Origin: Gordonia namibiensis NBRC 108229
Lineage (GTDB): Bacteria; Actinomycetota; Actinomycetes; Mycobacteriales; Mycobacteriaceae
Assembly (NCBI RefSeq): GCF_000298235.1
Contig: NZ_BAHE01000035.1
Span: 1 to 64,000, forward strand
Length of the DNA stretch: 64,000 bases
Direction of reading: 5' to 3'
The notes under the pieces are model-generated. The model made no database searches. It saw only the letters and a program-made list of their open reading frames with translations, and was not told the origin of the DNA. The position numbers and the translations under genes were made by a program. Below, piece after piece: positions 1-64,000 of this stretch; position 1 is the first letter of the stretch, and every line of letters starts with the position of its first letter.

Positions 1-725
1 GATGCGCCGAGCTGACCGGCCAGCGCACCGTCGGCATCGATCGCGCCGGCGAGCGCACCGGCGATCAGCGGTCCGGCGCCCGCACCGAGTTCGAGGCTAC
101 CGGCGACCAGGGAGTCGAGGGCAGCACCCAGCGTGGCGCCGAACTGTGCCGCCACCGCGCCCCCCGCGCCCAGCCCGGCGGACAGGGCCGCACCGAGAGC
201 GACGGCCAGCTGACCGGCCAGGTCGAGATCACCGAAGGCGATACCGCCGAGGTCCAGGTCGGCGAGAGAGAGGCCGGACAGGTCGACATCCCCGAGCCCG
301 ATACCGCCGAGGAGACCGCCGAAGTCGAAGTCGCCCAATCCGATTCCGCCCAGTCCGATTCCGCCGAGGTTCACCCCGCCGAGGTCGAGGCCACCACCCC
401 CGACGTTGATGCCACCGAGATCGACGTCACCGAGGCCCAGCCCACCGAGACCGAACCCGATACCGCCCCCGGCGCCACCGCCGACGGCCCCGCCGATCGC
501 TCCGCCGCCGGCACCGATGGCACCGCCCAGGCCACCACCGGCAGCGCCGCCGGCAGCCAGGCCGGAGTCGGCGACGAGCGGCGCCGCGGCCGAGATGTGG
601 GCGGGCGTGATCCCGGTGAGCCCGGCGCGGTCGATCGCGGCCTGGGGGTCACCGCAGTAGGTGTTGAACGCGTCCTCGTCGCGGAGCAGACCGAGGATGA
701 AGTCGAGTACCGCATTGGTCGGCAT
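1..725 (-). CDS. IniB N-terminal-domain protein, glycine-rich (3' end outside window)
   Basis: Start ATG at 725 on the minus strand; the frame stays open to the window edge, so the C-terminus is missing. The first ~50 residues (VLDFILGLLRDEDAF, then TGITPAHISAAAPLVADSG) resemble the N-terminal domain of mycobacterial IniB, a protein induced by cell-wall inhibitors. After this comes a low-complexity region of GG[IL]GLGD[VF]D-like repeats, then an Ala/Gly/Leu-rich part. No signal peptide is visible. It diverges from an Hsp70-like gene and a LuxR gene, a grouping that suggests an envelope-stress locus. The family assignment is from memory of the family, and the function is inferred. The true C-terminal extent is unknown. 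Confidence 0.75.
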   Translation of the reverse strand, partial: MPTNAVLDFILGLLRDEDAFNTYCGDPQAAIDRAGLTGITPAHISAAAPLVADSGLAAGGAAGGGLGGAIGAGGGAIGGAVGGGAGGGIGFGLGGLGLGDVDLGGINVGGGGLDLGGVNLGGIGLGGIGLGDFDFGGLLGGIGLGDVDLSGLSLADLDLGGIAFGDLDLAGQLAVALGAALSAGLGAGGAVAAQFGATLGAALDSLVAGSLELGAGAGPLIAGALAGAIDADGALAGQLGA

Positions 726-1069
726 GGCGTCGTTCCTTGCGTCGGAGAGATCGCAGTTCGATCCCGTGTCGAGTTCGACGCTAGGCAGCGGTGGGCTCCG
801 GGACATCGGGGCAAATCCCTAGTCCTGTCACGGACCCGGTGAACGGGGGATCGACCCGGGAGTCTCCGTGCACCGGTAGGGGGCAGGGAGTTTTCCCCTA
901 ATCGCGGCCGAAACGCTAACGGCCGGGTCATGGCCCGCGACACACTCTGTGACGTGCAGCGCCCGCATCGGCCGCGGCACGCGCCATCAGACGAACACCC
1001 ACGCCGCGCGAGTGGCCGGACGGTGATCGCCATCGACCACCCCGCGGGTGGGAACAGGAGCTGACCGAC
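726..1069. promoter_or_regulatory. Divergent promoter region between IniB-like and Hsp70-like genes
   Basis: This 344-bp region separates two divergent genes and holds no convincing gene. It contains an inverted repeat TAGGGG (877-882) / CCCCTA (895-900) with a 12-bp spacer, and a further CCCTAG at 817-822. These are candidate operator half-sites, possibly for the LuxR-type regulator encoded downstream. No confident -10/-35 pair was found. Confidence 0.45.
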
Positions 1070-2788
1070 ATGGGCATCACGATCGGTGTGAAGGTCGGGA
1101 GCGCGAACAGTGTCGCGGTCGTCGCCACCGAACACTCGTGGGAGAACTCGCTCTCCGTCGAGACCACCGGCCTGGTGGGTTCCGGCGACTTCCTGGACCG
1201 CGTCGGCGATCCGGTACCGGTGCTCGACGACCGCGGACGGAGCCGACCCGCCGCACAGATCCACGCCGAGGCGGTCGCCGCGCTCCTCACCCGACTCGAC
1301 CTCGCCGATCCGGTCGATCACCTGGCCGTCGTGCATCCGGACACGTGGACGTCGCAGGCCGTCGACGAAGCCCACGCTGCCCTCCTCGAGCGGGACGACC
1401 TGCAGACGGGCGAGATCAGCTGGGTGCGGGAGTCGCGCGCGACGCTGGCCGCCGTCGAACACAGCGAGGGTGCCCTCGGCGAGGGCCTCGTGATCGGCTA
1501 CGACCTCGGCGCATCGGCGCTGACCGTCACCGTGCTCGCCACCGGCGACGAACCCCGTGTGGTGAGTCGGCCGTTGCGCCTCGACTCGGTCAGCGGAAAC
1601 GAGTTCGACCGGCTGCTGCTGGCGCACACGCTGCGGGTCACCGGTGTCGACGCCGAACTCGCCGACCCCGGTCGAGCCTCGGCGGTCCTCGACGATCTGA
1701 CCCGGCTCCGCACCGAGTGCCGAGCAGCCAAGGAAGCCCTGTCGGTCGACACCGACGCGGTCGTCGACGTCCGGGTGGGGGAGGCGACCACCGTCGCCCG
1801 ACTCGTTCGCGACGACGTCGAGGAGTTGGTCCGGGGACCGATCGCGGAATCGGTGGCGCTGATCCGCGAGGCCCTCGCGAGTGCGGGGGCAGACCAACCG
1901 GGAGGACGCCCGAGCCCGGTGACGGCGATCGTTCTCGGCGGCGGGGGCGCGTCGATCCCACTCGTCACCGAGGTGATGTCGGCAACCCTGCGCATGCCGG
2001 TCCTCCTCGACCCCCAACCCGGTTCGGCGTCAGCGGCCGGCGGTGCACTGCTCGGTATCGCCGCGCTCGGCGCGCGTGCCTCCGCCGCGCTCGAACCGAC
2101 CACGGAGATCCCGGGGCAGGCGCTCGGACCGTTGCCGGGGGAACGTCCGCTGCGCGAGATCGAGCCGGCGCCCAGTACTCCGGTCGCGACTCCGGCGCCG
2201 CGTCTGTCCCGGCGTCGGCGTGGAATCCTGATCACGGCGGGCGCCGCGGCGTTGGTGCTGGTCTCGGCGACCGGACTGTCGGTGGGGACGGGTCTCGTCG
2301 GGTCCACCGGCGAGGCGACGCCGCCTCCCGCCGGTGCAGTGACGACGGTCGACGCGACTCCGGGGAAACCCGGCCGACCGGCGCCGACCGTCACCGAGGC
2401 CGCTACCGGAACCCGGGCCGCCGCCACCGGCACGGGTACGCGGGCCGCGGGAACCGGCACCGGTACGGGAACCCCGGCCCCGCGACGATCGACCGCGGCC
2501 GCCCCGGCGGGTACCTCGGCCCCGGGAACCACCAGCGCGCCCCGCGGCGGTCAGGCACCCTCGACCGGTGGACAGGCCCCCGCACCGGCGGCCCCGCCTC
2601 CTGCGCCGGCGCCCGTCGATTCGGTTCCCGCGCCCGTGCCCGATCCGCAACCGAGCCCGGATGTCTCCGAGCAGCCGAGCACCGGGGGCGGAGGCGGGGG
2701 CCGCTCGGGCGGTGTCCTGCAGGTGCCCGGCCGGATTCTCGACGGCACCGGTCAGGTCCTGTGTGGCGTCACCCGTGTCGTCTGCTGA
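1070..2788 (+). CDS. Hsp70-like protein with transmembrane segment and Pro/Ala/Thr-rich tail
   Basis: 572 residues from the ATG at 1070. Residues 1-~350 resemble an actin-fold Hsp70 nucleotide-binding domain: GVKVGSANSVAV at the phosphate-1 position, GYDLGASALTVTVL in the middle, and IVLGGGGASIPLV for adenosine binding. The substrate-binding domain of DnaK is absent. A basic stretch (RRRRG) precedes one transmembrane helix near residues 385-405, then a ~150-residue Pro/Ala/Thr/Gly-rich region, which is probably outside the membrane. The last 26 residues contain two cysteines. The end overlaps the LuxR gene, so the two are probably co-transcribed. It may sense envelope state; this is inferred from the neighbours only. 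Confidence 0.8.
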   Translation: MGITIGVKVGSANSVAVVATEHSWENSLSVETTGLVGSGDFLDRVGDPVPVLDDRGRSRPAAQIHAEAVAALLTRLDLADPVDHLAVVHPDTWTSQAVDEAHAALLERDDLQTGEISWVRESRATLAAVEHSEGALGEGLVIGYDLGASALTVTVLATGDEPRVVSRPLRLDSVSGNEFDRLLLAHTLRVTGVDAELADPGRASAVLDDLTRLRTECRAAKEALSVDTDAVVDVRVGEATTVARLVRDDVEELVRGPIAESVALIREALASAGADQPGGRPSPVTAIVLGGGGASIPLVTEVMSATLRMPVLLDPQPGSASAAGGALLGIAALGARASAALEPTTEIPGQALGPLPGERPLREIEPAPSTPVATPAPRLSRRRRGILITAGAAALVLVSATGLSVGTGLVGSTGEATPPPAGAVTTVDATPGKPGRPAPTVTEAATGTRAAATGTGTRAAGTGTGTGTPAPRRSTAAAPAGTSAPGTTSAPRGGQAPSTGGQAPAPAAPPPAPAPVDSVPAPVPDPQPSPDVSEQPSTGGGGGGRSGGVLQVPGRILDGTGQVLCGVTRVVC

Positions 2789-5273
2789 GGCCGGGCGGGC
2801 GACTGTCTCGCCCACCCCGACCAGCGGTGATCGCCGGGATCCCGCGTCGACCTGGGTCGACGACATCCTCGGCCGTGCGCGCACGAGGTTCCCGCTCTGC
2901 GCGGTTGTCGTCGGCATCCCGGGAAGCGGACGCAGTGCGCTGCTGAACGTCGTGCACGAGCGGTTGCGCGAAGTCGACATCCCGGTCAGCGTCGGCATGC
3001 CGGCCGGTGGCGACACGGTCGGCCCGACGCTGGTGCTGGCCGACGACCTCCACACCTGGCCGGGTGACCTCGTCGCGCGGATGGCGACGATGATCGACGC
3101 CGGAACCATCGGTCTGATCGCGACGACCGAACCACGGGAAACCGACCCGGCCCTTCGCGCGGTGCTCGACCTCGCCCGCCGCTCGGGCGCGGTCCTCGAG
3201 CTCGGCACGATGAGCACGGCGGACGTACTCGTTCAGGCGGCTCGTACCGGTCTCACGCTCACGCCGGCGACCGCGTCGCTGATCCGACGACGCTGCGGTG
3301 GTGCGCGCAACGTCGTGACCGCTGCGTTGCTCTCGATCCGGGAGGAAGCGGCGGCAGCGGTGCCCGGAGAGACCGTCGACGAGCTGGTGATAGTCGAGCG
3401 CGTGGCGCGCGACCGTCACCATCGTCTGCTCCGGGGCCTCGACCCGACGACACTGTCCGTCCTGGCCCTCGCTTCGCTGCGGGCGCCGTTGGACCCGGGG
3501 AGCCTCGCCGAGACGCTCGACGTCCCGTACGAGGCAGCGGTCGAGGCACTCGACCGTGCGCGGGGGACCGGCCTGCTGCGCGGTGCCGACGTATTCGTTT
3601 CCGCGGCAGGTGATCCGCTACGCGCGGTTGTCGGAAACCGGCGGCTCGACCAGCTCCGCCGTACGTCGGTGGCGGTGCGTCTGCGGGCAAGTGAACTGAC
3701 CGTCGACGACGCGTTGCACGCAGCGGAAGCGGGGATCGAGGACCCGCGTCTGGTCGACACCCTGCTCGCCGGTGCGGCTGATGCCACGGCGGCACGCGCG
3801 GTGGTCCTGCTCCGTGCCGCCGATCGTCTGGAACCGGGGCGTGACGACGTCCGCCTCCTGATGGCCCAGCGCGCCTTGGTTTCCGGTGATGTCGACGGCG
3901 CGGGCGAGGTCGCGGACCTCCGGCTCGAGTCGGCTCGACCCACGGAGAAGGGGATCGAACACTGGGTGGGGATCGCGGCCCTCGTCGCGGCCCAGCGTGG
4001 TCTCGGTTCTCACGCAGCTGATCTCTACCGTTGGCTCGGTCCCGACAACATTGCGGCCGAATCCCTTTCGGCCGTCACGGCGTTGGTGGCGGTCGGGGAC
4101 AGGGCATCTGCCGCGGCGGTCGCCGCCGCTGATGCGGGGCGCCCGCCGGTGGGTGCCCGAGCAATACGGTCACGGGCGGTCCGGGGCCTGCTCGCGTCGG
4201 TGTGCGCCGACCACGAAGACGGTGGCGACGCGGTCGGTCTCGTGGTCCGCGGGCTCACGTCGGCCGTTCCGGGCGGGCGCGATCCCTCGATCGGGAGGAC
4301 CCTGCACGCCGCGACCGCACTGGCGCTGAACAGCGGTGACCTCGACGCGGCCCGCGCGCTTCGGAAAGCTGCGGGTGACTCCGCCGCAGGAGCTCTGCTC
4401 GATGCCGAGATCGCGCTGACCAGCGGGGACCTCGATGCGGTCATTCGTCTGCTGCCGACCGAGGAGCCCGCCGGGGCAGCCGACCGATTGCGGGCGCATG
4501 CCGTCCGCCTCGGCCACGGGCGCCGCAACGGCGACACCTCGGCACTCGCCGCGCTGTGGCCCGAAGCGCCGGCGCTGCTCGCCGCGACCGAGATCGACCT
4601 CTATCTCCTGCAGTCCCTCGCCGAGTTCTGGCAGGCCGCTGCACGACTGGACGTCACGGCGTCGATCGACCGGCACATCAGCGCGGCCGATCGGTTGCTC
4701 GAATCAGTGGGCAATCCGGTGACCTGGGCGGCACCGTGGCATTTCGCCGGAGTCCAGGCGGCGGTCATCGCTCGCGATGCCGAGCTCGCAACCGAGCGTC
4801 AACGACTGCTCCAGGGAGTTGCCGGGAGCAACGAGACCGCCTCGGGCCTCGTGGCGGCTGCCCGCACCTGGATGGCGCTCACCTTCGAGCCGGTCGGCAG
4901 CGTCGACGACGCGCAGGTGGCCGCCGCGGTGGCTGCCCTTCGGTTGCGTGGACTGACCTGGGAGGCAAGCCGTTTGGCGGGGATCGCGGCGCTACGCACC
5001 GACGACCCGGGCAGGTCGGCGGGCCTGCTGGAGACGGCCCGGTCGGTCGACGCCGATCGTCGCCGCCCCCGCCCCGTCGACGGCCTGCTGACCGAACGCG
5101 AGGCCGAGGTCGCACGTGAACTGTTGCAGGGTTTCACCTACCGGGAGATCGGGGCCCGCTTGTTCATCTCGGCGAAAACCGTGGAGCACCATGTATCCCG
5201 TATCCGACGCCGTTTGGATGCGGGTTCGCGCTCGGAATTGATGGCCGCATTACGGGCCGCGGGATACAGCTGA
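2763..5273 (+). CDS. Large ATP-binding LuxR-family transcriptional regulator
   Basis: About 836 residues. The N-terminal part has a P-loop (VVVGIPGSGRSALL, about residue 40) and a Walker-B-like strand (TLVLADDLHTW). A long alpha-helical middle probably forms TPR-like repeats. The C-terminus is a LuxR helix-turn-helix (LTEREAEVARELLQGFTYRE, then SAKTVEHHVSRIRRRL). This is the STAND/LAL layout. The start is uncertain: in-frame GTG codons at 2763 and 2775 both lie inside the end of the Hsp70-like gene, with no clear ribosome site. The frame extends further upstream but there is out of step with coding. It likely controls the adjacent IniB/Hsp70 locus (inference). Confidence 0.8.
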   Translation: MASPVSSAEAGRATVSPTPTSGDRRDPASTWVDDILGRARTRFPLCAVVVGIPGSGRSALLNVVHERLREVDIPVSVGMPAGGDTVGPTLVLADDLHTWPGDLVARMATMIDAGTIGLIATTEPRETDPALRAVLDLARRSGAVLELGTMSTADVLVQAARTGLTLTPATASLIRRRCGGARNVVTAALLSIREEAAAAVPGETVDELVIVERVARDRHHRLLRGLDPTTLSVLALASLRAPLDPGSLAETLDVPYEAAVEALDRARGTGLLRGADVFVSAAGDPLRAVVGNRRLDQLRRTSVAVRLRASELTVDDALHAAEAGIEDPRLVDTLLAGAADATAARAVVLLRAADRLEPGRDDVRLLMAQRALVSGDVDGAGEVADLRLESARPTEKGIEHWVGIAALVAAQRGLGSHAADLYRWLGPDNIAAESLSAVTALVAVGDRASAAAVAAADAGRPPVGARAIRSRAVRGLLASVCADHEDGGDAVGLVVRGLTSAVPGGRDPSIGRTLHAATALALNSGDLDAARALRKAAGDSAAGALLDAEIALTSGDLDAVIRLLPTEEPAGAADRLRAHAVRLGHGRRNGDTSALAALWPEAPALLAATEIDLYLLQSLAEFWQAAARLDVTASIDRHISAADRLLESVGNPVTWAAPWHFAGVQAAVIARDAELATERQRLLQGVAGSNETASGLVAAARTWMALTFEPVGSVDDAQVAAAVAALRLRGLTWEASRLAGIAALRTDDPGRSAGLLETARSVDADRRRPRPVDGLLTEREAEVARELLQGFTYREIGARLFISAKTVEHHVSRIRRRLDAGSRSELMAALRAAGYS

Positions 5274-5304
5274 TTTCGCGATTTCATCCCCAAGAAAGAA
5301 TTCG

Positions 5305-5344
5305 ATTCATACCCACCTAAGGGCGCAATTCATACCTACGTAAG
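5305..5344. repeat. Tandem direct repeat upstream of secreted-protein gene
   Basis: Two copies of ATTCATACCYACSTAAG begin at 5305 and 5328, a 23-bp period (about two helical turns). The region 5274-5518 is noticeably more AT-rich than its surroundings and has no gene. The core TACCTACGT of the second copy recurs inverted at 6303-6311, upstream of the DUF421 gene. A regulator-binding site is plausible; the protein is unknown. Confidence 0.45.
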
Positions 5345-5518
5345 CACAATGTGAGGGTCGGGTGCTCTGTCCGAGTTGTCGCGAATCGATGTTATTCGAT
5401 CGGCAATTCACCAATTTCAATTGTGTGATGTGTTCCTCAAAAGGGGTGGTAGCCCTTGTTTTCGTTTGTTACGTTCGCCGATGTCCATAAATCGAAATAA
5501 ATGGAGGTCGGGAAACAC

Positions 5519-6208
5519 ATGAAACGTAATCTCATTCGTGCAACCACTGTCGGCGCAGCTCTCGGAATCGCGGGACTCATCGCACCTGGCGTGGCAAATG
5601 CCGCACCGGTGGACGAGAACAATTGCGCAAAGGTCTCTACGCCGGGTAACACCGCCGGCTGGGGAAATGAGTTCTCCGACGAGGAGGGGCAGGCCGGAAA
5701 GTACTCCGACGTCAACGTCAACGACGAGGACGGTTCGCTGCAGTTCGTGACCACCGCGACCACGCCGCGACAGGCCTCCTATCACGCCGCAGGCCAGTTG
5801 CCGCTCGCTGACGTGGCCAAGAAGCCGCTGACATTCCACAAGTCGGCGGGCCAGGCGAACTGGCAGATCCGCGTGACCGGAGCAGAGACCGGTCAGGGTA
5901 ACGGCTTCGCGACTCTGGTCTGGGCCGCCCCCGAGGGCAAGACGTTGGCCGACGCGACCGATTCCGACCAGTGGTGGGCGACGCGAAACCTCCCCGGTAT
6001 CCCGCGGGCTCAGACCGCAACCCTGGCTCAGCTCATCCAGGCTGCCGGTGACGACGCGGTCGTCGACCACTACGGCATCTCGAGCCAGCCAACGGACAGC
6101 ACCGGGACCGTGAACATCGACAATGTCTCGTTCAACGGCTGCACCACGAACTTCAAGGCCACGGATGACGCCGGTGGCTTCGGCTCGCTGGAGAACCTCT
6201 TCCCGTGA
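5519..6208 (+). CDS. Secreted protein of unknown function
   Basis: 229 residues from the ATG at 5519, which has GGAGG at 5503-5507; an upstream in-frame ATG at 5501 would put the Shine-Dalgarno sequence inside the gene. A classical Sec signal peptide (KR, then a hydrophobic core, cleavage near ANA-AP) spans about residues 1-29. The mature part is acidic and low in lysine, with two cysteines, one near each end (NCAKV and FNGCTT), which could form a disulfide. I recognise no family; the alternating composition suggests a beta-rich fold. It is monocistronic: AT-rich upstream DNA with a direct repeat, and a strong terminator just after the stop. Confidence 0.75.
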   Translation: MKRNLIRATTVGAALGIAGLIAPGVANAAPVDENNCAKVSTPGNTAGWGNEFSDEEGQAGKYSDVNVNDEDGSLQFVTTATTPRQASYHAAGQLPLADVAKKPLTFHKSAGQANWQIRVTGAETGQGNGFATLVWAAPEGKTLADATDSDQWWATRNLPGIPRAQTATLAQLIQAAGDDAVVDHYGISSQPTDSTGTVNIDNVSFNGCTTNFKATDDAGGFGSLENLFP

Positions 6209-6240
6209 TGTCGGCCTGATTCGACGCAACGCGTTTGCAC

Positions 6241-6269
6241 GGACCCGCGACCTGGTCGGTCGCGGGTCC
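6241..6269 (+). terminator. Hairpin terminator after the secreted-protein gene
   Basis: A perfect 12-bp stem GGACCCGCGACC / GGTCGCGGGTCC with a 5-nt loop lies 32 bp after the stop at 6208. There is no U-tract, as is common in actinobacteria. Confidence 0.7.
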
Positions 6270-6361
6270 GTCGTGCTGCGTCGGGTGTTTGGCACCAACA
6301 TCACGTAGGTACTTCTGCGACACGCCGTACACGAGGGCCGGGGCGGCAGAAGGGAGCTGCG

Positions 6362-6859
6362 GTGAACTGGTCGTCGATCTTCGGTTTCTCGGTGCCGGTC
6401 GAGGAGTCGATCGTCCGCGGGACCGTGACGTTCTTCGTGGTGTTCGTCCTGATGCGCGTGGTGGGGCAGCGGGAATCAGGTGGACTGGGTCTGACCGATG
6501 TGCTGCTGGTGGTGTTGATGTCCGAGGCGGCCGCGGCCGGGCTGCAGGGCAGCCGTATCTCCTCGGTGTCCGACGGCACGATACTTGTCGCGACCGTTCT
6601 GTTCTGGAGCGTCAGCCTCGACGCGCTCGCCTATCGGTTCCCGCGTATCGCCGGCTGGGTGAAGGCCAGGCCGCGCCCTCTCATCGAGGACGGCACATTG
6701 AACCGAAAGGTGATGTTGCGCGAGTTCATGACCTACGACGAGGTAATGTCCCAGTTGAGGTTGCACGGGGTCGACGAGCTCGCGTCGGTCGAACGCGCCT
6801 ACGTCGAACCCAACGGAATGATCAGCATCATCCGCGTCCCCGGACCGTCCCCCGACTGA
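6362..6859 (+). CDS. DUF421 (YetF-like) membrane protein
   Basis: 165 residues from the GTG at 6362, with GGGAG at 6353-6357. Two or three N-terminal hydrophobic helices (residues ~20-35, 45-60, 70-85) precede a soluble domain with the typical DUF421 features: RPLIEDGTLNRKVMLREFMT, then a segment ending GMISIIRVP. Family members are small integral membrane proteins of largely unknown role. The first helices carry the family motif VGQRESGGLGLTDVLLVV. It stands alone between two terminators. A motif shared with the upstream gene's promoter lies at 6303-6311. Confidence 0.8.
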   Translation: MNWSSIFGFSVPVEESIVRGTVTFFVVFVLMRVVGQRESGGLGLTDVLLVVLMSEAAAAGLQGSRISSVSDGTILVATVLFWSVSLDALAYRFPRIAGWVKARPRPLIEDGTLNRKVMLREFMTYDEVMSQLRLHGVDELASVERAYVEPNGMISIIRVPGPSPD

Positions 6860-6914
6860 GTGCTCTCCCGCCGAGCCTGTTCTCCGTGCCGGTTGAGCTT
6901 GTCCGACACCACCG

Positions 6915-6946
6915 CAGGCCCCGCGACCTCTCGGTCACGGGGCCTG
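6915..6946. terminator. Bidirectional terminator between convergent genes
   Basis: A 14-bp stem CAGGCCCCGCGACC / GGTCACGGGGCCTG with one mismatch and a 4-nt loop. ACACCA/TGGTGT flanks could extend the stem. It lies between the convergent DUF421 gene and the secreted-protein gene at 6980-7444. Confidence 0.75.
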
Positions 6947-6979
6947 TGGTGTTTCCAGTGATCAGCAGGCGTCCTCCAC

Positions 6980-7444
6980 TCACCACTGGTCGAATCCGAC
7001 ATTGGCTTGCGGGAAGCCGGTGTCGATGTTGCTGTTCATCCAGTACTGCTGCGACCGGGGGCCCCAGATACCGCTCATGTCGGTGTTCACGTTGAACTTG
7101 TGGTTGGTGAGCTGGTAGTTGGCGGTGGGGCCGAAGAGGCCGATGCGGTACATCGCGTTGACGTCGAGGTGATTGTTGAACGGTGCGACGGCCGTGATGG
7201 TTTCGGTGGCACCGGGGTAGAGGACCTTCTTCGGTGCGTTCACCCACTGGCCGCCGTCGGCGTTGCTGCCGATCAGGTACTCGGGCTTGTCGGTGTGGTT
7301 GGTGATCGTCATCGCGACCGTCGGCTCTCCCGGGCGGGTGATCGGCATGGTGCCGGCGTGGGCTGCTCCGGAGGCACCGAGTGCGATGCCGGCGGCTGCG
7401 GCGAGTCCGAGGGTTCCGGCTGCGATGCGGGACGCGATCTTCAT
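6980..7444 (-). CDS. Small secreted protein of unknown function
   Basis: 154 residues from the ATG at 7444. The open frame continues upstream, but the signal peptide fixes the start: MKIASR, a hydrophobic Ala/Gly core, and cleavage near AHA-GT at about residue 30. The mature ~124 residues have no cysteine and contain MTITNHTDKPEYLIGSNADGG, a YPGATETITAVAPFNNH turn and a Trp-rich end. The pattern of an N-terminal TNHT strand followed by PGATETI vaguely recalls small beta-sandwich secreted proteins such as aegerolysin-like folds, but I cannot assign it. A palindromic candidate operator lies upstream at 7559-7592. Confidence 0.7.
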   Translation of the reverse strand: MKIASRIAAGTLGLAAAAGIALGASGAAHAGTMPITRPGEPTVAMTITNHTDKPEYLIGSNADGGQWVNAPKKVLYPGATETITAVAPFNNHLDVNAMYRIGLFGPTANYQLTNHKFNVNTDMSGIWGPRSQQYWMNSNIDTGFPQANVGFDQW

Positions 7445-7558
7445 GGGGTTCTCCGAGTCTCTGGTGAGGGTCTTTGTGTGGTTGTTCCGGGCTGTCCCGG
7501 TGACACCAATGACTTTCCTCGGAAAACACCCCGCCCGGATTCCGCCGACCGGGTGATG

Positions 7559-7592
7559 CACCGGTGGATTGCCGCATCCACCGATCGGTGGA
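7559..7592. promoter_or_regulatory. Palindromic candidate operator
   Basis: A perfect 16-bp palindrome TCCACCGATCGGTGGA (7577-7592) is preceded by a related site CACCGGTGGA (7559-7568). Both lie 115-150 bp upstream of the secreted-protein gene and downstream of the histidine kinase gene, in a 286-bp gap with no other gene. The shared half-site CCACCG suggests two binding sites for one dimeric regulator. Confidence 0.45.
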
Positions 7593-7730
7593 CACAAGCC
7601 CAGACCGGCGCTGAAAACCGCCCCTGGGATCGGCCCCCGCAATGCACCCTCCACAGCCCGGCCGACGACATGGTGACAGCGAGGCCGCTGCACAGGGCTC
7701 TTATCGGGGGCGCTTTTCGGCGGGCCGGGG

Positions 7731-9020
7731 TCAGACCTCGCGCGCGGGCACCTCGACCACGACGGCGGTCCCACCGCCGGGCCGGTTCTGCAGGGAGAAC
7801 GCACCGCCGACCCCCTCGATACGTACTCGCCGCGAGGCCAGGCCGATGTGGCCGGCGGCCTGGCGACGACGCATCAGTTCCTCCACCTCGATCTCGTCGG
7901 GGAGTCCGACACCGTCGTCGACGACGACCAATCGCGCGACCCCGTCGTCGAACTCGGCCGTGACCTCCGCGGTGTCGGCGTCCGCGTGTTTGACCACGTT
8001 GGTGAGCAGCTCGCGTGCCGCGGCGAACAGCAGCGAGTCGGCGGTGGTGCGCAGCTCGGTCGGCCAGGCGGCGGTGTCCACCGAGATCGACGGTGCGCCC
8101 GCGCGGCTGCCGTACGACGACGCGAGGTCGGTCAGTGCGACGGCGAGCCCGGCCTGTTCGAGGACCGCGGGATGCAGTTCGCTCAGGGTCGAGCGGAGCA
8201 ACCGTGCCGAGTCGCGCAGGGCGCCGTCGACCCGGTCCAGGGTCACGGGATCGGCCGAGCCCCGCAGTGTCGCAAGCTCTTGCCGTGCGGCGAGCACATA
8301 TTGGAGTGCGCCGTCGTGGAGGCTGTCGGCGAGGTCACGGCGTTCGCGCTCCTCGATCTCCATCGTCGCGTCGAGGAGTCGGGCGCGTTCGGCGGCGAGT
8401 GATCCGATGGTAGTCACCCGGGATCGTTGTAGGCGGGACAACAGGACCGCCCCGACCGCGAGAGCTGCGACCACGAGGATGCGCAACACGATGATCGACC
8501 AGGGCTCGCCGTTCGAGTCCCGGGCGAGGACGTTGGCGACCGCGTAGACCACCACCGTCGACGCCACGACCATTGCACAGAGGCGCGGCTGCAGCGAGAT
8601 GGCCGCGATCATCGGGACCAGAGCGAAGCCGGCGATCAGCGCATCGGTGGTCCAGCTGACCTCGTTGGACATACCGGCGACGACAGCCAGGATCGTCAGC
8701 AGCAGAAGGTCGATCGGCAACGCGATCCACGAGTAGCGGACCATCCAGGACTGGTGGCTCCGGGCCACGACGGCTCCGGCGACACACCAGGCCGCATAGA
8801 GAACGGCGGTGACGACACTGAACACAGCCGCATGGTCGGGCGGATCCAGGCAGACCGTCAGGAGCACGAAGAGTGCCAGGAAGAGTCGCAGGAGCACCTG
8901 GATCCGGATTCCGCGGATCGCGTGGTCGACGAGGATTCGGTGGATGCGCGGCTCGTCGGCGAACTCGCCGAAGCCTAGATAGACGGTCAGACCGGCGATC
9001 TCGACGTCGGAGTTGCGCAT
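7731..9020 (-). CDS. NarL-type sensor histidine kinase
   Basis: 429 residues from the ATG at 9020, 10 bp after the response-regulator stop, so the two are co-transcribed. The N-terminal ~190 residues hold about six hydrophobic helices with little extracytoplasmic sequence, so the signal may be sensed within the membrane. The dimerisation/phosphoacceptor segment is RRDLADSLHDGALQ (HisKA_3; His near residue 230). The HATPase domain follows, with ELLTNVVKHA (N box), VVDDGVGLP and the RPGGGTAV end. The family partners with NarL/LuxR response regulators. The signal is unknown. Confidence 0.88.
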   Translation of the reverse strand: MRNSDVEIAGLTVYLGFGEFADEPRIHRILVDHAIRGIRIQVLLRLFLALFVLLTVCLDPPDHAAVFSVVTAVLYAAWCVAGAVVARSHQSWMVRYSWIALPIDLLLLTILAVVAGMSNEVSWTTDALIAGFALVPMIAAISLQPRLCAMVVASTVVVYAVANVLARDSNGEPWSIIVLRILVVAALAVGAVLLSRLQRSRVTTIGSLAAERARLLDATMEIEERERRDLADSLHDGALQYVLAARQELATLRGSADPVTLDRVDGALRDSARLLRSTLSELHPAVLEQAGLAVALTDLASSYGSRAGAPSISVDTAAWPTELRTTADSLLFAAARELLTNVVKHADADTAEVTAEFDDGVARLVVVDDGVGLPDEIEVEELMRRRQAAGHIGLASRRVRIEGVGGAFSLQNRPGGGTAVVVEVPAREV

Positions 9021-9030
9021 CACCCGCCGG

Positions 9031-9669
9031 TTACTCGAGAAGGCCACGACGCATCGCCTCGGCCACCGCGGCGGCACGGTCGGAGACCCCGAGCTTCTCG
9101 TAGAGACGCTGGGTGTGGGTCTTCACGGTCGCGGCCCCGATGTACAACTCGGCGGCGACCTGCGGAATCGACTGTCCGCGTGCGAAACCGGCGAGGACCT
9201 GCCGTTCGCGTTCACTCAGGGCCGGTGCATCCCGCTGGGTCTGGGCTCTAATCTCCCCGGCCAGGCCGGCCGCGAGCCCCGGGGGTACCACGGTCTCGCC
9301 CTTGGCGACCCTGGTCACCGCGCCGACGATCTCGTCGCGGTCGGCATCCTTCGACAGGTAACCGGCGGCGCCCTCCTGCAGCGCCCGGAAGACGATGGGT
9401 CCCTCGGTGACCGCGGACAGCAGGAGGACACGCGTCGGCAGCTTGTCGCGGGTGACCGCGTGGGCCAGCTCGACACCGGTCATCCCCGGCATCTGATGGT
9501 CGACGACGGCGACGTCGGGATTCTCGCGCCGGATGAGTTCGAGGCCGGCGGCGCCGTCAGCGGCCTCGCCGACCACCCGCACCCGACCGCTTTGCGTGAG
9601 ACCCCGCGACACCCCGTCCCGGAAGAACGGGTGATCGTCGACGACGACCGCGGTCACGAGGGTTTCCAT
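9031..9669 (-). CDS. NarL/FixJ-family response regulator
   Basis: 212 residues from the ATG at 9669; the frame continues upstream to an ATG at 9693, but METLVTAVVVDDH is the natural receiver start. Receiver residues are visible: DD near residues 11-12, phosphoacceptor Asp in DVAVVDHQMPG, and Lys in GYLSKDAD. The C-terminus is a LuxR helix-turn-helix (LSERERQVLAGFARG, then GAATVKTHTQRLYEKLG). It is the first gene of a two-gene operon with the kinase. Its targets are not evident. Confidence 0.9.
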   Translation of the reverse strand: METLVTAVVVDDHPFFRDGVSRGLTQSGRVRVVGEAADGAAGLELIRRENPDVAVVDHQMPGMTGVELAHAVTRDKLPTRVLLLSAVTEGPIVFRALQEGAAGYLSKDADRDEIVGAVTRVAKGETVVPPGLAAGLAGEIRAQTQRDAPALSERERQVLAGFARGQSIPQVAAELYIGAATVKTHTQRLYEKLGVSDRAAAVAEAMRRGLLE

Positions 9670-9726
9670 CGCCCCAGAATACGGGGCATACAACGCGTTT
9701 CACCCGGTTACACGGGTTTCGGGGCC

Positions 9727-10047
9727 TTACTCGGCGTGCTGCTCCTCGATGAACTCGAACAGACGGAACTCCGAGCCCGGGTCGGTGCGCGAGGCGGTGG
9801 TCGGCGTCCGGTTGCCCGCGTCGGCATGGATCCGGGCGACGATCTCGGGGAGATCACCGTCGAGCGTGTAGGCAGCCATGTACCGGTGGGTGGCCTCGGG
9901 ATCGGTCGACTTGTATCGCACCGCGCTCGTGACGCCTTCCGTTGCAAGTATTTCCGGAAGGTGATGGGTGGTGTACCACTCGTTGAACTCGTCCTCGACG
10001 GAATCGTCGCGCGGATGGGTGAAGGCGATGTAGAGGCCTCGTGCCAT
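9727..10047 (-). CDS. Small EthD-like dimeric alpha/beta-barrel protein
   Basis: 106 residues from the ATG at 10047, 31 bp downstream of the lyase gene on the same strand, hence probably the same operon. The segment EDEFNEWYTTHHLPEIL near residue 20 is the usual first helix of EthD/DUF4286-like ferredoxin-fold proteins, with paired histidines. Such small proteins often act as dimeric isomerases, lyases or accessory factors in catabolic operons. The far longer open frame upstream (to 10497) is antisense overlap with the lyase and is not coding. The specific reaction is unknown. Confidence 0.7.
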   Translation of the reverse strand: MARGLYIAFTHPRDDSVEDEFNEWYTTHHLPEILATEGVTSAVRYKSTDPEATHRYMAAYTLDGDLPEIVARIHADAGNRTPTTASRTDPGSEFRLFEFIEEQHAE

Positions 10048-10078
10048 GGTCTTTCCTCTTTCTCGAACCGGGATCGGA

Positions 10079-11068
10079 TCAGGCGGACGGGAGTTCGGCC
10101 GGGGGAAACAGGCCCGCGCGGGACAGCTGGCCCGGCACCGTCGTCCCGAGCATCTCGCCGAGCCGGCGGGCGCCGTCGATGAGTACGGACGGGTCGACGC
10201 CGGTGTCGCATCCGCTGCGGTCGAGGAGGTACCAGAGGTCCTCGGTGGCGATGTTGCCCGTCGCGGCCGGGGCGAACGGGCATCCGCCGATACCGCCGAG
10301 GCTCGCGTCGAGGGCCGACGCCCCGAGCTGCAGCGCAGTGAGAGCGTTGGCATAGCCGGTGTTCCGTGTGTTGTGGAAGTGCCAGCGCAGCGGCATCCCG
10401 GGGGCTTCCCGGCGGGCTGCGTCGGCGAGTGCGACGACCTGTGCCGGAACTCCGACGCCGATCGTGTCGGCCAGGGCGATCTCATCGGGCTGTACATCGC
10501 TGCACCGTCGGAGCAGGTCGGCCACCCGCTCGACGGGAACCTCGCCCTCGAACGGGCAGCCGAAGGCGGCGGCGATGGTCACGGTGGTCTTCAGGCCCGC
10601 ATCCGATGCCCGCTTGGCGAGACGATTCCACAGGTCGACGCCCTCGTCGGTGCTGGTTCCCTGGTTGCGCCGGCTGAAGGTGTCCGACGCGACGACCACG
10701 ATGTTGACCTCGTCGAGACCGGCCGCGATGGCGCGATCGAGTCCGCGCTCGTTCAGGACCAATCCGATCCAGGAGACCTCGCCGCGCGGCAGGGCAGCGG
10801 AGACCGCCTCGGCATCGGCCATCTGCGGGACCCGCTTGGGATGGACGAAACTCGTCGCTTCGATTCGACGGAGACCCGCTGCCACCAGATGATCGATGAG
10901 TTCGAGTTTGGTCTCGGTCGGCAGGAGCGTCGCCTCGTTCTGCAGGCCGTCGCGGGGCGATACCTCGACGATGGTGACCGACTCGGGGGTGATCGACGAG
11001 GAGGTTACGGAGGACGGGGTGTGGGGCATGACTGTGTCCGGCTGCTCGGACGCCGTGTTGTTTGCCAT
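10079..11068 (-). CDS. HMG-CoA lyase-like enzyme (HMGL/DRE-TIM family)
   Basis: 329 residues, first ATG at 11068; an alternative ATG at 11029 would trim a Ser/Thr-rich leader. It is a TIM-barrel lyase that should cleave a 3-hydroxyacyl-CoA by a retro-Claisen reaction. Catalytic features are present: EVSPRDGLQNE (Arg-Asp), HFHNT (metal-binding His-X-His) and the loop GGIGGCPFAPAATGN with the catalytic Cys. The usual HDTYGQ is HNTRNTG here, as in the branch often found next to family III CoA-transferases, so its substrate may not be HMG-CoA itself. It opens a leftward operon with the EthD-like gene and has an operator-like site in its promoter. Confidence 0.85.
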   Translation of the reverse strand: MANNTASEQPDTVMPHTPSSVTSSSITPESVTIVEVSPRDGLQNEATLLPTETKLELIDHLVAAGLRRIEATSFVHPKRVPQMADAEAVSAALPRGEVSWIGLVLNERGLDRAIAAGLDEVNIVVVASDTFSRRNQGTSTDEGVDLWNRLAKRASDAGLKTTVTIAAAFGCPFEGEVPVERVADLLRRCSDVQPDEIALADTIGVGVPAQVVALADAARREAPGMPLRWHFHNTRNTGYANALTALQLGASALDASLGGIGGCPFAPAATGNIATEDLWYLLDRSGCDTGVDPSVLIDGARRLGEMLGTTVPGQLSRAGLFPPAELPSA

Positions 11069-11094
11069 GCCCGGATGTTCCCCCAGCCGCAGAA

Positions 11095-11198
11095 TGTATG
11101 CAAGTGGACGGACGTCATGTGTCCATTACGTAAGAAGTTCCAGTAATTAACGAGTTTTCGGTTGTAGGCCGACTGTCGCCGGGCTAACATGTATGCAA
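11095..11198. promoter_or_regulatory. Divergent promoter with two candidate GntR operators
   Basis: TGTATGCAA occurs at 11095-11103 and again at 11190-11198, between the leftward lyase operon and the rightward gntR gene. The second copy abuts TAACAT (11185-11190), a good -10 hexamer for gntR, so occupancy would block transcription. FCD-type GntR proteins typically bind short TTGTATACAA-like palindromes. Confidence 0.6.
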
Positions 11199-11212
11199 TC
11201 TAGGAGGTAAGA

Positions 11213-11908
11213 GTGTCTCAGGCATCACAGCGCGCCACGGATCTCCTCCGCGCGAAGATCCTCGAAGGTCGATGGAAACCGGGTGATCGGCTCGCCGAGG
11301 TCGAACTGGCCGAGATCCTCGAGGTCAGTCGTACGCCGGTGCGAGAAGCGCTGTCGCGATTGGCCGTCGAGGGTCTGGTCGAGATGTCCCCGAACAAGGG
11401 CGCCCGCGTGGCGACCTGGTCGGAGGCCAGGCTGAACGAGATCTTCGATCTCCGTTTGCTTCTCGAGCCGGTGGCCACCGGCAAAGCGGTGGGCCGGCTG
11501 AACGACGACGAGATCGACGAACTCGAAGAACTCGCCGTTCGTATGCACGAGCACGGCCGCCCCGGTGGAGATCGTGACTTCAGCGAGATCGCCCGGTTGA
11601 ACCGCAAGTTCCATGCGACGTTGATCGAGAAGGCCGAGAGTCTGCAGCTCGAGGCGACGCTGACGTCGGTCCGGCACATCTCCTTGGCGACCCGCAACTA
11701 CCAGCACTTCACCGAAGACAGCCTGTCGCGCAGCCTTTCTCATCATTTCGAGATCGTCGCGGCGGTCCGGGCCGGCAACTCCGACTGGGTGGAGGCGGTC
11801 ATGCGCTGCCACCTGCACAACGCCCGCACCGCGATGCTGGGCGCGATGAGCAACCCGACCATCGGTGCAGACAACACCCGTGACGGCATCGGCGCCATCC
11901 TCGCCTGA
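11213..11908 (+). CDS. GntR-family regulator, FCD subfamily
   Basis: 231 residues from the GTG at 11213, with a strong AGGAGG at 11202-11207. The N-terminal winged helix (GDRLAEVELAEILEVSRTPV, then REAL) is typical GntR. From about residue 85 the all-helical FCD domain follows, with the metal/ligand-binding pattern of Asp (EIFDLRLLLEP) and histidines (NRKFHATLI, SHHFEIVAAV, CHLHNAR). FCD regulators usually respond to a carboxylic-acid intermediate of the pathway they control. Its site is repeated through 11.1-16.6 kb, so it is probably the local repressor of the whole island. Confidence 0.92.
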   Translation: MSQASQRATDLLRAKILEGRWKPGDRLAEVELAEILEVSRTPVREALSRLAVEGLVEMSPNKGARVATWSEARLNEIFDLRLLLEPVATGKAVGRLNDDEIDELEELAVRMHEHGRPGGDRDFSEIARLNRKFHATLIEKAESLQLEATLTSVRHISLATRNYQHFTEDSLSRSLSHHFEIVAAVRAGNSDWVEAVMRCHLHNARTAMLGAMSNPTIGADNTRDGIGAILA

Positions 11909-12060
11909 CGCCACACCGACGTATCCAGACCGACCCGGAGAACATCCGGAACCCACCCCGACAGACCACATACCGCTTGCGAACAACGGGCCGTCGACGG
12001 CCCGGTGACCCCTTCTTCATCCAGAGCGCCCGCGCAAACCCCTGCGTGTGGTGGCGATGA

Positions 12061-12069
12061 CGCATACAT
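12061..12069 (-). promoter_or_regulatory. Candidate GntR operator upstream of CoA-transferase gene
   Basis: Minus-strand ATGTATGCG matches eight of nine positions of the TGTATGCAA series, shifted by one base. It lies 47 bp before the CoA-transferase start codon in the 207-bp gap after gntR. Confidence 0.4.
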
Positions 12070-12115
12070 CCATCCGGCCCGGCGCATCGGGCTCCCAACG
12101 AACAGGAAGTACGAG

Positions 12116-13348
12116 ATGAGCAACGAGACCATTCAGACCGCCCCCGAGCACGACCAGGTCGGACCGCTGTCCGATCTGCGCGTCGTCGAGATGGGCCAGC
12201 TCCTGGCCGGACCGTTCTGCGGCCAGCTGCTCGCCGATTTCGGCGCCGAGGTCATCAAGCTGGAGGATCCGGGCCGTGGTGACCCGATGCGTCAGTGGGG
12301 CCGCAAAAGCGCTCAGGGACAGTCACTCTGGTGGCCTGTCGTCGGCCGGAACAAGAAGTCGGTGACCTGCAACCTGCGGACCCCGGAAGGCCAGCAGATC
12401 GCCCGCGACCTGATCGCGACCGCCGACATCCTCATCGAGAACTTCCGTCCGGGCACGCTGGAGCGCTGGGGTCTGAGCTACGAGGAGCTCAGTGCGCTCA
12501 ACCCGAAGCTGATCATGGTGCGGGTCACCGGTTACGGCCAGACGGGGCCGTATGCGCCGCGGGCCGGTTACGGTTCGATCGGCGAGGCGATGGGTGGATT
12601 GCGTTACATCACCGGCGATCCCGACAGCCTTCCGAGCCGGACCGGCATCTCCATCGGCGACTCGCTCGCAGCCGTCTTCGCGACCATCGGTGCACTGACC
12701 GCACTCCACGGGGTGCGCCGGACCGGCCGTGGCCAGATCGTCGACTCCGCCATCTACGAGGCAGTGCTGTCCCTGATGGAATCGACCGTGCCGGAGTACC
12801 AGCTGACCGGTTACCAGCGGGAGCGCACCGGCTCGATTCTGCCGAATGTCGCACCCAGCAACGTCTATCCCACCGCCGACGACTCGAGCATCCTGATCGC
12901 GGCGAACCAGGACACCGTCTTCCGCCGCCTCGCGGAGGCGATGGGCGAGCCCGAACTCGCCGACGATCCGCGGTACCACAACCATGCCGAACGGGGCGCC
13001 AACCAGGTCGAGCTCGACGACCGCATCGCCGAGTGGACCCGCCGTCAGCAGTCCGACGATCTCCTGGCCCTGCTCGAGGAGAAGGGCGTGCCCGCCGGCC
13101 GTATCTACCAGGCCAAGGACATGCTGGCAGATCCGCACTTCGCCGCACGTGAGGCCATCGTCACGCTGCAGCACAAGGTCTTCGGCGACTTCCCGGTCCA
13201 GAACGTGGCCCCGAAGCTGTCGTCGACGCCGGGCACGATCCGCTGGCTGGGACCGGAGCTCGGTGAGCACACCGCCGAGGTCCTCGGCGACGTCCTCTCC
13301 CGTACCCCCTCCGACATCGACGAACTCCGGACGTCGGGCGTCATCTGA
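12116..13348 (+). CDS. Family III (CaiB/Frc-type) CoA-transferase
   Basis: 410 residues from the ATG at 12116 with AGGAAG at 12104-12109; the frame is open further upstream but lacks a ribosome site there. Family III hallmarks: RVVEMGQLLAGPFCGQLLAD at the start, FGAEVIKLEDP, NKKSVTCNL, then ENFRPGTLERWG with the adjacent YEELSALNP. The catalytic Asp of this family follows ENFRPG by a few dozen residues (GSIGEAMGGL region). It would activate a carboxylic acid by CoA transfer, giving the thioester that the HMGL-like lyase could split. It has its own upstream gap with a candidate GntR operator. Confidence 0.9.
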   Translation: MSNETIQTAPEHDQVGPLSDLRVVEMGQLLAGPFCGQLLADFGAEVIKLEDPGRGDPMRQWGRKSAQGQSLWWPVVGRNKKSVTCNLRTPEGQQIARDLIATADILIENFRPGTLERWGLSYEELSALNPKLIMVRVTGYGQTGPYAPRAGYGSIGEAMGGLRYITGDPDSLPSRTGISIGDSLAAVFATIGALTALHGVRRTGRGQIVDSAIYEAVLSLMESTVPEYQLTGYQRERTGSILPNVAPSNVYPTADDSSILIAANQDTVFRRLAEAMGEPELADDPRYHNHAERGANQVELDDRIAEWTRRQQSDDLLALLEEKGVPAGRIYQAKDMLADPHFAAREAIVTLQHKVFGDFPVQNVAPKLSSTPGTIRWLGPELGEHTAEVLGDVLSRTPSDIDELRTSGVI

Positions 13349-13394
13349 CAATCCGGGACAAGACGTAACGCAGAAGCAACCACGGACCGGCAGT

Positions 13395-13454
13395 TGTATG
13401 CAATGCTAAGGATCTGCGCCGTTCCCGGACGTGTCTGCGAACGAAAGTATGCAA
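13395..13454. promoter_or_regulatory. Paired candidate GntR operators before the dioxygenase gene
   Basis: TTGTATGCAA at 13394-13403 is the best match in the window to the series and AGTATGCAA at 13446-13454 is a second copy. They are 51 bp apart, close to five helical turns. Both lie in the 130-bp gap before the dioxygenase-cupin operon. Confidence 0.55.
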
Positions 13455-13478
13455 TAGAGCGCTAGAAAGGAACGTCCA

Positions 13479-14261
13479 ATGTCTGCATGGAAGCAGAGCA
13501 CTGCGGCCGAGCTGAGCCCCGAGTCGCTCGCGGCCCTGATCCGCAACGAGATCCCCGCCATCCGCATCGAGAACTTCGCCGATGCCGAGGAGTGCGCCGC
13601 GTTCACCAAGGCGGTGTACGACTCACCCGACCTGAAGTCGTACAGCGTCGCCACCCCGACCCACTACCTCGGCCTGGTCATGTACGAATACCGCCAGGAC
13701 GGCGGACGCAAGCAGGAGTTCTTCGACGCAGTCCCCGAAGCCGTTGCGGCGCAGGAGAAGCTGTACAAGCAGTCGTTCGACGTTCCCCAGCGCTTCCGCG
13801 ACCTGATCGGCGCGCACCACCCGGGTGACGTCCTCGTCCCGTCCGAGCCCGACTACGGGGACTACTGCCCGGTGGTCGTCCGCATCGCGTCCAACGGCGT
13901 CCACCTGCACGCCGACTACGCACCGTACAACTCCCCGGACTGGGCCATCGGCGGCATCGAGGACCAGATCACCTGGAACCTCTACACGCAGTGCCCGTCC
14001 GTGGGCGGCGAGACCACCGTCTACAACAAGCCGTGGGTGCCCGCCGAAGGTGAGGATCCGGCACGCGGCCTCCCCGACGGCTCGGTGGAGACCGACGACT
14101 CGATCGAGAGCTTCACCTTCGCACCCAAGGTCGGAGAAGTGGTGCTGTTCAACCCCCGCAACCCCCACAAGATCGCTGCCGGCGCCACGGAAGGCGAGGG
14201 ACGCGTGTCCATCGGCTCCTTCCTCGGGACCAAGGGCGCCGACCTGTGGATGTGGTCCTGA
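13479..14261 (+). CDS. 2-oxoglutarate/Fe(II)-type dioxygenase
   Basis: 260 residues from the ATG at 13479, with AAAGGA just upstream. The facial triad is visible: VHLHADYAPYN supplies His-X-Asp near residue 149 and NPRNPHKIAAG the distal His near residue 228, followed by GRVSIGSF with an Arg placed to bind 2-oxoglutarate. It would hydroxylate or otherwise oxidise a small molecule using O2. The next gene, 47 bp on, is a cupin, so the two are probably co-transcribed. The substrate is unknown. There is no signal peptide, so it is cytoplasmic. Confidence 0.8.
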   Translation: MSAWKQSTAAELSPESLAALIRNEIPAIRIENFADAEECAAFTKAVYDSPDLKSYSVATPTHYLGLVMYEYRQDGGRKQEFFDAVPEAVAAQEKLYKQSFDVPQRFRDLIGAHHPGDVLVPSEPDYGDYCPVVVRIASNGVHLHADYAPYNSPDWAIGGIEDQITWNLYTQCPSVGGETTVYNKPWVPAEGEDPARGLPDGSVETDDSIESFTFAPKVGEVVLFNPRNPHKIAAGATEGEGRVSIGSFLGTKGADLWMWS

Positions 14262-14308
14262 CCATCGGGACCCGACCTCCCCTGAACCACTGACTCAAGG
14301 AGACAGAC

Positions 14309-14746
14309 ATGGCAATTGACCCAGAAGACCGGATGATCAAGCCCAGCGGGCGCCTGTTCACCAAGAACTCCGACATCCCTGCCGACCCGGTGAGCCTGAT
14401 CGAGGACACCGTCGAGGACGGCGAGCTCACCGTTCGCGCGCTGATGGTCGGCGAGGAGATGATCTTCGTCGAGGCGTTCAAGGGCAAGGGAATGATCGAT
14501 CCCACCCACCAGCACGACGACCACGAGTCGATCGGTTACCTGCTGCGCGGCAAGATGCGCGTCGTCATCGGCGAGGAGGAGTTCATCGCCGAGGCCGGCG
14601 ACGTCTGGCTGCACCCGCGCGGCGTCCCGCACATGAGCGAGGCCCTCGAGGACTCCATCCAGCTCGAGATCAAGTCGCCGCCGCGCAAGACCTGGTACAC
14701 CGACGCCGAGCTCGCCGAGCGCGCGAAGCGTCAGCCCGCGAACTGA
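14309..14746 (+). CDS. Single-domain cupin protein
   Basis: 145 residues from the ATG at 14309, with AAGGAG at 14297-14302. Cupin motif 1 is THQHDDHESIGYLLRGKMRV (two His, Glu) and motif 2 is AGDVWLHPRGVPHM, so a metal centre is likely. It could be a small dioxygenase, isomerase or sensor for a pathway intermediate. It is the last gene of the dioxygenase operon, followed by two terminators. Confidence 0.85.
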   Translation: MAIDPEDRMIKPSGRLFTKNSDIPADPVSLIEDTVEDGELTVRALMVGEEMIFVEAFKGKGMIDPTHQHDDHESIGYLLRGKMRVVIGEEEFIAEAGDVWLHPRGVPHMSEALEDSIQLEIKSPPRKTWYTDAELAERAKRQPAN

Positions 14747-14789
14747 CCACTGCCGCCACCCCTCCCGGCGACAGCGGTACACGAACGAC

Positions 14790-14816
14790 AACGCCCCGGC
14801 CACCCGCCGGGGCGTT
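14790..14816 (+). terminator. Terminator after the cupin gene
   Basis: An 11-bp stem AACGCCCCGGC / GCCGGGGCGTT with a CACCC loop, followed by TCTCGT, 43 bp after the cupin stop. Confidence 0.75.
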
Positions 14817-14909
14817 CTCGTGTCTCCGGACCGGGATGCCAGATCCACAAGCCGCGCAATGCATCCGGTGCTCCGGTGCGTGTCACGGCACGGTCGGCCC
14901 AGATACGAC

Positions 14910-14942
14910 AGAGCCCCTCGAGCAGATCGCTCGAGGGGCTCT
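14910..14942. terminator. Terminator of the leftward SDR operon
   Basis: A perfect 14-bp stem AGAGCCCCTCGAGC / GCTCGAGGGGCTCT with a 5-nt loop. It lies 17 bp beyond the SDR stop on the minus strand and could also back up the cupin terminator. Confidence 0.8.
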
Positions 14943-14959
14943 GTGCGGGAAACGAGATG

Positions 14960-15796
14960 TCAGGCAGCGCCGTTGGTGGCACCCGAACCGGCCAGGGGGC
15001 CGATGGTCTCACCGGTGATGAACTTCGACTCGGGGGAGACGAGGAAGGCGATGGTGCGCGAGACGTCGATGGGCTCGATCCACGGGACACCCATCGGGTT
15101 GATGACGTAGGCCTCTTCGATCTGCTCCTGGGTCGGGTTCTCGATGCCCGGCAGGAAGAGTGCCTCGCACGCGTCGTTGCGGATCATGTCGGTGTTGACG
15201 TTGGTCGGGGTGACGGCGTTGACGGTGACGCCGCTCTGGGCGACCTCGAGGGCTGCCGACTTGACCAGACCGATGACGCCCCACTTGGCGGCGCAGTAGT
15301 GGGCCAGGTTGTTGAAGCCGATGTGGCCGCCGCCCGACGAGGTGGCGACGACGCGTCCGTAGCCGGCCTTGACCATGTGGGGCAGAACGGCGCGGAACGA
15401 GTTGAAGACACCGGTCAGGTTGATGTCGACGGTCTCGGCCCACACCTCGCCGCTCATCTCGGCGATCGGGACGGCGGTCATGATGCCGGCGTTGGCCAGG
15501 AGGATGTCGATCTTGCCGAAGCGCTCGACGATCTCGTCGGCGAAGGCGATGAGACCGTCGAGGTCCCGGACATCGACGACGCGGGCGTACGCCTTGCGGC
15601 CCTCGGCCTCGATGAGGCGGACGGTCTCGTCCAGGTCGGCCTGCGTGGCCATCCCGTAGGGGGTCGTCACGTTGTCCTTGACGGAGTCGACGATGACGAT
15701 GTCGGCGCCCAGGCTGGCGAGGTGGACGGCGTGCGAGCGGCCCTGGCCGCGTGCGCCGCCGGTGATGAAGGCGATCTGCCCGTCAAAAGTACCCAT
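14960..15796 (-). CDS. Mycofactocin-coupled SDR-family oxidoreductase
   Basis: 278 residues from the ATG at 15796, preceded on its strand by AGAGGA. The nucleotide-binding start FITGGARGQGRSHAVHLASL is the signature of mycofactocin-dependent SDRs (TIGR03971-like), as are MATQADLDETVRLIEAEGR, NNLAHYCAAKWGVIGL (catalytic Tyr-X3-Lys) and TPTNVNTDMI. In this family NAD stays bound and is re-oxidised by mycofactocin rather than free NAD+. It would oxidise an alcohol to a ketone or aldehyde in the island's pathway. It sits 53 bp after the GlcG-like gene. No mycofactocin biosynthesis gene lies in the window. Confidence 0.9.
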   Translation of the reverse strand: MGTFDGQIAFITGGARGQGRSHAVHLASLGADIVIVDSVKDNVTTPYGMATQADLDETVRLIEAEGRKAYARVVDVRDLDGLIAFADEIVERFGKIDILLANAGIMTAVPIAEMSGEVWAETVDINLTGVFNSFRAVLPHMVKAGYGRVVATSSGGGHIGFNNLAHYCAAKWGVIGLVKSAALEVAQSGVTVNAVTPTNVNTDMIRNDACEALFLPGIENPTQEQIEEAYVINPMGVPWIEPIDVSRTIAFLVSPESKFITGETIGPLAGSGATNGAA

Positions 15797-15849
15797 GTCA
15801 GATTTCCTCTTTCCGTTGCTGTTTGACACTGAAGTTCTGGGGGGCCGCG

Positions 15850-16266
15850 TCAGCGACCGAGGGCGGTGGCGCCTGCGTCGGCCACCGTGACGTCCTGCTC
15901 CGTCGATCCACCGCTGACGCCGAGGGCGCCGACCAGCACACCGTCGATGTGCAGCGGGACGCCGCCGCCGAAGGGGGTGAACCCCGGGACGCTGGTGATC
16001 GACCCGGCGAACGAGGCGTTGGCGGAGCCCGCCTCTTCCCACATGGAGGTCGGCTGGCCCATACCGACTGCGGTGTAGGCCTTTCCGCCGGCCATGCTCA
16101 GCCCCATCAGCGGGCTGTCGTCCATCCGCTGCGAGGCGATCTGCTGTCCGGCGTGATCGACGACGACGAGCGCCATCGGCACCGAGATCTCGGCTGCCTT
16201 CGCACGCGCCGCCGCGATCACGGCCTCGGCGTCGTCCAGCGTGAGGACGGTTCGTTGACTGGCCAT
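15850..16266 (-). CDS. GlcG/HbpS-family (DUF336) protein
   Basis: 138 residues from the ATG at 16266, with GAGGAG upstream. The family pattern is clear: VLTLDDAEAVIAAARAKA, VVVDHAGQQIASQRMDD, SMAGGKAYTAV and VPLHIDGVLVGALGVSGG. The best-studied relative, HbpS, binds haem and iron; GlcG genes sit in glycolate loci, and many copies sit in catabolic operons without a defined role. First gene of the leftward operon with the SDR. Its divergent promoter region holds the GntR-like motif. Confidence 0.85.
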   Translation of the reverse strand: MASQRTVLTLDDAEAVIAAARAKAAEISVPMALVVVDHAGQQIASQRMDDSPLMGLSMAGGKAYTAVGMGQPTSMWEEAGSANASFAGSITSVPGFTPFGGGVPLHIDGVLVGALGVSGGSTEQDVTVADAGATALGR

Positions 16267-16619
16267 GGCTACTCCTCTGTGTGCTTGCCCCACCGGTTGT
16301 TTCCCGGCTCGGGGCGCAGCGTGATCTTCCTGGTTGGGCTGCCTGCTCAGTATGACCGTCGACGGCCGACTGCGCAATGGACATGTATACAACCGTCCAA
16401 GTTCTCTTAACGCTGCTAAACAGCGTTTTAGGGCTCTCCGACGCCGAATCTGGGCCCAACTCGTTGGTAAATACCCTGTTAATCGACGCGATCTGGGCTA
16501 CTCTTTGCCCGTGGTCCTGCCATATGGTTTGACGCGAAGCAGTGATCTGCCACGACCCCCCATGTACACAAAATCCCCCGAGAACCCCGGATTGTGTGCA
16601 GTTTTCCCGAAGGAGATCC
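16267..16619. promoter_or_regulatory. Divergent control region with operator-like motifs
   Basis: This 353-bp region separates the GlcG operon from the transporter operon and shows no gene. It holds TGTATACAA (16384-16392), TGTACACAA (16563-16571) and TTGTGTGCA (16592-16600), variants of the island's TTGTATGCAA motif; the last two lie within 60 bp of the rightward start codon. A separate inverted repeat AACGCTG-CTAAA-CAGCGTT spans 16409-16427. The section 16380-16500 is AT-rich compared with flanking genes, as expected of promoters. Confidence 0.55.
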
Positions 16620-17363
16620 ATGGTTGACGTTCTTGGCTACCGCAACGTCTTTGGCGTGCTCGCCCCCTCGACGAACACGGTCGTCGAGCCGGACTACTAC
16701 CGGATGACGGTGCCCGGCGTGACGCCTCACGTCGGCCGCATCCACATCCGCGACCAAACCCTGACCAGCAACGAGGACTTCGAGGGTCTGCTCGAGCAGA
16801 TTCGCGCCGAGATCAATGCCGCATGCGAGCGCGTGTTGACCTGCGACCCCGACTACCTCGTGATGGGCATGTCCGCCGAGACCTTCTGGGGCGGTGTCGA
16901 AGGCAACCGGCAGTTCACCGAACAGCTCGAGAGCTTCTCCGGCCTGAAGGTCGCCACCGGTGCCGACGCCGTGCGCCGCGGACTCGACCTGTTCGGCGCC
17001 AAGCGTCTCGGCGTGGTCACCCCGTACCAGCCGATCGCCGACGAGAACGTGCGGCTCTTCCTCTCCGAGGCCGGCTACGACGTGGTCAACCTCAAGGGAC
17101 TGCGCTGCCCCTCCGCGGTGGACATCGCCCGCGTCAGCGAAGACGAACTGCGACAGGCGATCCTGGAGGTCAACGGCCCCGACGTCGACGCCATCGTCCA
17201 GGTCGGCACCAACCTGTCCATGGTCGGCCTCGCCGACGAGGCCGAGCGCTGGCTGGGCAAGCCCGTCATCGCCATCAATGCGGCCACCTGGTGGCACGCG
17301 CTGCGTTCCAACGGCGTCACCGACCAGATCCACGGGTTCGGCACCCTGCTGCGCGAGCACTGA
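16620..17363 (+). CDS. Asp/Glu racemase / maleate isomerase / arylmalonate decarboxylase superfamily enzyme lacking the catalytic cysteines
   Basis: 247 residues from the ATG at 16620, with AAGGAG at 16610-16615. The fold matches the cofactor-independent racemase superfamily: FGVLAPSTNTVVEPDYY at the start, RLGVVTPYQPIADENVRLFL in the middle, and WLGKPVIAINAATWWHALR at the end. The family uses two cysteines (maleate isomerase) or one (arylmalonate decarboxylase). At the first site this protein reads VMGMSAETFWGG with Ser, and at the second VQVGTNLSM with no Cys. Its chemistry must therefore differ. First gene of the transporter/isochorismatase operon. Alignment was by eye. Confidence 0.8.
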   Translation: MVDVLGYRNVFGVLAPSTNTVVEPDYYRMTVPGVTPHVGRIHIRDQTLTSNEDFEGLLEQIRAEINAACERVLTCDPDYLVMGMSAETFWGGVEGNRQFTEQLESFSGLKVATGADAVRRGLDLFGAKRLGVVTPYQPIADENVRLFLSEAGYDVVNLKGLRCPSAVDIARVSEDELRQAILEVNGPDVDAIVQVGTNLSMVGLADEAERWLGKPVIAINAATWWHALRSNGVTDQIHGFGTLLREH

Positions 17364-17410
17364 GCCCCAGCCCCGAACCACGCTCTGCACAACACTTTCG
17401 AGGAGAACCG

Positions 17411-18538
17411 ATGAAGAAGACAGCATCCTGGATGCTCACGACGGTCGCCGCAGGCGCCCTGCTCGCGGGCTGTACCAGCGCAACCGCCGACAACGGCTCG
17501 AGCGCGTCCGGTGAGAAGGTCAGCAACGCCTGCACCCAGGCCGCCGGCGCCATCGTCGACAAGGCCCGCGAGGCCACCCCGCTGATCGTGCCGGAGGCCC
17601 CGCTCGATCTCGCCGCCGCCAAGGGCAAGAACATCTGGATGATCATGGTTGTCACCAACCAGTTCACCTCCGCTGCCGCCGAGGGCTTCAACGAGGCCGC
17701 GGCCGCCGCCGGCGTCAAGGCCACCGTGTACGACGGCCAGGGCCAGACGAACAAGTTCAACGAGGGCATGGCGCAGGCCATCGCACAGAAGGCCGACGCG
17801 ATCGTCCTGCTGGGCATCGAGCCGGCCATGCTGTCCGGCTCGCTCAACGACGCTGCGCGCGCGGGCATCCCGGTCATCAACGCCCTGTCGGGTGACGCAT
17901 CGGCCCCGCTGGCCAACGGCGTCTTCGCGAACGTGAGCGCCGACTACACCGCCGACGGCGCCTCCCTCGCCGCATGGACGCTGGTCGACTCCAACTGCTC
18001 GGCGTCGACGTTCTTCGCGCAGCCGACCGCGATCGAGATCTACCAGAACATGGCCAATGGAGCCGAGAAGGTCTACCGCGAGAACTGCCCGGACGACTGC
18101 TCGCTGGACATCCAGGAGATCGACCTGGCCAACGCCGCGACCGACCTCCCCCAGAAGGTCGAGACGGCGATGAAGCGCAACCCGGACACCACCTACGTGA
18201 TGACCAACTGGGACTCGGGCGTCACCTTCGTCGAGCCGACCGTCGCCATGACCAACCCCGACGCCAAGATCCTCGGCCGCGACGGCATCGCGACCAGCCT
18301 CGACTCGATCCGCTCGGGCAAGGGCCAGGACGTCACCATGGCGGCCCCGCCGGAGGCGTGGCTCGGCTGGGTGATGGTCGACAACGCGGTGCGCGCGGTC
18401 ACCGGCGCCCAGCCCTCGGGCATCGTCATCCCCACCCGTCTGGTGGACGAGACCAACATCGGCGGCTCGAACGCCGAGGTGAACCCCAATTACAAGGATT
18501 TCCAGAACTCGTTCAAAGAGGCCTGGTCCAAGAACTGA
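17411..18538 (+). CDS. CUT2-type ABC transporter substrate-binding lipoprotein
   Basis: 375 residues from the ATG at 17411, with GAGGAG upstream. A lipoprotein signal ends at LLAGC (Cys near residue 21), so it is anchored outside the membrane. The body is an RbsB-like periplasmic-binding fold: IWMIMVVTNQFTSAAAEGF, then QAIAQKADAIVLLG and LNDAARAGIPVIN. Six further cysteines are present, including a close group NCPDDCS. The fold type belongs to sugar, polyol and nucleoside importers, but the ligand here is unknown and presumably is the island's substrate. It is followed by its permease and ATPase. Confidence 0.9.
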   Translation: MKKTASWMLTTVAAGALLAGCTSATADNGSSASGEKVSNACTQAAGAIVDKAREATPLIVPEAPLDLAAAKGKNIWMIMVVTNQFTSAAAEGFNEAAAAAGVKATVYDGQGQTNKFNEGMAQAIAQKADAIVLLGIEPAMLSGSLNDAARAGIPVINALSGDASAPLANGVFANVSADYTADGASLAAWTLVDSNCSASTFFAQPTAIEIYQNMANGAEKVYRENCPDDCSLDIQEIDLANAATDLPQKVETAMKRNPDTTYVMTNWDSGVTFVEPTVAMTNPDAKILGRDGIATSLDSIRSGKGQDVTMAAPPEAWLGWVMVDNAVRAVTGAQPSGIVIPTRLVDETNIGGSNAEVNPNYKDFQNSFKEAWSKN

Positions 18539-18584
18539 TCCGCGCGCGGGCTGAGCATGCCCGCGGCACACACACGGAGACATC

Positions 18585-19622
18585 ATGAGCAATGACCTCG
18601 GCACCGTTGCGGCGCCCCCCTCACGCCCACCGGCGATCCAGAAGTCACCGACCGAATCGGTGGCCGGCTCCACAAAAGCCCGCCAGAGCACATCGTTCGT
18701 GGAACGCTATGCGCTGGTAGGACTCCTGGTGCTCGCGTTCGCGCTGTGCGCCGTCTTCCTGCCCGAGTTCCGGTCGACGGGCATCGTCTCGGCGATGGTC
18801 AACTCGCAGGCGATCATCCTGCTCCTCGCGCTGGCCGCGACCCTGGCGCTGCGGACCGGTGACTTCGACCTCGCCATCCCGGGCGTCATGGTCACCAGTG
18901 CGTGTGTGGTCGCGGTCATGTCGACCAACGGGTACTCGCCGGCCGCGGTGATCCCGGCTGCTCTGGCGGTCGGGCTCATCGTCGGCCTGATCAACGCCCT
19001 TCTGGTCGTGAAGGTCGGGGTGGACTCGTTCATCACGACACTCGGTATGTTCACCGCCCTCTCGGGCATCGGATACGCCATCACGGGTTCCAAGATCGTC
19101 ACCGGCGTCCCGGACTTCTACGTGGAGCTCTCGCGGGCCAAGCTCCTGGGCCTGCCGATGACCACCTGGTACGGCTGGCTGCTCGTGGCCGTGCTGTGGT
19201 TCGTGTACCAGCGCACCCCGATGGGCCGCTACATGCTGTTCATCGGCGGCAACCGTGATGCCGCTCTGCTGGCGGGTATCTCGGTGGCACGTATCCGCAC
19301 GATCACCTACGTGGTCTCGGGTGTGGCCGGTGCCCTGATCGGCATCATCCTGGTCGGCAACCTCGGCGCGATCGATCCCGGTATCGGCAGCCAGTACCTC
19401 CTGGCCCCGTTCGCCGCGACGTTCCTCGGTGCCACCGCGATCACCGTCGGCCGCTTCAACGCGATCGGCACCCTCGTCGCGGTCTACCTCCTGGTCGTCG
19501 GCATCACCGGCCTCCAGCTGGCCGGCGCGGCATCGTGGGTCAGCCCGCTGTTCAACGGTCTGGCACTGATGATCGCCGTCGCCCTCGCCAAGCTCGTCGG
19601 CAAGCGTCGCGGAGCCGCGTGA
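18585..19622 (+). CDS. CUT2-type ABC transporter permease (RbsC-like)
   Basis: 345 residues from the ATG at 18585, with GGAGA upstream. About 40 hydrophilic residues precede eight to ten membrane helices. The family loop GDFDLAIPGVM and the coupling region PMGRYMLFIGGNRDAALLAG are clear, as is SRAKLLGLPMTTWYGWLL. It forms the membrane channel with the downstream ATPase; the stop and the next start overlap as TGATG. Confidence 0.9.
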   Translation: MSNDLGTVAAPPSRPPAIQKSPTESVAGSTKARQSTSFVERYALVGLLVLAFALCAVFLPEFRSTGIVSAMVNSQAIILLLALAATLALRTGDFDLAIPGVMVTSACVVAVMSTNGYSPAAVIPAALAVGLIVGLINALLVVKVGVDSFITTLGMFTALSGIGYAITGSKIVTGVPDFYVELSRAKLLGLPMTTWYGWLLVAVLWFVYQRTPMGRYMLFIGGNRDAALLAGISVARIRTITYVVSGVAGALIGIILVGNLGAIDPGIGSQYLLAPFAATFLGATAITVGRFNAIGTLVAVYLLVVGITGLQLAGAASWVSPLFNGLALMIAVALAKLVGKRRGAA

Positions 19623-21196
19623 TGACGCCGGAGTCGGCGGCCGCCACCCTCCCGGGTCGGGGAGGGGGCGGTACCGCGGGTCCCGCACTGCAGATCGAGG
19701 GTCTGTCGAAGCAGTTCGACGGCAACTACGCGCTGCACCCGCTCGACTGGGAGGTCAAGCGCGGCGAGGTTCACGCCCTGTGCGGACAGAACGGCAGTGG
19801 CAAGTCGACGATGATCAAGTGCCTGGCCGGCTACTACCGGCCGGACAGCGGTCGGGTGCGTCTGTTCGGTCGCGAGCTCGACCTGCCGGTGCGCAACCCG
19901 GCCGAGCACGGCATCGCCGTCATCCATCAGGACCTGGGTCTCGCCCCGGAGATGACGGTGCTCGAGAACATCGGCGTCGCAACCGGTTACGGCACCCGTG
20001 GCTTCGGCTGGGTGCGTGATCGCCAGGAGGCCAAGGCCTGCCGCGAGATCGCCGAACGTCTCGGCATCGAACTGCCGCTCAACACCTTGGTCGCCGACCT
20101 CAGCCCGGCGCAGCGTGCGCTCGTCGGTCTGGTCCGAGCGGTTCGCGCGCTCGGTGACGGGCACGACGGCCACCTGTTCATTCTCGACGAACCGACGGCG
20201 TCGCTGTCGCACAGCGAGGCGGCACAGGTCACCGCCATGATGCGCAGTGTCGCCGAACTGGGTTCGAGCGTCATCTTCGTCAGCCACCGGCTCAGCGAGG
20301 TGCTCGACGACTGCGACTCCGTCACCGTGCTGCGGGACGGCAAGCGGGTTCTCACCCGGTCCACCGCGGGACTCACCCGTTCGGACCTGGTCGCCGACAT
20401 CCTCGGCCGGCGGCTGACGGACTACTACCCGGATCCGCCGGAACGCGCCGGTGCCACACCTGCACAGCTCGTGCTGGAGAACGTGAGTGGCGGTGTGGTG
20501 AAGGATCTCTCGGTCACCGTCGAGAAGGGCGAGATCGTCGGGTTCACCGGCCTGGCCGGCATGGGTCACGAAGAACTGCCGCTGGTCCTGGCCGGCAAGC
20601 TGCCGCGCACCGGTGGCACGGTCACCGTCGACGGCACCACAGTCGAACCGAACCGACCCCGGGCCGCCATTGCCGCCGGCCTGGCGCTGGTCCCGGGCAA
20701 CCGTCATCGAGACGGTGTCTGGCTCGACGCCTCGGCCGCCGAGAACGTCACGCTGCCGAGCCTGGGCTCGTTCACCAAGTTCGGTGTCGCGACCAACTGG
20801 CGCAAGGAGCGGTCGACGGCGATCGACCTCGTCGAGGAGTCGGGTGCCGTTCCGGCGCAACCGCATTGGCCGATCCGCCAGTTCAGCGGCGGCAACCAGC
20901 AGAAGATCGTGCTGTCCAAGTGGCTGCACCTCGACCCGACCGTGCTCCTGCTCGACGAGCCCACCCAGGGCGTCGACGCCGGTGCGTCACGTCAGCTGTT
21001 GGACCGGGTCGCCGACCTCGCCGCCGACGGTGCGTCGGTCCTGGTGTTCTCCGGTGATCACGAGCAACTCGCGGCGATCTGCCACCGTGTCCTCGTCCTG
21101 CACCATGGAGAGGTCGTGGCAGAACTGCCGCGGGCCGAACTCAGCGAGCAGGCTCTCCTGGAAGCGTGCGAACAGAAGGTGGAGGTCGTCGCGTGA
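19622..21196 (+). CDS. CUT2-type ABC transporter ATPase (two-domain, RbsA-like)
   Basis: 524 residues from the ATG at 19622, overlapping the permease stop by one base. Domain 1 has an intact P-loop (GQNGSGKST) and Walker B (LFILDEPTASLS), but its signature reads LSPAQRALVG instead of LSGGQ. Domain 2 has a degenerate P-loop (FTGLAGMGHEEL), a canonical signature (FSGGNQQK) and Walker B (LLLDEPTQGVD). This asymmetry is usual for RbsA-type ATPases. It couples ATP hydrolysis to import by the preceding permease and ends overlapping the hydrolase start (GTGA). Confidence 0.92.
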   Translation: MTPESAAATLPGRGGGGTAGPALQIEGLSKQFDGNYALHPLDWEVKRGEVHALCGQNGSGKSTMIKCLAGYYRPDSGRVRLFGRELDLPVRNPAEHGIAVIHQDLGLAPEMTVLENIGVATGYGTRGFGWVRDRQEAKACREIAERLGIELPLNTLVADLSPAQRALVGLVRAVRALGDGHDGHLFILDEPTASLSHSEAAQVTAMMRSVAELGSSVIFVSHRLSEVLDDCDSVTVLRDGKRVLTRSTAGLTRSDLVADILGRRLTDYYPDPPERAGATPAQLVLENVSGGVVKDLSVTVEKGEIVGFTGLAGMGHEELPLVLAGKLPRTGGTVTVDGTTVEPNRPRAAIAAGLALVPGNRHRDGVWLDASAAENVTLPSLGSFTKFGVATNWRKERSTAIDLVEESGAVPAQPHWPIRQFSGGNQQKIVLSKWLHLDPTVLLLDEPTQGVDAGASRQLLDRVADLAADGASVLVFSGDHEQLAAICHRVLVLHHGEVVAELPRAELSEQALLEACEQKVEVVA

Positions 21197-21855
21197 GCGA
21201 TCACGGGAACACGGTCACCGACGCGGACGGCATCGCCGCCGACTACGCGAAGGCGGGATTCGGTGGCGCGCTGGGCTGGGGTTCCCGGCCCGCGCTGCTG
21301 ATGATCGACATGATCGAGGCCTACTTCCGGCCGGGATCGCCGTTCTGCCTTCCCGATCCGGAGGTGGTCGACCGGTGCGCCACGCTCCTGGAGGCCGCTC
21401 GCCGTGCGGGCATCCTGATCGTCCACACGCGGGTGGAGTACACGCCCGGCCTCGCCGACGGCGGTGTCTTCGTCCGGAAGGTGCCCGCACTGGGTGTCCT
21501 CGAGGCCGGTCATCCGGACGGCCTGGGTGAGTTCGTCGAGCCGCTGCGTCCGCAAGCGGGCGAGGTCGTCGTGGTCAAGCAGTACGCCTCGGCGTTCTTC
21601 GGCACGTCGGTCGCGGCAACACTGGTCGCCAACGGCGTCGACTCGGTGTTCGTCGCCGGCGTCTCGACCTCGGGGTGTGTGCGTGCGAGTGCCACCGACG
21701 CCATGCAGCACGGGTTCATCCCGAAGGTCGTCGCCGATGCCTGTGGGGATCGCAACCCCGCGGTGCACGACGCGAATCTGTTCGACCTCGACGCCAAGTA
21801 CGCCGACGTCATCGATCTCGACACGGCGTGCGCGCGAATGGCGTTCACGGACTGA
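21193..21855 (+). CDS. Isochorismatase-family (N-carbamoylsarcosine amidase-like) hydrolase
   Basis: 220 residues from the GTG at 21193, overlapping the ATPase stop by four bases, so translation is probably coupled. The catalytic triad is readable: Asp in LLMIDMIEAY, Lys in VVVKQYASAFFGT, Cys in GVSTSGCVRAS. Relatives hydrolyse small amides such as N-carbamoylsarcosine, maleamate or nicotinamide. Being the last gene of the importer operon, it probably acts on the imported compound or an early amide intermediate. The exact amide is unknown. Confidence 0.88.
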   Translation: MSDHGNTVTDADGIAADYAKAGFGGALGWGSRPALLMIDMIEAYFRPGSPFCLPDPEVVDRCATLLEAARRAGILIVHTRVEYTPGLADGGVFVRKVPALGVLEAGHPDGLGEFVEPLRPQAGEVVVVKQYASAFFGTSVAATLVANGVDSVFVAGVSTSGCVRASATDAMQHGFIPKVVADACGDRNPAVHDANLFDLDAKYADVIDLDTACARMAFTD

Positions 21856-22023
21856 CCATCCAGGCGCCCCGGACGGCGCCACCGCGCACGATCCCCCCAC
21901 GTGGCGCGACGGTGCCGCCGGGCGTGTCCATCACGTCGACGGGTCGAGGATCACTCCATACATGCCCACCATCCCCCCGGTGGTGGAGCGATCCTCGTGG
22001 GTCCTCGTCCGGATGGACACCGC

Positions 22024-22061
22024 ACGGCCGGTGACGATCTCCCAATGTCGTCACCGGCCGT
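22024..22061 (+). terminator. Terminator closing the catabolic island
   Basis: A perfect 14-bp stem ACGGCCGGTGACGA / TCGTCACCGGCCGT with a 10-nt loop, then TGTGTCTTTT. It lies between the convergent hydrolase gene and the leftward HSL-type gene. Confidence 0.8.
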
Positions 22062-22085
22062 TGTGTCTTTTCCGGGTTCGGCGCC

Positions 22086-23147
22086 TCAGCTCGCGGAGTC
22101 GGTGCGAGTGGGTGCCGTCACCGTGATGAACCGGGCCGCGGTCTCCACGGCCTGGCGGGCCTCGGAGGACAACCGCGGCATCAGCTGGAAGACATGCCCC
22201 TGGTCCGGCCACGCCTGGATCACCGAAACGCCACCGGCACCCACGATCTCGGCGTGGGTGGCCCGGGCATCGGCACCCATGACCTCGAGGGCCCCGTACT
22301 GGATGAGCGTCTTGGGAAGCGTCATCCCCGGAGTCAGGCGGATGCGCATGCGCGGATGGTCGGGGTCGGCGGTCCGGGTGTACAGACGGAGGATTTTGCG
22401 CGCGGTGACCGCGTTGATGATCGGGTCGTGGACGCCGCTGCGCTGATTGTCCACTGCCAGATCGAAAGTCGGGTCGTAGAGCGGGGAGAAGAGCACCATC
22501 GAACCGGGCTGCGGGGTGCGGGTCGCGTGGTTGACGGCGAGGATGTCGAGCGCGAGGTGTCCACCGGCGGAGTCGCCGGCGATCACGATGTCCTCGGCGC
22601 GATAACCCTGTGCGAGAAGCCATCGGTAGCCCCGGATCGCATCGTTTCCCGCGCAGGGCCACGGATGTTCGGGACCGAGCCGGTAGTCGAGGCTGAATGC
22701 CGACAGCTCCGTCAGATTGCCCAGTCGCGCGACGAGCCCGCGGTGGGTGCGCGGGGAACACACCACATATCCGCTGCCGTGGAGGTAGTAGATGACCCGG
22801 CTGCCCGGTCGCGGCTCCGCGGCACGACGACCCGTCACCCATTCACCGCGGATCTGACCTCCGCGGAACGTCTCGCGTACCGGCACGACGCTCGTCCCCG
22901 ACGGCGGCGGGTTGAGCCGTTCGATGGTCAGGTTGAGTCCGGGGCGGGCCCGCTGGATCATCTGCGCCGTCACCCGCGGATGGCTTCGCCGCGCGGCGAG
23001 CATCATCGGCCAGGTCACGCGGGCGAGGTAGGCGTTGACGGCACGTGACCGACGGGATCCGTGCGGGTCCACACCGAGTCGGCCGAAGGGGTTCTCGTCG
23101 TCCGCGGGCAGGAACGGGGCACCGCCCGGCACAGAGGTGACGCTCAT
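22086..23147 (-). CDS. HSL-family alpha/beta hydrolase
   Basis: 353 residues from the ATG at 23147; the frame is open upstream but no better start is seen. The oxyanion motif is HGSG (IYYLHGSGYVVCSPRTHRG) rather than HGGG, the nucleophile elbow is AGDSAGGHLA, and the acid and base are probably in ALEVMGADA and PDQGHVFQ. This is the hormone-sensitive-lipase group of carboxylesterases/lipases. No signal peptide, so cytoplasmic. It stands alone, leftward, with the island's terminator at its 3' side. Substrate unknown; short acyl esters are likely. Confidence 0.85.
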   Translation of the reverse strand: MSVTSVPGGAPFLPADDENPFGRLGVDPHGSRRSRAVNAYLARVTWPMMLAARRSHPRVTAQMIQRARPGLNLTIERLNPPPSGTSVVPVRETFRGGQIRGEWVTGRRAAEPRPGSRVIYYLHGSGYVVCSPRTHRGLVARLGNLTELSAFSLDYRLGPEHPWPCAGNDAIRGYRWLLAQGYRAEDIVIAGDSAGGHLALDILAVNHATRTPQPGSMVLFSPLYDPTFDLAVDNQRSGVHDPIINAVTARKILRLYTRTADPDHPRMRIRLTPGMTLPKTLIQYGALEVMGADARATHAEIVGAGGVSVIQAWPDQGHVFQLMPRLSSEARQAVETAARFITVTAPTRTDSAS

Positions 23148-23711
23148 CACCTGACGGTATCGGCGCAGGATGTCCGAAGCGCGGCAATCGGCCGGGGCGT
23201 CACCGGACCGGGACCAGGCCGCGATCGAGTGGCTGCCACGATGGTTCCGTGTCGTTACGTGCGAGGGCCGGCGACTTGCTCGGCAGGCACATCGCGGTGA
23301 TGTCGGTACACGCCCGATTTCTCCTCTGACGTGCAGTAGGGCGGTCGTTGTGGTAGCCGGATTTCGATAGTGGGCACCCCACGTGGAAAAATGACACACA
23401 ATGCTCATACGGCAGCCCGCGGGCGCCCTCTGTAGTGCTGCGCGTAAGCCGAGATGAGCAGGGTGTTCGGGCCCCGACGATGCGGCCCGGAGGAATCCGT
23501 CAGCAACGGCGCTGACGGGGCCCACCGCCATGTGATTGTCCGCTCTGCCCCGGGTCAGCCCCCAGGGGCGGCAGAAGACGCAGCTGTGGGGGACAGCGAG
23601 GTCCGCTAGGCGATCAGGCCGGCAACGGAGCCGGTGATACAGGCGGGGGTGGCCCCCAAACATTGACGACGGTTAGTGCGTGCACCCCTTCGCACGCAAA
23701 GTGAGGCGAAT
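23148..23711 (+). promoter_or_regulatory. Long structured leader of gltBD
   Basis: 564 bp without an ordinary gene. From about 23470 to the gltB start the sequence can form several hairpins: GGGCC/GGCCC (23470-23488), CCGTCAGC/GCTGACGG (23497-23518), CTGCC/GGCAG (23545-23574), CCGGC/GCCGG (23619-23634) and GGGGG/CCCCC (23645-23657). Two very short frames start at 23391 (14 codons) and 23401 (18 codons); either could be a leader peptide. Arrangement suggests attenuation or a riboregulator for glutamate synthase, but it matches no class I recognise. Confidence 0.45.
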
Positions 23712-26700
23712 ATGAAGCAGGCTCCGGGACCGGTCGGTCTCTACGACCCACGCAACGAGCACGATTCGTGCGGCGTGGCGTTCGTCGTAGACATGCACGG
23801 ACGACGCAGTCGCGACATCGTCGACAAGGCGATCATGGCCCTGGTCAACCTCGAGCACCGCGGTGCCGCGGGTGCCGAACCGAACACCGGTGACGGTGCC
23901 GGGATCATGATCCAGGTTCCCGACCGCTTCCTGCGGGAGACGGTCGACTTCGAGCTTCCCGCCGAGGGCAGCTACGCGACCGGTATCGCCTTCCTCCCGC
24001 AGGGCTCCGAAGACGCTCGGCTCGCCTGCGAGGGCGTCGAGAAGGTCATCGAGTCCGAGGGTCTGACCCTGCTCGGCTGGCGCGAGGTGCCCACCAACGA
24101 GAACTCGCTCGGTGCGCTCGCCCGCGACGCGATGCCCACGTTCCGTCAGGTCTTCATCGGCGGCGCCGAGGGCATGGAACTCGAGCGCCGCGCCTACGTC
24201 GTGCGCAAGCGCGTCCAGTACGAGCTCGGCAACAAGGGCGCCGGCGCCGACGGCCCCGGCCGCGAGACCGTCTACTTCCCGTCCCTGTCGGGCCGGACGT
24301 TCGTCTACAAGGGCATGCTGACGACCCCGCAGCTGCGGGAGTTCTACGTCGACCTGCAGGATTCGCGCGTCGAGAGCTCGCTGGGCCTCGTCCACTCGCG
24401 CTTCTCCACCAACACCTTCCCGTCGTGGCCGCTGGCGCACCCGTTCCGCCGCGTCGCCCACAACGGTGAGATCAACACCGTCACGGGCAACGAGAACTGG
24501 ATGCGGGCCCGCGAGGCGCTCATCAACACCGAGGCCTTCGGTGCCGACGCCGCGTCGAAGATCTTCCCGATCTGCACCCCCGGTGCCTCCGACACCGCTC
24601 GTTTCGACGAGGTGCTCGAACTGCTTCACCTCGGCGGCCGCAGCCTGCCGCACGCGGTCCTGATGATGATCCCGGAGGCCTGGGAGCGTCACGAGTCGAT
24701 GAAGCCCGAGCACCGCGCGTTCTACCGCTACCACTCGGCGCTCATGGAGCCGTGGGACGGCCCGGCGTCGGTGTGCTTCACCGACGGCACCGTCGTCGGC
24801 GCCGTGCTCGACCGAAACGGTCTGCGCCCCAGCCGCATCTGGGTCACCAAGGACGGCCTCGTCGTGATGGCCTCCGAGGTCGGCGTCCTCGACATCGACC
24901 ACGCCGACGTCGTGCAGAAGATGCGTCTGCAGCCCGGCCGCATGTTCCTCGTGGACACCGCCGCCGGCCGCATCGTCGACGACGAGGAGATCAAGGACGA
25001 GCTGGCCGCCGAGCACCCCTACGCGGAGTGGCTCGAGAAGGGCATGGTCGCCGTCGACGACATCGAGGCACAGCCCCATGTGCACATGCCGCACGACCGG
25101 GTCGCCCTGCGCCAGCAGGTCTTCGGTTACACCAGCGAGGAGCTGAACCTCCTCGTCGCGCCGATGGCCAAGACCGGCGCCGAGGCACTCGGTTCGATGG
25201 GCACCGACACGCCCATCGCAGTGCTATCCAAGCGCCCGCGCATGCTGTTCGACTACTTCCAGCAGATGTTCGCGCAGGTCACCAACCCGCCGCTCGACGC
25301 CATCCGCGAGGAGGTCGTCACCAGCGTCGGTTCGACCATCGGCTCCGAGGCCGACCTGCTCAACCCGAGCCCCGTGTCGTGCCGCCAGATCGAGCTGCCG
25401 CAGCCGGTCATCGACAACGACACGCTGGCGAAGCTGGTCCAGATCAACGACAACGAGTCGCTGCCGGACTTCCGCAGCGTCCACATCCACGGCCTCTACC
25501 CGGTGGCCGAGGGCGGTGCCGGACTCCGCAAGGCACTCGACGAGATCCGTGCGAAGGCCAGCGCCGCCATCGAGGACGGCGCAAACCTGATCGTGCTGTC
25601 CGACCGCGAGTCCGACGAGAACCTCGCGCCGATCCCGTCGCTGCTGCTGACCGCCGCGGTGCACCACCACCTGGTGCGCGAGCGCAAGCGCACCCGCGCC
25701 GGCCTCATCGTCGAGTCCGGTGATTGCCGCGAGGTCCACCACGTGGCGACGCTCGTCGGTTTCGGTGCGGCAGCGGTCAATCCGTACATGGCCTTCGAGT
25801 CGATCGAGGACATGGTAGAGCGCGGCGTGCTCGGCGACGTCGACTTCGCCACCGCGAAGAAGAACTACATCAAGGCCGCCAGCAAGGGTGTGCTCAAGGT
25901 GATGAGCAAGATGGGCATCTCGACCATCGCCTCCTACACCGGCGCACAGCTCTTCCAGGTCATCGGCCTGTCGCAGGCGACGGTCGACGAGTTCTTCACC
26001 GGACTCATCAGCCAGCTCGACGGCATCGGTCTCGACGAGATCGCCGCCGACGTCGCCGCCCGCCACGCTCTGGCGTTCAGCGACCGACCCTCGGAGCGCG
26101 CGCACCGCGAGCTCGAGGTCGGCGGTGAATACCAGTGGCGTCGGGAGGGCGAGTACCACCTGTTCAACCCGGACACGGTGTTCAAGCTGCAGCACTCCAC
26201 GCGCACCGGCCAGTACGGGGTGTTCAAGGAGTACACCAAGATGGTCGACGACCAGTCGACCCGTCTGGGCACGCTGCGCGGCCTCTTCGACTTCAACTTC
26301 GGTGACCGCGACCCGATCCCGATCGAGAAGGTCGAGCCGGCCAGCGAGATCGTCAAGCGGTTCTCGACCGGCGCGATGAGCTTCGGCTCGATCTCGGCCG
26401 AGGCCCACGAGACCCTGGCCATCGCGATGAACCGTCTCGGCGGTCGCTCGAACTCCGGTGAGGGCGGTGAGGATCCGCGTCGTTTCCATCACGACGAGAA
26501 CGGTGACTGGCGTCGCAGTGCGATCAAGCAGGTCGCGTCGGGACGTTTCGGCGTCACCTCGCACTACCTGTCGAACTGCACCGACATCCAGATCAAGATG
26601 GCGCAGGGCGCCAAGCCCGGCGAGGGCGGTCAGCTCCCGCCGCACAAGGTGTACCCGTGGGTCGCCGAGGTCCGTGGCTCGACGCCGGGCGTCGGCCTGA

Positions 26701-28295
26701 TCTCGCCGCCGCCGCACCACGACATCTATTCGATCGAGGATCTCGCCCAGCTGATTCACGACCTGAAGAACGCCAACCCCAAGGCGCGCATCCACGTGAA
26801 GCTCGTCAGCGAGGTCGGCGTGGGCACCGTCGCCGCCGGTGTGTCGAAGGCACACGCGGATGTCGTGCTCATCTCGGGTCACGACGGCGGCACCGGCGCC
26901 TCGCCGCTGACGTCGCTCAAGCACGCCGGTGCGCCGTGGGAGATCGGTCTCGCCGAGACCCAGCAGACCCTGCTGCTCAACGGTCTTCGCGACCGCATCG
27001 TGGTCCAGGTCGACGGTCAGATGAAGACCGGCCGCGACGTCGTGATCGCCGCACTGCTCGGTGGCGAGGAGTTCGGTTTCGCGACCGCACCGCTCGTCGT
27101 CTCGGGCTGCGTCATGATGCGCGTCTGCCACCTCGACACCTGCCCGGTCGGCATCGCCACCCAGAACCCGCTTCTGCGTGAGCGTTTCGCCGGCAAGCCG
27201 GAGTTCGTCGAGAACTTCTTCCTGTTCATCGCCGAAGAGGTCCGGGAGCTGTTGGCACGCCTCGGCTTCCGCACGCTCCAGGAGGCCGTGGGCCATGTCG
27301 AGGCCCTCGACACCACCAAGGCCCTGGCGCACTGGAAGTCGGAGAAGGCGGGCAAGCTCGACCTGACGTCGATCCTGACCATGCCGGAATCGCCGTTCAT
27401 GAACCAGGATCTGTACTGCTCGGGCGTCCAGGATCACTCGCTGGAGAAGGCGCTCGACCAGCAGCTCATCGCGCAGAGCCGCGACGCGATCGACCACGGC
27501 ACCCGCGTGTCGTTCACGTCGAAGATCACCAACGTGAACCGCACCGTCGGCACCATGCTGGGCCACGAGGTCACCAAGACCTATGGCGCACAGGGCCTGC
27601 CGGACGGCACGATCATCGTCGACTTCACCGGTTCGGCGGGCAACAGCTTCGGCGCCTTCGTCCCCAAGGGCATCACGCTGCGCCTCGAGGGCGACGCCAA
27701 CGACTTCGTCGGCAAGGGCCTCTCGGGCGGCCGCCTGGTGGTCCGTCCGGCGCGCAACGCGCCGGCCGACTTCGTCGCCGAGGACAACATCATCGCCGGC
27801 AACGTGATCGGCTTCGGTGCCACCGCGGGCAAGATCTTCCTGCGCGGCATCGTCGGCGAGCGCTTCTGCGTCCGTAACTCGGGTGCGACAGCGGTCGTCG
27901 AGGGTGTGGGCGACCACGGCTGTGAGTACATGACCGGTGGACGCGTCGTGGTGCTCGGCGAGACCGGCCGCAACTTCGCGGCGGGTATGTCGGGCGGTAT
28001 GGCGTTCGTCTACGACCCGGACGCCAAGCTGGCCGACAACCTCAACACCGAGCTCGTCGACCTCGAGCCGCTCGAGGCCGAGGACATCGAGTTCCTCGCC
28101 GCCATCATCGACGAACACCGCGCCGAGACCGAATCCCCGGTCGCCGCAGCGCTGCTCGCCGATTGGGACACTGCCCAGACCAAGTTCGCCAAGGTCATGC
28201 CGCGGGACTACAAGCGCGTGCTGCTGGCCATCTCCGAAGCGGAGAAGACCGGGCGAGACGTGAACGAAGCGATCATGGAGGCCGCACGTGGCTGA
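23712..28295 (+). CDS. gltB: Glutamate synthase (NADPH) large subunit
   Basis: 1527 residues from the ATG at 23712. It makes two glutamates from glutamine and 2-oxoglutarate, the second half of the GS/GOGAT ammonia-assimilation route. The N-terminus is a class-II glutamine amidotransferase whose catalytic Cys is residue 20 (EHDSCGVAF), so a 19-residue propeptide must be removed. The central and FMN-binding synthase domains follow ([35 protein letters not shown]), then a 3Fe-4S loop (CHLDTCPVG) and the C-terminal GXGXG helix domain. Length is typical. The stop overlaps gltD. Confidence 0.97.
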
Positions 28296-29742
28296 CCCCA
28301 GAGGATTCCTCAAGCACCCCGAGCGGGAGCTGCCCGACCGTCGCCCGGTCGAGCTGCGACTGCTCGACTGGAAAGAGGTCTACACCGACTTCGACAAGGA
28401 TCACCTGAAGACGCAGGCGAGCCGCTGCATGGACTGCGGTATCCCGTTCTGCCACAACGGTTGCCCGCTCGGGAACCTGATCCCCGAGTGGAACGACCTG
28501 GTCTACAAGGACCAGTGGCGCGACGGCATCGAGCGTCTGCACGCGACCAACAACTTCCCGGAGTTCACCGGTCGCCTGTGCCCGGCACCCTGTGAGGCGT
28601 CGTGCGTGCTCGGCATCAACCAGCCGCCGGTGACCATCAAGCAGGTCGAGGTCGAGATCATCGACAACGCCTTCGACAACGGCTGGGTCACCCCGGTCCT
28701 GCCGTCGGAGAAGACCGGCAAGTCGGTGGCCGTCGTCGGCTCGGGCCCGGCCGGACTCGCTGCCGCACAGCAGCTCACGCGTGCCGGACACGACGTGACG
28801 CTGTTCGAGCGGGCCGACCGCATCGGCGGTCTGCTGCGCTACGGCATCCCCGAGTTCAAGATGGAGAAGCGCCACATCGACCGCCGTCTGGCGCAGATGG
28901 AGGCCGAGGGCACCGTCTTCCGCACCGGCGTCAACGTGGGCGTCGACATCACTGTCGAGCAGCTGCGTGCCGACTTCGACGCGGTCATCCTCGCCAACGG
29001 TTCGACCATCGGTCGCGACCTGCCGATCCCGGGCCGCGAGCTCGACGGCATCCACCAGGCGATGGAGTTCCTGCCCCAGGCCAACCGGGTTCAGCTCGGC
29101 GACACCGTCGAGGGCCAGATCACGGCCAAGGGCAAGAAGGTCATCATCATCGGCGGTGGCGACACCGGCGCCGACTGCCTGGGCACCTCGCTGCGTCAGG
29201 GCGCCGAGATCGTCCACCAGTTCGAGATCATGCCGAAGCCGCCGATCGAGCGCGCCGAGTCGACCCCGTGGCCGACCTACCCGCTGATGTACCGCGTGTC
29301 GTCGGCCCACGAAGAGGGCGGCGAGCGTGTCTTCTCGGTCAACACCGAGCAGTTCCTCGGCGAGAACGGCAAGGTCACCGGCCTGAAGGCGCACGAGGTC
29401 GTCATGCGTGACGGACGCTTCGAGAAGGTCGAGGGCTCGGACTTCGAGCTCGAGGCCGACCTGGTCCTGCTGGCGATGGGCTTCGTCGGCCCGGAACGCG
29501 AGGATCTCCTCGACAAGATGGGCGTCGAGTACGACGCCCGCGGCAACGTCAAGCGTGACAACAACTTCGCCGCAGTCGGCCAGCCGGGCGTGTTCGTCGC
29601 CGGTGACGCCGGCCGTGGCCAGTCGCTGATCGTCTGGGCGATCGCCGAGGGTCGTTCGGCCGCCGCGGCCGCCGACGAGTACCTCACCGGTGCGTCGGAT
29701 CTACCGGCCCCGATCGTGCCGACCCAGGTCGCCCAGCGCTGA
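28288..29742 (+). CDS. gltD: Glutamate synthase (NADPH) small subunit
   Basis: 484 residues from the GTG at 28288, overlapping gltB by 8 bases. It passes electrons from NADPH to GltB. The N-terminus has the iron-sulfur cysteines ([17 protein letters not shown] and [12 protein letters not shown]), followed by an FAD-binding motif ([15 protein letters not shown]) and an NADPH motif ([20 protein letters not shown]). The end has [15 protein letters not shown], which binds the flavin. A terminator follows. Confidence 0.97.
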
Positions 29743-29764
29743 CCTGACGGCCACCACGAACGAG

Positions 29765-29805
29765 AACTCCCGCTCACCGAAAAGGTGGGCGGGAGTTTCG
29801 TTTTC
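29765..29805 (+). terminator. Terminator of gltBD
   Basis: A 14-bp stem AACTCCCGCTCACC / GGTGGGCGGGAGTT (one G-U pair) with a GAAAA loop, followed by TCGTTTTC. Confidence 0.85.
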
Positions 29806-29875
29806 TCGGCTACACACCCGGGGGGCGCGGTCATACACTCGGGCTATCGCAATCCATCCACCGAAGGGGCAGCCC

Positions 29876-30763
29876 ATGCGTCGAATCCTCGCCATCATGT
29901 GCACTCTGCTGTGTGCGGTCTTGGGAGGGTTCGGGTTGAGCACGCCGCGTGCGGACGCGGCGCCGGCCGGTTGCCCGGAGATCTACGTCCTCGCCGTTCC
30001 GGGAACCTGGTCCAACGGCGTCAGCCCCGGCGTCCTGGGCGCGGTCACCTCCGGCCTGGGGCCGGAGACCAGGGTCCAGTACGTCGGCTACGACGCGACC
30101 GCGTTCCCATGGGAGAAGGCGATCTACGGCAAGTCGAAGGCCCAGGCCGTCGCCAACACCCGCGGCCTCGCCCTGCAGATGCTGGCACGGTGCCCGGGCA
30201 CCCGGATCGCACTCGTCGGGTACAGCCAGGGCGCCGACGCCGCGGGCGACCTCGCCTCGGAGATCGGCACCGGCCGCGCCATGATCCGCCCCGGTCAGGT
30301 CGCCGGCGTGGTGCTGATCTCCGATCCCCGACGCTCCCGCAAGGACAACGTAGTCGGCCCGGCCCTGCGCGGTGAGGGCAGCGGCGGACCCCGACTCGAC
30401 GGGATGGGCTGGCTTCTCCCGCGGGCATTCACACTCTGCGAGCCGACCGACATGTACTGCAACACGCCGCGGGACTTCTACATCACCCGTATCGCCGGCT
30501 ACCTGGCCGAGACCAGCGATCCGACGCCGAGCCAGATCCTCCAGTACCAGGCGGAGGCGGCCGTGATCGTGCGTGAGTTGCTCACGCTCGGCGGCCCCGG
30601 CGCGATCGTCCAGGAACTGGGCAACAAGCGGGCCCGCGAGCAGATCATCTCGTTCAACAAGTTCCTGCAGTCGGGCTCGCACGGCACCTACGGCGACTTC
30701 CAGGTGAAGCCCGGCGTCAGCGCGGTCACCTGGGCCAACCGTTTCCTCGCCGGTCTGGCCTGA
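29876..30763 (+). CDS. Secreted cutinase-family esterase
   Basis: 295 residues from the ATG at 29876. Signal peptide of about 29 residues ending near ADA-AP. The serine elbow is GYSQGADAAG, the acid Asp is likely in EPTDMYCN, and the base in GSHGTYG; four cysteines after the signal can form the two cutinase disulfides. Cutinase-like proteins of mycolata (the Culp group) act as lipases, phospholipases or trehalose-monomycolate esterases in the envelope. The pattern is consistent with any of these. Stop lies one base from the stop of the convergent DUF937 gene. Confidence 0.9.
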   Translation: MRRILAIMCTLLCAVLGGFGLSTPRADAAPAGCPEIYVLAVPGTWSNGVSPGVLGAVTSGLGPETRVQYVGYDATAFPWEKAIYGKSKAQAVANTRGLALQMLARCPGTRIALVGYSQGADAAGDLASEIGTGRAMIRPGQVAGVVLISDPRRSRKDNVVGPALRGEGSGGPRLDGMGWLLPRAFTLCEPTDMYCNTPRDFYITRIAGYLAETSDPTPSQILQYQAEAAVIVRELLTLGGPGAIVQELGNKRAREQIISFNKFLQSGSHGTYGDFQVKPGVSAVTWANRFLAGLA

Positions 30764-30764
30764 C

Positions 30765-31379
30765 CTACTTCCGGCCGCCCAGGATCGATCCGAGGATACC
30801 GCCGAGGAGGTCGCCGCCGCCCTGCTTGGCGCCACCGCCGGCTGCGCCCCCGAGCATTCCGCCGAGCAGGTCGCCGAGTCCTCCGGCAGCACCGCCACTG
30901 TTGCCGCCACCCAGCACACTGCCGAGCAGATCGCCCAGGCCGCCGGTGCCGGCCTGAGAGGTACCGCCACCTCCGCCCAGCACCTTCTTGGTGATGTAGC
31001 TCAGCACGATCGGGGCGAGGATCGGGAGCAGTTTCTGGACCAGGCCCTGATCGACGGCCGCAGCCGGTACCTGGTTGCTGACGGCACCCGCGACCTCCGG
31101 GGTCTTGTCACCGAAGATGTGGGCGACGATCTTCGAGCCGTCGGCGGTGTCGACGTCGTCGACGCTGATCTCCCCGGCCGCGAGGTCGTTGTCGTGTTGC
31201 GCGAGGGCGCCGACGAGCTTCTGTGCCGACGCTTCGTTCGCGGTCTGCGCCTGCAGTCCGGCGAGCAGAGCAGGGATCGCCTGTCCGGCGGCAGCGCGAG
31301 CGGAATCCTCGTCGACGCCGAGCTGCTGGGCCAGTGTGTCGTAGGGGAGGCGGGACAGGAGGTCGTCGATGTCGGACAT
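30765..31379 (-). CDS. DUF937-domain protein
   Basis: 204 residues from the ATG at 31379. Starts MSDIDDLLSRLPYDTLAQQL, then an Ala-rich helical DUF937 domain (EDSARAAAGQAIPALLAGLQ; LLPILAPIVLSYITKKVLGG). The last ~70 residues are Gly-rich with repeated GG(L)GDLLGG units (three copies). It has no catalytic motif; the role of DUF937 proteins is unknown, and they tend to be small and abundant. Ends one base apart from the convergent cutinase. Confidence 0.85.
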   Translation of the reverse strand: MSDIDDLLSRLPYDTLAQQLGVDEDSARAAAGQAIPALLAGLQAQTANEASAQKLVGALAQHDNDLAAGEISVDDVDTADGSKIVAHIFGDKTPEVAGAVSNQVPAAAVDQGLVQKLLPILAPIVLSYITKKVLGGGGGTSQAGTGGLGDLLGSVLGGGNSGGAAGGLGDLLGGMLGGAAGGGAKQGGGDLLGGILGSILGGRK

Positions 31380-31783
31380 GTCGGCGCTACTTTCGGTCAA
31401 GAACAGTGAAGGTCCACGTGAACCTACTGGATCCGGCCCCCACCCACCAGAGCCCGAGGTCCCGGCGGGTCCCGCCGCCGATGGGCGAATTGGTCCGGAT
31501 GGATGGCATACGCCGCCGGGTTCGCTGCGTAGCATTGGCGCTGGTAGATGCCGCGTCGCTACCCGGACCGTAACGCCCTGCATGCCATGATCGATCTAGT
31601 CGGCAGGTACGACGGTCACGAATCCGGGACACCGGGGACGTGGAATCTCACATGTCGACGGGGCTCGGGGTGAGTGGTGCAAACCACGAAAATTCCTGGA
31701 GACAGCGATGAGTACTGTCGCTACAGTAGATCAAAGTCAGAGTCCGTTGTAACGAATGTGAATGCACCAGGAAGTGATTGGTC
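31380..31783. other. 404-bp intergenic region
   Basis: No ordinary gene is visible. A 14-codon frame at 31709-31753 (starts MSTVATVDQ) has GGAGA just upstream and could be a leader peptide for the 54-residue gene that follows. The region also holds the DUF937 promoter. Confidence 0.35.
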
Positions 31784-31948
31784 ATGAAGTTGGCTGACAC
31801 ATTTCACTCGCCCCGCCGGGGCTCATTGCTGAATTCGCTCACCGGGGGGCGACTCGGCGGCCGTCGAGTTCACTCATCGACGTTCCCCGCCGAAGCAGAA
31901 CGACTCATCACTCCCGCCGAGCTCAGGCGGCTCGGCGTCCGTTCCTGA
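31784..31948 (+). CDS. Small basic protein of unknown function (54 residues)
   Basis: 54 residues from the ATG at 31784, with AGGAAG about 10 bases upstream. Starts MKLADTFHSPRRGSLLN and ends ITPAELRRLGVRS. It is Arg- and Ser-rich, with no signal peptide and no membrane segment. I recognise no family. The evidence is a good ribosome site, a plausible codon pattern and a repeat-rich stem region just after the stop (CCGGGGGGAT twice, 31951-31990). Confidence 0.45.
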   Translation: MKLADTFHSPRRGSLLNSLTGGRLGGRRVHSSTFPAEAERLITPAELRRLGVRS

Positions 31949-31992
31949 TCCGGGGGGATCAACACCGGGGGTTTCGGTGTCCGGGGGGATTC

Positions 31993-32223
31993 TCAAACCT
32001 CTTCGCGGGCGACCCGCACACTCATCCCGCCCACCTCGACCACATCGCCGAGCGTGAGCTGACGACCCCGCCTGGTCTCGACCTCACCGTTGACGGTCAC
32101 CAGACCGTCGGCGATGACCTCCTTGGCCTCGGCGCCGGATTCGATGAGGTTGGCCAGTTTCAAGAACTGGCCGAGGCGGATGGAGTCGTCGCGGATCGTC
32201 ACGTCGTACACGGTCCCGATCAT
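31993..32223 (-). CDS. RNA-binding S4-domain protein
   Basis: 76 residues from the ATG at 32223; a GTG at 32202 would give the form usual for the family, starting VTIRDDSIRLGQFLKLANL. It is essentially one S4 domain (SGAEAKEVIADGLVTVNGEV, then TRRGRQLTLGDVVEV), which binds structured RNA, often rRNA. The YaaA/YbcJ-like group has no enzymatic domain. It diverges from lysX. Confidence 0.85.
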   Translation of the reverse strand: MIGTVYDVTIRDDSIRLGQFLKLANLIESGAEAKEVIADGLVTVNGEVETRRGRQLTLGDVVEVGGMSVRVAREEV

Positions 32224-32352
32224 GCCCCGTGTGCGCGGAGTCGGCCACACCGGTACGAGCACACCGGTACACCGACGCAGATATGTGCCGCCGCATGATC
32301 GAATCAGCGTGGAGTGCCGGAGCGTTACCGCGCGGGCGACTACCGTCGACGC

Positions 32353-35300
32353 ATGGCCACCGACACCCCCCTTGCGCCGGTCGACCCGTCCAGCCCCGAC
32401 GAACATCCCGAGGCACTCCGGCGGACACCCACCGCGGCTGACCGCCGCTCCCTCGTCCTCCTCGACAAGATCAGGCGCCCTACCGGATTCGGTCGCAACG
32501 CGCCGCACATCGCGGGCACCGTCGTCGGCGTCCTGGCGACGATCGCGTTGTTGTCCAGCCTCATTCCGGCATTCCGGCGGCTGATCCACGACCCGCGGCG
32601 CTACGTCGACGACTACATCATCACCCTGCCCGACACGAGCTTCGCGTGGGCGTTCGTCCTGGCGTTGATCGCCGTCGCGCTGTCGGCACGCAAGCGAATC
32701 GCCTGGTGGATCAGCGTGATCTACCTCGTGCTGTTCATGGTCGGCAACGTGCTGTACCTGATCCCGTCACTCGAGGACGACCTCGACGTCACGGCCTGGG
32801 ACCGCACCAACATCTACATCGGCCTGGTCATCGACCTCGCCGCGCTGGTCTTCCTGCTGTCCACCTACCGGCAGTTCCACACCCGCGTCCGCCGCGGTGC
32901 GATCCCGGCGTCGCTCGCCACTCTCGTCGTCGGTCTCGGCATCGCGACGCTGCTCGGCTGGGCGCTCGTCTGGACCTTCCCGCACACCCTGACCCGGGCA
33001 GATCGGTTGCCGTACGCGTTCAACCGCGTGGTCGCCTTCGGTGCGATCGACCAGGACGCCTCCTTCGACGGTCGCCACACGCACGTCTTCGTCAACGGTC
33101 TGCTCGGTCTGTTCGGCGCGCTGGCGCTGATCGCCGCGGCGGTCGTGTTGTTCCGGTCGCAACGACTGCGCTGGCTGATCACCGCGGAGGACGAGTCGTT
33201 GATCCGCGCGCTCATCACCCGGTTCAACGACGACGATTCGCTCGCCTACTTCTCCACCCGCCGGGACAAGGCGGTCGTGTTCTCACCGGACGGCCGCGCC
33301 GCCATCACCTATCGGGTCGAGGTCGGCGTCGGCATGGCCGGTGGTGACCCCATCGGTGATCCGGAATCCTGGCCCGACGCCATCGCCGAATTCCTCACCC
33401 TCTGTGAGAAGTACGGATGGCATCCGGCCTCGATCGGGTCGAGTGCACGCGGCGCCGCGGCCTACGACGCCGCCGGTTTCATCTCCCTCAACATCGGCGA
33501 CGAGGCAATCCTGCACACCCGTGAGTTCAGCCTGAGCGGCCCGGCGATGAAGGCCGTGCGCCAGGCCGTCACCCGCACCCGGCGAGCCGGTGTGACAGTG
33601 CGTATCCGGCGCCATCGGGAGATCGGTGACGCCGAGATGGCCAAGGTCGTCGCCCGTGCCGACGACTGGCGCGACACCGACGAGGAACGCGGTTTCGCGA
33701 TGGCGTTGTCGCGCATCGGCGATCGCGCCGACGACGACTGTCTGCTGGTCGAGGCCGTGGTCGGCGAGGGCACCCCCGACGAGAAGGTCGTCGGCATGCT
33801 CTCCTTCGTCCCGTGGGGCCGTCGCGGCGCCTCGCTGGACCTGATGCGACGCGATCGCCAGGGACCGAACGGCGTCGTGGAGACGATGGTCGCCGAATTG
33901 TGCCGCAACTCCGAACAGTTCGGCATCACCGAGGTCTCGCTCAACTTCGCCGCCTTCCGGGCGTTCTTCGAGCAGGGGCCGCAGATCGGTGCCGGTCCGG
34001 TCATGCGCGCCGGCTACTCCGTCCTGATGTTCGGTTCGCGGTTCTTCCAGATGGAGTCGCTGTACAAGTCGAACGCCAAGTACCTGCCGGACTGGCAGTC
34101 GCGCTACCTGTGCTTCGAGGACAACCGCATCCTGCCGCGCGTCGGACTCGCCGCGATCGTCACCGAAGGGTTCATCACCCTGCCCAAGTTCGGGCGGGCC
34201 AGGCACTACTCCGAGGGGCAGCCGTCGATCCCGGCCGGCGTCGACGCGCCGGCGCTGATCGCCGAACTGGAAGCGGAGGCAGCGACTCCCGAGGGTGCCG
34301 TCGTGCACCGCCCCGAGCAGGTCCGGGTCCGTCTCGACAAGATGGACCGGCTCGTCGAGCGTGGTTTCGATCCGTATCCGCCCGCCGACCAGCCGACCCA
34401 CACCATCGCGCAGGCGCGATCCGAACCGGAGGGCACCGTCGTCACCGTCGCCGGCCGCGTCACGCGTCTGCGTGACTTCGGCAAGGTGGTGTTCGCCGAC
34501 ATGCACGACTGGTCGGGCGAGGTTCAGATCCTCGTCGAGGACTCGCGGGTCATCCCGGGTACTCCCGACTTCGGTACCGATGTCGACCTCGGCGACCTCA
34601 TCCAGGCACGCGGTGTCGTCGGCACCAGCCGCAAGGGTGAACTGTCGATCCTGATCGACGCGTGGCGGATCAACGGCAAGTGCCTGCGTCCCCTGCCGGA
34701 CAAGTGGGCGGGCCTCACCGATCCCGAGGCCCGCGTGCGCCAGCGCTACGTCGACCTCGCGATCAACGAGGAGAGCCGGAAGAACCTCGCGATCCGCAGC
34801 CTGGTGGTGAAGTCGTTGCGCGACTTCCTCGCCGCGCGCGGCTTCCTGGAGGTCGAGACGCCGATCCTGCAGCAGATCCACGGCGGCGCCAACGCGACAC
34901 CGTTCCAGACGCACATCAACGCCTACAACCTCGATCTCTACCTGCGGATCGCGCCGGAGCTCTACCTGAAGCGCCTGTGCGTCGGCGGTGTGGAGAAGGT
35001 CTTCGAGATCGGTCGCAATTTCCGCAACGAGGGCGTGGACTTCAGTCACAATCCGGAGTTCACGAGCCTGGAAGCCTATGAGGCACACAGCGACTACCTC
35101 AAGATGCTCGACCTCACCCGCGAGATGATCCAGCACGCGGCGACGGCGGCCTACGGCGAACCGGTGATCATCCGTACCGACGCCGACGGAAACGAAGAGC
35201 GCGTGGACATCTCGGGCGAGTGGCCGGTGAAGACCGTCCACGAGGTGGTGTCCGAGGGTGCGGGGGAGGAGATCACCCCGGAGACCTCGGTGGAGCAGCT

Positions 35301-35766
35301 CCGCGCCGTCTGCGATCGTCTCGAGATCAATTACCGCCCGGACTGGGATGCCGGACAGATCGTGCTGGAACTCTACGAACACCTCGGCGAGGACCGCACG
35401 ACCTTCCCGACGTTCTACACCGACTTCCCGACGTCGACGTCGCCGCTGACCCGCGCGCATCGCAGCAAGCCCGGCGTCGCCGAGCGCTGGGACCTGGTGG
35501 CGTGGGGTGTGGAGCTCGGCACCGCCTACACCGAGCTCACCGATCCGGTGGAGCAGCGCAAGCGTCTCACCGAGCAGTCGATCCTGGCCGCCGGTGGCGA
35601 CCCGGAGGCGATGGAGCTCGACGAGGACTTCCTCCAGGCCCTCGAGTACGCGATGCCACCCACGGGTGGTCTGGGCGTGGGCGTCGACCGCGTGGTCATG
35701 CTCATCACCGGCCAGTCGATCCGCGAATCGCTGGCATTCCCGCTGGCCAAACCGCAGGACGCCTGA
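32353..35766 (+). CDS. lysX: Bifunctional lysyl-phosphatidylglycerol synthetase / lysyl-tRNA synthetase
   Basis: 1137 residues from the ATG at 32353. Order: an N-terminal membrane domain of about six helices (residues ~60-280), an MprF-like aminoacyl-PG synthase domain ([34 protein letters not shown]), an OB-fold anticodon-binding domain ([20 protein letters not shown]) and a class-II lysyl-tRNA synthetase domain ([46 protein letters not shown]). It charges tRNA with lysine and moves lysine to phosphatidylglycerol, giving the membrane positive charge that resists cationic antimicrobials. Characteristic of mycobacteria and relatives. Confidence 0.95.
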
Positions 35767-35785
35767 GCGCAGGCACACTGGTCGG

Positions 35786-36712
35786 GTGAACCCGATGACG
35801 CGCACCGACGGTGACGAGGCCTCCGCGCCAGGCGACTTCGTCACCGTGGGGGAGCACCGGCTGCATGTGCTCGACGAGGGTTCGGGCCCGCCGCTGCTGC
35901 TGATGGCGGCACTGGGCAGCAACTGGTTCGACCTCGATCCGCTGGTGGCCAGGCTCTCCGCGTCGTGGCGGGTGATCCGCTACGACCGTCCGGGTTACGG
36001 GTTGTCGAGTCCGGTCGGGCGCCAGCACCTCCCGACCCTGCTCGGCGAGGTTGAACGGATGGTCGCGGTACTGGACGCCCGCGGTGTGACCGAACCCGTT
36101 GTCGTGGTGGGGCATTCGCTGGCCTCGCTCTATGTGGAGGCCTTCGCCCGGCAGTACCCCGACCGGACGGCGGGCGTGGTCGTGCTCGACGGCTCCTATG
36201 TGCTTGTGCCGTGGCGCCTGGTGCCGTTGTCGTTCCGGGTCGGGAACGCGCACCGCCTGATGGGTGTTGCGCGAGCGGTGACGAGCCGCGTCGGCATCCA
36301 ACGCTGGCCGAGCCTGCAGGTGTGGAAGCGGGTCGTACCGGCGCCTCCCGAGGGTCGGGGTGAGCAACAACGCCGTTGGGGAGCCCGCATCTTCGGACAG
36401 CCGCCGTTCCTACTGGCAATGCTCGTCGAGAACGCCGCCTTCGGTGCGATGAACAAGACCCTGCGCGGTCTGCGTCGAACCGCCCCGATGCCCCGCGTGC
36501 CGGTCGTCGTGGTGGTCGCCTCGTCGACGCTGCGCGGATGGCGGGCGTTCTGGGAGTGGAAGCAACGGCGCTATTCGGAGATCCTCGGCGCCGACGAGAT
36601 CGTGGTCCTTCCGCAGGCCAAGCACTTCCTGGTCTCCGAGCGGCCGGACGAGGTCGCGGAGATCATCGACGGCCTCGGTGGAGAACGGCAGCCCGAACCT
36701 ACCCGGGAGTAA
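35786..36712 (+). CDS. Alpha/beta-fold hydrolase
   Basis: 308 residues from the GTG at 35786 (an ATG at 35795 is the alternative), 19 bp after lysX. Fold landmarks: [25 protein letters not shown], the nucleophile elbow [13 protein letters not shown], and the terminal His in [15 protein letters not shown]. No signal peptide. It is a serine hydrolase of unknown substrate, possibly co-transcribed with lysX. Confidence 0.8.
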
Positions 36713-36746
36713 CCCGAAACTTGCGGTAACACCTAAACTGGTCGGC

Positions 36747-37235
36747 ATGAGTGAGCTGACCTTCACCCCGACGGCTGATCTCGTCGACGAGATCGGGGCC
36801 GACGTCCGTAGTTGCGACACCCAGTTCAACCAGTACGGCGGGAACCGCGAGTTCGTCGGCCGCGTCACCACGGTCAAGTGCTTCCAGGACAACGCGCTGC
36901 TGAAGTCCATCCTGAGCGAGTCCAACCCCGGCGGCGTGCTGGTCATCGACGGCGACGCCTCGGTGCACACCGCGCTGGTCGGCGACATCATCGCCGAACT
37001 CGGCCGGTCCAACGGCTGGGTGGGGATCATCGTCAACGGCGCCATCCGCGATGCCAAGGCCATCGGCGGGATGACGATCGGCGTCAAGGCGCTGGGCACC
37101 AACCCGCGCAAGTCCACCAAGACCGGTGCCGGCGACCGTGACGTGCCGCTGACGATCGGTGGCGAGACCTTCAACCCGGGCGACATCGTCTACTCCGACG
37201 ACGACGGCATCGTGCTCGTCAGTCCCGAGAGCTGA
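36747..37235 (+). CDS. rraA: RraA-family protein (regulator of RNase E activity)
   Basis: 162 residues from the ATG at 36747. The RraA fold is clear: [76 protein letters not shown]. In Escherichia coli RraA binds RNase E and inhibits it. Relatives with the Gly-X20-Arg-Asp motif (here GDIIAE...IRDA) can instead be 4-hydroxy-4-methyl-2-oxoglutarate/oxaloacetate aldolases, so enzymatic activity is possible. Good length match. Confidence 0.85.
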
Positions 37236-37295
37236 CCGCCCGGTCCTCGACCGTCCATCGCAACACGTCCCGAGCCTGCACTGAGGAGACCCGAA

Positions 37296-38849
37296 ATGCC
37301 GAAGCCCACTGCCGAATATTTCGCCCGTCTCGGGGCCCTCGTCGCGATCGACGACGCCGCGAGCCGTCCCACCCGGTCGGTGCTCGAGGCCTTCAGCGGC
37401 ACCGAGATGGCCACCATCCCGGTCGCGACGGCGGAGGACCTCGAGACCGCGGTCGCCCGCGCGCGCCAAGCGCAGCAGGGGTGGGCCGCCCGGACCCCGG
37501 CCGAACGCGCCCAGGTCCTCGACAAGTTCTCCGACCTCGTCTTCCGCAACGCCGAGTCGCTGATGGACATCGCGCAGGCCGAGACCGGCAAGGCCCGGAT
37601 CTACGCGCAGGAAGAGGTCATCGACGTCGCGATCACCGCGCGTCACTATGCGACCGCCGGACCCAAGCTGCTCGCCGACCGCAAGGTCAAGGGCATGCTG
37701 CCCGGCGCGACCAGCGTCCGGGTGCGCCACCTGCCCAAGGGCGTCATCGGCGTCATCAGCCCGTGGAACTACCCGCTGACGCTGGCCGTGTCGGATGCCG
37801 TCGCGGCACTCGTCGCCGGCAACGGCGTGGTGATCAAGCCAGACAGCCAGACCCCGTACTGCGCTCTCGCGCTGGCCGATCTGCTGTACCAGGCGGGTCT
37901 GCCGCGTGAGCTCTACGCCGTGGTCCCCGGACCGGGCGGGGTCGTGGGCCAGGCCATCATGGCGTCCACCGACTACGTGATGTTCACCGGCTCGTCGGAG
38001 ACCGGCGCCGGCCTCGCCGAGCAGGCGGGACGTCGACTCATCGGTTTCTCGGCCGAACTGGGCGGCAAGAACCCGATGGTCGTCACCGCGAACGCCGACA
38101 TCGCCAACGCCGTGCAGGGCGCTGCGCGCGCCGCGTTCTCCAACTCCGGCCAGCTCTGCATCTCCATCGAGCGGATCTACGTCGACAAGCGGATCGCCGA
38201 CGAGTTCGCCGAGCGTTTCGCGGCATTTGTCTCGATGATGAAGCTTTCGGGCGCTTACGATTTCACCGCCGACATGGGTTCGCTCGCGTCGGCCGCACAG
38301 ATCGACACCGCCGAGGCACACGTCCAGGACGCGGTCGCCAAGGGCGCCAAGGTCCTCGCCGGTGGCAAGCGCCGCCCCGATCTCGGACCGTTCTTCTTCG
38401 AGCCGACGGTGCTGACCGACGTCACCGACGACATGGTGTGCTACGCCAACGAGACCTTCGGGCCGGTCGTGTCGATCTACCCGGTCGACTCCACCGATGA
38501 GGCCATCAAGCTGGCCAACGACACCGAATACGGGCTGAACGCAAGCGTTTTCGCGGGCAGCAGCGCAGAGGCGCAGGCCGTCGCCGAACGACTGCGCGCG
38601 GGCACGGTCAACATCAACGAGGGCTACGCCGCCGCCTGGGCGTCGACCGCCGCACCGATGGGTGGCATGGGTATCTCCGGCGTGGGCCGACGCCACGGCG
38701 AAGAGGGCCTGCTCAAGTACACCGAGGCGCAGACGATCGCCGAGCAGCGGTTCATCGGCATCGATCGTGCTCCGTTGGTGCCCAAGAACATCTACCGTGC
38801 GATCACACCGACCGCGGTCCGCGCGTTGAAGTACCTTCCCGGCCGCTAG
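37296..38849 (+). CDS. gabD2: Succinate-semialdehyde dehydrogenase
   Basis: 517 residues from the ATG at 37296, with AGGAGA upstream. It oxidises succinate semialdehyde to succinate with NAD(P)+. Aldehyde-dehydrogenase landmarks: SPWNYPLTLAVSDAVAALVA (nucleotide pocket), FTGSSETGAGLAEQAG, catalytic Glu in SAELGGKNPMVV, catalytic Cys in FSNSGQLCISIERI, and NETFGPVVSIYPV. Overall sequence resembles mycobacterial GabD2. Followed by a strong terminator. Confidence 0.88.
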   Translation: MPKPTAEYFARLGALVAIDDAASRPTRSVLEAFSGTEMATIPVATAEDLETAVARARQAQQGWAARTPAERAQVLDKFSDLVFRNAESLMDIAQAETGKARIYAQEEVIDVAITARHYATAGPKLLADRKVKGMLPGATSVRVRHLPKGVIGVISPWNYPLTLAVSDAVAALVAGNGVVIKPDSQTPYCALALADLLYQAGLPRELYAVVPGPGGVVGQAIMASTDYVMFTGSSETGAGLAEQAGRRLIGFSAELGGKNPMVVTANADIANAVQGAARAAFSNSGQLCISIERIYVDKRIADEFAERFAAFVSMMKLSGAYDFTADMGSLASAAQIDTAEAHVQDAVAKGAKVLAGGKRRPDLGPFFFEPTVLTDVTDDMVCYANETFGPVVSIYPVDSTDEAIKLANDTEYGLNASVFAGSSAEAQAVAERLRAGTVNINEGYAAAWASTAAPMGGMGISGVGRRHGEEGLLKYTEAQTIAEQRFIGIDRAPLVPKNIYRAITPTAVRALKYLPGR

Positions 38850-38869
38850 ATCTCGATCTGGCCGTTTCG

Positions 38870-38893
38870 CCACGACCCGGCACCGGGTCGTGG
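38870..38893 (+). terminator. Terminator of gabD2
   Basis: A perfect 11-bp inverted repeat CCACGACCCGG / CCGGGTCGTGG separated by CA, 20 bp after the stop. Part of the stem must open to form a loop. It covers the GTG at 38890, which argues against that codon as the next gene's start. Confidence 0.7.
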
Positions 38894-38907
38894 TTACCGT
38901 GGCTCCT

Positions 38908-40128
38908 GTGACCCCGACACGTCGTGAACTCAGGAAACCCATCCGGTCGACGGCCCGCGGGCTCACGGCGATCACCGCCTCGGCGGTCGCGATCGCCGGG
39001 GTGTTCGCGGCGGTGCCGGCGGCTCACGCCCAGGCGCCGCTGAAGGTGACGACGGTCGCCTCCGGGCTGACGATTCCCTGGGGCGTGGTCGTGGCGCCCG
39101 ACGGGACGGTGCTGACCGGGGAACGCGCGGGGAGGTTCGTCGCCGTGCGGCCCGGCGGAAAGCGCGTCGACGTCAGGGCCGACCTGTCGAAGACCTTCGC
39201 GGTCCACGAGGCCGGGCTGATGGGACTCGCCATCGACCCTCGCTTCTCCGAGAACCGGCGGGTGTACTCGTGTCAGGCGGAATACACCGTGCCGGGCGCC
39301 TTCACCGTGCCCGAGCCACTGGCCGGCGCACCCATCCCGGCGCCGCAGACCGGCCAGACCACCAAGGTGGTGTCGTGGCGGGTCAGCGCGGACTGGACGC
39401 AGATGACCCGCGAACGAACGCTCCTCGGCAACATCCCGGTGAACTCGTCCGGCAGTCGTGCGGGTTGCGGACTCGCCGTCACCCCCGACAGCATCTGGGT
39501 CGGTACCGGCGACAACGGCATCCCGTCGTTTGCCCAGGACCGGAAGTCCCTGGGCGGCAAGGTCTTGCACATCACGCGCGATGGCAACCCGGCACCGGGC
39601 AATCCGGACCCCCGCAGTCCGGTGTTCAGCCTCGGCCATCGCAACGTCCAGGGAGTCGCGGTGGCCCCCGGTTCCGGCCGCGTGTACGCGGTCGAACAGG
39701 GGACGAGCCGAGACGACGAGCTGAACCTGATCGTCGCCGGCGGCAACTACGGCTACAAGCCGGACCGCACCCCGCTGATCTACGACGAGTCCGTGCCCAT
39801 GACCGACACGCAGCGCGTCCCGGGCGCGATCGGACCGGTGTGGAGTTCGGGCAACTCGACGATCGCGACACCGGGCATCGCCTTCCTGCCCAACAGTGGC
39901 TGGGGTCCCTACAGCGGGGGACTCGTGCTCACCGCGTTGAAGGGCCAGCGTCTGGTCTTCCTGAAACTCTCCGACGACGGACGCCGGGTGGTCGCGAAGA
40001 CCGAAGCTCTCGAGCAGAAGCACGGCCGGCTGCGGAGCGCTGCCGTGGCACCCGACGGGTCACTCGTGCTGACCACCAGCGACGGTGACGGGGCCGACCG
40101 CATCCTGCGGGTGCGCTGGGAAGGCTGA
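38908..40128 (+). CDS. Secreted PQQ-dependent sugar (sorbosone) dehydrogenase-like protein
   Basis: 406 residues if the GTG at 38908 is used; in-frame GTGs at 38890 and 38899 exist, but the first lies inside the gabD2 terminator. The N-terminus has a signal sequence ending near AHA-QAPLK. The body is the six-bladed glucose/sorbosone dehydrogenase fold: TIPWGVVVAPDGTVLTGERA, GLMGLAIDPRFSEN, GHRNVQGVAVAPGSGRVYAV and NYGYKPDRTPLIYD. In this family a surface-bound PQQ is the cofactor. Whether the host makes PQQ cannot be told here. Confidence 0.8.
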   Translation: MTPTRRELRKPIRSTARGLTAITASAVAIAGVFAAVPAAHAQAPLKVTTVASGLTIPWGVVVAPDGTVLTGERAGRFVAVRPGGKRVDVRADLSKTFAVHEAGLMGLAIDPRFSENRRVYSCQAEYTVPGAFTVPEPLAGAPIPAPQTGQTTKVVSWRVSADWTQMTRERTLLGNIPVNSSGSRAGCGLAVTPDSIWVGTGDNGIPSFAQDRKSLGGKVLHITRDGNPAPGNPDPRSPVFSLGHRNVQGVAVAPGSGRVYAVEQGTSRDDELNLIVAGGNYGYKPDRTPLIYDESVPMTDTQRVPGAIGPVWSSGNSTIATPGIAFLPNSGWGPYSGGLVLTALKGQRLVFLKLSDDGRRVVAKTEALEQKHGRLRSAAVAPDGSLVLTTSDGDGADRILRVRWEG

Positions 40129-40159
40129 CCGTGGCGACAGGTAACGGAACGAGCGGCCG

Positions 40160-41011
40160 GTGACGACCGAAAGGCTGACCACGTTCCGACGCGGTCCGTA
40201 CACCTTCGACGTGCTCGACGCCGGTCCGCGCGACGGGGAACCGATCGTGTTGTTGCACGGATTCCCGCAGCGGGCGAGCTCGTGGGATCTCGTCGTTCCT
40301 CTGCTGCACGACAAGGGGTTCCGCACGATCGCCCCGGACCAGCGCGGCTACTCGCCCGGGGCGCGACCCACCCGACGCCGGGACTATGTCCAGGGAGAGT
40401 TGGTGGCGGACGTGCTGGCGCTGCTCGACGCCGCGGGGGTCGACGATGCGCACGTCGTCGGACACGACTGGGGTGCGGCGGTGGCGTGGACACTCGCGGC
40501 CCATCACTCCGACCGGGTGCGGACGTTGACCGCACTGTCGGTTCCGCACCCCGGTGCGTTCCTGCAGGCGATGCCCCGTGGACAGTTCCTCCGGTCCTGG
40601 TACATGCTCGCGTTCCAGATCCCGGCGCTGCCCGAGAAGTTGCTCGGGCGGTTGATGACCGCCCGGCCGGATTTCGGTGTGCGCATGGGACTTCCGGAAC
40701 CGTTCGCCTCCCGCATCGTTCCGGACGTCGCGGAGTACGGGGCGTTGCCCGGCGCGTTGGGCTGGTATCGGGCGATGCCCATCCCAGACAAGAGGTCGAC
40801 GCCCCGGCAGGTGCGGGTTCCGACGACGTACCTCTGGGGCGACCGCGACATCGCCCTGGGCAGGGTCGGTGCGCAACTGTGCTCGGGATGGGTCGACGCT
40901 CCGTACGACTTCGTCGTCCTGCCGGGTGTCGATCACTGGCTCCCGGAATCCCGGCCGGACGAGGTGGCGGCCGCGATCTGCAGGCGCATCGAGTCGTCGG
41001 CTGTCCGATAG
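40160..41011 (+). CDS. Epoxide-hydrolase/haloalkane-dehalogenase-like alpha/beta hydrolase
   Basis: 283 residues from the GTG at 40160. Landmarks: IVLLHGFPQRASSWD (oxyanion), APDQRGYSPGAR, and the nucleophile elbow VVGHDWGAAVAW with Asp, which marks epoxide hydrolases and dehalogenases rather than serine esterases. Acid Asp in LWGDRDIALG and base His in PGVDHWLPE. Cytoplasmic. Natural substrate unknown. Confidence 0.82.
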   Translation: MTTERLTTFRRGPYTFDVLDAGPRDGEPIVLLHGFPQRASSWDLVVPLLHDKGFRTIAPDQRGYSPGARPTRRRDYVQGELVADVLALLDAAGVDDAHVVGHDWGAAVAWTLAAHHSDRVRTLTALSVPHPGAFLQAMPRGQFLRSWYMLAFQIPALPEKLLGRLMTARPDFGVRMGLPEPFASRIVPDVAEYGALPGALGWYRAMPIPDKRSTPRQVRVPTTYLWGDRDIALGRVGAQLCSGWVDAPYDFVVLPGVDHWLPESRPDEVAAAICRRIESSAVR

Positions 41012-41257
41012 GTCCCAGTTGTCGGAGAACGTATCCGGATTGATGCTTCGACCTGGGTTTAGATCCTGATCGCGTAGGTAATCCGGCCGATGTGAACCGA
41101 TCTGATCGAGTGACCCACCCCGAGGCCCCTGAGGTCGTAGGGTCGGACCCAGATCGCTCGGAGGGTACCCATGGAGCAGCTCGTGGGAACGAAGAGGCAA
41201 CCGACGACCGCTTGCGAGGTCTCGTGACACGAATCGAATTGCAACAAAGGCTTTTCC

Positions 41258-42355
41258 GTGGCTGAACGCGGCGCAACACCCAAGGTCTCCCCGCTGCGTC
41301 GAGGTTTCCTCGGCGCGATCCGGCACCTGTTCAACCCCCTGCACCCCGACGACTACCTGGAGCTGATCAACCCGCTCTGGACCACTCGGGAGCTGCGCGG
41401 GCGGGTCGTCGAAGTACGACCCGAGGGTGCGGACGCGGCAACGGTGTGGATCCAACCGGGCTACGAGTGGCCGGGCCACCAACCGGGACAATATGTGCGT
41501 CTCGGAGTGGTCATCGACGGGGTGTTCCATTGGCGCGCTTACTCGTTGACCTCCGACCCCCACCCTCGTGACGGTCTGATCAGCGTGACGCCGAAGCTGG
41601 TGGAGGAAGGCAAGGTCTCGCCCTACCTCGTCCGCGGCATCCGCCCGGGGGAGATCGTGCGGCTCGGTGAGATCGAGGGTGTGTTCACGCTGCCCGATCC
41701 GCTGCCGGAGAAGATGCTGTTCATCAGTGCGGGCAGCGGCATCACCCCGATCATGAGCATGCTCCGCGACCTCGACCATCGCGATCGGGTCGATGACGTG
41801 GTCGCGATCCACTCGGCGCACAGCGACGAGCAGGTGATGTTCAAGTCCGATCTCGAGTCGATGGACGAGCGGCACGACGGATTCGATCTGACGTTGCGCA
41901 TCACGGGGCGGGACGGCCGGATCAAGGCGACCGACCTCGACGAACTGTGTCCGGACTGGCGTGAACGGCAGGCCATGTGTTCCGGACCCCGCGAGCTCCT
42001 GGACAGTCTCGTCGAGCATTTCGAGTCCGAGGGCGTCGGCGATCGAATCCATCTCGAACGTTTCCAGCCGATCATCGGCGGGAACGCGGGTGAGGGTGAA
42101 GGGGGCACTGTCCGGTTCACGCGCAGTGACACCGAGGTGACCTGCGAGCCGGGCCAGCCGATCCTCGTCGCCGGCGAAGAGAACGGTCTGGAGCTGAAAT
42201 TCGGCTGCCGGATCGGGATCTGTCACACCTGCACCGGGGTACTCAAGCAGGGAAGTATCCGGGATCTGCGAACCGGCGAGGTGAGCTCGCCGGAGGGATC
42301 GAGCATCCGCATCTGTGTGAACACCGCCGAGGGAGACGTCGACGTCGACCTCTGA
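41258..42355 (+). CDS. Ferredoxin reductase fused to 2Fe-2S ferredoxin
   Basis: 365 residues from the GTG at 41258. Residues ~45-270 form an FAD/NAD(P)H reductase (FHWRAYSLTSDP binds flavin; ISAGSGITPIMSML binds NAD(P)H). The last ~90 form a plant-type 2Fe-2S domain with Cys spacing CRIGICHTC, then IRICVN. This layout matches the electron-transfer partner (like Rv3230c) of the DesA3-type stearoyl-CoA desaturase, encoded 42 bp downstream. The 246-bp upstream gap also carries an 18-codon frame at 41171 behind GGAGGG, possibly a leader peptide. Confidence 0.9.
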   Translation: MAERGATPKVSPLRRGFLGAIRHLFNPLHPDDYLELINPLWTTRELRGRVVEVRPEGADAATVWIQPGYEWPGHQPGQYVRLGVVIDGVFHWRAYSLTSDPHPRDGLISVTPKLVEEGKVSPYLVRGIRPGEIVRLGEIEGVFTLPDPLPEKMLFISAGSGITPIMSMLRDLDHRDRVDDVVAIHSAHSDEQVMFKSDLESMDERHDGFDLTLRITGRDGRIKATDLDELCPDWRERQAMCSGPRELLDSLVEHFESEGVGDRIHLERFQPIIGGNAGEGEGGTVRFTRSDTEVTCEPGQPILVAGEENGLELKFGCRIGICHTCTGVLKQGSIRDLRTGEVSSPEGSSIRICVNTAEGDVDVDL

Positions 42356-42397
42356 CCGAAGGTCAACCTCTCCATCACTGACCGAAGGGACCAGAAA

Positions 42398-43804
42398 ATG
42401 ACAGCCACCGATACCGGACAGCGCGTGACCAGCCCGTTGGCGCACCTCGACCAGGCGACGCTCGACAAGCTCGCCGAGGAATTCGACGCCATCCACGACG
42501 AGGTCTACGGCGACCTCGGTGACCGCGACCGGCGCTACATCAAGACCGTGATCGCCACGCAGCGACAACTCGCCGCACTCGGCCGCATCGTTCTCCTCAA
42601 CTCCCGTTCGAGGGGTGCCTGGGTCGCCGGGACCGCCTGCCTCGGCATGGCCAAGATCCTGGAGAACATGGAGATCGGCCACAACGTGATGCACGGCCAG
42701 TGGGATTGGATGAACGATCCCTACATTCACTCATCGGTGTGGGACTGGGACACCGCGTCCACGGCCGAGGCGTGGAAGCATTCCCACAACTACATCCACC
42801 ACACGTTCACCAACATCCGCGGCTTGGACAAGGATCTCGGTTACGAGATCATGCGCATCGACCCGAACCAGAAGTGGCATCCGGTCTATCTGCTCCAGCC
42901 GTTCTACAACGTCCTGCTGACCGCCTTCTTCGAATGGGGGGTCGCGCTGCACGATCTCGACCTCGAGGCGATTCGTCGCGGTGAGAAGCCGATGTCGGAA
43001 CTGGTCAAGGACCTCAAGGGCATCGCGGGCAAGATGCGCCGTCAGGTCGTGAAGGATTATCTCGGTTGGCCTGCGATCAGCGCAGGGGCATTCCTGCTGA
43101 GCCAGGCCGCGACCGGTGGCGCCATCCGGCAGCCGTCGACCTCACGGATCGGCAATGTGATCCGACGCCGCGCCGGCCGTCGAGGACGAGCCGCTGCGGC
43201 GGCGAAGTTCGCCGACCAGGTTCTGCCCGGCGCAGAGAGCACGTTCGTGCGCACCCTGGCCGCGAACTTCACCGCCAACATCATCCGCAATGTGTGGGCG
43301 CACGCGATCATCTTCTGTGGTCACTTCCCGGATCAGACCTACACCTTCAGCAAGGAAGAGGTCGAGAACGAGACCCGCGGCGGCTGGTACGTCCGGCAGC
43401 TCGTCGGAGCCGCGAACATCGAGGGCAGCCCGCTGTTCCACGTCATCAGCGGCAACCTCGGCTACCAGGTGGAGCACCACCTGTACCCCGACATGCCGAG
43501 CACTCGTTACGCAGAGGTCGCCCCGAAGGTGAAAGACATCTGCGAGCGCTACGGATTGCCCTACAACACAGGGCCTTTCGGCCAGCAGTGGGCACAGGTT
43601 CACCGGACCATCGCGCGACTGGCCCTGCCCGGCGGCAAGCCACGGCCGAAGCCCGGCGCCTACCACCGGCCGCCTCACTCCAGGGGAGAGCAACAGGGCC
43701 CCAGTGAGGCCGCACGGTTCCGCGGACGGCTGCCTGCCGACCACCCGAACGCCGGACCCGAGCACGAGTCGGGCGGTGTGCAGGTCTCACCGCCGCCCCG
43801 GTAG
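42398..43804 (+). CDS. Membrane fatty-acyl desaturase (DesA3-like)
   Basis: 468 residues from the ATG at 42398, with AAGGGA upstream. Three histidine boxes for the di-iron site are present: GHNVMHGQ, HSHNYIHH and QVEHHLYP. It would introduce a double bond into stearoyl-CoA using electrons from the adjacent reductase. Membrane helices are interrupted near residues 230-275 by a basic insertion (GNVIRRRAGRRGRAAAAA) and the C-terminus has a ~50-residue Pro-rich hydrophilic tail, both longer than I expect for DesA3. A GCC-rich tail ends 8 bp from the convergent gene. Confidence 0.9.
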   Translation: MTATDTGQRVTSPLAHLDQATLDKLAEEFDAIHDEVYGDLGDRDRRYIKTVIATQRQLAALGRIVLLNSRSRGAWVAGTACLGMAKILENMEIGHNVMHGQWDWMNDPYIHSSVWDWDTASTAEAWKHSHNYIHHTFTNIRGLDKDLGYEIMRIDPNQKWHPVYLLQPFYNVLLTAFFEWGVALHDLDLEAIRRGEKPMSELVKDLKGIAGKMRRQVVKDYLGWPAISAGAFLLSQAATGGAIRQPSTSRIGNVIRRRAGRRGRAAAAAKFADQVLPGAESTFVRTLAANFTANIIRNVWAHAIIFCGHFPDQTYTFSKEEVENETRGGWYVRQLVGAANIEGSPLFHVISGNLGYQVEHHLYPDMPSTRYAEVAPKVKDICERYGLPYNTGPFGQQWAQVHRTIARLALPGGKPRPKPGAYHRPPHSRGEQQGPSEAARFRGRLPADHPNAGPEHESGGVQVSPPPR

Positions 43805-43812
43805 GACGAGTC

Positions 43813-44415
43813 TCAGCGCAGGACGCGCCGCAGCACCACGAAGACCAGCGCCGCCACGACCGCCGCCAGCCCCGCGTAAGCGGGGGTGAGGTTGGTCGTC
43901 GGCGGCTCGGTCGGCGTGCCGGAGCGCAACTGCGCGAAAGTGGCTCGCGCAGCATCGGATTCGGCGACGACATCGACCGGCGGGTGCGCCGGCGCCGGCG
44001 CGGGGGCGGGAGTCGCAGGCGAGGCCTCGGATACCGCCGGAGTCGCCGCGGCGGGCGCTTCGGTGACGGGCGGTGCCGACTTCGGCGGTGCCTTCTTCTC
44101 CGATGCCTTCTTCGCGGGAGCCTTCTTGGCGGGCGCAGCGCTCGCGGCCTTCTTCGCCGGCGCCTTCTTCTGGGCGGCCTTTTTCGCCGGTGCCTTCTTC
44201 GCGGCCTTCTTGGCCGGCAACTTGTCGCCGCCGGATTCCGCTGCGGCCTTCTTGGCAGGCGCCTTCTTGGCCGGGGTCTGCTTCGGCGCAGGCTGATCGG
44301 GAGCCGGAGCAGGGTCGGTCGCGGCCGACTCCGGGGGAGTGATCGGGAACAGGGTCGGTTCGTCGTTGTTCGCACCGTCGTCGGACGGCGTGACGTTCGG
44401 CTCCTGCTCGGTCAT
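43813..44415 (-). CDS. Histone-H1-like Lys/Ala/Pro protein with C-terminal membrane anchor
   Basis: 200 residues from the ATG at 44415. Residues ~45-115 are built of PAKKA/KKAPAKKAA units, like the tails of histone H1 and of mycobacterial HupB. A Pro/Ala stretch follows. Near the end lies a hydrophobic helix (AGLAAVVAALVFVVLRRVLR) that would anchor the C-terminus in the membrane with Arg inside. The acidic N-terminus (TEQEPNVTPSDDG) lacks a signal peptide, so the basic part should be cytoplasmic. It might tether DNA or RNA, or bind polyphosphate; this is inference from composition only. Confidence 0.75.
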   Translation of the reverse strand: MTEQEPNVTPSDDGANNDEPTLFPITPPESAATDPAPAPDQPAPKQTPAKKAPAKKAAAESGGDKLPAKKAAKKAPAKKAAQKKAPAKKAASAAPAKKAPAKKASEKKAPPKSAPPVTEAPAAATPAVSEASPATPAPAPAPAHPPVDVVAESDAARATFAQLRSGTPTEPPTTNLTPAYAGLAAVVAALVFVVLRRVLR

Positions 44416-44513
44416 ACGGCGCTCCCTTGCGTGTGTCCCGGGCGTGCGTGTGTCTCCGGGGTGTGCGCGCAGGGGAGACCCCCGACGCGACGCGTGGAAC
44501 CCATCTTAGAGGT

Positions 44514-45206
44514 TCAGGATCGGACGCCGAGCCTCGCGAGAATGTCGGCGTCGATCGCGACGAGTTCGTCGTCGATCGACTGGTGAGCCGTCCGGCGCTG
44601 TGCGGCGGACATGCTCTCGGCCGCGCCGACGGCGACGTCCAGGTTGTCCAGACGCCGAGCCATCGCGGCGACGAAGTCCTTGGCGTCGGCGCTGGTGTCC
44701 TGCGCGACGACCTTGTCCAGGGCGGTGCGCGTCGTGGCGATCCGCGCGGACAGGGCCGCACCGTGGCCACTGAACTGGCGCAACACTTCTGGCGACACAC
44801 CTGCGCGACTGGCCTGCAGCGCCGAGAGCTGTGCGCGGCCGGCGACCGCAGCACGGTAGGCGATCGGGACGGCGATGGGAGCCACGAGGCGCGCGACCGT
44901 GAGGTAGCGCTTGACGCTGGCCGGGCTGAACACCTTGGCGTCGGCGGCCGCCTTCGCCTCGGCACTGACCTTCTTGGTCTCGGCCTTGACCACCTTCTCC
45001 TGGGCCTTCGCCAACTGCTTGGCGGTCTTGCGCTCGGCCTTCAGATCCTTCTGCAGGTACTTGTGCTCGGTCTTGCGACGAGCCTTCTGTTCCTTCCGCC
45101 GGTGCTTGGCGTCGAACTTCGCCTCGAGCTTGGCTTTCGTCTTGAGAGCCTTGGCCTCTGCGCGGCGCTGAGCGCGAGACCTACCGTCGGAGGACAACAA
45201 ACCCAT
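44514..45206 (-). CDS. DUF6474-family protein, basic coiled coil
   Basis: 230 residues from the ATG at 45206. Residues 1-90 are extremely rich in Lys, Ala, Arg and Glu with coiled-coil character (AKALKTKAKLEAKFDAKHRR). A short hydrophobic helix (LTVARLVAPIAVPIAYRAAV) lies near residue 105, and the C-terminal ~100 residues are a predicted helical bundle. The pattern fits the mycobacterial/Gordonia DUF6474 family as I remember it, whose function is unknown. Located 98 bp upstream of the histone-like gene on the same strand, so a joint operon is possible. Confidence 0.75.
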   Translation of the reverse strand: MGLLSSDGRSRAQRRAEAKALKTKAKLEAKFDAKHRRKEQKARRKTEHKYLQKDLKAERKTAKQLAKAQEKVVKAETKKVSAEAKAAADAKVFSPASVKRYLTVARLVAPIAVPIAYRAAVAGRAQLSALQASRAGVSPEVLRQFSGHGAALSARIATTRTALDKVVAQDTSADAKDFVAAMARRLDNLDVAVGAAESMSAAQRRTAHQSIDDELVAIDADILARLGVRS

Positions 45207-45322
45207 CGAATGACCTTTCGCTGCTGCCGAGTGGACCGCTGCGGGCGTGGTAACAAGTACAAGCATGACACGTGGCCCGCCGGGGCCATGCGTCCGACTG
45301 CTCGAGCCGAGAAAGGGATGGC

Positions 45323-46969
45323 GTGGCCTCTGTGGTGTTGTCGCCGCGCGATCTGGCGGGTTGCGAGCACCGGGTTGCCCTCGACTTCGGTCACGAGGGC
45401 CGTCCCGGCACCGAACCCGACCCGCCCGGTGTGCAGCGACGCAAAGAGGCCGCGGCCGACCATCGGGCCGCGGTCCGTGATCTGCTCCGCGGCATCCACA
45501 GCGATCAGCCGGGTGCGTTCCTCGCCGTCGATCCGGAGTCGAGGGCCGCGGACCGGGTCGCCGCCACCATGAAGGCCTGCGACGCGGGTGTGGCGTGGAT
45601 CTGGAATGCGGCGCTGCCCACCGACGTCGAGCACGGGCGTCGCGGCCACGCCGAACTCCTGGTGAGGGTGGGCGACGGTTACGTCCCGGTCATCGTCGTC
45701 AATCACCGGATAACCCAGCCCGCGAAGACCGCCCCGGATCCGAGTCGGCCGCCGAGCCTGGTCACCAGTCCGCTCTGGGGCTGGGCGCCCACCCCGGATC
45801 CGTATCGAACCGCCCGGCCCAACCGGCGCGACGCCCTACGCCTCGCCCAGCTCACCGCGATGCTGGTCGAGATCGGTCGCGCCCCGTCGACGGAGAGCGG
45901 TGGCCTGCGTGGCGGCGTGATCGGCGTCGACGCCGACTGCATCGTGGTGCACGACACCGGCGCCATGCTCGACGACTACCACGAGGTCCTGGACCGTCGT
46001 CGGGCGATCGCGGCGCAGCAGGTGCCGACCGAACCGCGACGCGTCGCCGAATGCCGGTCGTGCCCGTGGTGGGTGAAATGCGGTCCGGAACTGGAGGCCG
46101 TTCGCGACGTGTCGCTCGTCGCCACCGGGAACCAGGGCACCGCACTCATCGAGGCGGGCATCACGACGATCGACCAGCTCGCCGCGCACCGCGGGGATCC
46201 GCCGGAGAACTGGCCGGGCAGTGCGCGATTCGACGATGCGGTGATCGGTGCGATCGCCTGGCTGACCGGAACCGAACTCGTCCGGCGCCTGGACACCCCG
46301 CGGGTGTACCGCGCCGACGTCGAGGTCGACGTCGACATGGAGAGCTACGGCGAGCACGGTGCCTACCTGTGGGGCACGCTGCGCACCGACACCACCGCGC
46401 CCGACGAGCCGGTCGTGTACCGGCCGTTCGTCACCTGGGATCCGCTGCCCACGCGCGACGAGGCGAGGTCGTTCGCCGAGTTCTGGGCCTGGCTGACCGC
46501 CGAACGGCTCGCCGCCCGGCAGAGCGGGAAGACCTTCGCGGCGTACTGCTACTCGCAACAGGCCGAGAACCGTTGGCTGCTGGGCTCGGCCGACCGGTTC
46601 GCCGGCGAACCCGGTATCCCGACACGCCGCGAGGTGGAGGCGTTCATCGCCTCCGACGAGTGGGTCGACATCTACGAGGCCGTCGGTGAGAACTTCATCT
46701 GCCCCCGCGGCAAGGGTCTGAAACGGGTCGCGCCCGTCGCCGGGTTCGCCTGGCGCGATGACGACGCGAGCGGCGAGGCGTCGATGGAGTGGTACCGCGC
46801 CGCGGTCGCGCTGGGCGGTGGACGCCCCGATCTCGGACAGCGCGAGCGCCTGCTGGAGTACAACGAGGACGACGTGCGGGCCACAAAGGTGTTGCGGGAG
46901 TGGATCTCCGGGAGCGCCGTCGACGACGTCCCCCACGAACGCGATCTGCTGGCCCGGACCGACTACTGA
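45323..46969 (+). CDS. RecB-like putative nuclease (TM0106 family)
   Basis: 548 residues from the GTG at 45323, with AAAGGGA upstream. The N-terminal half has a PD-(D/E)XK-like region ending in a Cys-rich segment (CRSCPWWVKCG) that recalls the iron-sulfur cluster of RecB-type nucleases, with the first Cys in LAGCEH. The C-terminal half has an RNase-H-like DEDD exonuclease pattern (ADVEVDVDMESYGEHGAYLW; LLEYNEDDVRATKVL). A helix-hairpin-helix-like stretch lies between (EAGITTIDQLAAH). Role in DNA repair is likely, but unproven. Confidence 0.82.
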   Translation: MASVVLSPRDLAGCEHRVALDFGHEGRPGTEPDPPGVQRRKEAAADHRAAVRDLLRGIHSDQPGAFLAVDPESRAADRVAATMKACDAGVAWIWNAALPTDVEHGRRGHAELLVRVGDGYVPVIVVNHRITQPAKTAPDPSRPPSLVTSPLWGWAPTPDPYRTARPNRRDALRLAQLTAMLVEIGRAPSTESGGLRGGVIGVDADCIVVHDTGAMLDDYHEVLDRRRAIAAQQVPTEPRRVAECRSCPWWVKCGPELEAVRDVSLVATGNQGTALIEAGITTIDQLAAHRGDPPENWPGSARFDDAVIGAIAWLTGTELVRRLDTPRVYRADVEVDVDMESYGEHGAYLWGTLRTDTTAPDEPVVYRPFVTWDPLPTRDEARSFAEFWAWLTAERLAARQSGKTFAAYCYSQQAENRWLLGSADRFAGEPGIPTRREVEAFIASDEWVDIYEAVGENFICPRGKGLKRVAPVAGFAWRDDDASGEASMEWYRAAVALGGGRPDLGQRERLLEYNEDDVRATKVLREWISGSAVDDVPHERDLLARTDY

Positions 46970-47016
46970 CCTGCCGAGGCGGTGGGATCAGGCCGGGGGG
47001 ATCAGGCGGGGGACCG

Positions 47017-48018
47017 TCAGGAACGCAGGGTGCGCAGCGAGTCCAGGAACGATCCGCTGCCGAACAGGGCGACGGCGCCGAGCAGCATCAGGCCACCTGG
47101 GGCCACACCGACCAGGAACTTCTTGACCCCGGTCAGGATCGTGTCGGGGGACGAATCCGGCAATGCCTGAGCTGGACCGTCCGACGGTCCTCGGGGGTTC
47201 GGCACCGGCGCGGCGGACTCGTCGGAGTCGGGCGAATCCCCCTCCGGCGATCCGGCATTCGGGGTCTCGCCGACGCGGGGTGCCGATGCTCCGGCGCCTG
47301 CGGGTGCTCCGGCGCCTGCGGATGCTCCTGCGGCGGGTGCTGCCGGCGGTGCCGCTGGGGCGGGCGGACCGCTGGGGGCGGCGACGGTCGGGACGGCGTC
47401 AGGGGCCGGAGGCTTTCCCTCTCCGTCCCGCGGCGGGGTGGCGGCGCTCGGGGGCAGCGGAGCCGACGGCAGGTTCGGCCGGACGTTCACCGGCGGCGGG
47501 GGGATCACGATCCCGGTCGTCGAGGACTCCGTCGACGACCCGGTTGCCGAGGTCTCTGACGTCGCCGAAGTGCCCGAGCTCTCCGATGCGGAGGATTCCG
47601 GAGTCGAGCTCCCGGTTCCCGGGCTGCTCGTCGTGGTGGTTCCCGACGGTGTCCCGGTGCCCGACGGGGTGCCGGGCCCGTGGTGCCCGTGCCCGTGTCC
47701 GTGCCCGTGCCCGTGGTGCCAGGAGCTCCCCGGGTTTCCGGTGCCGGTCGGCGGGGAGACCCCGAAGTCGTCGTCGGAGTCGTCAGCATCGTCGCTGTCG
47801 TCAGCATCGTCGTCGGCACTGTGTGCGCCGTAACCGCCCGAGTCGGAATTGCCCGACCCGCTGTTCCCCGGTCCGGAGTCGCCGGAACCGATCGGGGCCG
47901 TCGAGGCGATGCCGGGAGCAAGAGCGAGGAACGCGATCATCGCCAGGGCGGCACAGAAAGATGCCACGGATCGACGCCGCCGGCGGCTGTGGCGAGGCGC
48001 CGGAATGCGGTGGGTCAT
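47017..48018 (-). CDS. Surface protein with Asp-rich and His/Gly-repeat regions
   Basis: 333 residues from the ATG at 48018. A signal peptide follows an Arg-rich start (RRRRRS, core FCAALAMIAFLALAPG, cleavage near ASTAP). The mature protein has a Gly/Ser stretch, an Asp/Ser run (ADDDADDSDDADDSDDD), the repeat HHGHGHGHGHGHHG, a Thr/Ser-rich section, then a long Pro/Ala-rich stalk. A final hydrophobic helix and short basic end (FLVGVAPGGLMLLGAVALFG) should anchor it in the membrane. The His and Asp runs could bind metal ions. It diverges from the EspR-like regulator. Confidence 0.75.
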   Translation of the reverse strand: MTHRIPAPRHSRRRRRSVASFCAALAMIAFLALAPGIASTAPIGSGDSGPGNSGSGNSDSGGYGAHSADDDADDSDDADDSDDDFGVSPPTGTGNPGSSWHHGHGHGHGHGHHGPGTPSGTGTPSGTTTTSSPGTGSSTPESSASESSGTSATSETSATGSSTESSTTGIVIPPPPVNVRPNLPSAPLPPSAATPPRDGEGKPPAPDAVPTVAAPSGPPAPAAPPAAPAAGASAGAGAPAGAGASAPRVGETPNAGSPEGDSPDSDESAAPVPNPRGPSDGPAQALPDSSPDTILTGVKKFLVGVAPGGLMLLGAVALFGSGSFLDSLRTLRS

Positions 48019-48307
48019 CGATCGGCTCCGGGCGTACAGTTGTGTGTGAGGTCCAAGGGGGCGGGACGGGATCTCGACGCCCTCCGGGCGTCGCAGTGAG
48101 GTCCCCAGACCATGTGTCGTAAGCAGTCCGACAACGTGTTACCCCCCGAAATGTGAAGAACGCCACACTAACGTTCGTTACATCATCACCACAGGTGATA
48201 CGCATGGCGTGCGACGGTCCGGTACGTTCTGACCGTACCGGTCGTTGCAACGGCCGAGTGCAGCGGGCTTTAATGTTTGCAAATTCAAGTTTCGCATTTC
48301 GGAGAAG
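48019..48307. promoter_or_regulatory. Divergent promoter region, surface protein / EspR-like regulator
   Basis: 289 bp, AT-richer near 48265-48310. It contains GCTTTAATG (a -10-like TTTAAT at 48269-48274) and TTTGCAAA, a perfect 8-bp palindrome at 48277-48284, followed by TTTCGCATTTC. EspR-like proteins bind long AT-rich tracts, so self-regulation here is plausible. Confidence 0.35.
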
Positions 48308-48889
48308 ATGGTCATGACTTCAGGAGGGGCGGAGAAGCCTATGGGCGACACCGGACGCACCGACTCCGATCGTTCGAGAACGAAGGAATCGGATGCACTC
48401 GATCCGGGGTTGTTCGCCCGGCGACTCGAGGAGCTTTTTCGGACCGTTCCCGGTCCGAACGGGAGGGCATACAGTGCCAAGGCGATTGCGGCGCGGTCGA
48501 CGGAGCGGGGGTTCCGTCTGGGTGAGTCGTATCTGAGCCAGTTGCGATCGGGGAAAGCCAAGTCCCCGTCGTTCCGAACCGTCGAGGGAATCGCGGCCGC
48601 ATTCGGGGTCGACGTGCATTACTTCCTCGAGGATCGGGCCGCGCAGCGCACCCGCGACGAGATCGATCTGATGCGGTTGCAGGCGGACACCAACGTGCAG
48701 TTGGCGGCATTCCGTCTTGCGGGACTCTCGAGCGATTCGGTCACCGTGGTGAACGAACTGATCAAGGTACTGCGCGAGCAGCAGGGGCTGCCGAAGGATC
48801 CGCCGGACGTCATCGCGGCGGGACTCAGCGACGAGAAGCCGTCGGCTGATTCGCGTCTGCGTGTGGTCGGGGAGACGAGCGAGGACTGA
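48308..48889 (+). CDS. EspR-like XRE-family regulator
   Basis: 193 residues from the ATG at 48308 (ATG at 48314 also possible). The helix-turn-helix region (FARRLEELFRTVPGPNGRAY; GESYLSQLRSGKAKSPSFRT; AAAFGVDVHYFLED) matches the N-terminal part of mycobacterial EspR, including the SYLSQLRSG recognition helix. The C-terminal part is helical (ERDEIDLMRLQ-like) and probably dimerises. An ImmA/IrrE protease follows, the usual pairing in which a metalloprotease destroys the repressor. Confidence 0.82.
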   Translation: MVMTSGGAEKPMGDTGRTDSDRSRTKESDALDPGLFARRLEELFRTVPGPNGRAYSAKAIAARSTERGFRLGESYLSQLRSGKAKSPSFRTVEGIAAAFGVDVHYFLEDRAAQRTRDEIDLMRLQADTNVQLAAFRLAGLSSDSVTVVNELIKVLREQQGLPKDPPDVIAAGLSDEKPSADSRLRVVGETSED

Positions 48890-49072
48890 CCCGGTTCTCG
48901 GCCTGACGGTCGAGAACCGCGTCGCACCGGTCGCCGGGCGTCGGACACGAGGATGGGCCGTGGGGTGTCGGCCCAACACCAGTCCGAACCGGTGACCGCC
49001 TCGTGGCGTTCTCTTCCGCGCTCGGTGGACACAAATCGCGTGCCCTTGCGGGGTCGTGGTTCGATTGTGCAC

Positions 49073-49585
49073 ATGCGTCGATCCGAGCGTGCTCTGGGGG
49101 TGCTGTGTCGCACCGCGTTGCGTGGACTCGATCTCGATCTCCCGCTGGACGTCACGCAGTTGTGTGACCGCTACGGCGAGCGACGGGGTCGTCCGATCCG
49201 GTTGCTGGCCCATCCGTTGCCCGCGGGTGTGCCCAACGGGATCTGGTTGGCGGCCGCCGACGCGGACTACTTCTTCTATCAGGCGAACACCTCGCCGTTG
49301 CATCGCGACCAGATCGTCATCCACGAGTTCGGGCATCTCATCGCCGGACATCAGATGCTGGCCGAGGTGTCCGTCGAAGGGCTGGCCGCACTCACACAGG
49401 ACTCGTCGGACGCGGCATTGCGTCGTACCTGCTACTCCGATGACCGGGAGTGGGAGGCCGAGATGTTGGCGTCGATGATCCTCACCTGGGCCGAGGACGC
49501 GAGTACCGGCGTCGGGAGTACTGCTGCGCACGACGAGCTCCGGGGCCTCCAGCGTCTGCTGGGTGGGCACCGCGGATGGCTGTGA
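49073..49585 (+). CDS. ImmA/IrrE-family metallo-endopeptidase
   Basis: 170 residues from the ATG at 49073. The zinc site is IVIHEFGHLIAGHQ (HEXXH), with DREWEAEMLASMIL downstream providing the third ligand (Glu). In Deinococcus IrrE cleaves the XRE repressor DdrO; in ICEBs1 ImmA cleaves ImmR. Here the preceding gene is an XRE regulator, so the same logic may apply. A 183-bp gap separates them, but the next gene overlaps by 10 bases. Confidence 0.88.
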   Translation: MRRSERALGVLCRTALRGLDLDLPLDVTQLCDRYGERRGRPIRLLAHPLPAGVPNGIWLAAADADYFFYQANTSPLHRDQIVIHEFGHLIAGHQMLAEVSVEGLAALTQDSSDAALRRTCYSDDREWEAEMLASMILTWAEDASTGVGSTAAHDELRGLQRLLGGHRGWL

Positions 49586-50787
49586 CCGGGTCGGCCGCCA
49601 CGGTCCTCGTCCTCGCTCAAGGCGTCGAGGCGGGTATCGGCATCGTCAACGCGCTCGCGGGCGTGGTCTTCGCGATCGCGTTCTGCTGGCGACTGGACCA
49701 GATCCGCCGGGCCGGCTGGGGACTCCAACCGCTGGCGATGATGGTCGCGGTCGCATCGCTGACCGTCGCCTTCGTGGTGGTCGACGAGACGGTGGCGTCC
49801 ACGCTCAACACCAGGGGATTCGAAGGATTGTCGAGGGTGGCGTTCTACGCGCTCCTCGCGATCGGGGTGGCCGCGCTGGTCGTGGTGTTCTTCTTCCCCG
49901 ACCGGGTGTCCCGCGAACGACGCGCAGGCTGGGAGGCGCTGCCGCTCGTCGCGGCGCTCATCGGTCTCCAGATCACCATGCTGGTGATCCCGGAAGAGAT
50001 CCGGACCGAGACCATCAGCGAATGGACCGTCCAGAACTGGGGTTTCGCGCTCTTCATGCTGATCGCGAGCGGCTACCTCACATACGGCTTCCTGGCCTGC
50101 GTCAACAGTGTCCGGAAGTTCTATGCGACGGCCGACGGGTACCTGCGGGTGTCGCTGGGTCTGCTGATGGCCGGACTCGGGTTCCTGGCGCTCGGCGCGA
50201 TCGCGCAGATCGTGTTCGTCGCGGTCAGTGCGACCAATGTCGCGAGGTCCCCGTGGCTCGTCACCACCAACCGGGTCCTGGCGATCATCGGGGTCGTGTC
50301 GTTCCTGCTCGGCATCAGCTACCCGATGGTCTACTCCAGGGTTCAGACCCTCGTGGCGAACCGGCGCCGTCGTCGACTCGACACCGAACTCCTGCCGTTG
50401 TGGCGCCTGGTCACCGGCGCGGTACCGGAGGTCGTCCTCCCCGGCACGGGGCAGCTGTCGCCGACGACGCAGCTCCACCGCCGTGTGGTCGAGACACGTG
50501 ACGCGTTGACACAGCTCAGCCCGTATCTGCCGCCGGTGTTCGAGTACGCCCAGGCCGACGTGCAGGTTCGGTTGCTGCGCACCGCGGTGGCGGAGATGAG
50601 GGCGGCGGCCGACGGGTCCGGAAACAAGATCAGCGGCGCGGTCCGCGACCTCGCCCCCGCCGACGGCGAGGGTCTGGAAGCGGATGCCGCACCGCTGATC
50701 AGGTTGTCCGAGGAGCTGATGGCGACCGAGGGTGCCGAGGTGGCGTCCGTCGGTCGCTCAGCCGAGGACCGGGATCCGGGACTCTAG
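49576..50787 (+). CDS. Polytopic membrane protein, MAB_1171c/DUF6545-like
   Basis: 403 residues from the ATG at 49576, overlapping the protease gene by 10 bases. About seven membrane helices occupy residues ~5-255, followed by a ~145-residue cytoplasmic helical domain (LPLWRLVTGAVPEVVLPG; TQLHRRVVETRDALTQL). It resembles the MAB_1171c-type putative transporters with a DUF6545 domain, often found with an XRE regulator and an ImmA/IrrE protease. Membrane sensor is as likely as a transporter. Its stop overlaps that of the convergent SDR gene. Confidence 0.75.
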   Translation: MAVTGSAATVLVLAQGVEAGIGIVNALAGVVFAIAFCWRLDQIRRAGWGLQPLAMMVAVASLTVAFVVVDETVASTLNTRGFEGLSRVAFYALLAIGVAALVVVFFFPDRVSRERRAGWEALPLVAALIGLQITMLVIPEEIRTETISEWTVQNWGFALFMLIASGYLTYGFLACVNSVRKFYATADGYLRVSLGLLMAGLGFLALGAIAQIVFVAVSATNVARSPWLVTTNRVLAIIGVVSFLLGISYPMVYSRVQTLVANRRRRRLDTELLPLWRLVTGAVPEVVLPGTGQLSPTTQLHRRVVETRDALTQLSPYLPPVFEYAQADVQVRLLRTAVAEMRAAADGSGNKISGAVRDLAPADGEGLEADAAPLIRLSEELMATEGAEVASVGRSAEDRDPGL

Positions 50788-51545
50788 CGCGGAGCCATCC
50801 GGATCGCGCCGTCCATGCGGATGGTCTCGCCGTTGAGGTAGTTGTGCTCGACGATGAACTCGGCCAGCTGTGCGTACTCGTCGGGCTCGCCGAGACGCTG
50901 CGGGAACGGGATGGCCTCGGCCAGGGTCTTCTGGAACTCAGGGGTGACGCCCGCGAGCATCGGGGTGCTGATGGTGCCGGGGGCGATGGTGCAGACGCGC
51001 ACACCGATCCGGGCGAGGTCGCGGGCCGCCGAGATGGTCATCGCGTGGACGCCGCCCTTCGACGCGGCGTACGCGATCTGACCGATCTGGCCCTCGAAGG
51101 CAGCCACCGAGGCGGTGTTGATGATGACGCCGCGCTGGCCGTCACCGTCGATGGTGGACTCCTCCGACATGCGGTTGGCGGCCAGCCGCATCACGTTGAA
51201 GGTGCCGACCAGGTTGATGTCGATGACCTTGCGGAAGAGGTCGAGTTCGTGGGGGCCGTTCTTCCCGAGGATGCGTGCGGCCCAGCCGACGCCGGCGCAG
51301 TTGACGGCGACACGCAGAGGTGCGCCGGACTCGGCGATCGTGTCGATGGCGCCCTGGACCTGCGCTTCGTCGGTGACGTCGGCGGCGATCAGGGTGACGC
51401 CGTCGGTGGGTGCTGCCTTGTCGATCGAGGCCTGCAGGTCGAGGCCGAAGACCTGTGCGCCTGCGGCGGCGAAGCGACGGGCGGTGGCTGCGCCGAGGCC
51501 CGATGCCCCGCCGGTGACCAGAACGGAAGCGCCTGAAACGTCCAT
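50784..51545 (-). CDS. SDR-family 3-hydroxyacyl-CoA dehydrogenase-like protein
   Basis: 253 residues from the ATG at 51545. Rossmann motif VLVTGGASGLGAATARRF, NCAGVGWA (NNAG-equivalent), and catalytic Ser/Tyr/Lys in INTASVAAFEGQIGQIAYAASKGG. The sequence resembles type II 3-hydroxyacyl-CoA dehydrogenases (17-beta-HSD10-like), suggesting a role in fatty-acid or sterol beta-oxidation. Substrate specificity cannot be read from the sequence. Convergent with the preceding gene, with both stop codons overlapping in CTAG. Confidence 0.85.
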   Translation of the reverse strand: MDVSGASVLVTGGASGLGAATARRFAAAGAQVFGLDLQASIDKAAPTDGVTLIAADVTDEAQVQGAIDTIAESGAPLRVAVNCAGVGWAARILGKNGPHELDLFRKVIDINLVGTFNVMRLAANRMSEESTIDGDGQRGVIINTASVAAFEGQIGQIAYAASKGGVHAMTISAARDLARIGVRVCTIAPGTISTPMLAGVTPEFQKTLAEAIPFPQRLGEPDEYAQLAEFIVEHNYLNGETIRMDGAIRMAPR

Positions 51546-51663
51546 GGGTGAAGTAGTCCTTTCGCGGTACCGATTGCCGCCGGACCCGTGTCCCGGTAGT
51601 GGACGACGTGCACCGGCGCGGGGTGCACGTTCACGATAGTCAGCTGTTGCGGGGTGTCCGCGT

Positions 51664-52386
51664 TCAGCCCTCGTGTACACCGAGCGAACGCTCGGGAACG
51701 GCTGCTTCGGAGTCGGAGTCGGCGCGGAGTCGCCGGTCGCGACGGATGAGGAACGTGCCCACGCCGATGATGACGACGGCCGCGGTGATGGTCGCGGCGA
51801 TCATCGGGGTCGACGCCCCGGTCAGGCCGGTCGCGGTGAGCCACATCGCGAAACCGAAGAACAGTACGGCCGCACCGATCGCGATGACACGCTCGGGAAG
51901 GTGCTTGCCGAGCAGGACGCCCACGCCGATGGCCAGGGCGTCGGCGGCCACCATGCCCACGGTGGAACCGATCCATACGCCGAGCCAGTCGTGGTCGGTG
52001 GCCAGGGTGATGGTGGCGAGCATGGTCTTGTCCCCGAGTTCGGCGAGGAAGAAGGCCGACATCACGGCGAGGAACACCGAGGCGCCGACTCGCGTCGCGC
52101 GGTTCTGGTCCTCGTCGTCGAGGCGGTCGCCGTAGATCGTCCACAGGCCGAAGACGAGCATGGCGAGGCCGGCCAGGACCGACATGAGATCGGTCGGCAG
52201 CGACATCCCGAGGAAATGACCGAAGAACACCGAGGCGGCGTGGACCGCGGTGGTGGCGACGGTGATGGCGAGGAGGACGACCCACCAGCGGTACCGCAGG
52301 GCGTAGGTCATCGCCATCAGCTGTGACTTGTCGCCCAGTTCGGCGACGAAGATCACGCCGAAACTCAGGAGCAGGGCAGCAATCAC
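51664..52386 (-). CDS. GDT1/TMEM165-family (UPF0016) cation transporter
   Basis: 240 residues from the GTG at 52386. Two copies of the family motif E-X-G-D-K-(S/T) are present (FVAELGDKSQLMAM; FLAELGDKTMLATI), each in a three-helix repeat, giving six to seven membrane helices. The C-terminus is Arg- and Glu-rich and cytoplasmic. Bacterial members (for example MneA) export manganese; calcium/proton exchange is known in eukaryotic relatives. An inverted repeat lies immediately upstream of the start. Confidence 0.88.
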   Translation of the reverse strand: MIAALLLSFGVIFVAELGDKSQLMAMTYALRYRWWVVLLAITVATTAVHAASVFFGHFLGMSLPTDLMSVLAGLAMLVFGLWTIYGDRLDDEDQNRATRVGASVFLAVMSAFFLAELGDKTMLATITLATDHDWLGVWIGSTVGMVAADALAIGVGVLLGKHLPERVIAIGAAVLFFGFAMWLTATGLTGASTPMIAATITAAVVIIGVGTFLIRRDRRLRADSDSEAAVPERSLGVHEG

Positions 52387-52389
52387 GAA

Positions 52390-52416
52390 CGCCAGGTTAG
52401 TGAGCCCTAACTGGCG
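52390..52416. promoter_or_regulatory. Inverted repeat at the start of the GDT1-type gene
   Basis: CGCCAGGTTAG (52390-52400) and CTAACTGGCG (52407-52416) face each other across a 6-bp spacer, four bases from the GTG start on the minus strand. As DNA it could be an operator; as RNA it would form a hairpin beside the start codon. The half-site AGGTTAG resembles those of DtxR-family metal regulators, but the spacing is wrong for a classical box. Confidence 0.45.
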
Positions 52417-52537
52417 AACGCAACTCGTCAGTAACCCGTATCTGTGCAGGTCGGGGGCACAAAACCTAAAGTTCGGCGACCCTGATCCAGACGTGTGGGC
52501 GACCCTGGGAGAACGCCTTCGCCGAGGCCTCGGGGCC

Positions 52538-53059
52538 CTAAGCTGCGAGAAGCATGGCGAGCACCGCGGTGTCCGGGTCGGCGTTGGGGTCGATGCCCAC
52601 CTCGTTGCGGAGGTTCACCACCGTCCCGTCGGCCTCCGCCTCGGCCCAGCCGGCCCGGTGCTCGAGCCCGAGCTCGGGGAGCCCCGGCAGCAACACACAT
52701 CCCGACGCGACCTCGGAACACTCCGGCAGCGACGGACGGGTCTGCGACGGCGGATGCAGCATGACGAGCGCCGGGGGATTGTTCAGGAACTTGCCGGCCT
52801 CGACGAAGCTGTCGTCGACGACGTTTCCGATCGCGACCATCATCCCGACCGTGTCCTCGCCGCCGTGCGGTGGACGTTGCTCGACGACGCCGAAGATCGT
52901 CGTGGTCGGGAGGAAGCCGGGCCGGCACGCGATCCGCACCGAACCGACGAGGGTCTGCGTCCACTCGAGAGTGGACTCCGGCCAGCGGCCCGAGATGAGG
53001 ATTCCGTTCAGCGTGCCCTCATGCTGGAACGGGGTGAGTCCGATCGGAATCGACTGCAT
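52538..53059 (-). CDS. Conserved-looking protein of unknown function
   Basis: 173 residues from the ATG at 53059. Starts MQSIPIGLTPFQHEGTLNGI. No signal peptide, membrane segment or recognised motif; the composition is that of a cytosolic alpha/beta protein, with three cysteines. A 12-base palindrome CCGAGGCCTCGG lies just after its end (52517-52528) and could terminate transcription. Divergent from the ECF transporter operon. I cannot name a family. Confidence 0.65.
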   Translation of the reverse strand: MQSIPIGLTPFQHEGTLNGILISGRWPESTLEWTQTLVGSVRIACRPGFLPTTTIFGVVEQRPPHGGEDTVGMMVAIGNVVDDSFVEAGKFLNNPPALVMLHPPSQTRPSLPECSEVASGCVLLPGLPELGLEHRAGWAEAEADGTVVNLRNEVGIDPNADPDTAVLAMLLAA

Positions 53060-53237
53060 CGTGTCCTACCTCCAATCCGGGTGGGAGACCTGGTCATTGG
53101 GACCCAGGGCCGCCGAAGATCACCCGTGTGAAAAGAATCCACCGCAGGGACGAAACGGACAAGCCGAACCACGTTCTTGTGACGGTTCGTTTACATGCGA
53201 TCAACCGACGGCTCCGGGACCCAGGCACACTGGACCG

Positions 53238-55358
53238 GTGAAGAACTCGCCCCCGTTGCGTCCGATGGAGTTCGCGTCCGTCGCGATCTTCGGCGGCCTG
53301 ACCGTCGCCGCGGTGGTCATCGCCTCGGTCATCCCGCTGGCGCAGGCGGCCGGGCTACTCGCCCCGGTTCCTCTCGCCCTCATCGCGGCCCGTACGCGGC
53401 CGCGTGCACTGCTCACCGCCACGGTGGCGACCACGGCGGTCGCGTTCGCGATGGCGGGGACCGGCGCCATGGCCACCGTGCTCGGTTCGGCGCTGATCGG
53501 CGGGATCGTCGGCGACCTCAAGCGCCGCCGCCGCGGGCTCGGGGCGCTCGGACTGGCCACGCTGGTGGCCTCGCCGCTCCTCGGTGGGGTCTCCGTCCTG
53601 ATCCTCTGGGTCCTGGTGCCCCTGCGTGAGCTGACCATCGAGGCGATGACGAACTCCCTCCACGGCGTCGCGAAGTGGCTGCGCGGGTGGGGGCCCACCG
53701 ATGCCGTGGCCGACGCACTCGACTCGATGAGCCGCAGCATCGCCGGCCACTGGTGGGCGTGGATCTGGATCTCCGGAACGGTCGGCACCGCGATCTCGCT
53801 GCTCGCCGCCTGGTGGATTCTCGGCGGTGTGATCGCGCGACTGCGCGACGTGCCCAGCGAGGACACACTCACCTCCGACGGGCCGGCGTCCACCGCAACC
53901 GAAGTCGCGCCGCTGCCGATCGTCGCCGAACGTGTCGGCTTCGCCTACAACCCGGACGCGAAACCGGTTCTCCACGACATCGATCTGCGCATCGAGCCAA
54001 GTGAGTTCGTGGCGGTCGTCGGCGCCAACGGTTCGGGTAAGTCGACACTCGCGAAGATCCTGGCCGGCCGTGCCCCGACCACCGGCGTCGTACACCGCCC
54101 GGGTCTCGCCGGGCTCGGCGTACACGGCGGCACCGCGCTCGTCCTGCAGCGCCCGGAGATCCAGATGCTCGGTTCCCGCGTCGCCGACGACGTGGTGTGG
54201 GGTCTGCCGCCGGATGCCGACGTCGACGTGGAGGCGCTCCTCGCCGAGGTCGGCCTGACCGGTCTCGGCGACCGCGAGACCACCGATCTGTCCGGCGGGC
54301 AGCAGCAGCGCCTGGCGATCGCTGCGGCCCTCGCCCGCGATCCACAGCTCCTCATCGCCGACGAGGTCACCTCGATGGTCGACCCGGAGGGCCGCGGGCA
54401 GCTCCTGCATCTGCTGGCGACGCTACCGGCCCGACGCGGGATCGCGGTCGTGCTGATCACCCATCGCGGCAGCGAGGCCGCGGCCGCCGACCGCGTCATC
54501 CACCTCGAGGCCGGCCGGGTGGTTCCGCATCCGCCGCACTGGATGCCGGATCCCCACCTCGACCTCGACCATGCTTCGCCGACCGCATCGTCGACGTCCC
54601 TCGCGGCACCGGGGCCGCACATCGGCGGGCCGCTGCTGGTGCTCGACCACGTGGAATATGCGCACCTACCCGGGTCGCCCTGGGAAGTCGTGGCCCTCAC
54701 CGACGTCACGCTCACCGTGTATCGCGGGGAGGGGTTGCTCATCGTCGGCGGCAACGGGTCGGGCAAGACGACCCTCGCCTGGATCATGGCGGGCCTCCTG
54801 TCGCCGCGCACCGGAACGTGCCACCTACTCGACGCCGCCGGAAAGTCCACTCCCGCAGCCGGTTACGACGCCGGGGAGCCGGTCACCGAGCATGTCGGCG
54901 CGGTCGGTCTGGGTTTCCAGCACGCGCGCCTGCAGCTGCAGAAGGTCACCGTCGCCGACGAGATCATGGCGGCCGGCGGCGAGAAGGTCGGGACCGCCGA
55001 GGTCGCCCGCGTTCTCGAACTGGTCGGTCTGCCCCGGCAGATGGCGGCCGGCAAGGTCGATTCCCTGTCGGGCGGCCAGATGCGTCGCGTCGTGCTCGCC
55101 GGCCTCATCGCCCGCAACCCCGACATGCTGGTGCTCGACGAGCCGCTCGCCGGTCTCGACCCGTTGGCCCGAGAGGAGATCGTCGCGCTGCTCGCACGCC
55201 TGCGTGCCGAGGGCATGACCATCGTGATCATCTCGCACGACTTCGAGTCGCTGGACTCGGTGTGCACCCGCCGCGTCCGGCTCGTCGACGGGCAGTTGCT
55301 GCCCGACACCCATCAGAACGTCGATCAGCCGTCCGGCTGGGACGGAGGTGCCCTATGA
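53238..55358 (+). CDS. ECF transporter: fused S component and two ATPase domains
   Basis: 706 residues from the GTG at 53238 (an ATG at 53265 would also serve). Residues 1-~210 are a membrane S-component-like region of five to six helices. Domain A1 (~P-loop residue 265: GANGSGKST; LSGGQQQR; LLIADEVTSM) and A2 (GGNGSGKTT, LSGGQMRR, LVLDEPLAGLD) follow in one chain. ECF importers carry vitamins and trace metals; fusion of the substrate-binding part to both ATPases is less usual. The substrate is not evident. EcfT overlaps next. Confidence 0.85.
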   Translation: MKNSPPLRPMEFASVAIFGGLTVAAVVIASVIPLAQAAGLLAPVPLALIAARTRPRALLTATVATTAVAFAMAGTGAMATVLGSALIGGIVGDLKRRRRGLGALGLATLVASPLLGGVSVLILWVLVPLRELTIEAMTNSLHGVAKWLRGWGPTDAVADALDSMSRSIAGHWWAWIWISGTVGTAISLLAAWWILGGVIARLRDVPSEDTLTSDGPASTATEVAPLPIVAERVGFAYNPDAKPVLHDIDLRIEPSEFVAVVGANGSGKSTLAKILAGRAPTTGVVHRPGLAGLGVHGGTALVLQRPEIQMLGSRVADDVVWGLPPDADVDVEALLAEVGLTGLGDRETTDLSGGQQQRLAIAAALARDPQLLIADEVTSMVDPEGRGQLLHLLATLPARRGIAVVLITHRGSEAAAADRVIHLEAGRVVPHPPHWMPDPHLDLDHASPTASSTSLAAPGPHIGGPLLVLDHVEYAHLPGSPWEVVALTDVTLTVYRGEGLLIVGGNGSGKTTLAWIMAGLLSPRTGTCHLLDAAGKSTPAAGYDAGEPVTEHVGAVGLGFQHARLQLQKVTVADEIMAAGGEKVGTAEVARVLELVGLPRQMAAGKVDSLSGGQMRRVVLAGLIARNPDMLVLDEPLAGLDPLAREEIVALLARLRAEGMTIVIISHDFESLDSVCTRRVRLVDGQLLPDTHQNVDQPSGWDGGAL

Positions 55359-56107
55359 CCATGCGCACGGTTCCGTTGCGGCAGGTCCCCGGCGATTCCT
55401 TCGTCCACCGGTTGTGGGCGGGAACCAAGCTGGTGATCGTGCTGATCCTCGGCATCATGACCTGGGTGCTGCCGTCGTGGCCGGCGTTGGGGATGGTGGC
55501 CGCGATCGTCGTCCTCACCGCGCTGATCGCCGGGATCCCGTTGGGCGCCATCCCCCGTCCGCCCTGGTGGTTCTGGGGGTTGATCGGTATCGGCGTCGCC
55601 TTCAACGTCTCGTTCGCCGGCCTGCACGGCGGGCTCGTGTTCCTCCGGGCGGTGACCCTCGCGCTCGTCCTGGTGGCGAGTTCGATCCTCGTCATCTGGA
55701 CCACCCCGATGGCCGACGTCGCGCCTGCGATCGCACGGTTGATGCGACCCCTCCGGCGGCTACATCTGCCCGTCGACGAATGGGCCGTCGCAATCGCGTT
55801 GTGCCTGAGAGGGCTTCCGATGCTGATCGAGGAGCTGCGCATGCTGCGCGCCGCGCACAAGCTGCGGCCGACGGCCAAGGGCCGCAGCGATCATCCGTCG
55901 GCGGAGATGGGGATCATGGATCTCATCACGGCCGCCATGTCATCGGCGCTGCGTCGTAGCGCGGAGATGGCCGAGGCGATCACCGCCCGCGGCGGCACCG
56001 GTCGTCTCACCGCTCATCCGGCCCGGCCGGGACGCGCAGATCTGCTGGCGCTCATCGTGATCGCTCTCGCCTGCGGGGTGGCCGTCGCGGTGACGCTGGT
56101 CTTCTGA
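55355..56107 (+). CDS. ECF transporter transmembrane (EcfT) component
   Basis: 250 residues from the ATG at 55355, overlapping the preceding stop (ATGA). Five or six membrane helices, with the cytoplasmic coupling motifs: A-R-G style segments (ITARGGTGRLTAHPARPGR) and LRMLRAAHKLR helices that contact the ATPases. Its arrangement straight after the ATPase gene confirms that both form one ECF importer. Confidence 0.88.
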   Translation: MTMRTVPLRQVPGDSFVHRLWAGTKLVIVLILGIMTWVLPSWPALGMVAAIVVLTALIAGIPLGAIPRPPWWFWGLIGIGVAFNVSFAGLHGGLVFLRAVTLALVLVASSILVIWTTPMADVAPAIARLMRPLRRLHLPVDEWAVAIALCLRGLPMLIEELRMLRAAHKLRPTAKGRSDHPSAEMGIMDLITAAMSSALRRSAEMAEAITARGGTGRLTAHPARPGRADLLALIVIALACGVAVAVTLVF

Positions 56108-56111
56108 CAAA

Positions 56112-56146
56112 AACGGCGCCGGCCACCCGAAGGTGACCGGCGCCGT
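56112..56146. terminator. Bidirectional terminator between ecfT and sodA
   Basis: A stem AACGGCGCCGGCCACC / GGTGACCGGCGCCGTT with one mismatch and a CGAA loop. AAAA precedes it, giving U residues for the leftward transcript. Confidence 0.85.
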
Positions 56147-56166
56147 TGGTGTCTGGCGAAAGAGGA

Positions 56167-56796
56167 TCAGGCAGGAACGACGAGGCCGCTGCCCTGGGTC
56201 TTCGCGCGACCGTAACGCTCGCCGGCGTCGGCCCAGTTGACCACGTTCCACCAAGCCTTGACGTAGTCCGGCTTGACGTTCTGGTAGTCGAGGTAGAAGG
56301 CGTGCTCCCACATGTCGAGCATGACGACCGGGATGATCGCGGCGGGGATGTTGCCGCTCTGGTCGGTCAGCTGCAGGATGACCAGCTTGCCACCGATGGT
56401 GTCGTAGCCCAGGATCGCCCAGCCCGAACCCTGCAGGGTGGTGGCGGCGGCGGTGAAGTGGGCCTTGAACTTGTCGAAGCCACCGAACTGCTCGGTGATC
56501 GCGGCCGCGAGATCACCCTCGGGCTCGCCACCGCCGTTGGGCGACAGGTTCTTCCAGAAGATCGAGTGGTTGGTGTGGCCGCCCAGGTGGAAGGACAGGG
56601 TCGCCGACAGTCCGTAGACCTTTCCGGCGATGCTCTCGTCCTCGCGGGCCGCGGCCAGCTTCTCCAGGGTGTCGTTGGCGCCCTTGACGTAGGTCGCGTG
56701 GTGCTTGCTGTGGTGGAGCTCCATGATCCTGCCGGAGATGTGCGGCTCCAGTGCCGCGTAGTCGTAATCCAGATCCGGCAAGGTGTATTCAGCCAC
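56167..56796 (-). CDS. sodA: Superoxide dismutase (Fe/Mn)
   Basis: 209 residues from the GTG at 56796, with AGAGAGGA upstream. The protein starts [18 protein letters not shown]. Metal ligands: His in [11 protein letters not shown], His in [13 protein letters not shown], Asp and His in [14 protein letters not shown]. It converts superoxide to hydrogen peroxide and oxygen. No signal peptide, but mycobacterial SodA is exported without one. Metal preference (Fe or Mn) cannot be decided. Only 209 residues, typical length. Confidence 0.95.
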
Positions 56797-56951
56797 GATG
56801 TTCCTCTCTGAGGTGCTTTCGTATTCCCTGTTCACACGTGGGTCCGCCGATTGTGTCGGCGCCACGCGGATGTTTCCACCCTTCCCCACACCCTGGGTGA
56901 TTGCAACAAACAGGCCCGAAGAAATATCAAGTGCGGTTGAAGATCACAGGC

Positions 56952-57104
56952 TCAGATCAGAGCGAGTGCAACGATCACGGCCAACAGGGCGACGATGCTC
57001 AACGCGATGGTGCGGCAGCTTCTCGCGACGTCGTAGTTGGCGCGCGGTGCGCCGCGAGGAGTCCGGAGGGAACCTCGATAGTCTCCGGTCGCGTGCGTCG
57101 CCAT
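56952..57104 (-). CDS. Small single-helix membrane protein (50 residues)
   Basis: 50 residues from the ATG at 57104, with AAGGG 6 bases upstream on the minus strand. Residues 1-32 are polar and basic (MATHATGDYRGS, then RTPRGAPRANYD), and residues 33-50 form one hydrophobic helix at the end (IALSIVALLAVIVALALI). It sits between sodA and msrA in a 481-bp gap. It looks like a tail-anchored small protein. I recognise no family; the ribosome site and membrane helix support it. Confidence 0.6.
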   Translation of the reverse strand: MATHATGDYRGSLRTPRGAPRANYDVARSCRTIALSIVALLAVIVALALI

Positions 57105-57277
57105 TGTCGCCCTTCATCAGCGGATCGGCTCAGCATCCCGGTGTCGTCAGCCCGAGGGCCGCAGCGACGTGACGGGAGTCACATGCCAGGATGTGACCGC
57201 CATCATAAACAGACTGGGTCGGTTGACTCAACTCGGGAACTCAGGAGACGGCCAGGCGGCGCGCGTAGACTCGGCGC

Positions 57278-57991
57278 ATGTCTTGGCTCGACCAGCTCTT
57301 CGCCGCCAGTTCGCACAAGCAGGAACTCATCGCGGCCGATTCCGCACTACCCGGACGCGACACCGAGATCACGGTCCCCGGAGTCCATCTGGTCCTGCAG
57401 ACCCCCATGCGTGGTCGGCCGGAGGCCGACGGCTCCTACGCCAACGGCGGTGTCGGCACCTTCGACGACGGCCTGTCCGCGGTGATCCTGGCGGGTGGCT
57501 GCTTCTGGGGGATCGAGGAGATCTTCTGGCAGGTCCCGGGTGTGTACACCACGGCGGTCGGGTATGCGGGCGGCCACACGCCCAACCCGACCTACGAGGA
57601 GACCTGCACCGCGCGCACCGGTCACACCGAGTCGACGCTGGTCGTCTTCGACCCGGCGGTCATCGACCTCGAGGGAATCCTCAAGATCTTCTGGGAGTCG
57701 CACGATCCGACCCAGGAGATGCGTCAGGGCAATGACATCGGTACCCAGTACCGGTCGGCGGTCTACACCCTCTCCGACGACGACGCCGCGACCGTCGACG
57801 GGTCGGCGGCGAAGTTCCAGACCGCGCTCGATGCCGCCGGTGTCGGGTCGATCGCCACCGAGATCAAGCCGCTCGCCGCCGCGGGCGACGGACACTTCTA
57901 CTACGCGGAGGATCTGCACCAGCAGTACCTGGCGAAGAACCCGCACGGTTACCGCTGCCACGCGGCGACCGGGATCAGCTACCCCGCCTGA
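57278..57991 (+). CDS. msrA: Peptide-methionine (S)-S-oxide reductase
   Basis: 237 residues from the ATG at 57278. Reduces methionine-S-sulfoxide in proteins after oxidative damage. The active site [17 protein letters not shown] carries the catalytic Cys; [13 protein letters not shown] and [11 protein letters not shown] are standard, and the resolving Cys near the end is in GYRCHAATG. The N-terminal ~65 residues are an extension common in actinobacterial MsrA. Next to sodA, fitting an oxidative-stress neighbourhood. Confidence 0.95.
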
Positions 57992-57992
57992 G

Positions 57993-59084
57993 GTGTCCGA
58001 GCCGATCACCCTGCGGCAGTGGAATCGCACGCTGCTGTCCCGCCAGCACCTTTTGGAACGCGTCGACGAGGACGCGATCGAGGTGCTCGACCGGTGTGTT
58101 GGACTGCAATCCCAGGACCCGCGTGCGGCCTTCTTCGGATTGTGGTCCCGTATAGAAGGATTCGACGCGGCCGAACTCGACGACCTCCTCACCGAGCGCG
58201 AGGTCGTGCGGATCGCGTTGCTGCGTTCCACGGTGTTCCTCATCGATGCCGAGGACGCCCGGTGGATACGTCCGCTCGCCGAGCCGATCCTCCGGCGTGA
58301 GATCGCCGAAGCGCACGTCCCGAGGCTGGTCGACGCCGATCCGTCGCGGGTGATCGCCGACGCCGCCGAACTCCTGGCCGGCCGTGAACTCTCCGGCGCC
58401 GACCTGGGGAAGCAACTGGCGCTGCGGCATCCGGCGGAGAACCCGTCCACGCTCACCGGGATCGCCCGCTGCGGACTCCCGCTCGTCCAGGTTCCGCCGC
58501 GCGGGCTCTGGCGGGGCCGCGGGGCGCCCACCTACCGGCTGTTCGACGAATGGGTCGGTCCGGGCGAACCGGCGGTCGCGGGCGAGGACGCGCGAGCGGA
58601 CCTGATCCGCCTGTACCTGCGCGGCTTCGGGCCGGCCACCGTCAAGGCCATCCAGACCTGGGCGGGCATGACCGGACTCAAGGCGCTCGTCGAGAAGATG
58701 GAGGCCGACTGGGAACTCGTCCGGCTGACCGGTCCGCACGGCGAGATCCTCTACGACATCGACGGACTCGGCCTCGCCGACGCAGACGCTCCCGCTCCGG
58801 CCCGGCTCGTGGCGCCGTTCGACCACGTCATCGCGGTCTCGGCCGACCGCGCCCGGGTCGCCGACCCGGAGTTGTTCCGCCGCACCGTCACACCCAACGG
58901 CCGGTCGCCAGGTTTCGTCTTCGCCGACGGATTCCTCGCCGGCACATGGCATCTCGACGCTGCAGCCGGGATACGGATCGAAATGTTGCGTGAGGTCTCG
59001 AAAGCCGAGAAGCGCGAGATCGACGCCGAGGCGGAAAGGCTGCGCGAATTCCTCAGTCGCCCGTCCGGGGATTACGCGAGGTGA
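57993..59084 (+). CDS. Winged-helix DNA-binding protein (HTH_42/AlkZ-like)
   Basis: 363 residues from the GTG at 57993, one base after the msrA stop. Features: VLDRCVGLQSQDPRAAFFGL (family segment), QDPR, and helical DNA-binding repeats; Streptomyces AlkZ-like and Escherichia coli YcaQ relatives open DNA crosslinks as glycosylases. The QSQDPR element corresponds to the QXQ motif region of the group, here Q-S-Q. Glycosylase activity is possible, not shown. Overlaps the convergent VOC gene by 32 bases. Confidence 0.75.
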   Translation: MSEPITLRQWNRTLLSRQHLLERVDEDAIEVLDRCVGLQSQDPRAAFFGLWSRIEGFDAAELDDLLTEREVVRIALLRSTVFLIDAEDARWIRPLAEPILRREIAEAHVPRLVDADPSRVIADAAELLAGRELSGADLGKQLALRHPAENPSTLTGIARCGLPLVQVPPRGLWRGRGAPTYRLFDEWVGPGEPAVAGEDARADLIRLYLRGFGPATVKAIQTWAGMTGLKALVEKMEADWELVRLTGPHGEILYDIDGLGLADADAPAPARLVAPFDHVIAVSADRARVADPELFRRTVTPNGRSPGFVFADGFLAGTWHLDAAAGIRIEMLREVSKAEKREIDAEAERLREFLSRPSGDYAR

Positions 59085-59820
59085 TGCAGTACGGGCGTCC
59101 CACCGGGTCGGCCATCGTCGTCCAGTGCGGGTAGTGCTCGATCGCGCGGGCGCCCCAGCCCTCGTGTCGTGCGACCTCGTCGGGGACCGAGTTGGTCGCG
59201 AGGTCGAGGTGCCCGGTCGCCGGTGACGAGCCGTCGGGCTTGGTGCCGTGCGGGTCGGACTGTCTGCGCTGCAACAGGATTCCGATGGTGATCGCGGGGT
59301 CGCGGCGCAGGGCCACGAGTTCGGGCCGGGAGCCGGGCGGTTTGAGCGGCCATCCGGTCAGCTCCGTCCAGAACGCGACCTCGGCGTCGAAGTCGGCTGC
59401 GGGGATGTCGATGCACAACTGATCGATGATGCTGATGGCGTCACCGGGCCAGCGGATCGGCCGGGACCGTGTGGACTCGCCCTCCCACGGCACCAGACAG
59501 AACACGAAACCGGCGGGCGAACGGAGGACGAGGTGGGTGCCGGCGTCGTCGCTGAGCGTCGCGCCCAGTCCCACGGCTTCCTCGGCTGCGGCATGCGGGT
59601 CGTCGGTGTGGATGTCGAGGTGGACGCCGCCTGGACCGTCGTCGACCCGTTGCACCCGGAGGTGGGGGTCACCGTGGAACGGTTCGAGGGAGGCGAACTC
59701 GCGGTGTTCGCCGCGGGGCGGCGACACGGTGCTGCCCGCGATCGCGCGCCAGAAGGTCACTTCGGCACCGAACTCGTCGGCTGGGAAATCGAGGAATGCG
59801 CTGAGCCACCTGACCTGCAC
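59053..59820 (-). CDS. Protein with two VOC (glyoxalase-fold) domains
   Basis: 255 residues from the GTG at 59820. Two tandem VOC-type domains: first WLSAFLDFPADEFGAEVTFW, HLDIHTDDP, LRSPAGFVFCLVP; second DQLCIDIPAADFDAEVAFW, HLDLATNSV, DPVGRPYCIT. Such proteins bind metal or small ligands; this Gly-Arg-rich double form is often annotated as a VOC protein of unknown role. Its 3' end overlaps the convergent winged-helix gene by 32 bases. Confidence 0.78.
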   Translation of the reverse strand: MQVRWLSAFLDFPADEFGAEVTFWRAIAGSTVSPPRGEHREFASLEPFHGDPHLRVQRVDDGPGGVHLDIHTDDPHAAAEEAVGLGATLSDDAGTHLVLRSPAGFVFCLVPWEGESTRSRPIRWPGDAISIIDQLCIDIPAADFDAEVAFWTELTGWPLKPPGSRPELVALRRDPAITIGILLQRRQSDPHGTKPDGSSPATGHLDLATNSVPDEVARHEGWGARAIEHYPHWTTMADPVGRPYCITSRNPRTGD

Positions 59821-59919
59821 GCGGGAGAGTCTACGGTGCGAGTGCACCCGGTGTGCTGCGGAATGCGCAGGCGCCCCACTTGAAACGGCAAGCGGTTGTC
59901 CGCCATTAGACTCGGGCAG

Positions 59920-60783
59920 ATGACTGCAGGACCGCTGGCGGCGGTGGGCAAGAAGTTCGCGAAGTCGCGTGCCGAGCACGTCGCGGTGGTCCGACTCGAC
60001 GGCCCGATCGGCGCGGCCGGCATGGGCAAGCACGGGCTGACCACCGACACGGTCGAGCCGGTGCTCAAGCAGGCGTTCGCCACCGACCGGCTCAAGGCTG
60101 TCGTCGTCGTGATCAACTCACCCGGTGGTTCGCCGGCGCAGTCGGAGTACATCGCCGAGCGCATCCGGCAGCTGTCCGCGGAGAAGGGCGTACCGGTCCT
60201 GGCGTTCTGTGAGGACGTCGCGGCGTCCGGCGGCTACTGGGTCGCCTGCGCGGCGGACGAGATCTTCGCCGCCCACACCTCGATCGTCGGTTCCATCGGG
60301 GTGGTGTCCTCGGGGTTCGGCTTCTCGGCCCTGCTCGACCGGTTCGGCGTGCAGCGTCGCCTGTACGCCACCGGGGAGAACAAGGCCCGGCTCGACACCT
60401 TCTCGCCGGAGGTCGCCGAGGACGTCGAATGGCTCAAGGGTCTCCAGGGGCAGCTGCACGAGGCGTTCATCGCATGGGTCCGGCAGCGTCGGGGCAAGAA
60501 GCTGACGGCCTCCGACGAGGAGCTCTTCAACGGCGATGTGTGGGTCGGGCGCCGGGCGGCCGAACTCGGCCTGGTCGACGGCATCGGCGTCATGCGGTCG
60601 GTGGTCGCCGAGCGGTATCCCGACGCCGAGATCACGGTCATCGAGGCACCCAAGCCGTTGCTCGCACGTCTGGTCGGCAATCAGATGTCGGTCTCCGGTC
60701 TGGCCGAGGGTCTCACGTCGGGCGTGATTGCCGCGATCGACCGCGCCCCCGCGGTGCGGACCGGGTTTCTACACCGTGACTGA
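59920..60783 (+). CDS. S49-family peptidase (SppA-like)
   Basis: 287 residues from the ATG at 59920. Landmarks: VVINSPGGSPAQSEYIAERI (oxyanion region), DVAASGGYWVAC (nucleophilic Ser), GSIGVVSS and ATGENKARLDTF (general-base Lys). The short form, without a strong N-terminal membrane anchor, resembles SohB-like/short SppA enzymes that degrade membrane-derived peptides. Ends before the DnaA-box cluster. Confidence 0.87.
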   Translation: MTAGPLAAVGKKFAKSRAEHVAVVRLDGPIGAAGMGKHGLTTDTVEPVLKQAFATDRLKAVVVVINSPGGSPAQSEYIAERIRQLSAEKGVPVLAFCEDVAASGGYWVACAADEIFAAHTSIVGSIGVVSSGFGFSALLDRFGVQRRLYATGENKARLDTFSPEVAEDVEWLKGLQGQLHEAFIAWVRQRRGKKLTASDEELFNGDVWVGRRAAELGLVDGIGVMRSVVAERYPDAEITVIEAPKPLLARLVGNQMSVSGLAEGLTSGVIAAIDRAPAVRTGFLHRD

Positions 60784-60824
60784 CGGGTAATACCAGACCC
60801 AGTTCGGGGGGATTCCCCAAGGGT

Positions 60825-61050
60825 TTGTCCCCACGTTATCCACAGGTGTGTGCACTGGAAAGAAAATGCACCACCGGTCGACCCCTGCAGTTTCGTGAAT
60901 TTCCTACGCGCACATCGGTCTAAACGAGTGATCGCAGTCACATCGACAGGGGCTTTGGCCAGGGTTTTTCCACAGTTTCCACAGCCTCATCCCCAGGTTG
61001 ACGGTGAGGTGTGGATTGTGGACAGCTGTCTGTTTGCCGCATGTGGATAA
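60825..61050. promoter_or_regulatory. Cluster of DnaA boxes
   Basis: Perfect DnaA boxes are TTATCCACA (60836-60844) and, on the minus strand, TGTGGATAA (61042-61050). Near-matches: TTTTCCACA (60966-60974), TTTCCACA (60976-60983), TGTGGATTG (61010-61018), TGTGGACAG (61017-61025) and TTGTCCCCA (60825-60833). The AT-richer DNA around them fits a DnaA-binding array. The whole gap 60784-61173 (390 bp) contains no gene. The neighbours are not dnaA or dnaN, so it is not the usual oriC setting. Confidence 0.6.
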
Positions 61051-61173
61051 AGCTATGATGATCAGCATAGGTCGCTTTGGGCGGTCTGTACGATTCAGAA
61101 TGTGAGCTTCACAACACTGCTGAGAATGGCCGTGCAGGTGACGTGACGCCCGCGGGGCCTCGACTGTGCCACC

Positions 61174-61536
61174 ATGGAAATCGTGACCATGGGCGACATC
61201 ACGCAGGTGCCGGTGACCGATTTGCCGGACGACTTCACTCAGACGGCCGACGCGGTGATGCTCGACGTCCGTGAGGACGACGAGTGGGCGAACGGACACA
61301 TCCGCGGCGCCGTCCACATCCCGATGGCCGAGATACCGGGACGACTCGGCGAACTCGACCCCGACGCCGACCTGTACGTGGTGTGTCATTCGAGCGGGCG
61401 CTCGATGCGGGTGCTGCAGTACCTCGCGCAGGTCGGGTACGACGGGATCTGCGTGCGCGGCGGAATGCTCGCATGGCAGGAACACGGCAAGCCCGTGGAG
61501 TTCGGCACCGGGGACGGCGGGGGCGACGCCCACTGA
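61174..61536 (+). CDS. Rhodanese-like sulfurtransferase
   Basis: 120 residues from the ATG at 61174 (ATG at 61189 equally possible; neither has a clear ribosome site). A single rhodanese domain: MLDVREDDEWANGHIRGAVH, active-site loop VVCHSSGRSMRVLQYL with catalytic Cys, GGMLAWQEHGKPVEF. It moves sulfur from a donor to an acceptor. The next gene starts on its stop codon. Confidence 0.88.
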   Translation: MEIVTMGDITQVPVTDLPDDFTQTADAVMLDVREDDEWANGHIRGAVHIPMAEIPGRLGELDPDADLYVVCHSSGRSMRVLQYLAQVGYDGICVRGGMLAWQEHGKPVEFGTGDGGGDAH

Positions 61537-62522
61537 TGATCGACCTCTGTCCGCGGTGCCGTATCCAGGCGCCGCACCGCCCCGGGCGCGAGCACTGTCC
61601 TCGCTGTGGCGGCCCGCTGAGCGTCGTCGACGACGCCGCTCGTGCGATGTCCGCACCCGCGCGCCCCGCGCCGCCCCGAACGGCGCCGACCGGCCGGCTG
61701 TACCGCGGTCGGAACGTCCGCTGGGTTGCGCGGCGTCCTCCCGAGGCCATCCCCAGCCGCCGCGGACCGTCGGGCCCGCGCGGCCCGCGTCTCATCCCGC
61801 GCTACGTCTACATCCCCACCTGGGGTCTACACGACGAGCCGTTGGCCGCCGACGCGACGCACGACCGGATCGACTCGTCACGGGCACGCCTGCTGTTCGC
61901 GCTCGTGGTGGCCGGTACGGCGCTCGCGGCGTCGGCGGTCATCCATCTGGTCCGCTACGTCCTGCTGGCCGTCAACCGCACCCAGCCGCTCCCGGAACCG
62001 CTGATCGTGGTCTCCGACTGGTTGATCGTGTTCGCGGGTGTGGCGGCCTTCCTTGCCTACGTCTGGGCGACCCTCGCGTTCACCCGCTGGGTGATGGACC
62101 TGAGGGCCGGTACCTATGAGGAAGCCCGGCTCCTCGACCCGAGGCGTCCCCTGTGGGTGGCGGTGCTGGTGGGGGTCCCGCTGGTGAACCTGGTCGGTGC
62201 GCCGCTCGTGATCGGCGAGGTCGTGGCCCTGCGCGTGGCCCACGATCCGTCCCTCGATGCCGAACTCGTCGGCCGCCGTGTCCGCCGGCTGTGGGTCGCG
62301 TGGGTGGTCGTCACCGTAACCGCCGTCCTGGCGCTGATCGCCCGTGCCGTCGCGTGGGGATCGGACTCGGTGCAGACCGGGGCCAACGCGCTCACCATGG
62401 TGATCCTCAGCGCGGCCGTCTCGGCCGCCTTCGCCTTCTGGATGGCACGCCGCGTGCCGGTGCTGTTCGACGCCGCCACGGCGGTCCCGGTCCCGAAGAG
62501 AAGGTGGGTGGCGGTCGGATGA
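61536..62522 (+). CDS. DUF4328-domain membrane protein with N-terminal zinc ribbon
   Basis: 328 residues from the ATG at 61536 (ATGA overlap with the rhodanese stop). Residues 1-30 hold two Cys pairs (CPRCRIQAPHR, HCPRCGG) of a zinc ribbon. A Pro/Arg-rich linker leads to about six membrane helices of a DUF4328 domain (residues ~115-320). Function unknown; probably co-transcribed with rhodanese and the glycerophosphodiesterase. Confidence 0.78.
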   Translation: MIDLCPRCRIQAPHRPGREHCPRCGGPLSVVDDAARAMSAPARPAPPRTAPTGRLYRGRNVRWVARRPPEAIPSRRGPSGPRGPRLIPRYVYIPTWGLHDEPLAADATHDRIDSSRARLLFALVVAGTALAASAVIHLVRYVLLAVNRTQPLPEPLIVVSDWLIVFAGVAAFLAYVWATLAFTRWVMDLRAGTYEEARLLDPRRPLWVAVLVGVPLVNLVGAPLVIGEVVALRVAHDPSLDAELVGRRVRRLWVAWVVVTVTAVLALIARAVAWGSDSVQTGANALTMVILSAAVSAAFAFWMARRVPVLFDAATAVPVPKRRWVAVG

Positions 62523-63328
62523 ACTCAGGTGTGAACGTGGGCGCGGCCGAGAAGGTGTCGCGCTCGGGTAAGCCCGCGGTGGTCGCGCACCGCGGCGCCT
62601 CCGGGGACCGTCCGGAACACACCCTGGCCGCATATGAACTCGCACTCGCGCAGGGTGCGGACGGACTGGAGTGCGATGTCCGGCTCACCGCCGATCACGA
62701 ACTCGTCTGCGTGCACGACCGGACCGTCGACCGCACCTCGAACGGTTCCGGCATCGTCAGCGAGATGACGCTGGCCCAGCTCCGCGAACTCGACTTCGGA
62801 AGTTGGCATTCCGCGGGCGATCCCGCGTCGATCCTGACGCTGCGCGAGCTGCTCACGCTCACCTTGGACTGGCGCCGGCCGGTCCGGTTGTTCATCGAGA
62901 CCAAGCATCCGGTGCGGTTCGGCAGTCTCGTCGAGCAGAAGCTCCTCGAGATCCTCCACGAGTTCGGCGTCGCCACCCCGCCGTCGGCCGATCACAGTCG
63001 CGCCGTGGTCATCTCGTTCTCCTCTGCCGGCGTCTGGCGTATCCGCCGCCATGCCCCGATGCTCCCGACCATCCTGCTGGGCGACACCGCGCGCGTACTT
63101 GGCGGCAGTGCGGCGACCGCCGTCGGGGCCACCGGGATCGGTCCCTCGGTGATGACCCTGCGGCAGTACCCGGATCTCGTCGACCGCGCCGCCGCGGCCG
63201 GGCGCGTGACGTACTGCTGGACCGTCGACGAACTGGTGGACGTCCAGCTCTGCGCCGACCTCGGGGTGCGCTGGCTGGCCACCAACCATCCGGCCAAGGT
63301 CCGCGACTGGCTGGTGACCGTCGACTGA
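62519..63328 (+). CDS. Glycerophosphodiester phosphodiesterase
   Basis: 269 residues from the ATG at 62519, overlapping the preceding stop by four bases. TIM-barrel GDPD: VVAHRGASGDRPEHTLAAYE (catalytic His, Arg), GLECDVRLTADHELVCVHD (Glu, Asp, His), FIETKHPVRFG (Glu, Lys), end CADLGVRWLATNHPAKVRDWL. It hydrolyses glycerophosphodiesters to glycerol-3-phosphate and an alcohol. No signal peptide, so cytoplasmic. Confidence 0.93.
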   Translation: MNSGVNVGAAEKVSRSGKPAVVAHRGASGDRPEHTLAAYELALAQGADGLECDVRLTADHELVCVHDRTVDRTSNGSGIVSEMTLAQLRELDFGSWHSAGDPASILTLRELLTLTLDWRRPVRLFIETKHPVRFGSLVEQKLLEILHEFGVATPPSADHSRAVVISFSSAGVWRIRRHAPMLPTILLGDTARVLGGSAATAVGATGIGPSVMTLRQYPDLVDRAAAAGRVTYCWTVDELVDVQLCADLGVRWLATNHPAKVRDWLVTVD

Positions 63329-63390
63329 GCGCGGCTCTACACCTGCCCAGGCTTCTCGGCGCTCTGACCGGCTCGTGAGAGAGTGGACCG

Positions 63391-64000
63391 ATGGGCAAGA
63401 AGAGCAAGCGGGGCAGTGGACCCCGCCCGGGAAGCAATCGCGCCGAGCGGGTCGCCGCTCGTAAGGCTCGGCAGGCGGCGTCCATGGCACCGCCGCCGCG
63501 CCCCTTCGCAGGGCTGGCCTCCGAATGCGATTTCGTGGCACTGCGGACCTTCGTCGCATCGGCGACCGCACGTCTCGAGCTGACGGAGCCTGCCGACACG
63601 CGCAACGACGTCTCCCTCGTGACGATCCTGCCGGGTGCCGGTCCGGCGCTGGCACGTGAATCCAACGGCGCCACAGAGGGTTTGGTGGGCCTGCAGACCG
63701 AACCGGATCGCATGGCGCCGGCCGTCGAGCTGGCCGCCGCCATCGCGTGGGCCGCGCACGCCGAGGCCGGCAGCGAGTTCGACCTCGAGTCCGCCGACGA
63801 ATCGCCCTCGCTCGACGAGGTGCTGAAGGCCGACGCGATCCTGGACATCACCGTGCACCAGGACTTCTCGTGGTGGTTCCCGGAGGGGACCGAGGTGCCC
63901 GCCGAGATCGCGCCGATGTTCGAGCGCGCCAACGAGTCCGTGCTGCCGACCGCGCGCCTCGTCGTCGACAGCGGTTCCGGAGCCCCGTGGTGGGTGGATG
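63391..64000 (+). CDS. DUF5926-family protein (3' end outside window)
   Basis: About 203 residues visible from the ATG at 63391; the frame runs off the window. A very basic start (MGKKSKRGSGPRPGSNRAER), then an alpha/beta domain beginning AGLASECDFVALRTFVASAT. This resembles the actinobacterial DUF5926 family, which often carries a SEC-C-like end and whose function is unknown. The C-terminal part cannot be seen. Confidence 0.8.
   Translation, partial: MGKKSKRGSGPRPGSNRAERVAARKARQAASMAPPPRPFAGLASECDFVALRTFVASATARLELTEPADTRNDVSLVTILPGAGPALARESNGATEGLVGLQTEPDRMAPAVELAAAIAWAAHAEAGSEFDLESADESPSLDEVLKADAILDITVHQDFSWWFPEGTEVPAEIAPMFERANESVLPTARLVVDSGSGAPWWVD

Follow-up and report, generated by a model that had tools for sequence, protein, structure and literature searches.

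What is a dense cluster of DnaA boxes doing in a gap between two ordinary genes, away from dnaA and dnaN? The original prediction for this locus was that its box density resembles that of an origin of replication or of a place where DnaA is titrated or reactivated. The locus is the 390-bp gap at 60784-61173 of the window (the whole 64,000-nucleotide stretch of DNA analysed), and Pfam bears out the neighbours named in that prediction: an S49 peptidase gene upstream (59896-60783, plus strand, PF01343) and a single-domain rhodanese gene downstream (61174-61536, plus strand, PF00581). The start of a DUF4328 membrane-protein gene (61536-62522, plus strand, PF14219) overlaps the rhodanese stop, and a GDPD gene (62519-63328, plus strand, PF03009) overlaps the DUF4328 gene.

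The box cluster and the origin question

TTDTNCACA matches the gap perfectly at three sites and with one mismatch at four more. In 1000 dinucleotide shuffles of the gap, the means were 0.07 perfect and 0.97 one-mismatch matches, and none of the shuffles equalled the observed count; elsewhere in the window, no 390-bp stretch holds more than three matches. The predicted dense cluster is therefore real, with seven sites within one mismatch vs about one in shuffles. Its two perfect boxes also stand: TTATCCACA occurs twice in the gap (60836-60844, plus strand; 61042-61050, minus strand). These two are the only TTATNCACA copies in the 64-kb window (0.09 expected). Two of the four one-mismatch matches, at 61016 (plus) and 61017 (minus), are a single overlapping place (61016-61025) with a column identity of 0.43, i.e., not conserved in the genus.

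Two other readings were rejected. The shuffles, together with conservation across 59 species, dispose of a coincidental AT-rich spacer, and a non-coding RNA was set aside because an Rfam search of 60000-62000 gave no match at E<=1. We also searched the 4.94-Mb draft genome (67 contigs), which composition and relatives suggest belongs to Gordonia, for the pattern TTRTCCACA. Its 27 sites are at chance level, the same frequency as for the reversed control; paired sites (no more than 500 bp apart) occur at three places only, namely the dnaA-dnaN/oriC region, the crgA gap and the present gap.

A second or alternative replication origin would account for the box density and for a gap GC of 0.56, which is lower than the surroundings, but we consider it highly improbable and rejected it. 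The single dnaA gene is on another contig, C15, where separate boxes lie both downstream of it (the dnaA-dnaN side) and upstream, so the predicted separation from dnaA/dnaN holds. In a complete relative (G021), where the cluster sits at +184 kb, the two flanks of the cluster both have positive GC skew, and a noisy change of sign falls within 0-90 kb of dnaA. The most AT-rich 40 bp of the gap reach 57.5%, vs 65% in the dnaA-dnaN region. The cluster thus has none of three features of an oriC: a skew change, a dnaA-dnaN neighbourhood and an AT-rich unwinding element.

The cluster is nonetheless close to the origin. In all 26 genus genomes with both genes on one contig, the cluster's rhodanese gene lies 85-322 kb from dnaA (median 153 kb), which places the cluster near oriC and outside it, as is the case for E. 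coli datA. It is on one side of dnaA in 19 genomes and on the other in 7, always reading away from dnaA, as inversions that span the origin would produce. This placement on either side of dnaA also counts against the origin half of the prediction.

Layout, conservation and inversion of the cassette

DnaA boxes are kept upstream of the operon in 59/59 members of the genus, with at least three matches each, and column identity over these 59 species is 0.72-0.95 in boxes vs 0.50 in spacer. The genus alignment gives six conserved box positions: 60825, 60836, 60966, 60975, 60987 and 61042 (reverse). Both the boxes and their spacing are thus conserved between species.

Together they span a cassette of about 230 bp between two ordinary genes. 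It starts with a plus-strand pair 11 bp apart, the DnaA-box-like TTGTCCCCA (60825-60833, column identity 0.88 in the 59 genus members) and the DnaA box TTATCCACA (60836-60844, 0.95). A CRP/GlxR-like palindrome, GTGA-TCGCAG-TCAC (60928-60941), is recognised by motif counts and spacing. Then comes a triplet of plus-strand boxes defined by the genus alignment: TTTTCCACA (60966-60974), GTTTCCACA (60975-60983), which abuts it, and TCATCCCCA (60987-60995), 21 bp from the first. This third box has two mismatches here and is TCATCCACA in most relatives. A reverse box, TTATCCACA (61042-61050, minus strand, 0.92), faces the triplet. A minority of the genus (e.g., L036, L037, L040, L043, L048, L049 and L054) keeps the boxes but aligns poorly at the triplet.

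CRP/GlxR operators generally take the form GTGA-N6-TCAC. A perfect copy is present in 35 of 51 testable genus genomes, vs 0.1 expected by shuffling, and the palindrome is degenerate in one subclade. Its distance to the triplet within the genus is 38 or 59-60 bp, a difference of two helical turns.

The rhodanese-DUF4328-GDPD operon is the constant neighbour of the cassette across the family. The rhodanese gene was found in 59/59 genus genomes, whereas the S49 gene is not constant, since in some members of the genus set it was not detected next to the cluster. The triplet also lies upstream of the operon in named genomes of Tsukamurella spumae, Rhodococcus, Prescottella, Nocardia, Mycolicibacterium wolinskyi and Mycobacteroides, with sodA, S49 or msrA on the opposite flank (scored where the sequence covered extends that far). 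In M. szulgai and M. interjectum (L158, L195), no rhodanese gene was detected between the cassette and DUF4328, which is adjacent.

That the cassette stays by the same operon while its other neighbour changes counts against a self-contained regulatory element, as it would also suit an action in cis on the operon. The main rival to such an element is therefore a transcriptional one, in which DnaA acts as a transcription factor and the boxes control the operon. In its own genus, a conserved 18-bp dyad, CTATGATGATCAGCATAG (61053-61070; consensus CTATGNAGGTCTNCATAG in the own-genus alignment), with a TATGAT -10-like element, lies right next to the reverse box at 61042, and this dyad is a possible operator or promoter/-10 region of the rhodanese operon. 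It is confined to the genus and absent from the other genera displayed. If the boxes do control the operon, a membrane protein and a lipid-head-group enzyme would be tied to the cell cycle, but we consider this reading less likely than a regulatory element, partly because of how the cassette is oriented in other genera.

To follow the cassette beyond the genus, we used R1, a sequence-only model of the triplet and reverse box, which finds a match in 151 of the 201 genomes of the family. When joined to the GDPD orthologue, 122 among the matches listed sit 1.0-2.2 kb upstream of the GDPD gene; among the others listed, 13 have no listed GDPD match and one (own genus) has GDPD on another contig. 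Three further listed matches are about 72-76 kb from the GDPD gene. In genus g22, the listed matches G161:C20:1106567 and G136:C1:5654446 are about 72-75 kb from it.

Across the family the order is fixed: box pair, GTGA-N6-TCAC palindrome, head-to-tail triplet, reverse box. The own genus and its nearest genera share their distances from the triplet (-131 to -134 for the second box of the pair, -37/-38 for the palindrome), and the reverse box is +76 to +79 from the triplet start across genera. Variants occur at -120, -142 and -153/155 for the second box of the pair and at -48 and -59/60 for the palindrome. These steps come close to whole helical turns, mostly one or two, which suggests helical phasing, as contact between proteins bound to one face of the DNA would require.

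Among the matches listed, the cassette is on the same strand as the operon in 14/14 cases from its own genus and on the opposite strand in 108/108 from other genera. With matching internal distances, this means that the entire cassette flipped at its site as one block; the simplest placement of this event is the stem of its own genus. One would not expect a simple oriented promoter to survive such a flip, so the inversion speaks against a transcriptional role. By sequence comparison, then, the cassette is a family-wide element, inverted as a block in its own genus.

Not every part is found everywhere. The displayed Mycobacterium cassettes have the triplet and reverse box only, without the pair or the CRP-like site. 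Since one subclade of the genus also has a degenerate version of that site, it is not essential everywhere. The triplet TCCACAGTTTCCACAG-N2-T-N-ATCCACA is carried by M. szulgai, M. interjectum and M. wolinskyi. An exact 27-mer pattern is present in 132 of 198 Mycobacterium-type genus genomes, as a single copy in all but one, and the reversed control had no match in those 198. Outside the family, an order-level search gave only weaker matches, and a contig pattern scan also returned, among the matches listed, unrelated box arrays, many from Clostridia.

The counterpart in mycobacteria

M. tuberculosis DnaA strongly binds five regions in vitro, according to Hicks et al. 2020 (PMC7738170): oriC, rpmH-dnaA, Rv0010c-Rv0011c, Rv0057 upstream of dnaB, and Rv3843c-RVnc0040. 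The same study reports ChIP-seq in M. smegmatis, in which homologues of these five regions were DnaA-bound. The consequence of binding at the best-studied non-origin region is left open there.

The last of the five regions is the one that corresponds to the window cluster. In the named mycobacteria, the cassette gap is upstream of DUF4328 and GDPD with sodA opposite, and the same triplet is present. The identities behind this synteny (DUF4328, GDPD and sodA as Rv3843c, Rv3842c and Rv3846 in H37Rv) are ones we assume, and the DUF4328 gene is the apparent counterpart of Rv3843c. On synteny in the named mycobacteria, the window cluster and Rv3843c-RVnc0040 are counterparts, and by orthology with the mycobacterial site the cluster would be bound by DnaA. 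There are differences: the displayed mycobacterial cassettes lack the pair and the CRP-like site, the own-genus orientation is inverted, and the comparison runs through relatives, not through H37Rv sequence.

Published work describes Rv3843c as a conserved membrane protein and places the sRNA MTS2975 between Rv3843c and Rv3844; the passages covered give no replication function for the locus. Published work also names Rv3843c, with dnaA, as an isoniazid-resistance candidate, which favours a transcriptional link between DnaA and the operon. Against that link, dnaA mutants keep expression of the genes flanking the sister site Rv0010c-Rv0011c (PMC7738170). Literature searches found no phenotype for the cassette locus in any species, and one on DnaA box clusters in actinobacteria gave nothing useful.

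Possible action of the cassette

Starting from what is observed (the box cluster, its conservation, spacing and inversion, and its proximity to the origin), our preferred reading is that the cassette is a self-contained, origin-proximal DnaA regulatory element, datA-like or titrating, and not an origin. We give this a probability of about 0.5. It is the best-supported part of the original prediction, in view of the conserved boxes and spacing and the reported DnaA binding at the syntenic mycobacterial site. A CRP-family protein is possibly its partner.

Such an element might work as follows. Because the cassette is near oriC, it would be duplicated soon after each initiation. The triplet and its flanking boxes would take up several DnaA molecules, and the palindrome a CRP-family protein, whose bending of the DNA would bring the DnaA groups into contact. 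The resulting complex would remove active DnaA near the origin, either by titration, as in B. subtilis and Streptomyces, or by DnaA-ATP hydrolysis, as at datA.

Each of these precedents matches the cassette in part. E. coli datA promotes DnaA-ATP hydrolysis (DDAH). Like datA, the cassette is non-coding and origin-proximal, with boxes around a candidate second-protein site at conserved spacing. Unlike datA, it has a CRP-like palindrome and another box layout (no IHF-type site was identified at the cassette). In B. subtilis and Streptomyces coelicolor, box clusters near oriC reportedly keep initiation from occurring at the wrong time (cited in PMC4585315); the likeness considered here is that of clusters close to oriC.

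Reactivation, the other function originally proposed, fares less well. A locus converting DnaA-ADP to DnaA-ATP is suggested by the three-box core, conserved spacing and candidate second-protein site in a non-coding gap, and E. coli DARS1 and DARS2 also have three clustered boxes at fixed spacing. However, DARS cores require head-to-head boxes I and II (PMC10380432). No adjacent head-to-head pair exists here: the triplet runs head-to-tail, and the sole facing box is about 50 bp past the triplet end. We therefore rejected membership of the DARS class and consider a DARS-like function improbable.

A broader form of the preferred regulatory reading is that this is a family-wide DnaA-control cassette which uses a cAMP-receptor-type protein instead of IHF/Fis as its architectural partner and is orientation-free, having been inverted as a unit in one genus. 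We regard this as doubtful. If true, such a partner would couple second-messenger or metabolic state to replication initiation. Our literature search found no dedicated DnaA-inactivating or -reactivating locus of proven function for mycobacteria and their relatives. That M. tuberculosis has five mapped DnaA-bound regions was already known; what the present analysis adds for one of them is an anatomy (boxes, phased spacing and a candidate for the partner protein), evidence of deep conservation, and an inversion that serves as a natural experiment.

The window genome also holds box clusters matching the other four regions: two on C15, one at C16:78665-78748 and one at C14:88120-88235. The C16 cluster (L062) has two copies of TTATCCACA and four near-consensus boxes between crgA and a PH-domain-like gene (labels taken from reading the translations), and it is the counterpart of the Rv0010c-Rv0011c site, which has been tied to isoniazid susceptibility in M. 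tuberculosis. The C14 cluster (L256), with at least six near-consensus boxes in about 120 bp, is about 400 bp upstream of dnaB and is the counterpart of the Rv0057 site. In Curtobacterium (L122), a triplet is also found beside crgA, and in Pseudonocardiales (L125, L153, L164 and L175), about 4-6 kb separate dnaA from a similar triplet of the TCCACACTATCCACAGGTTTATCCCCA type.
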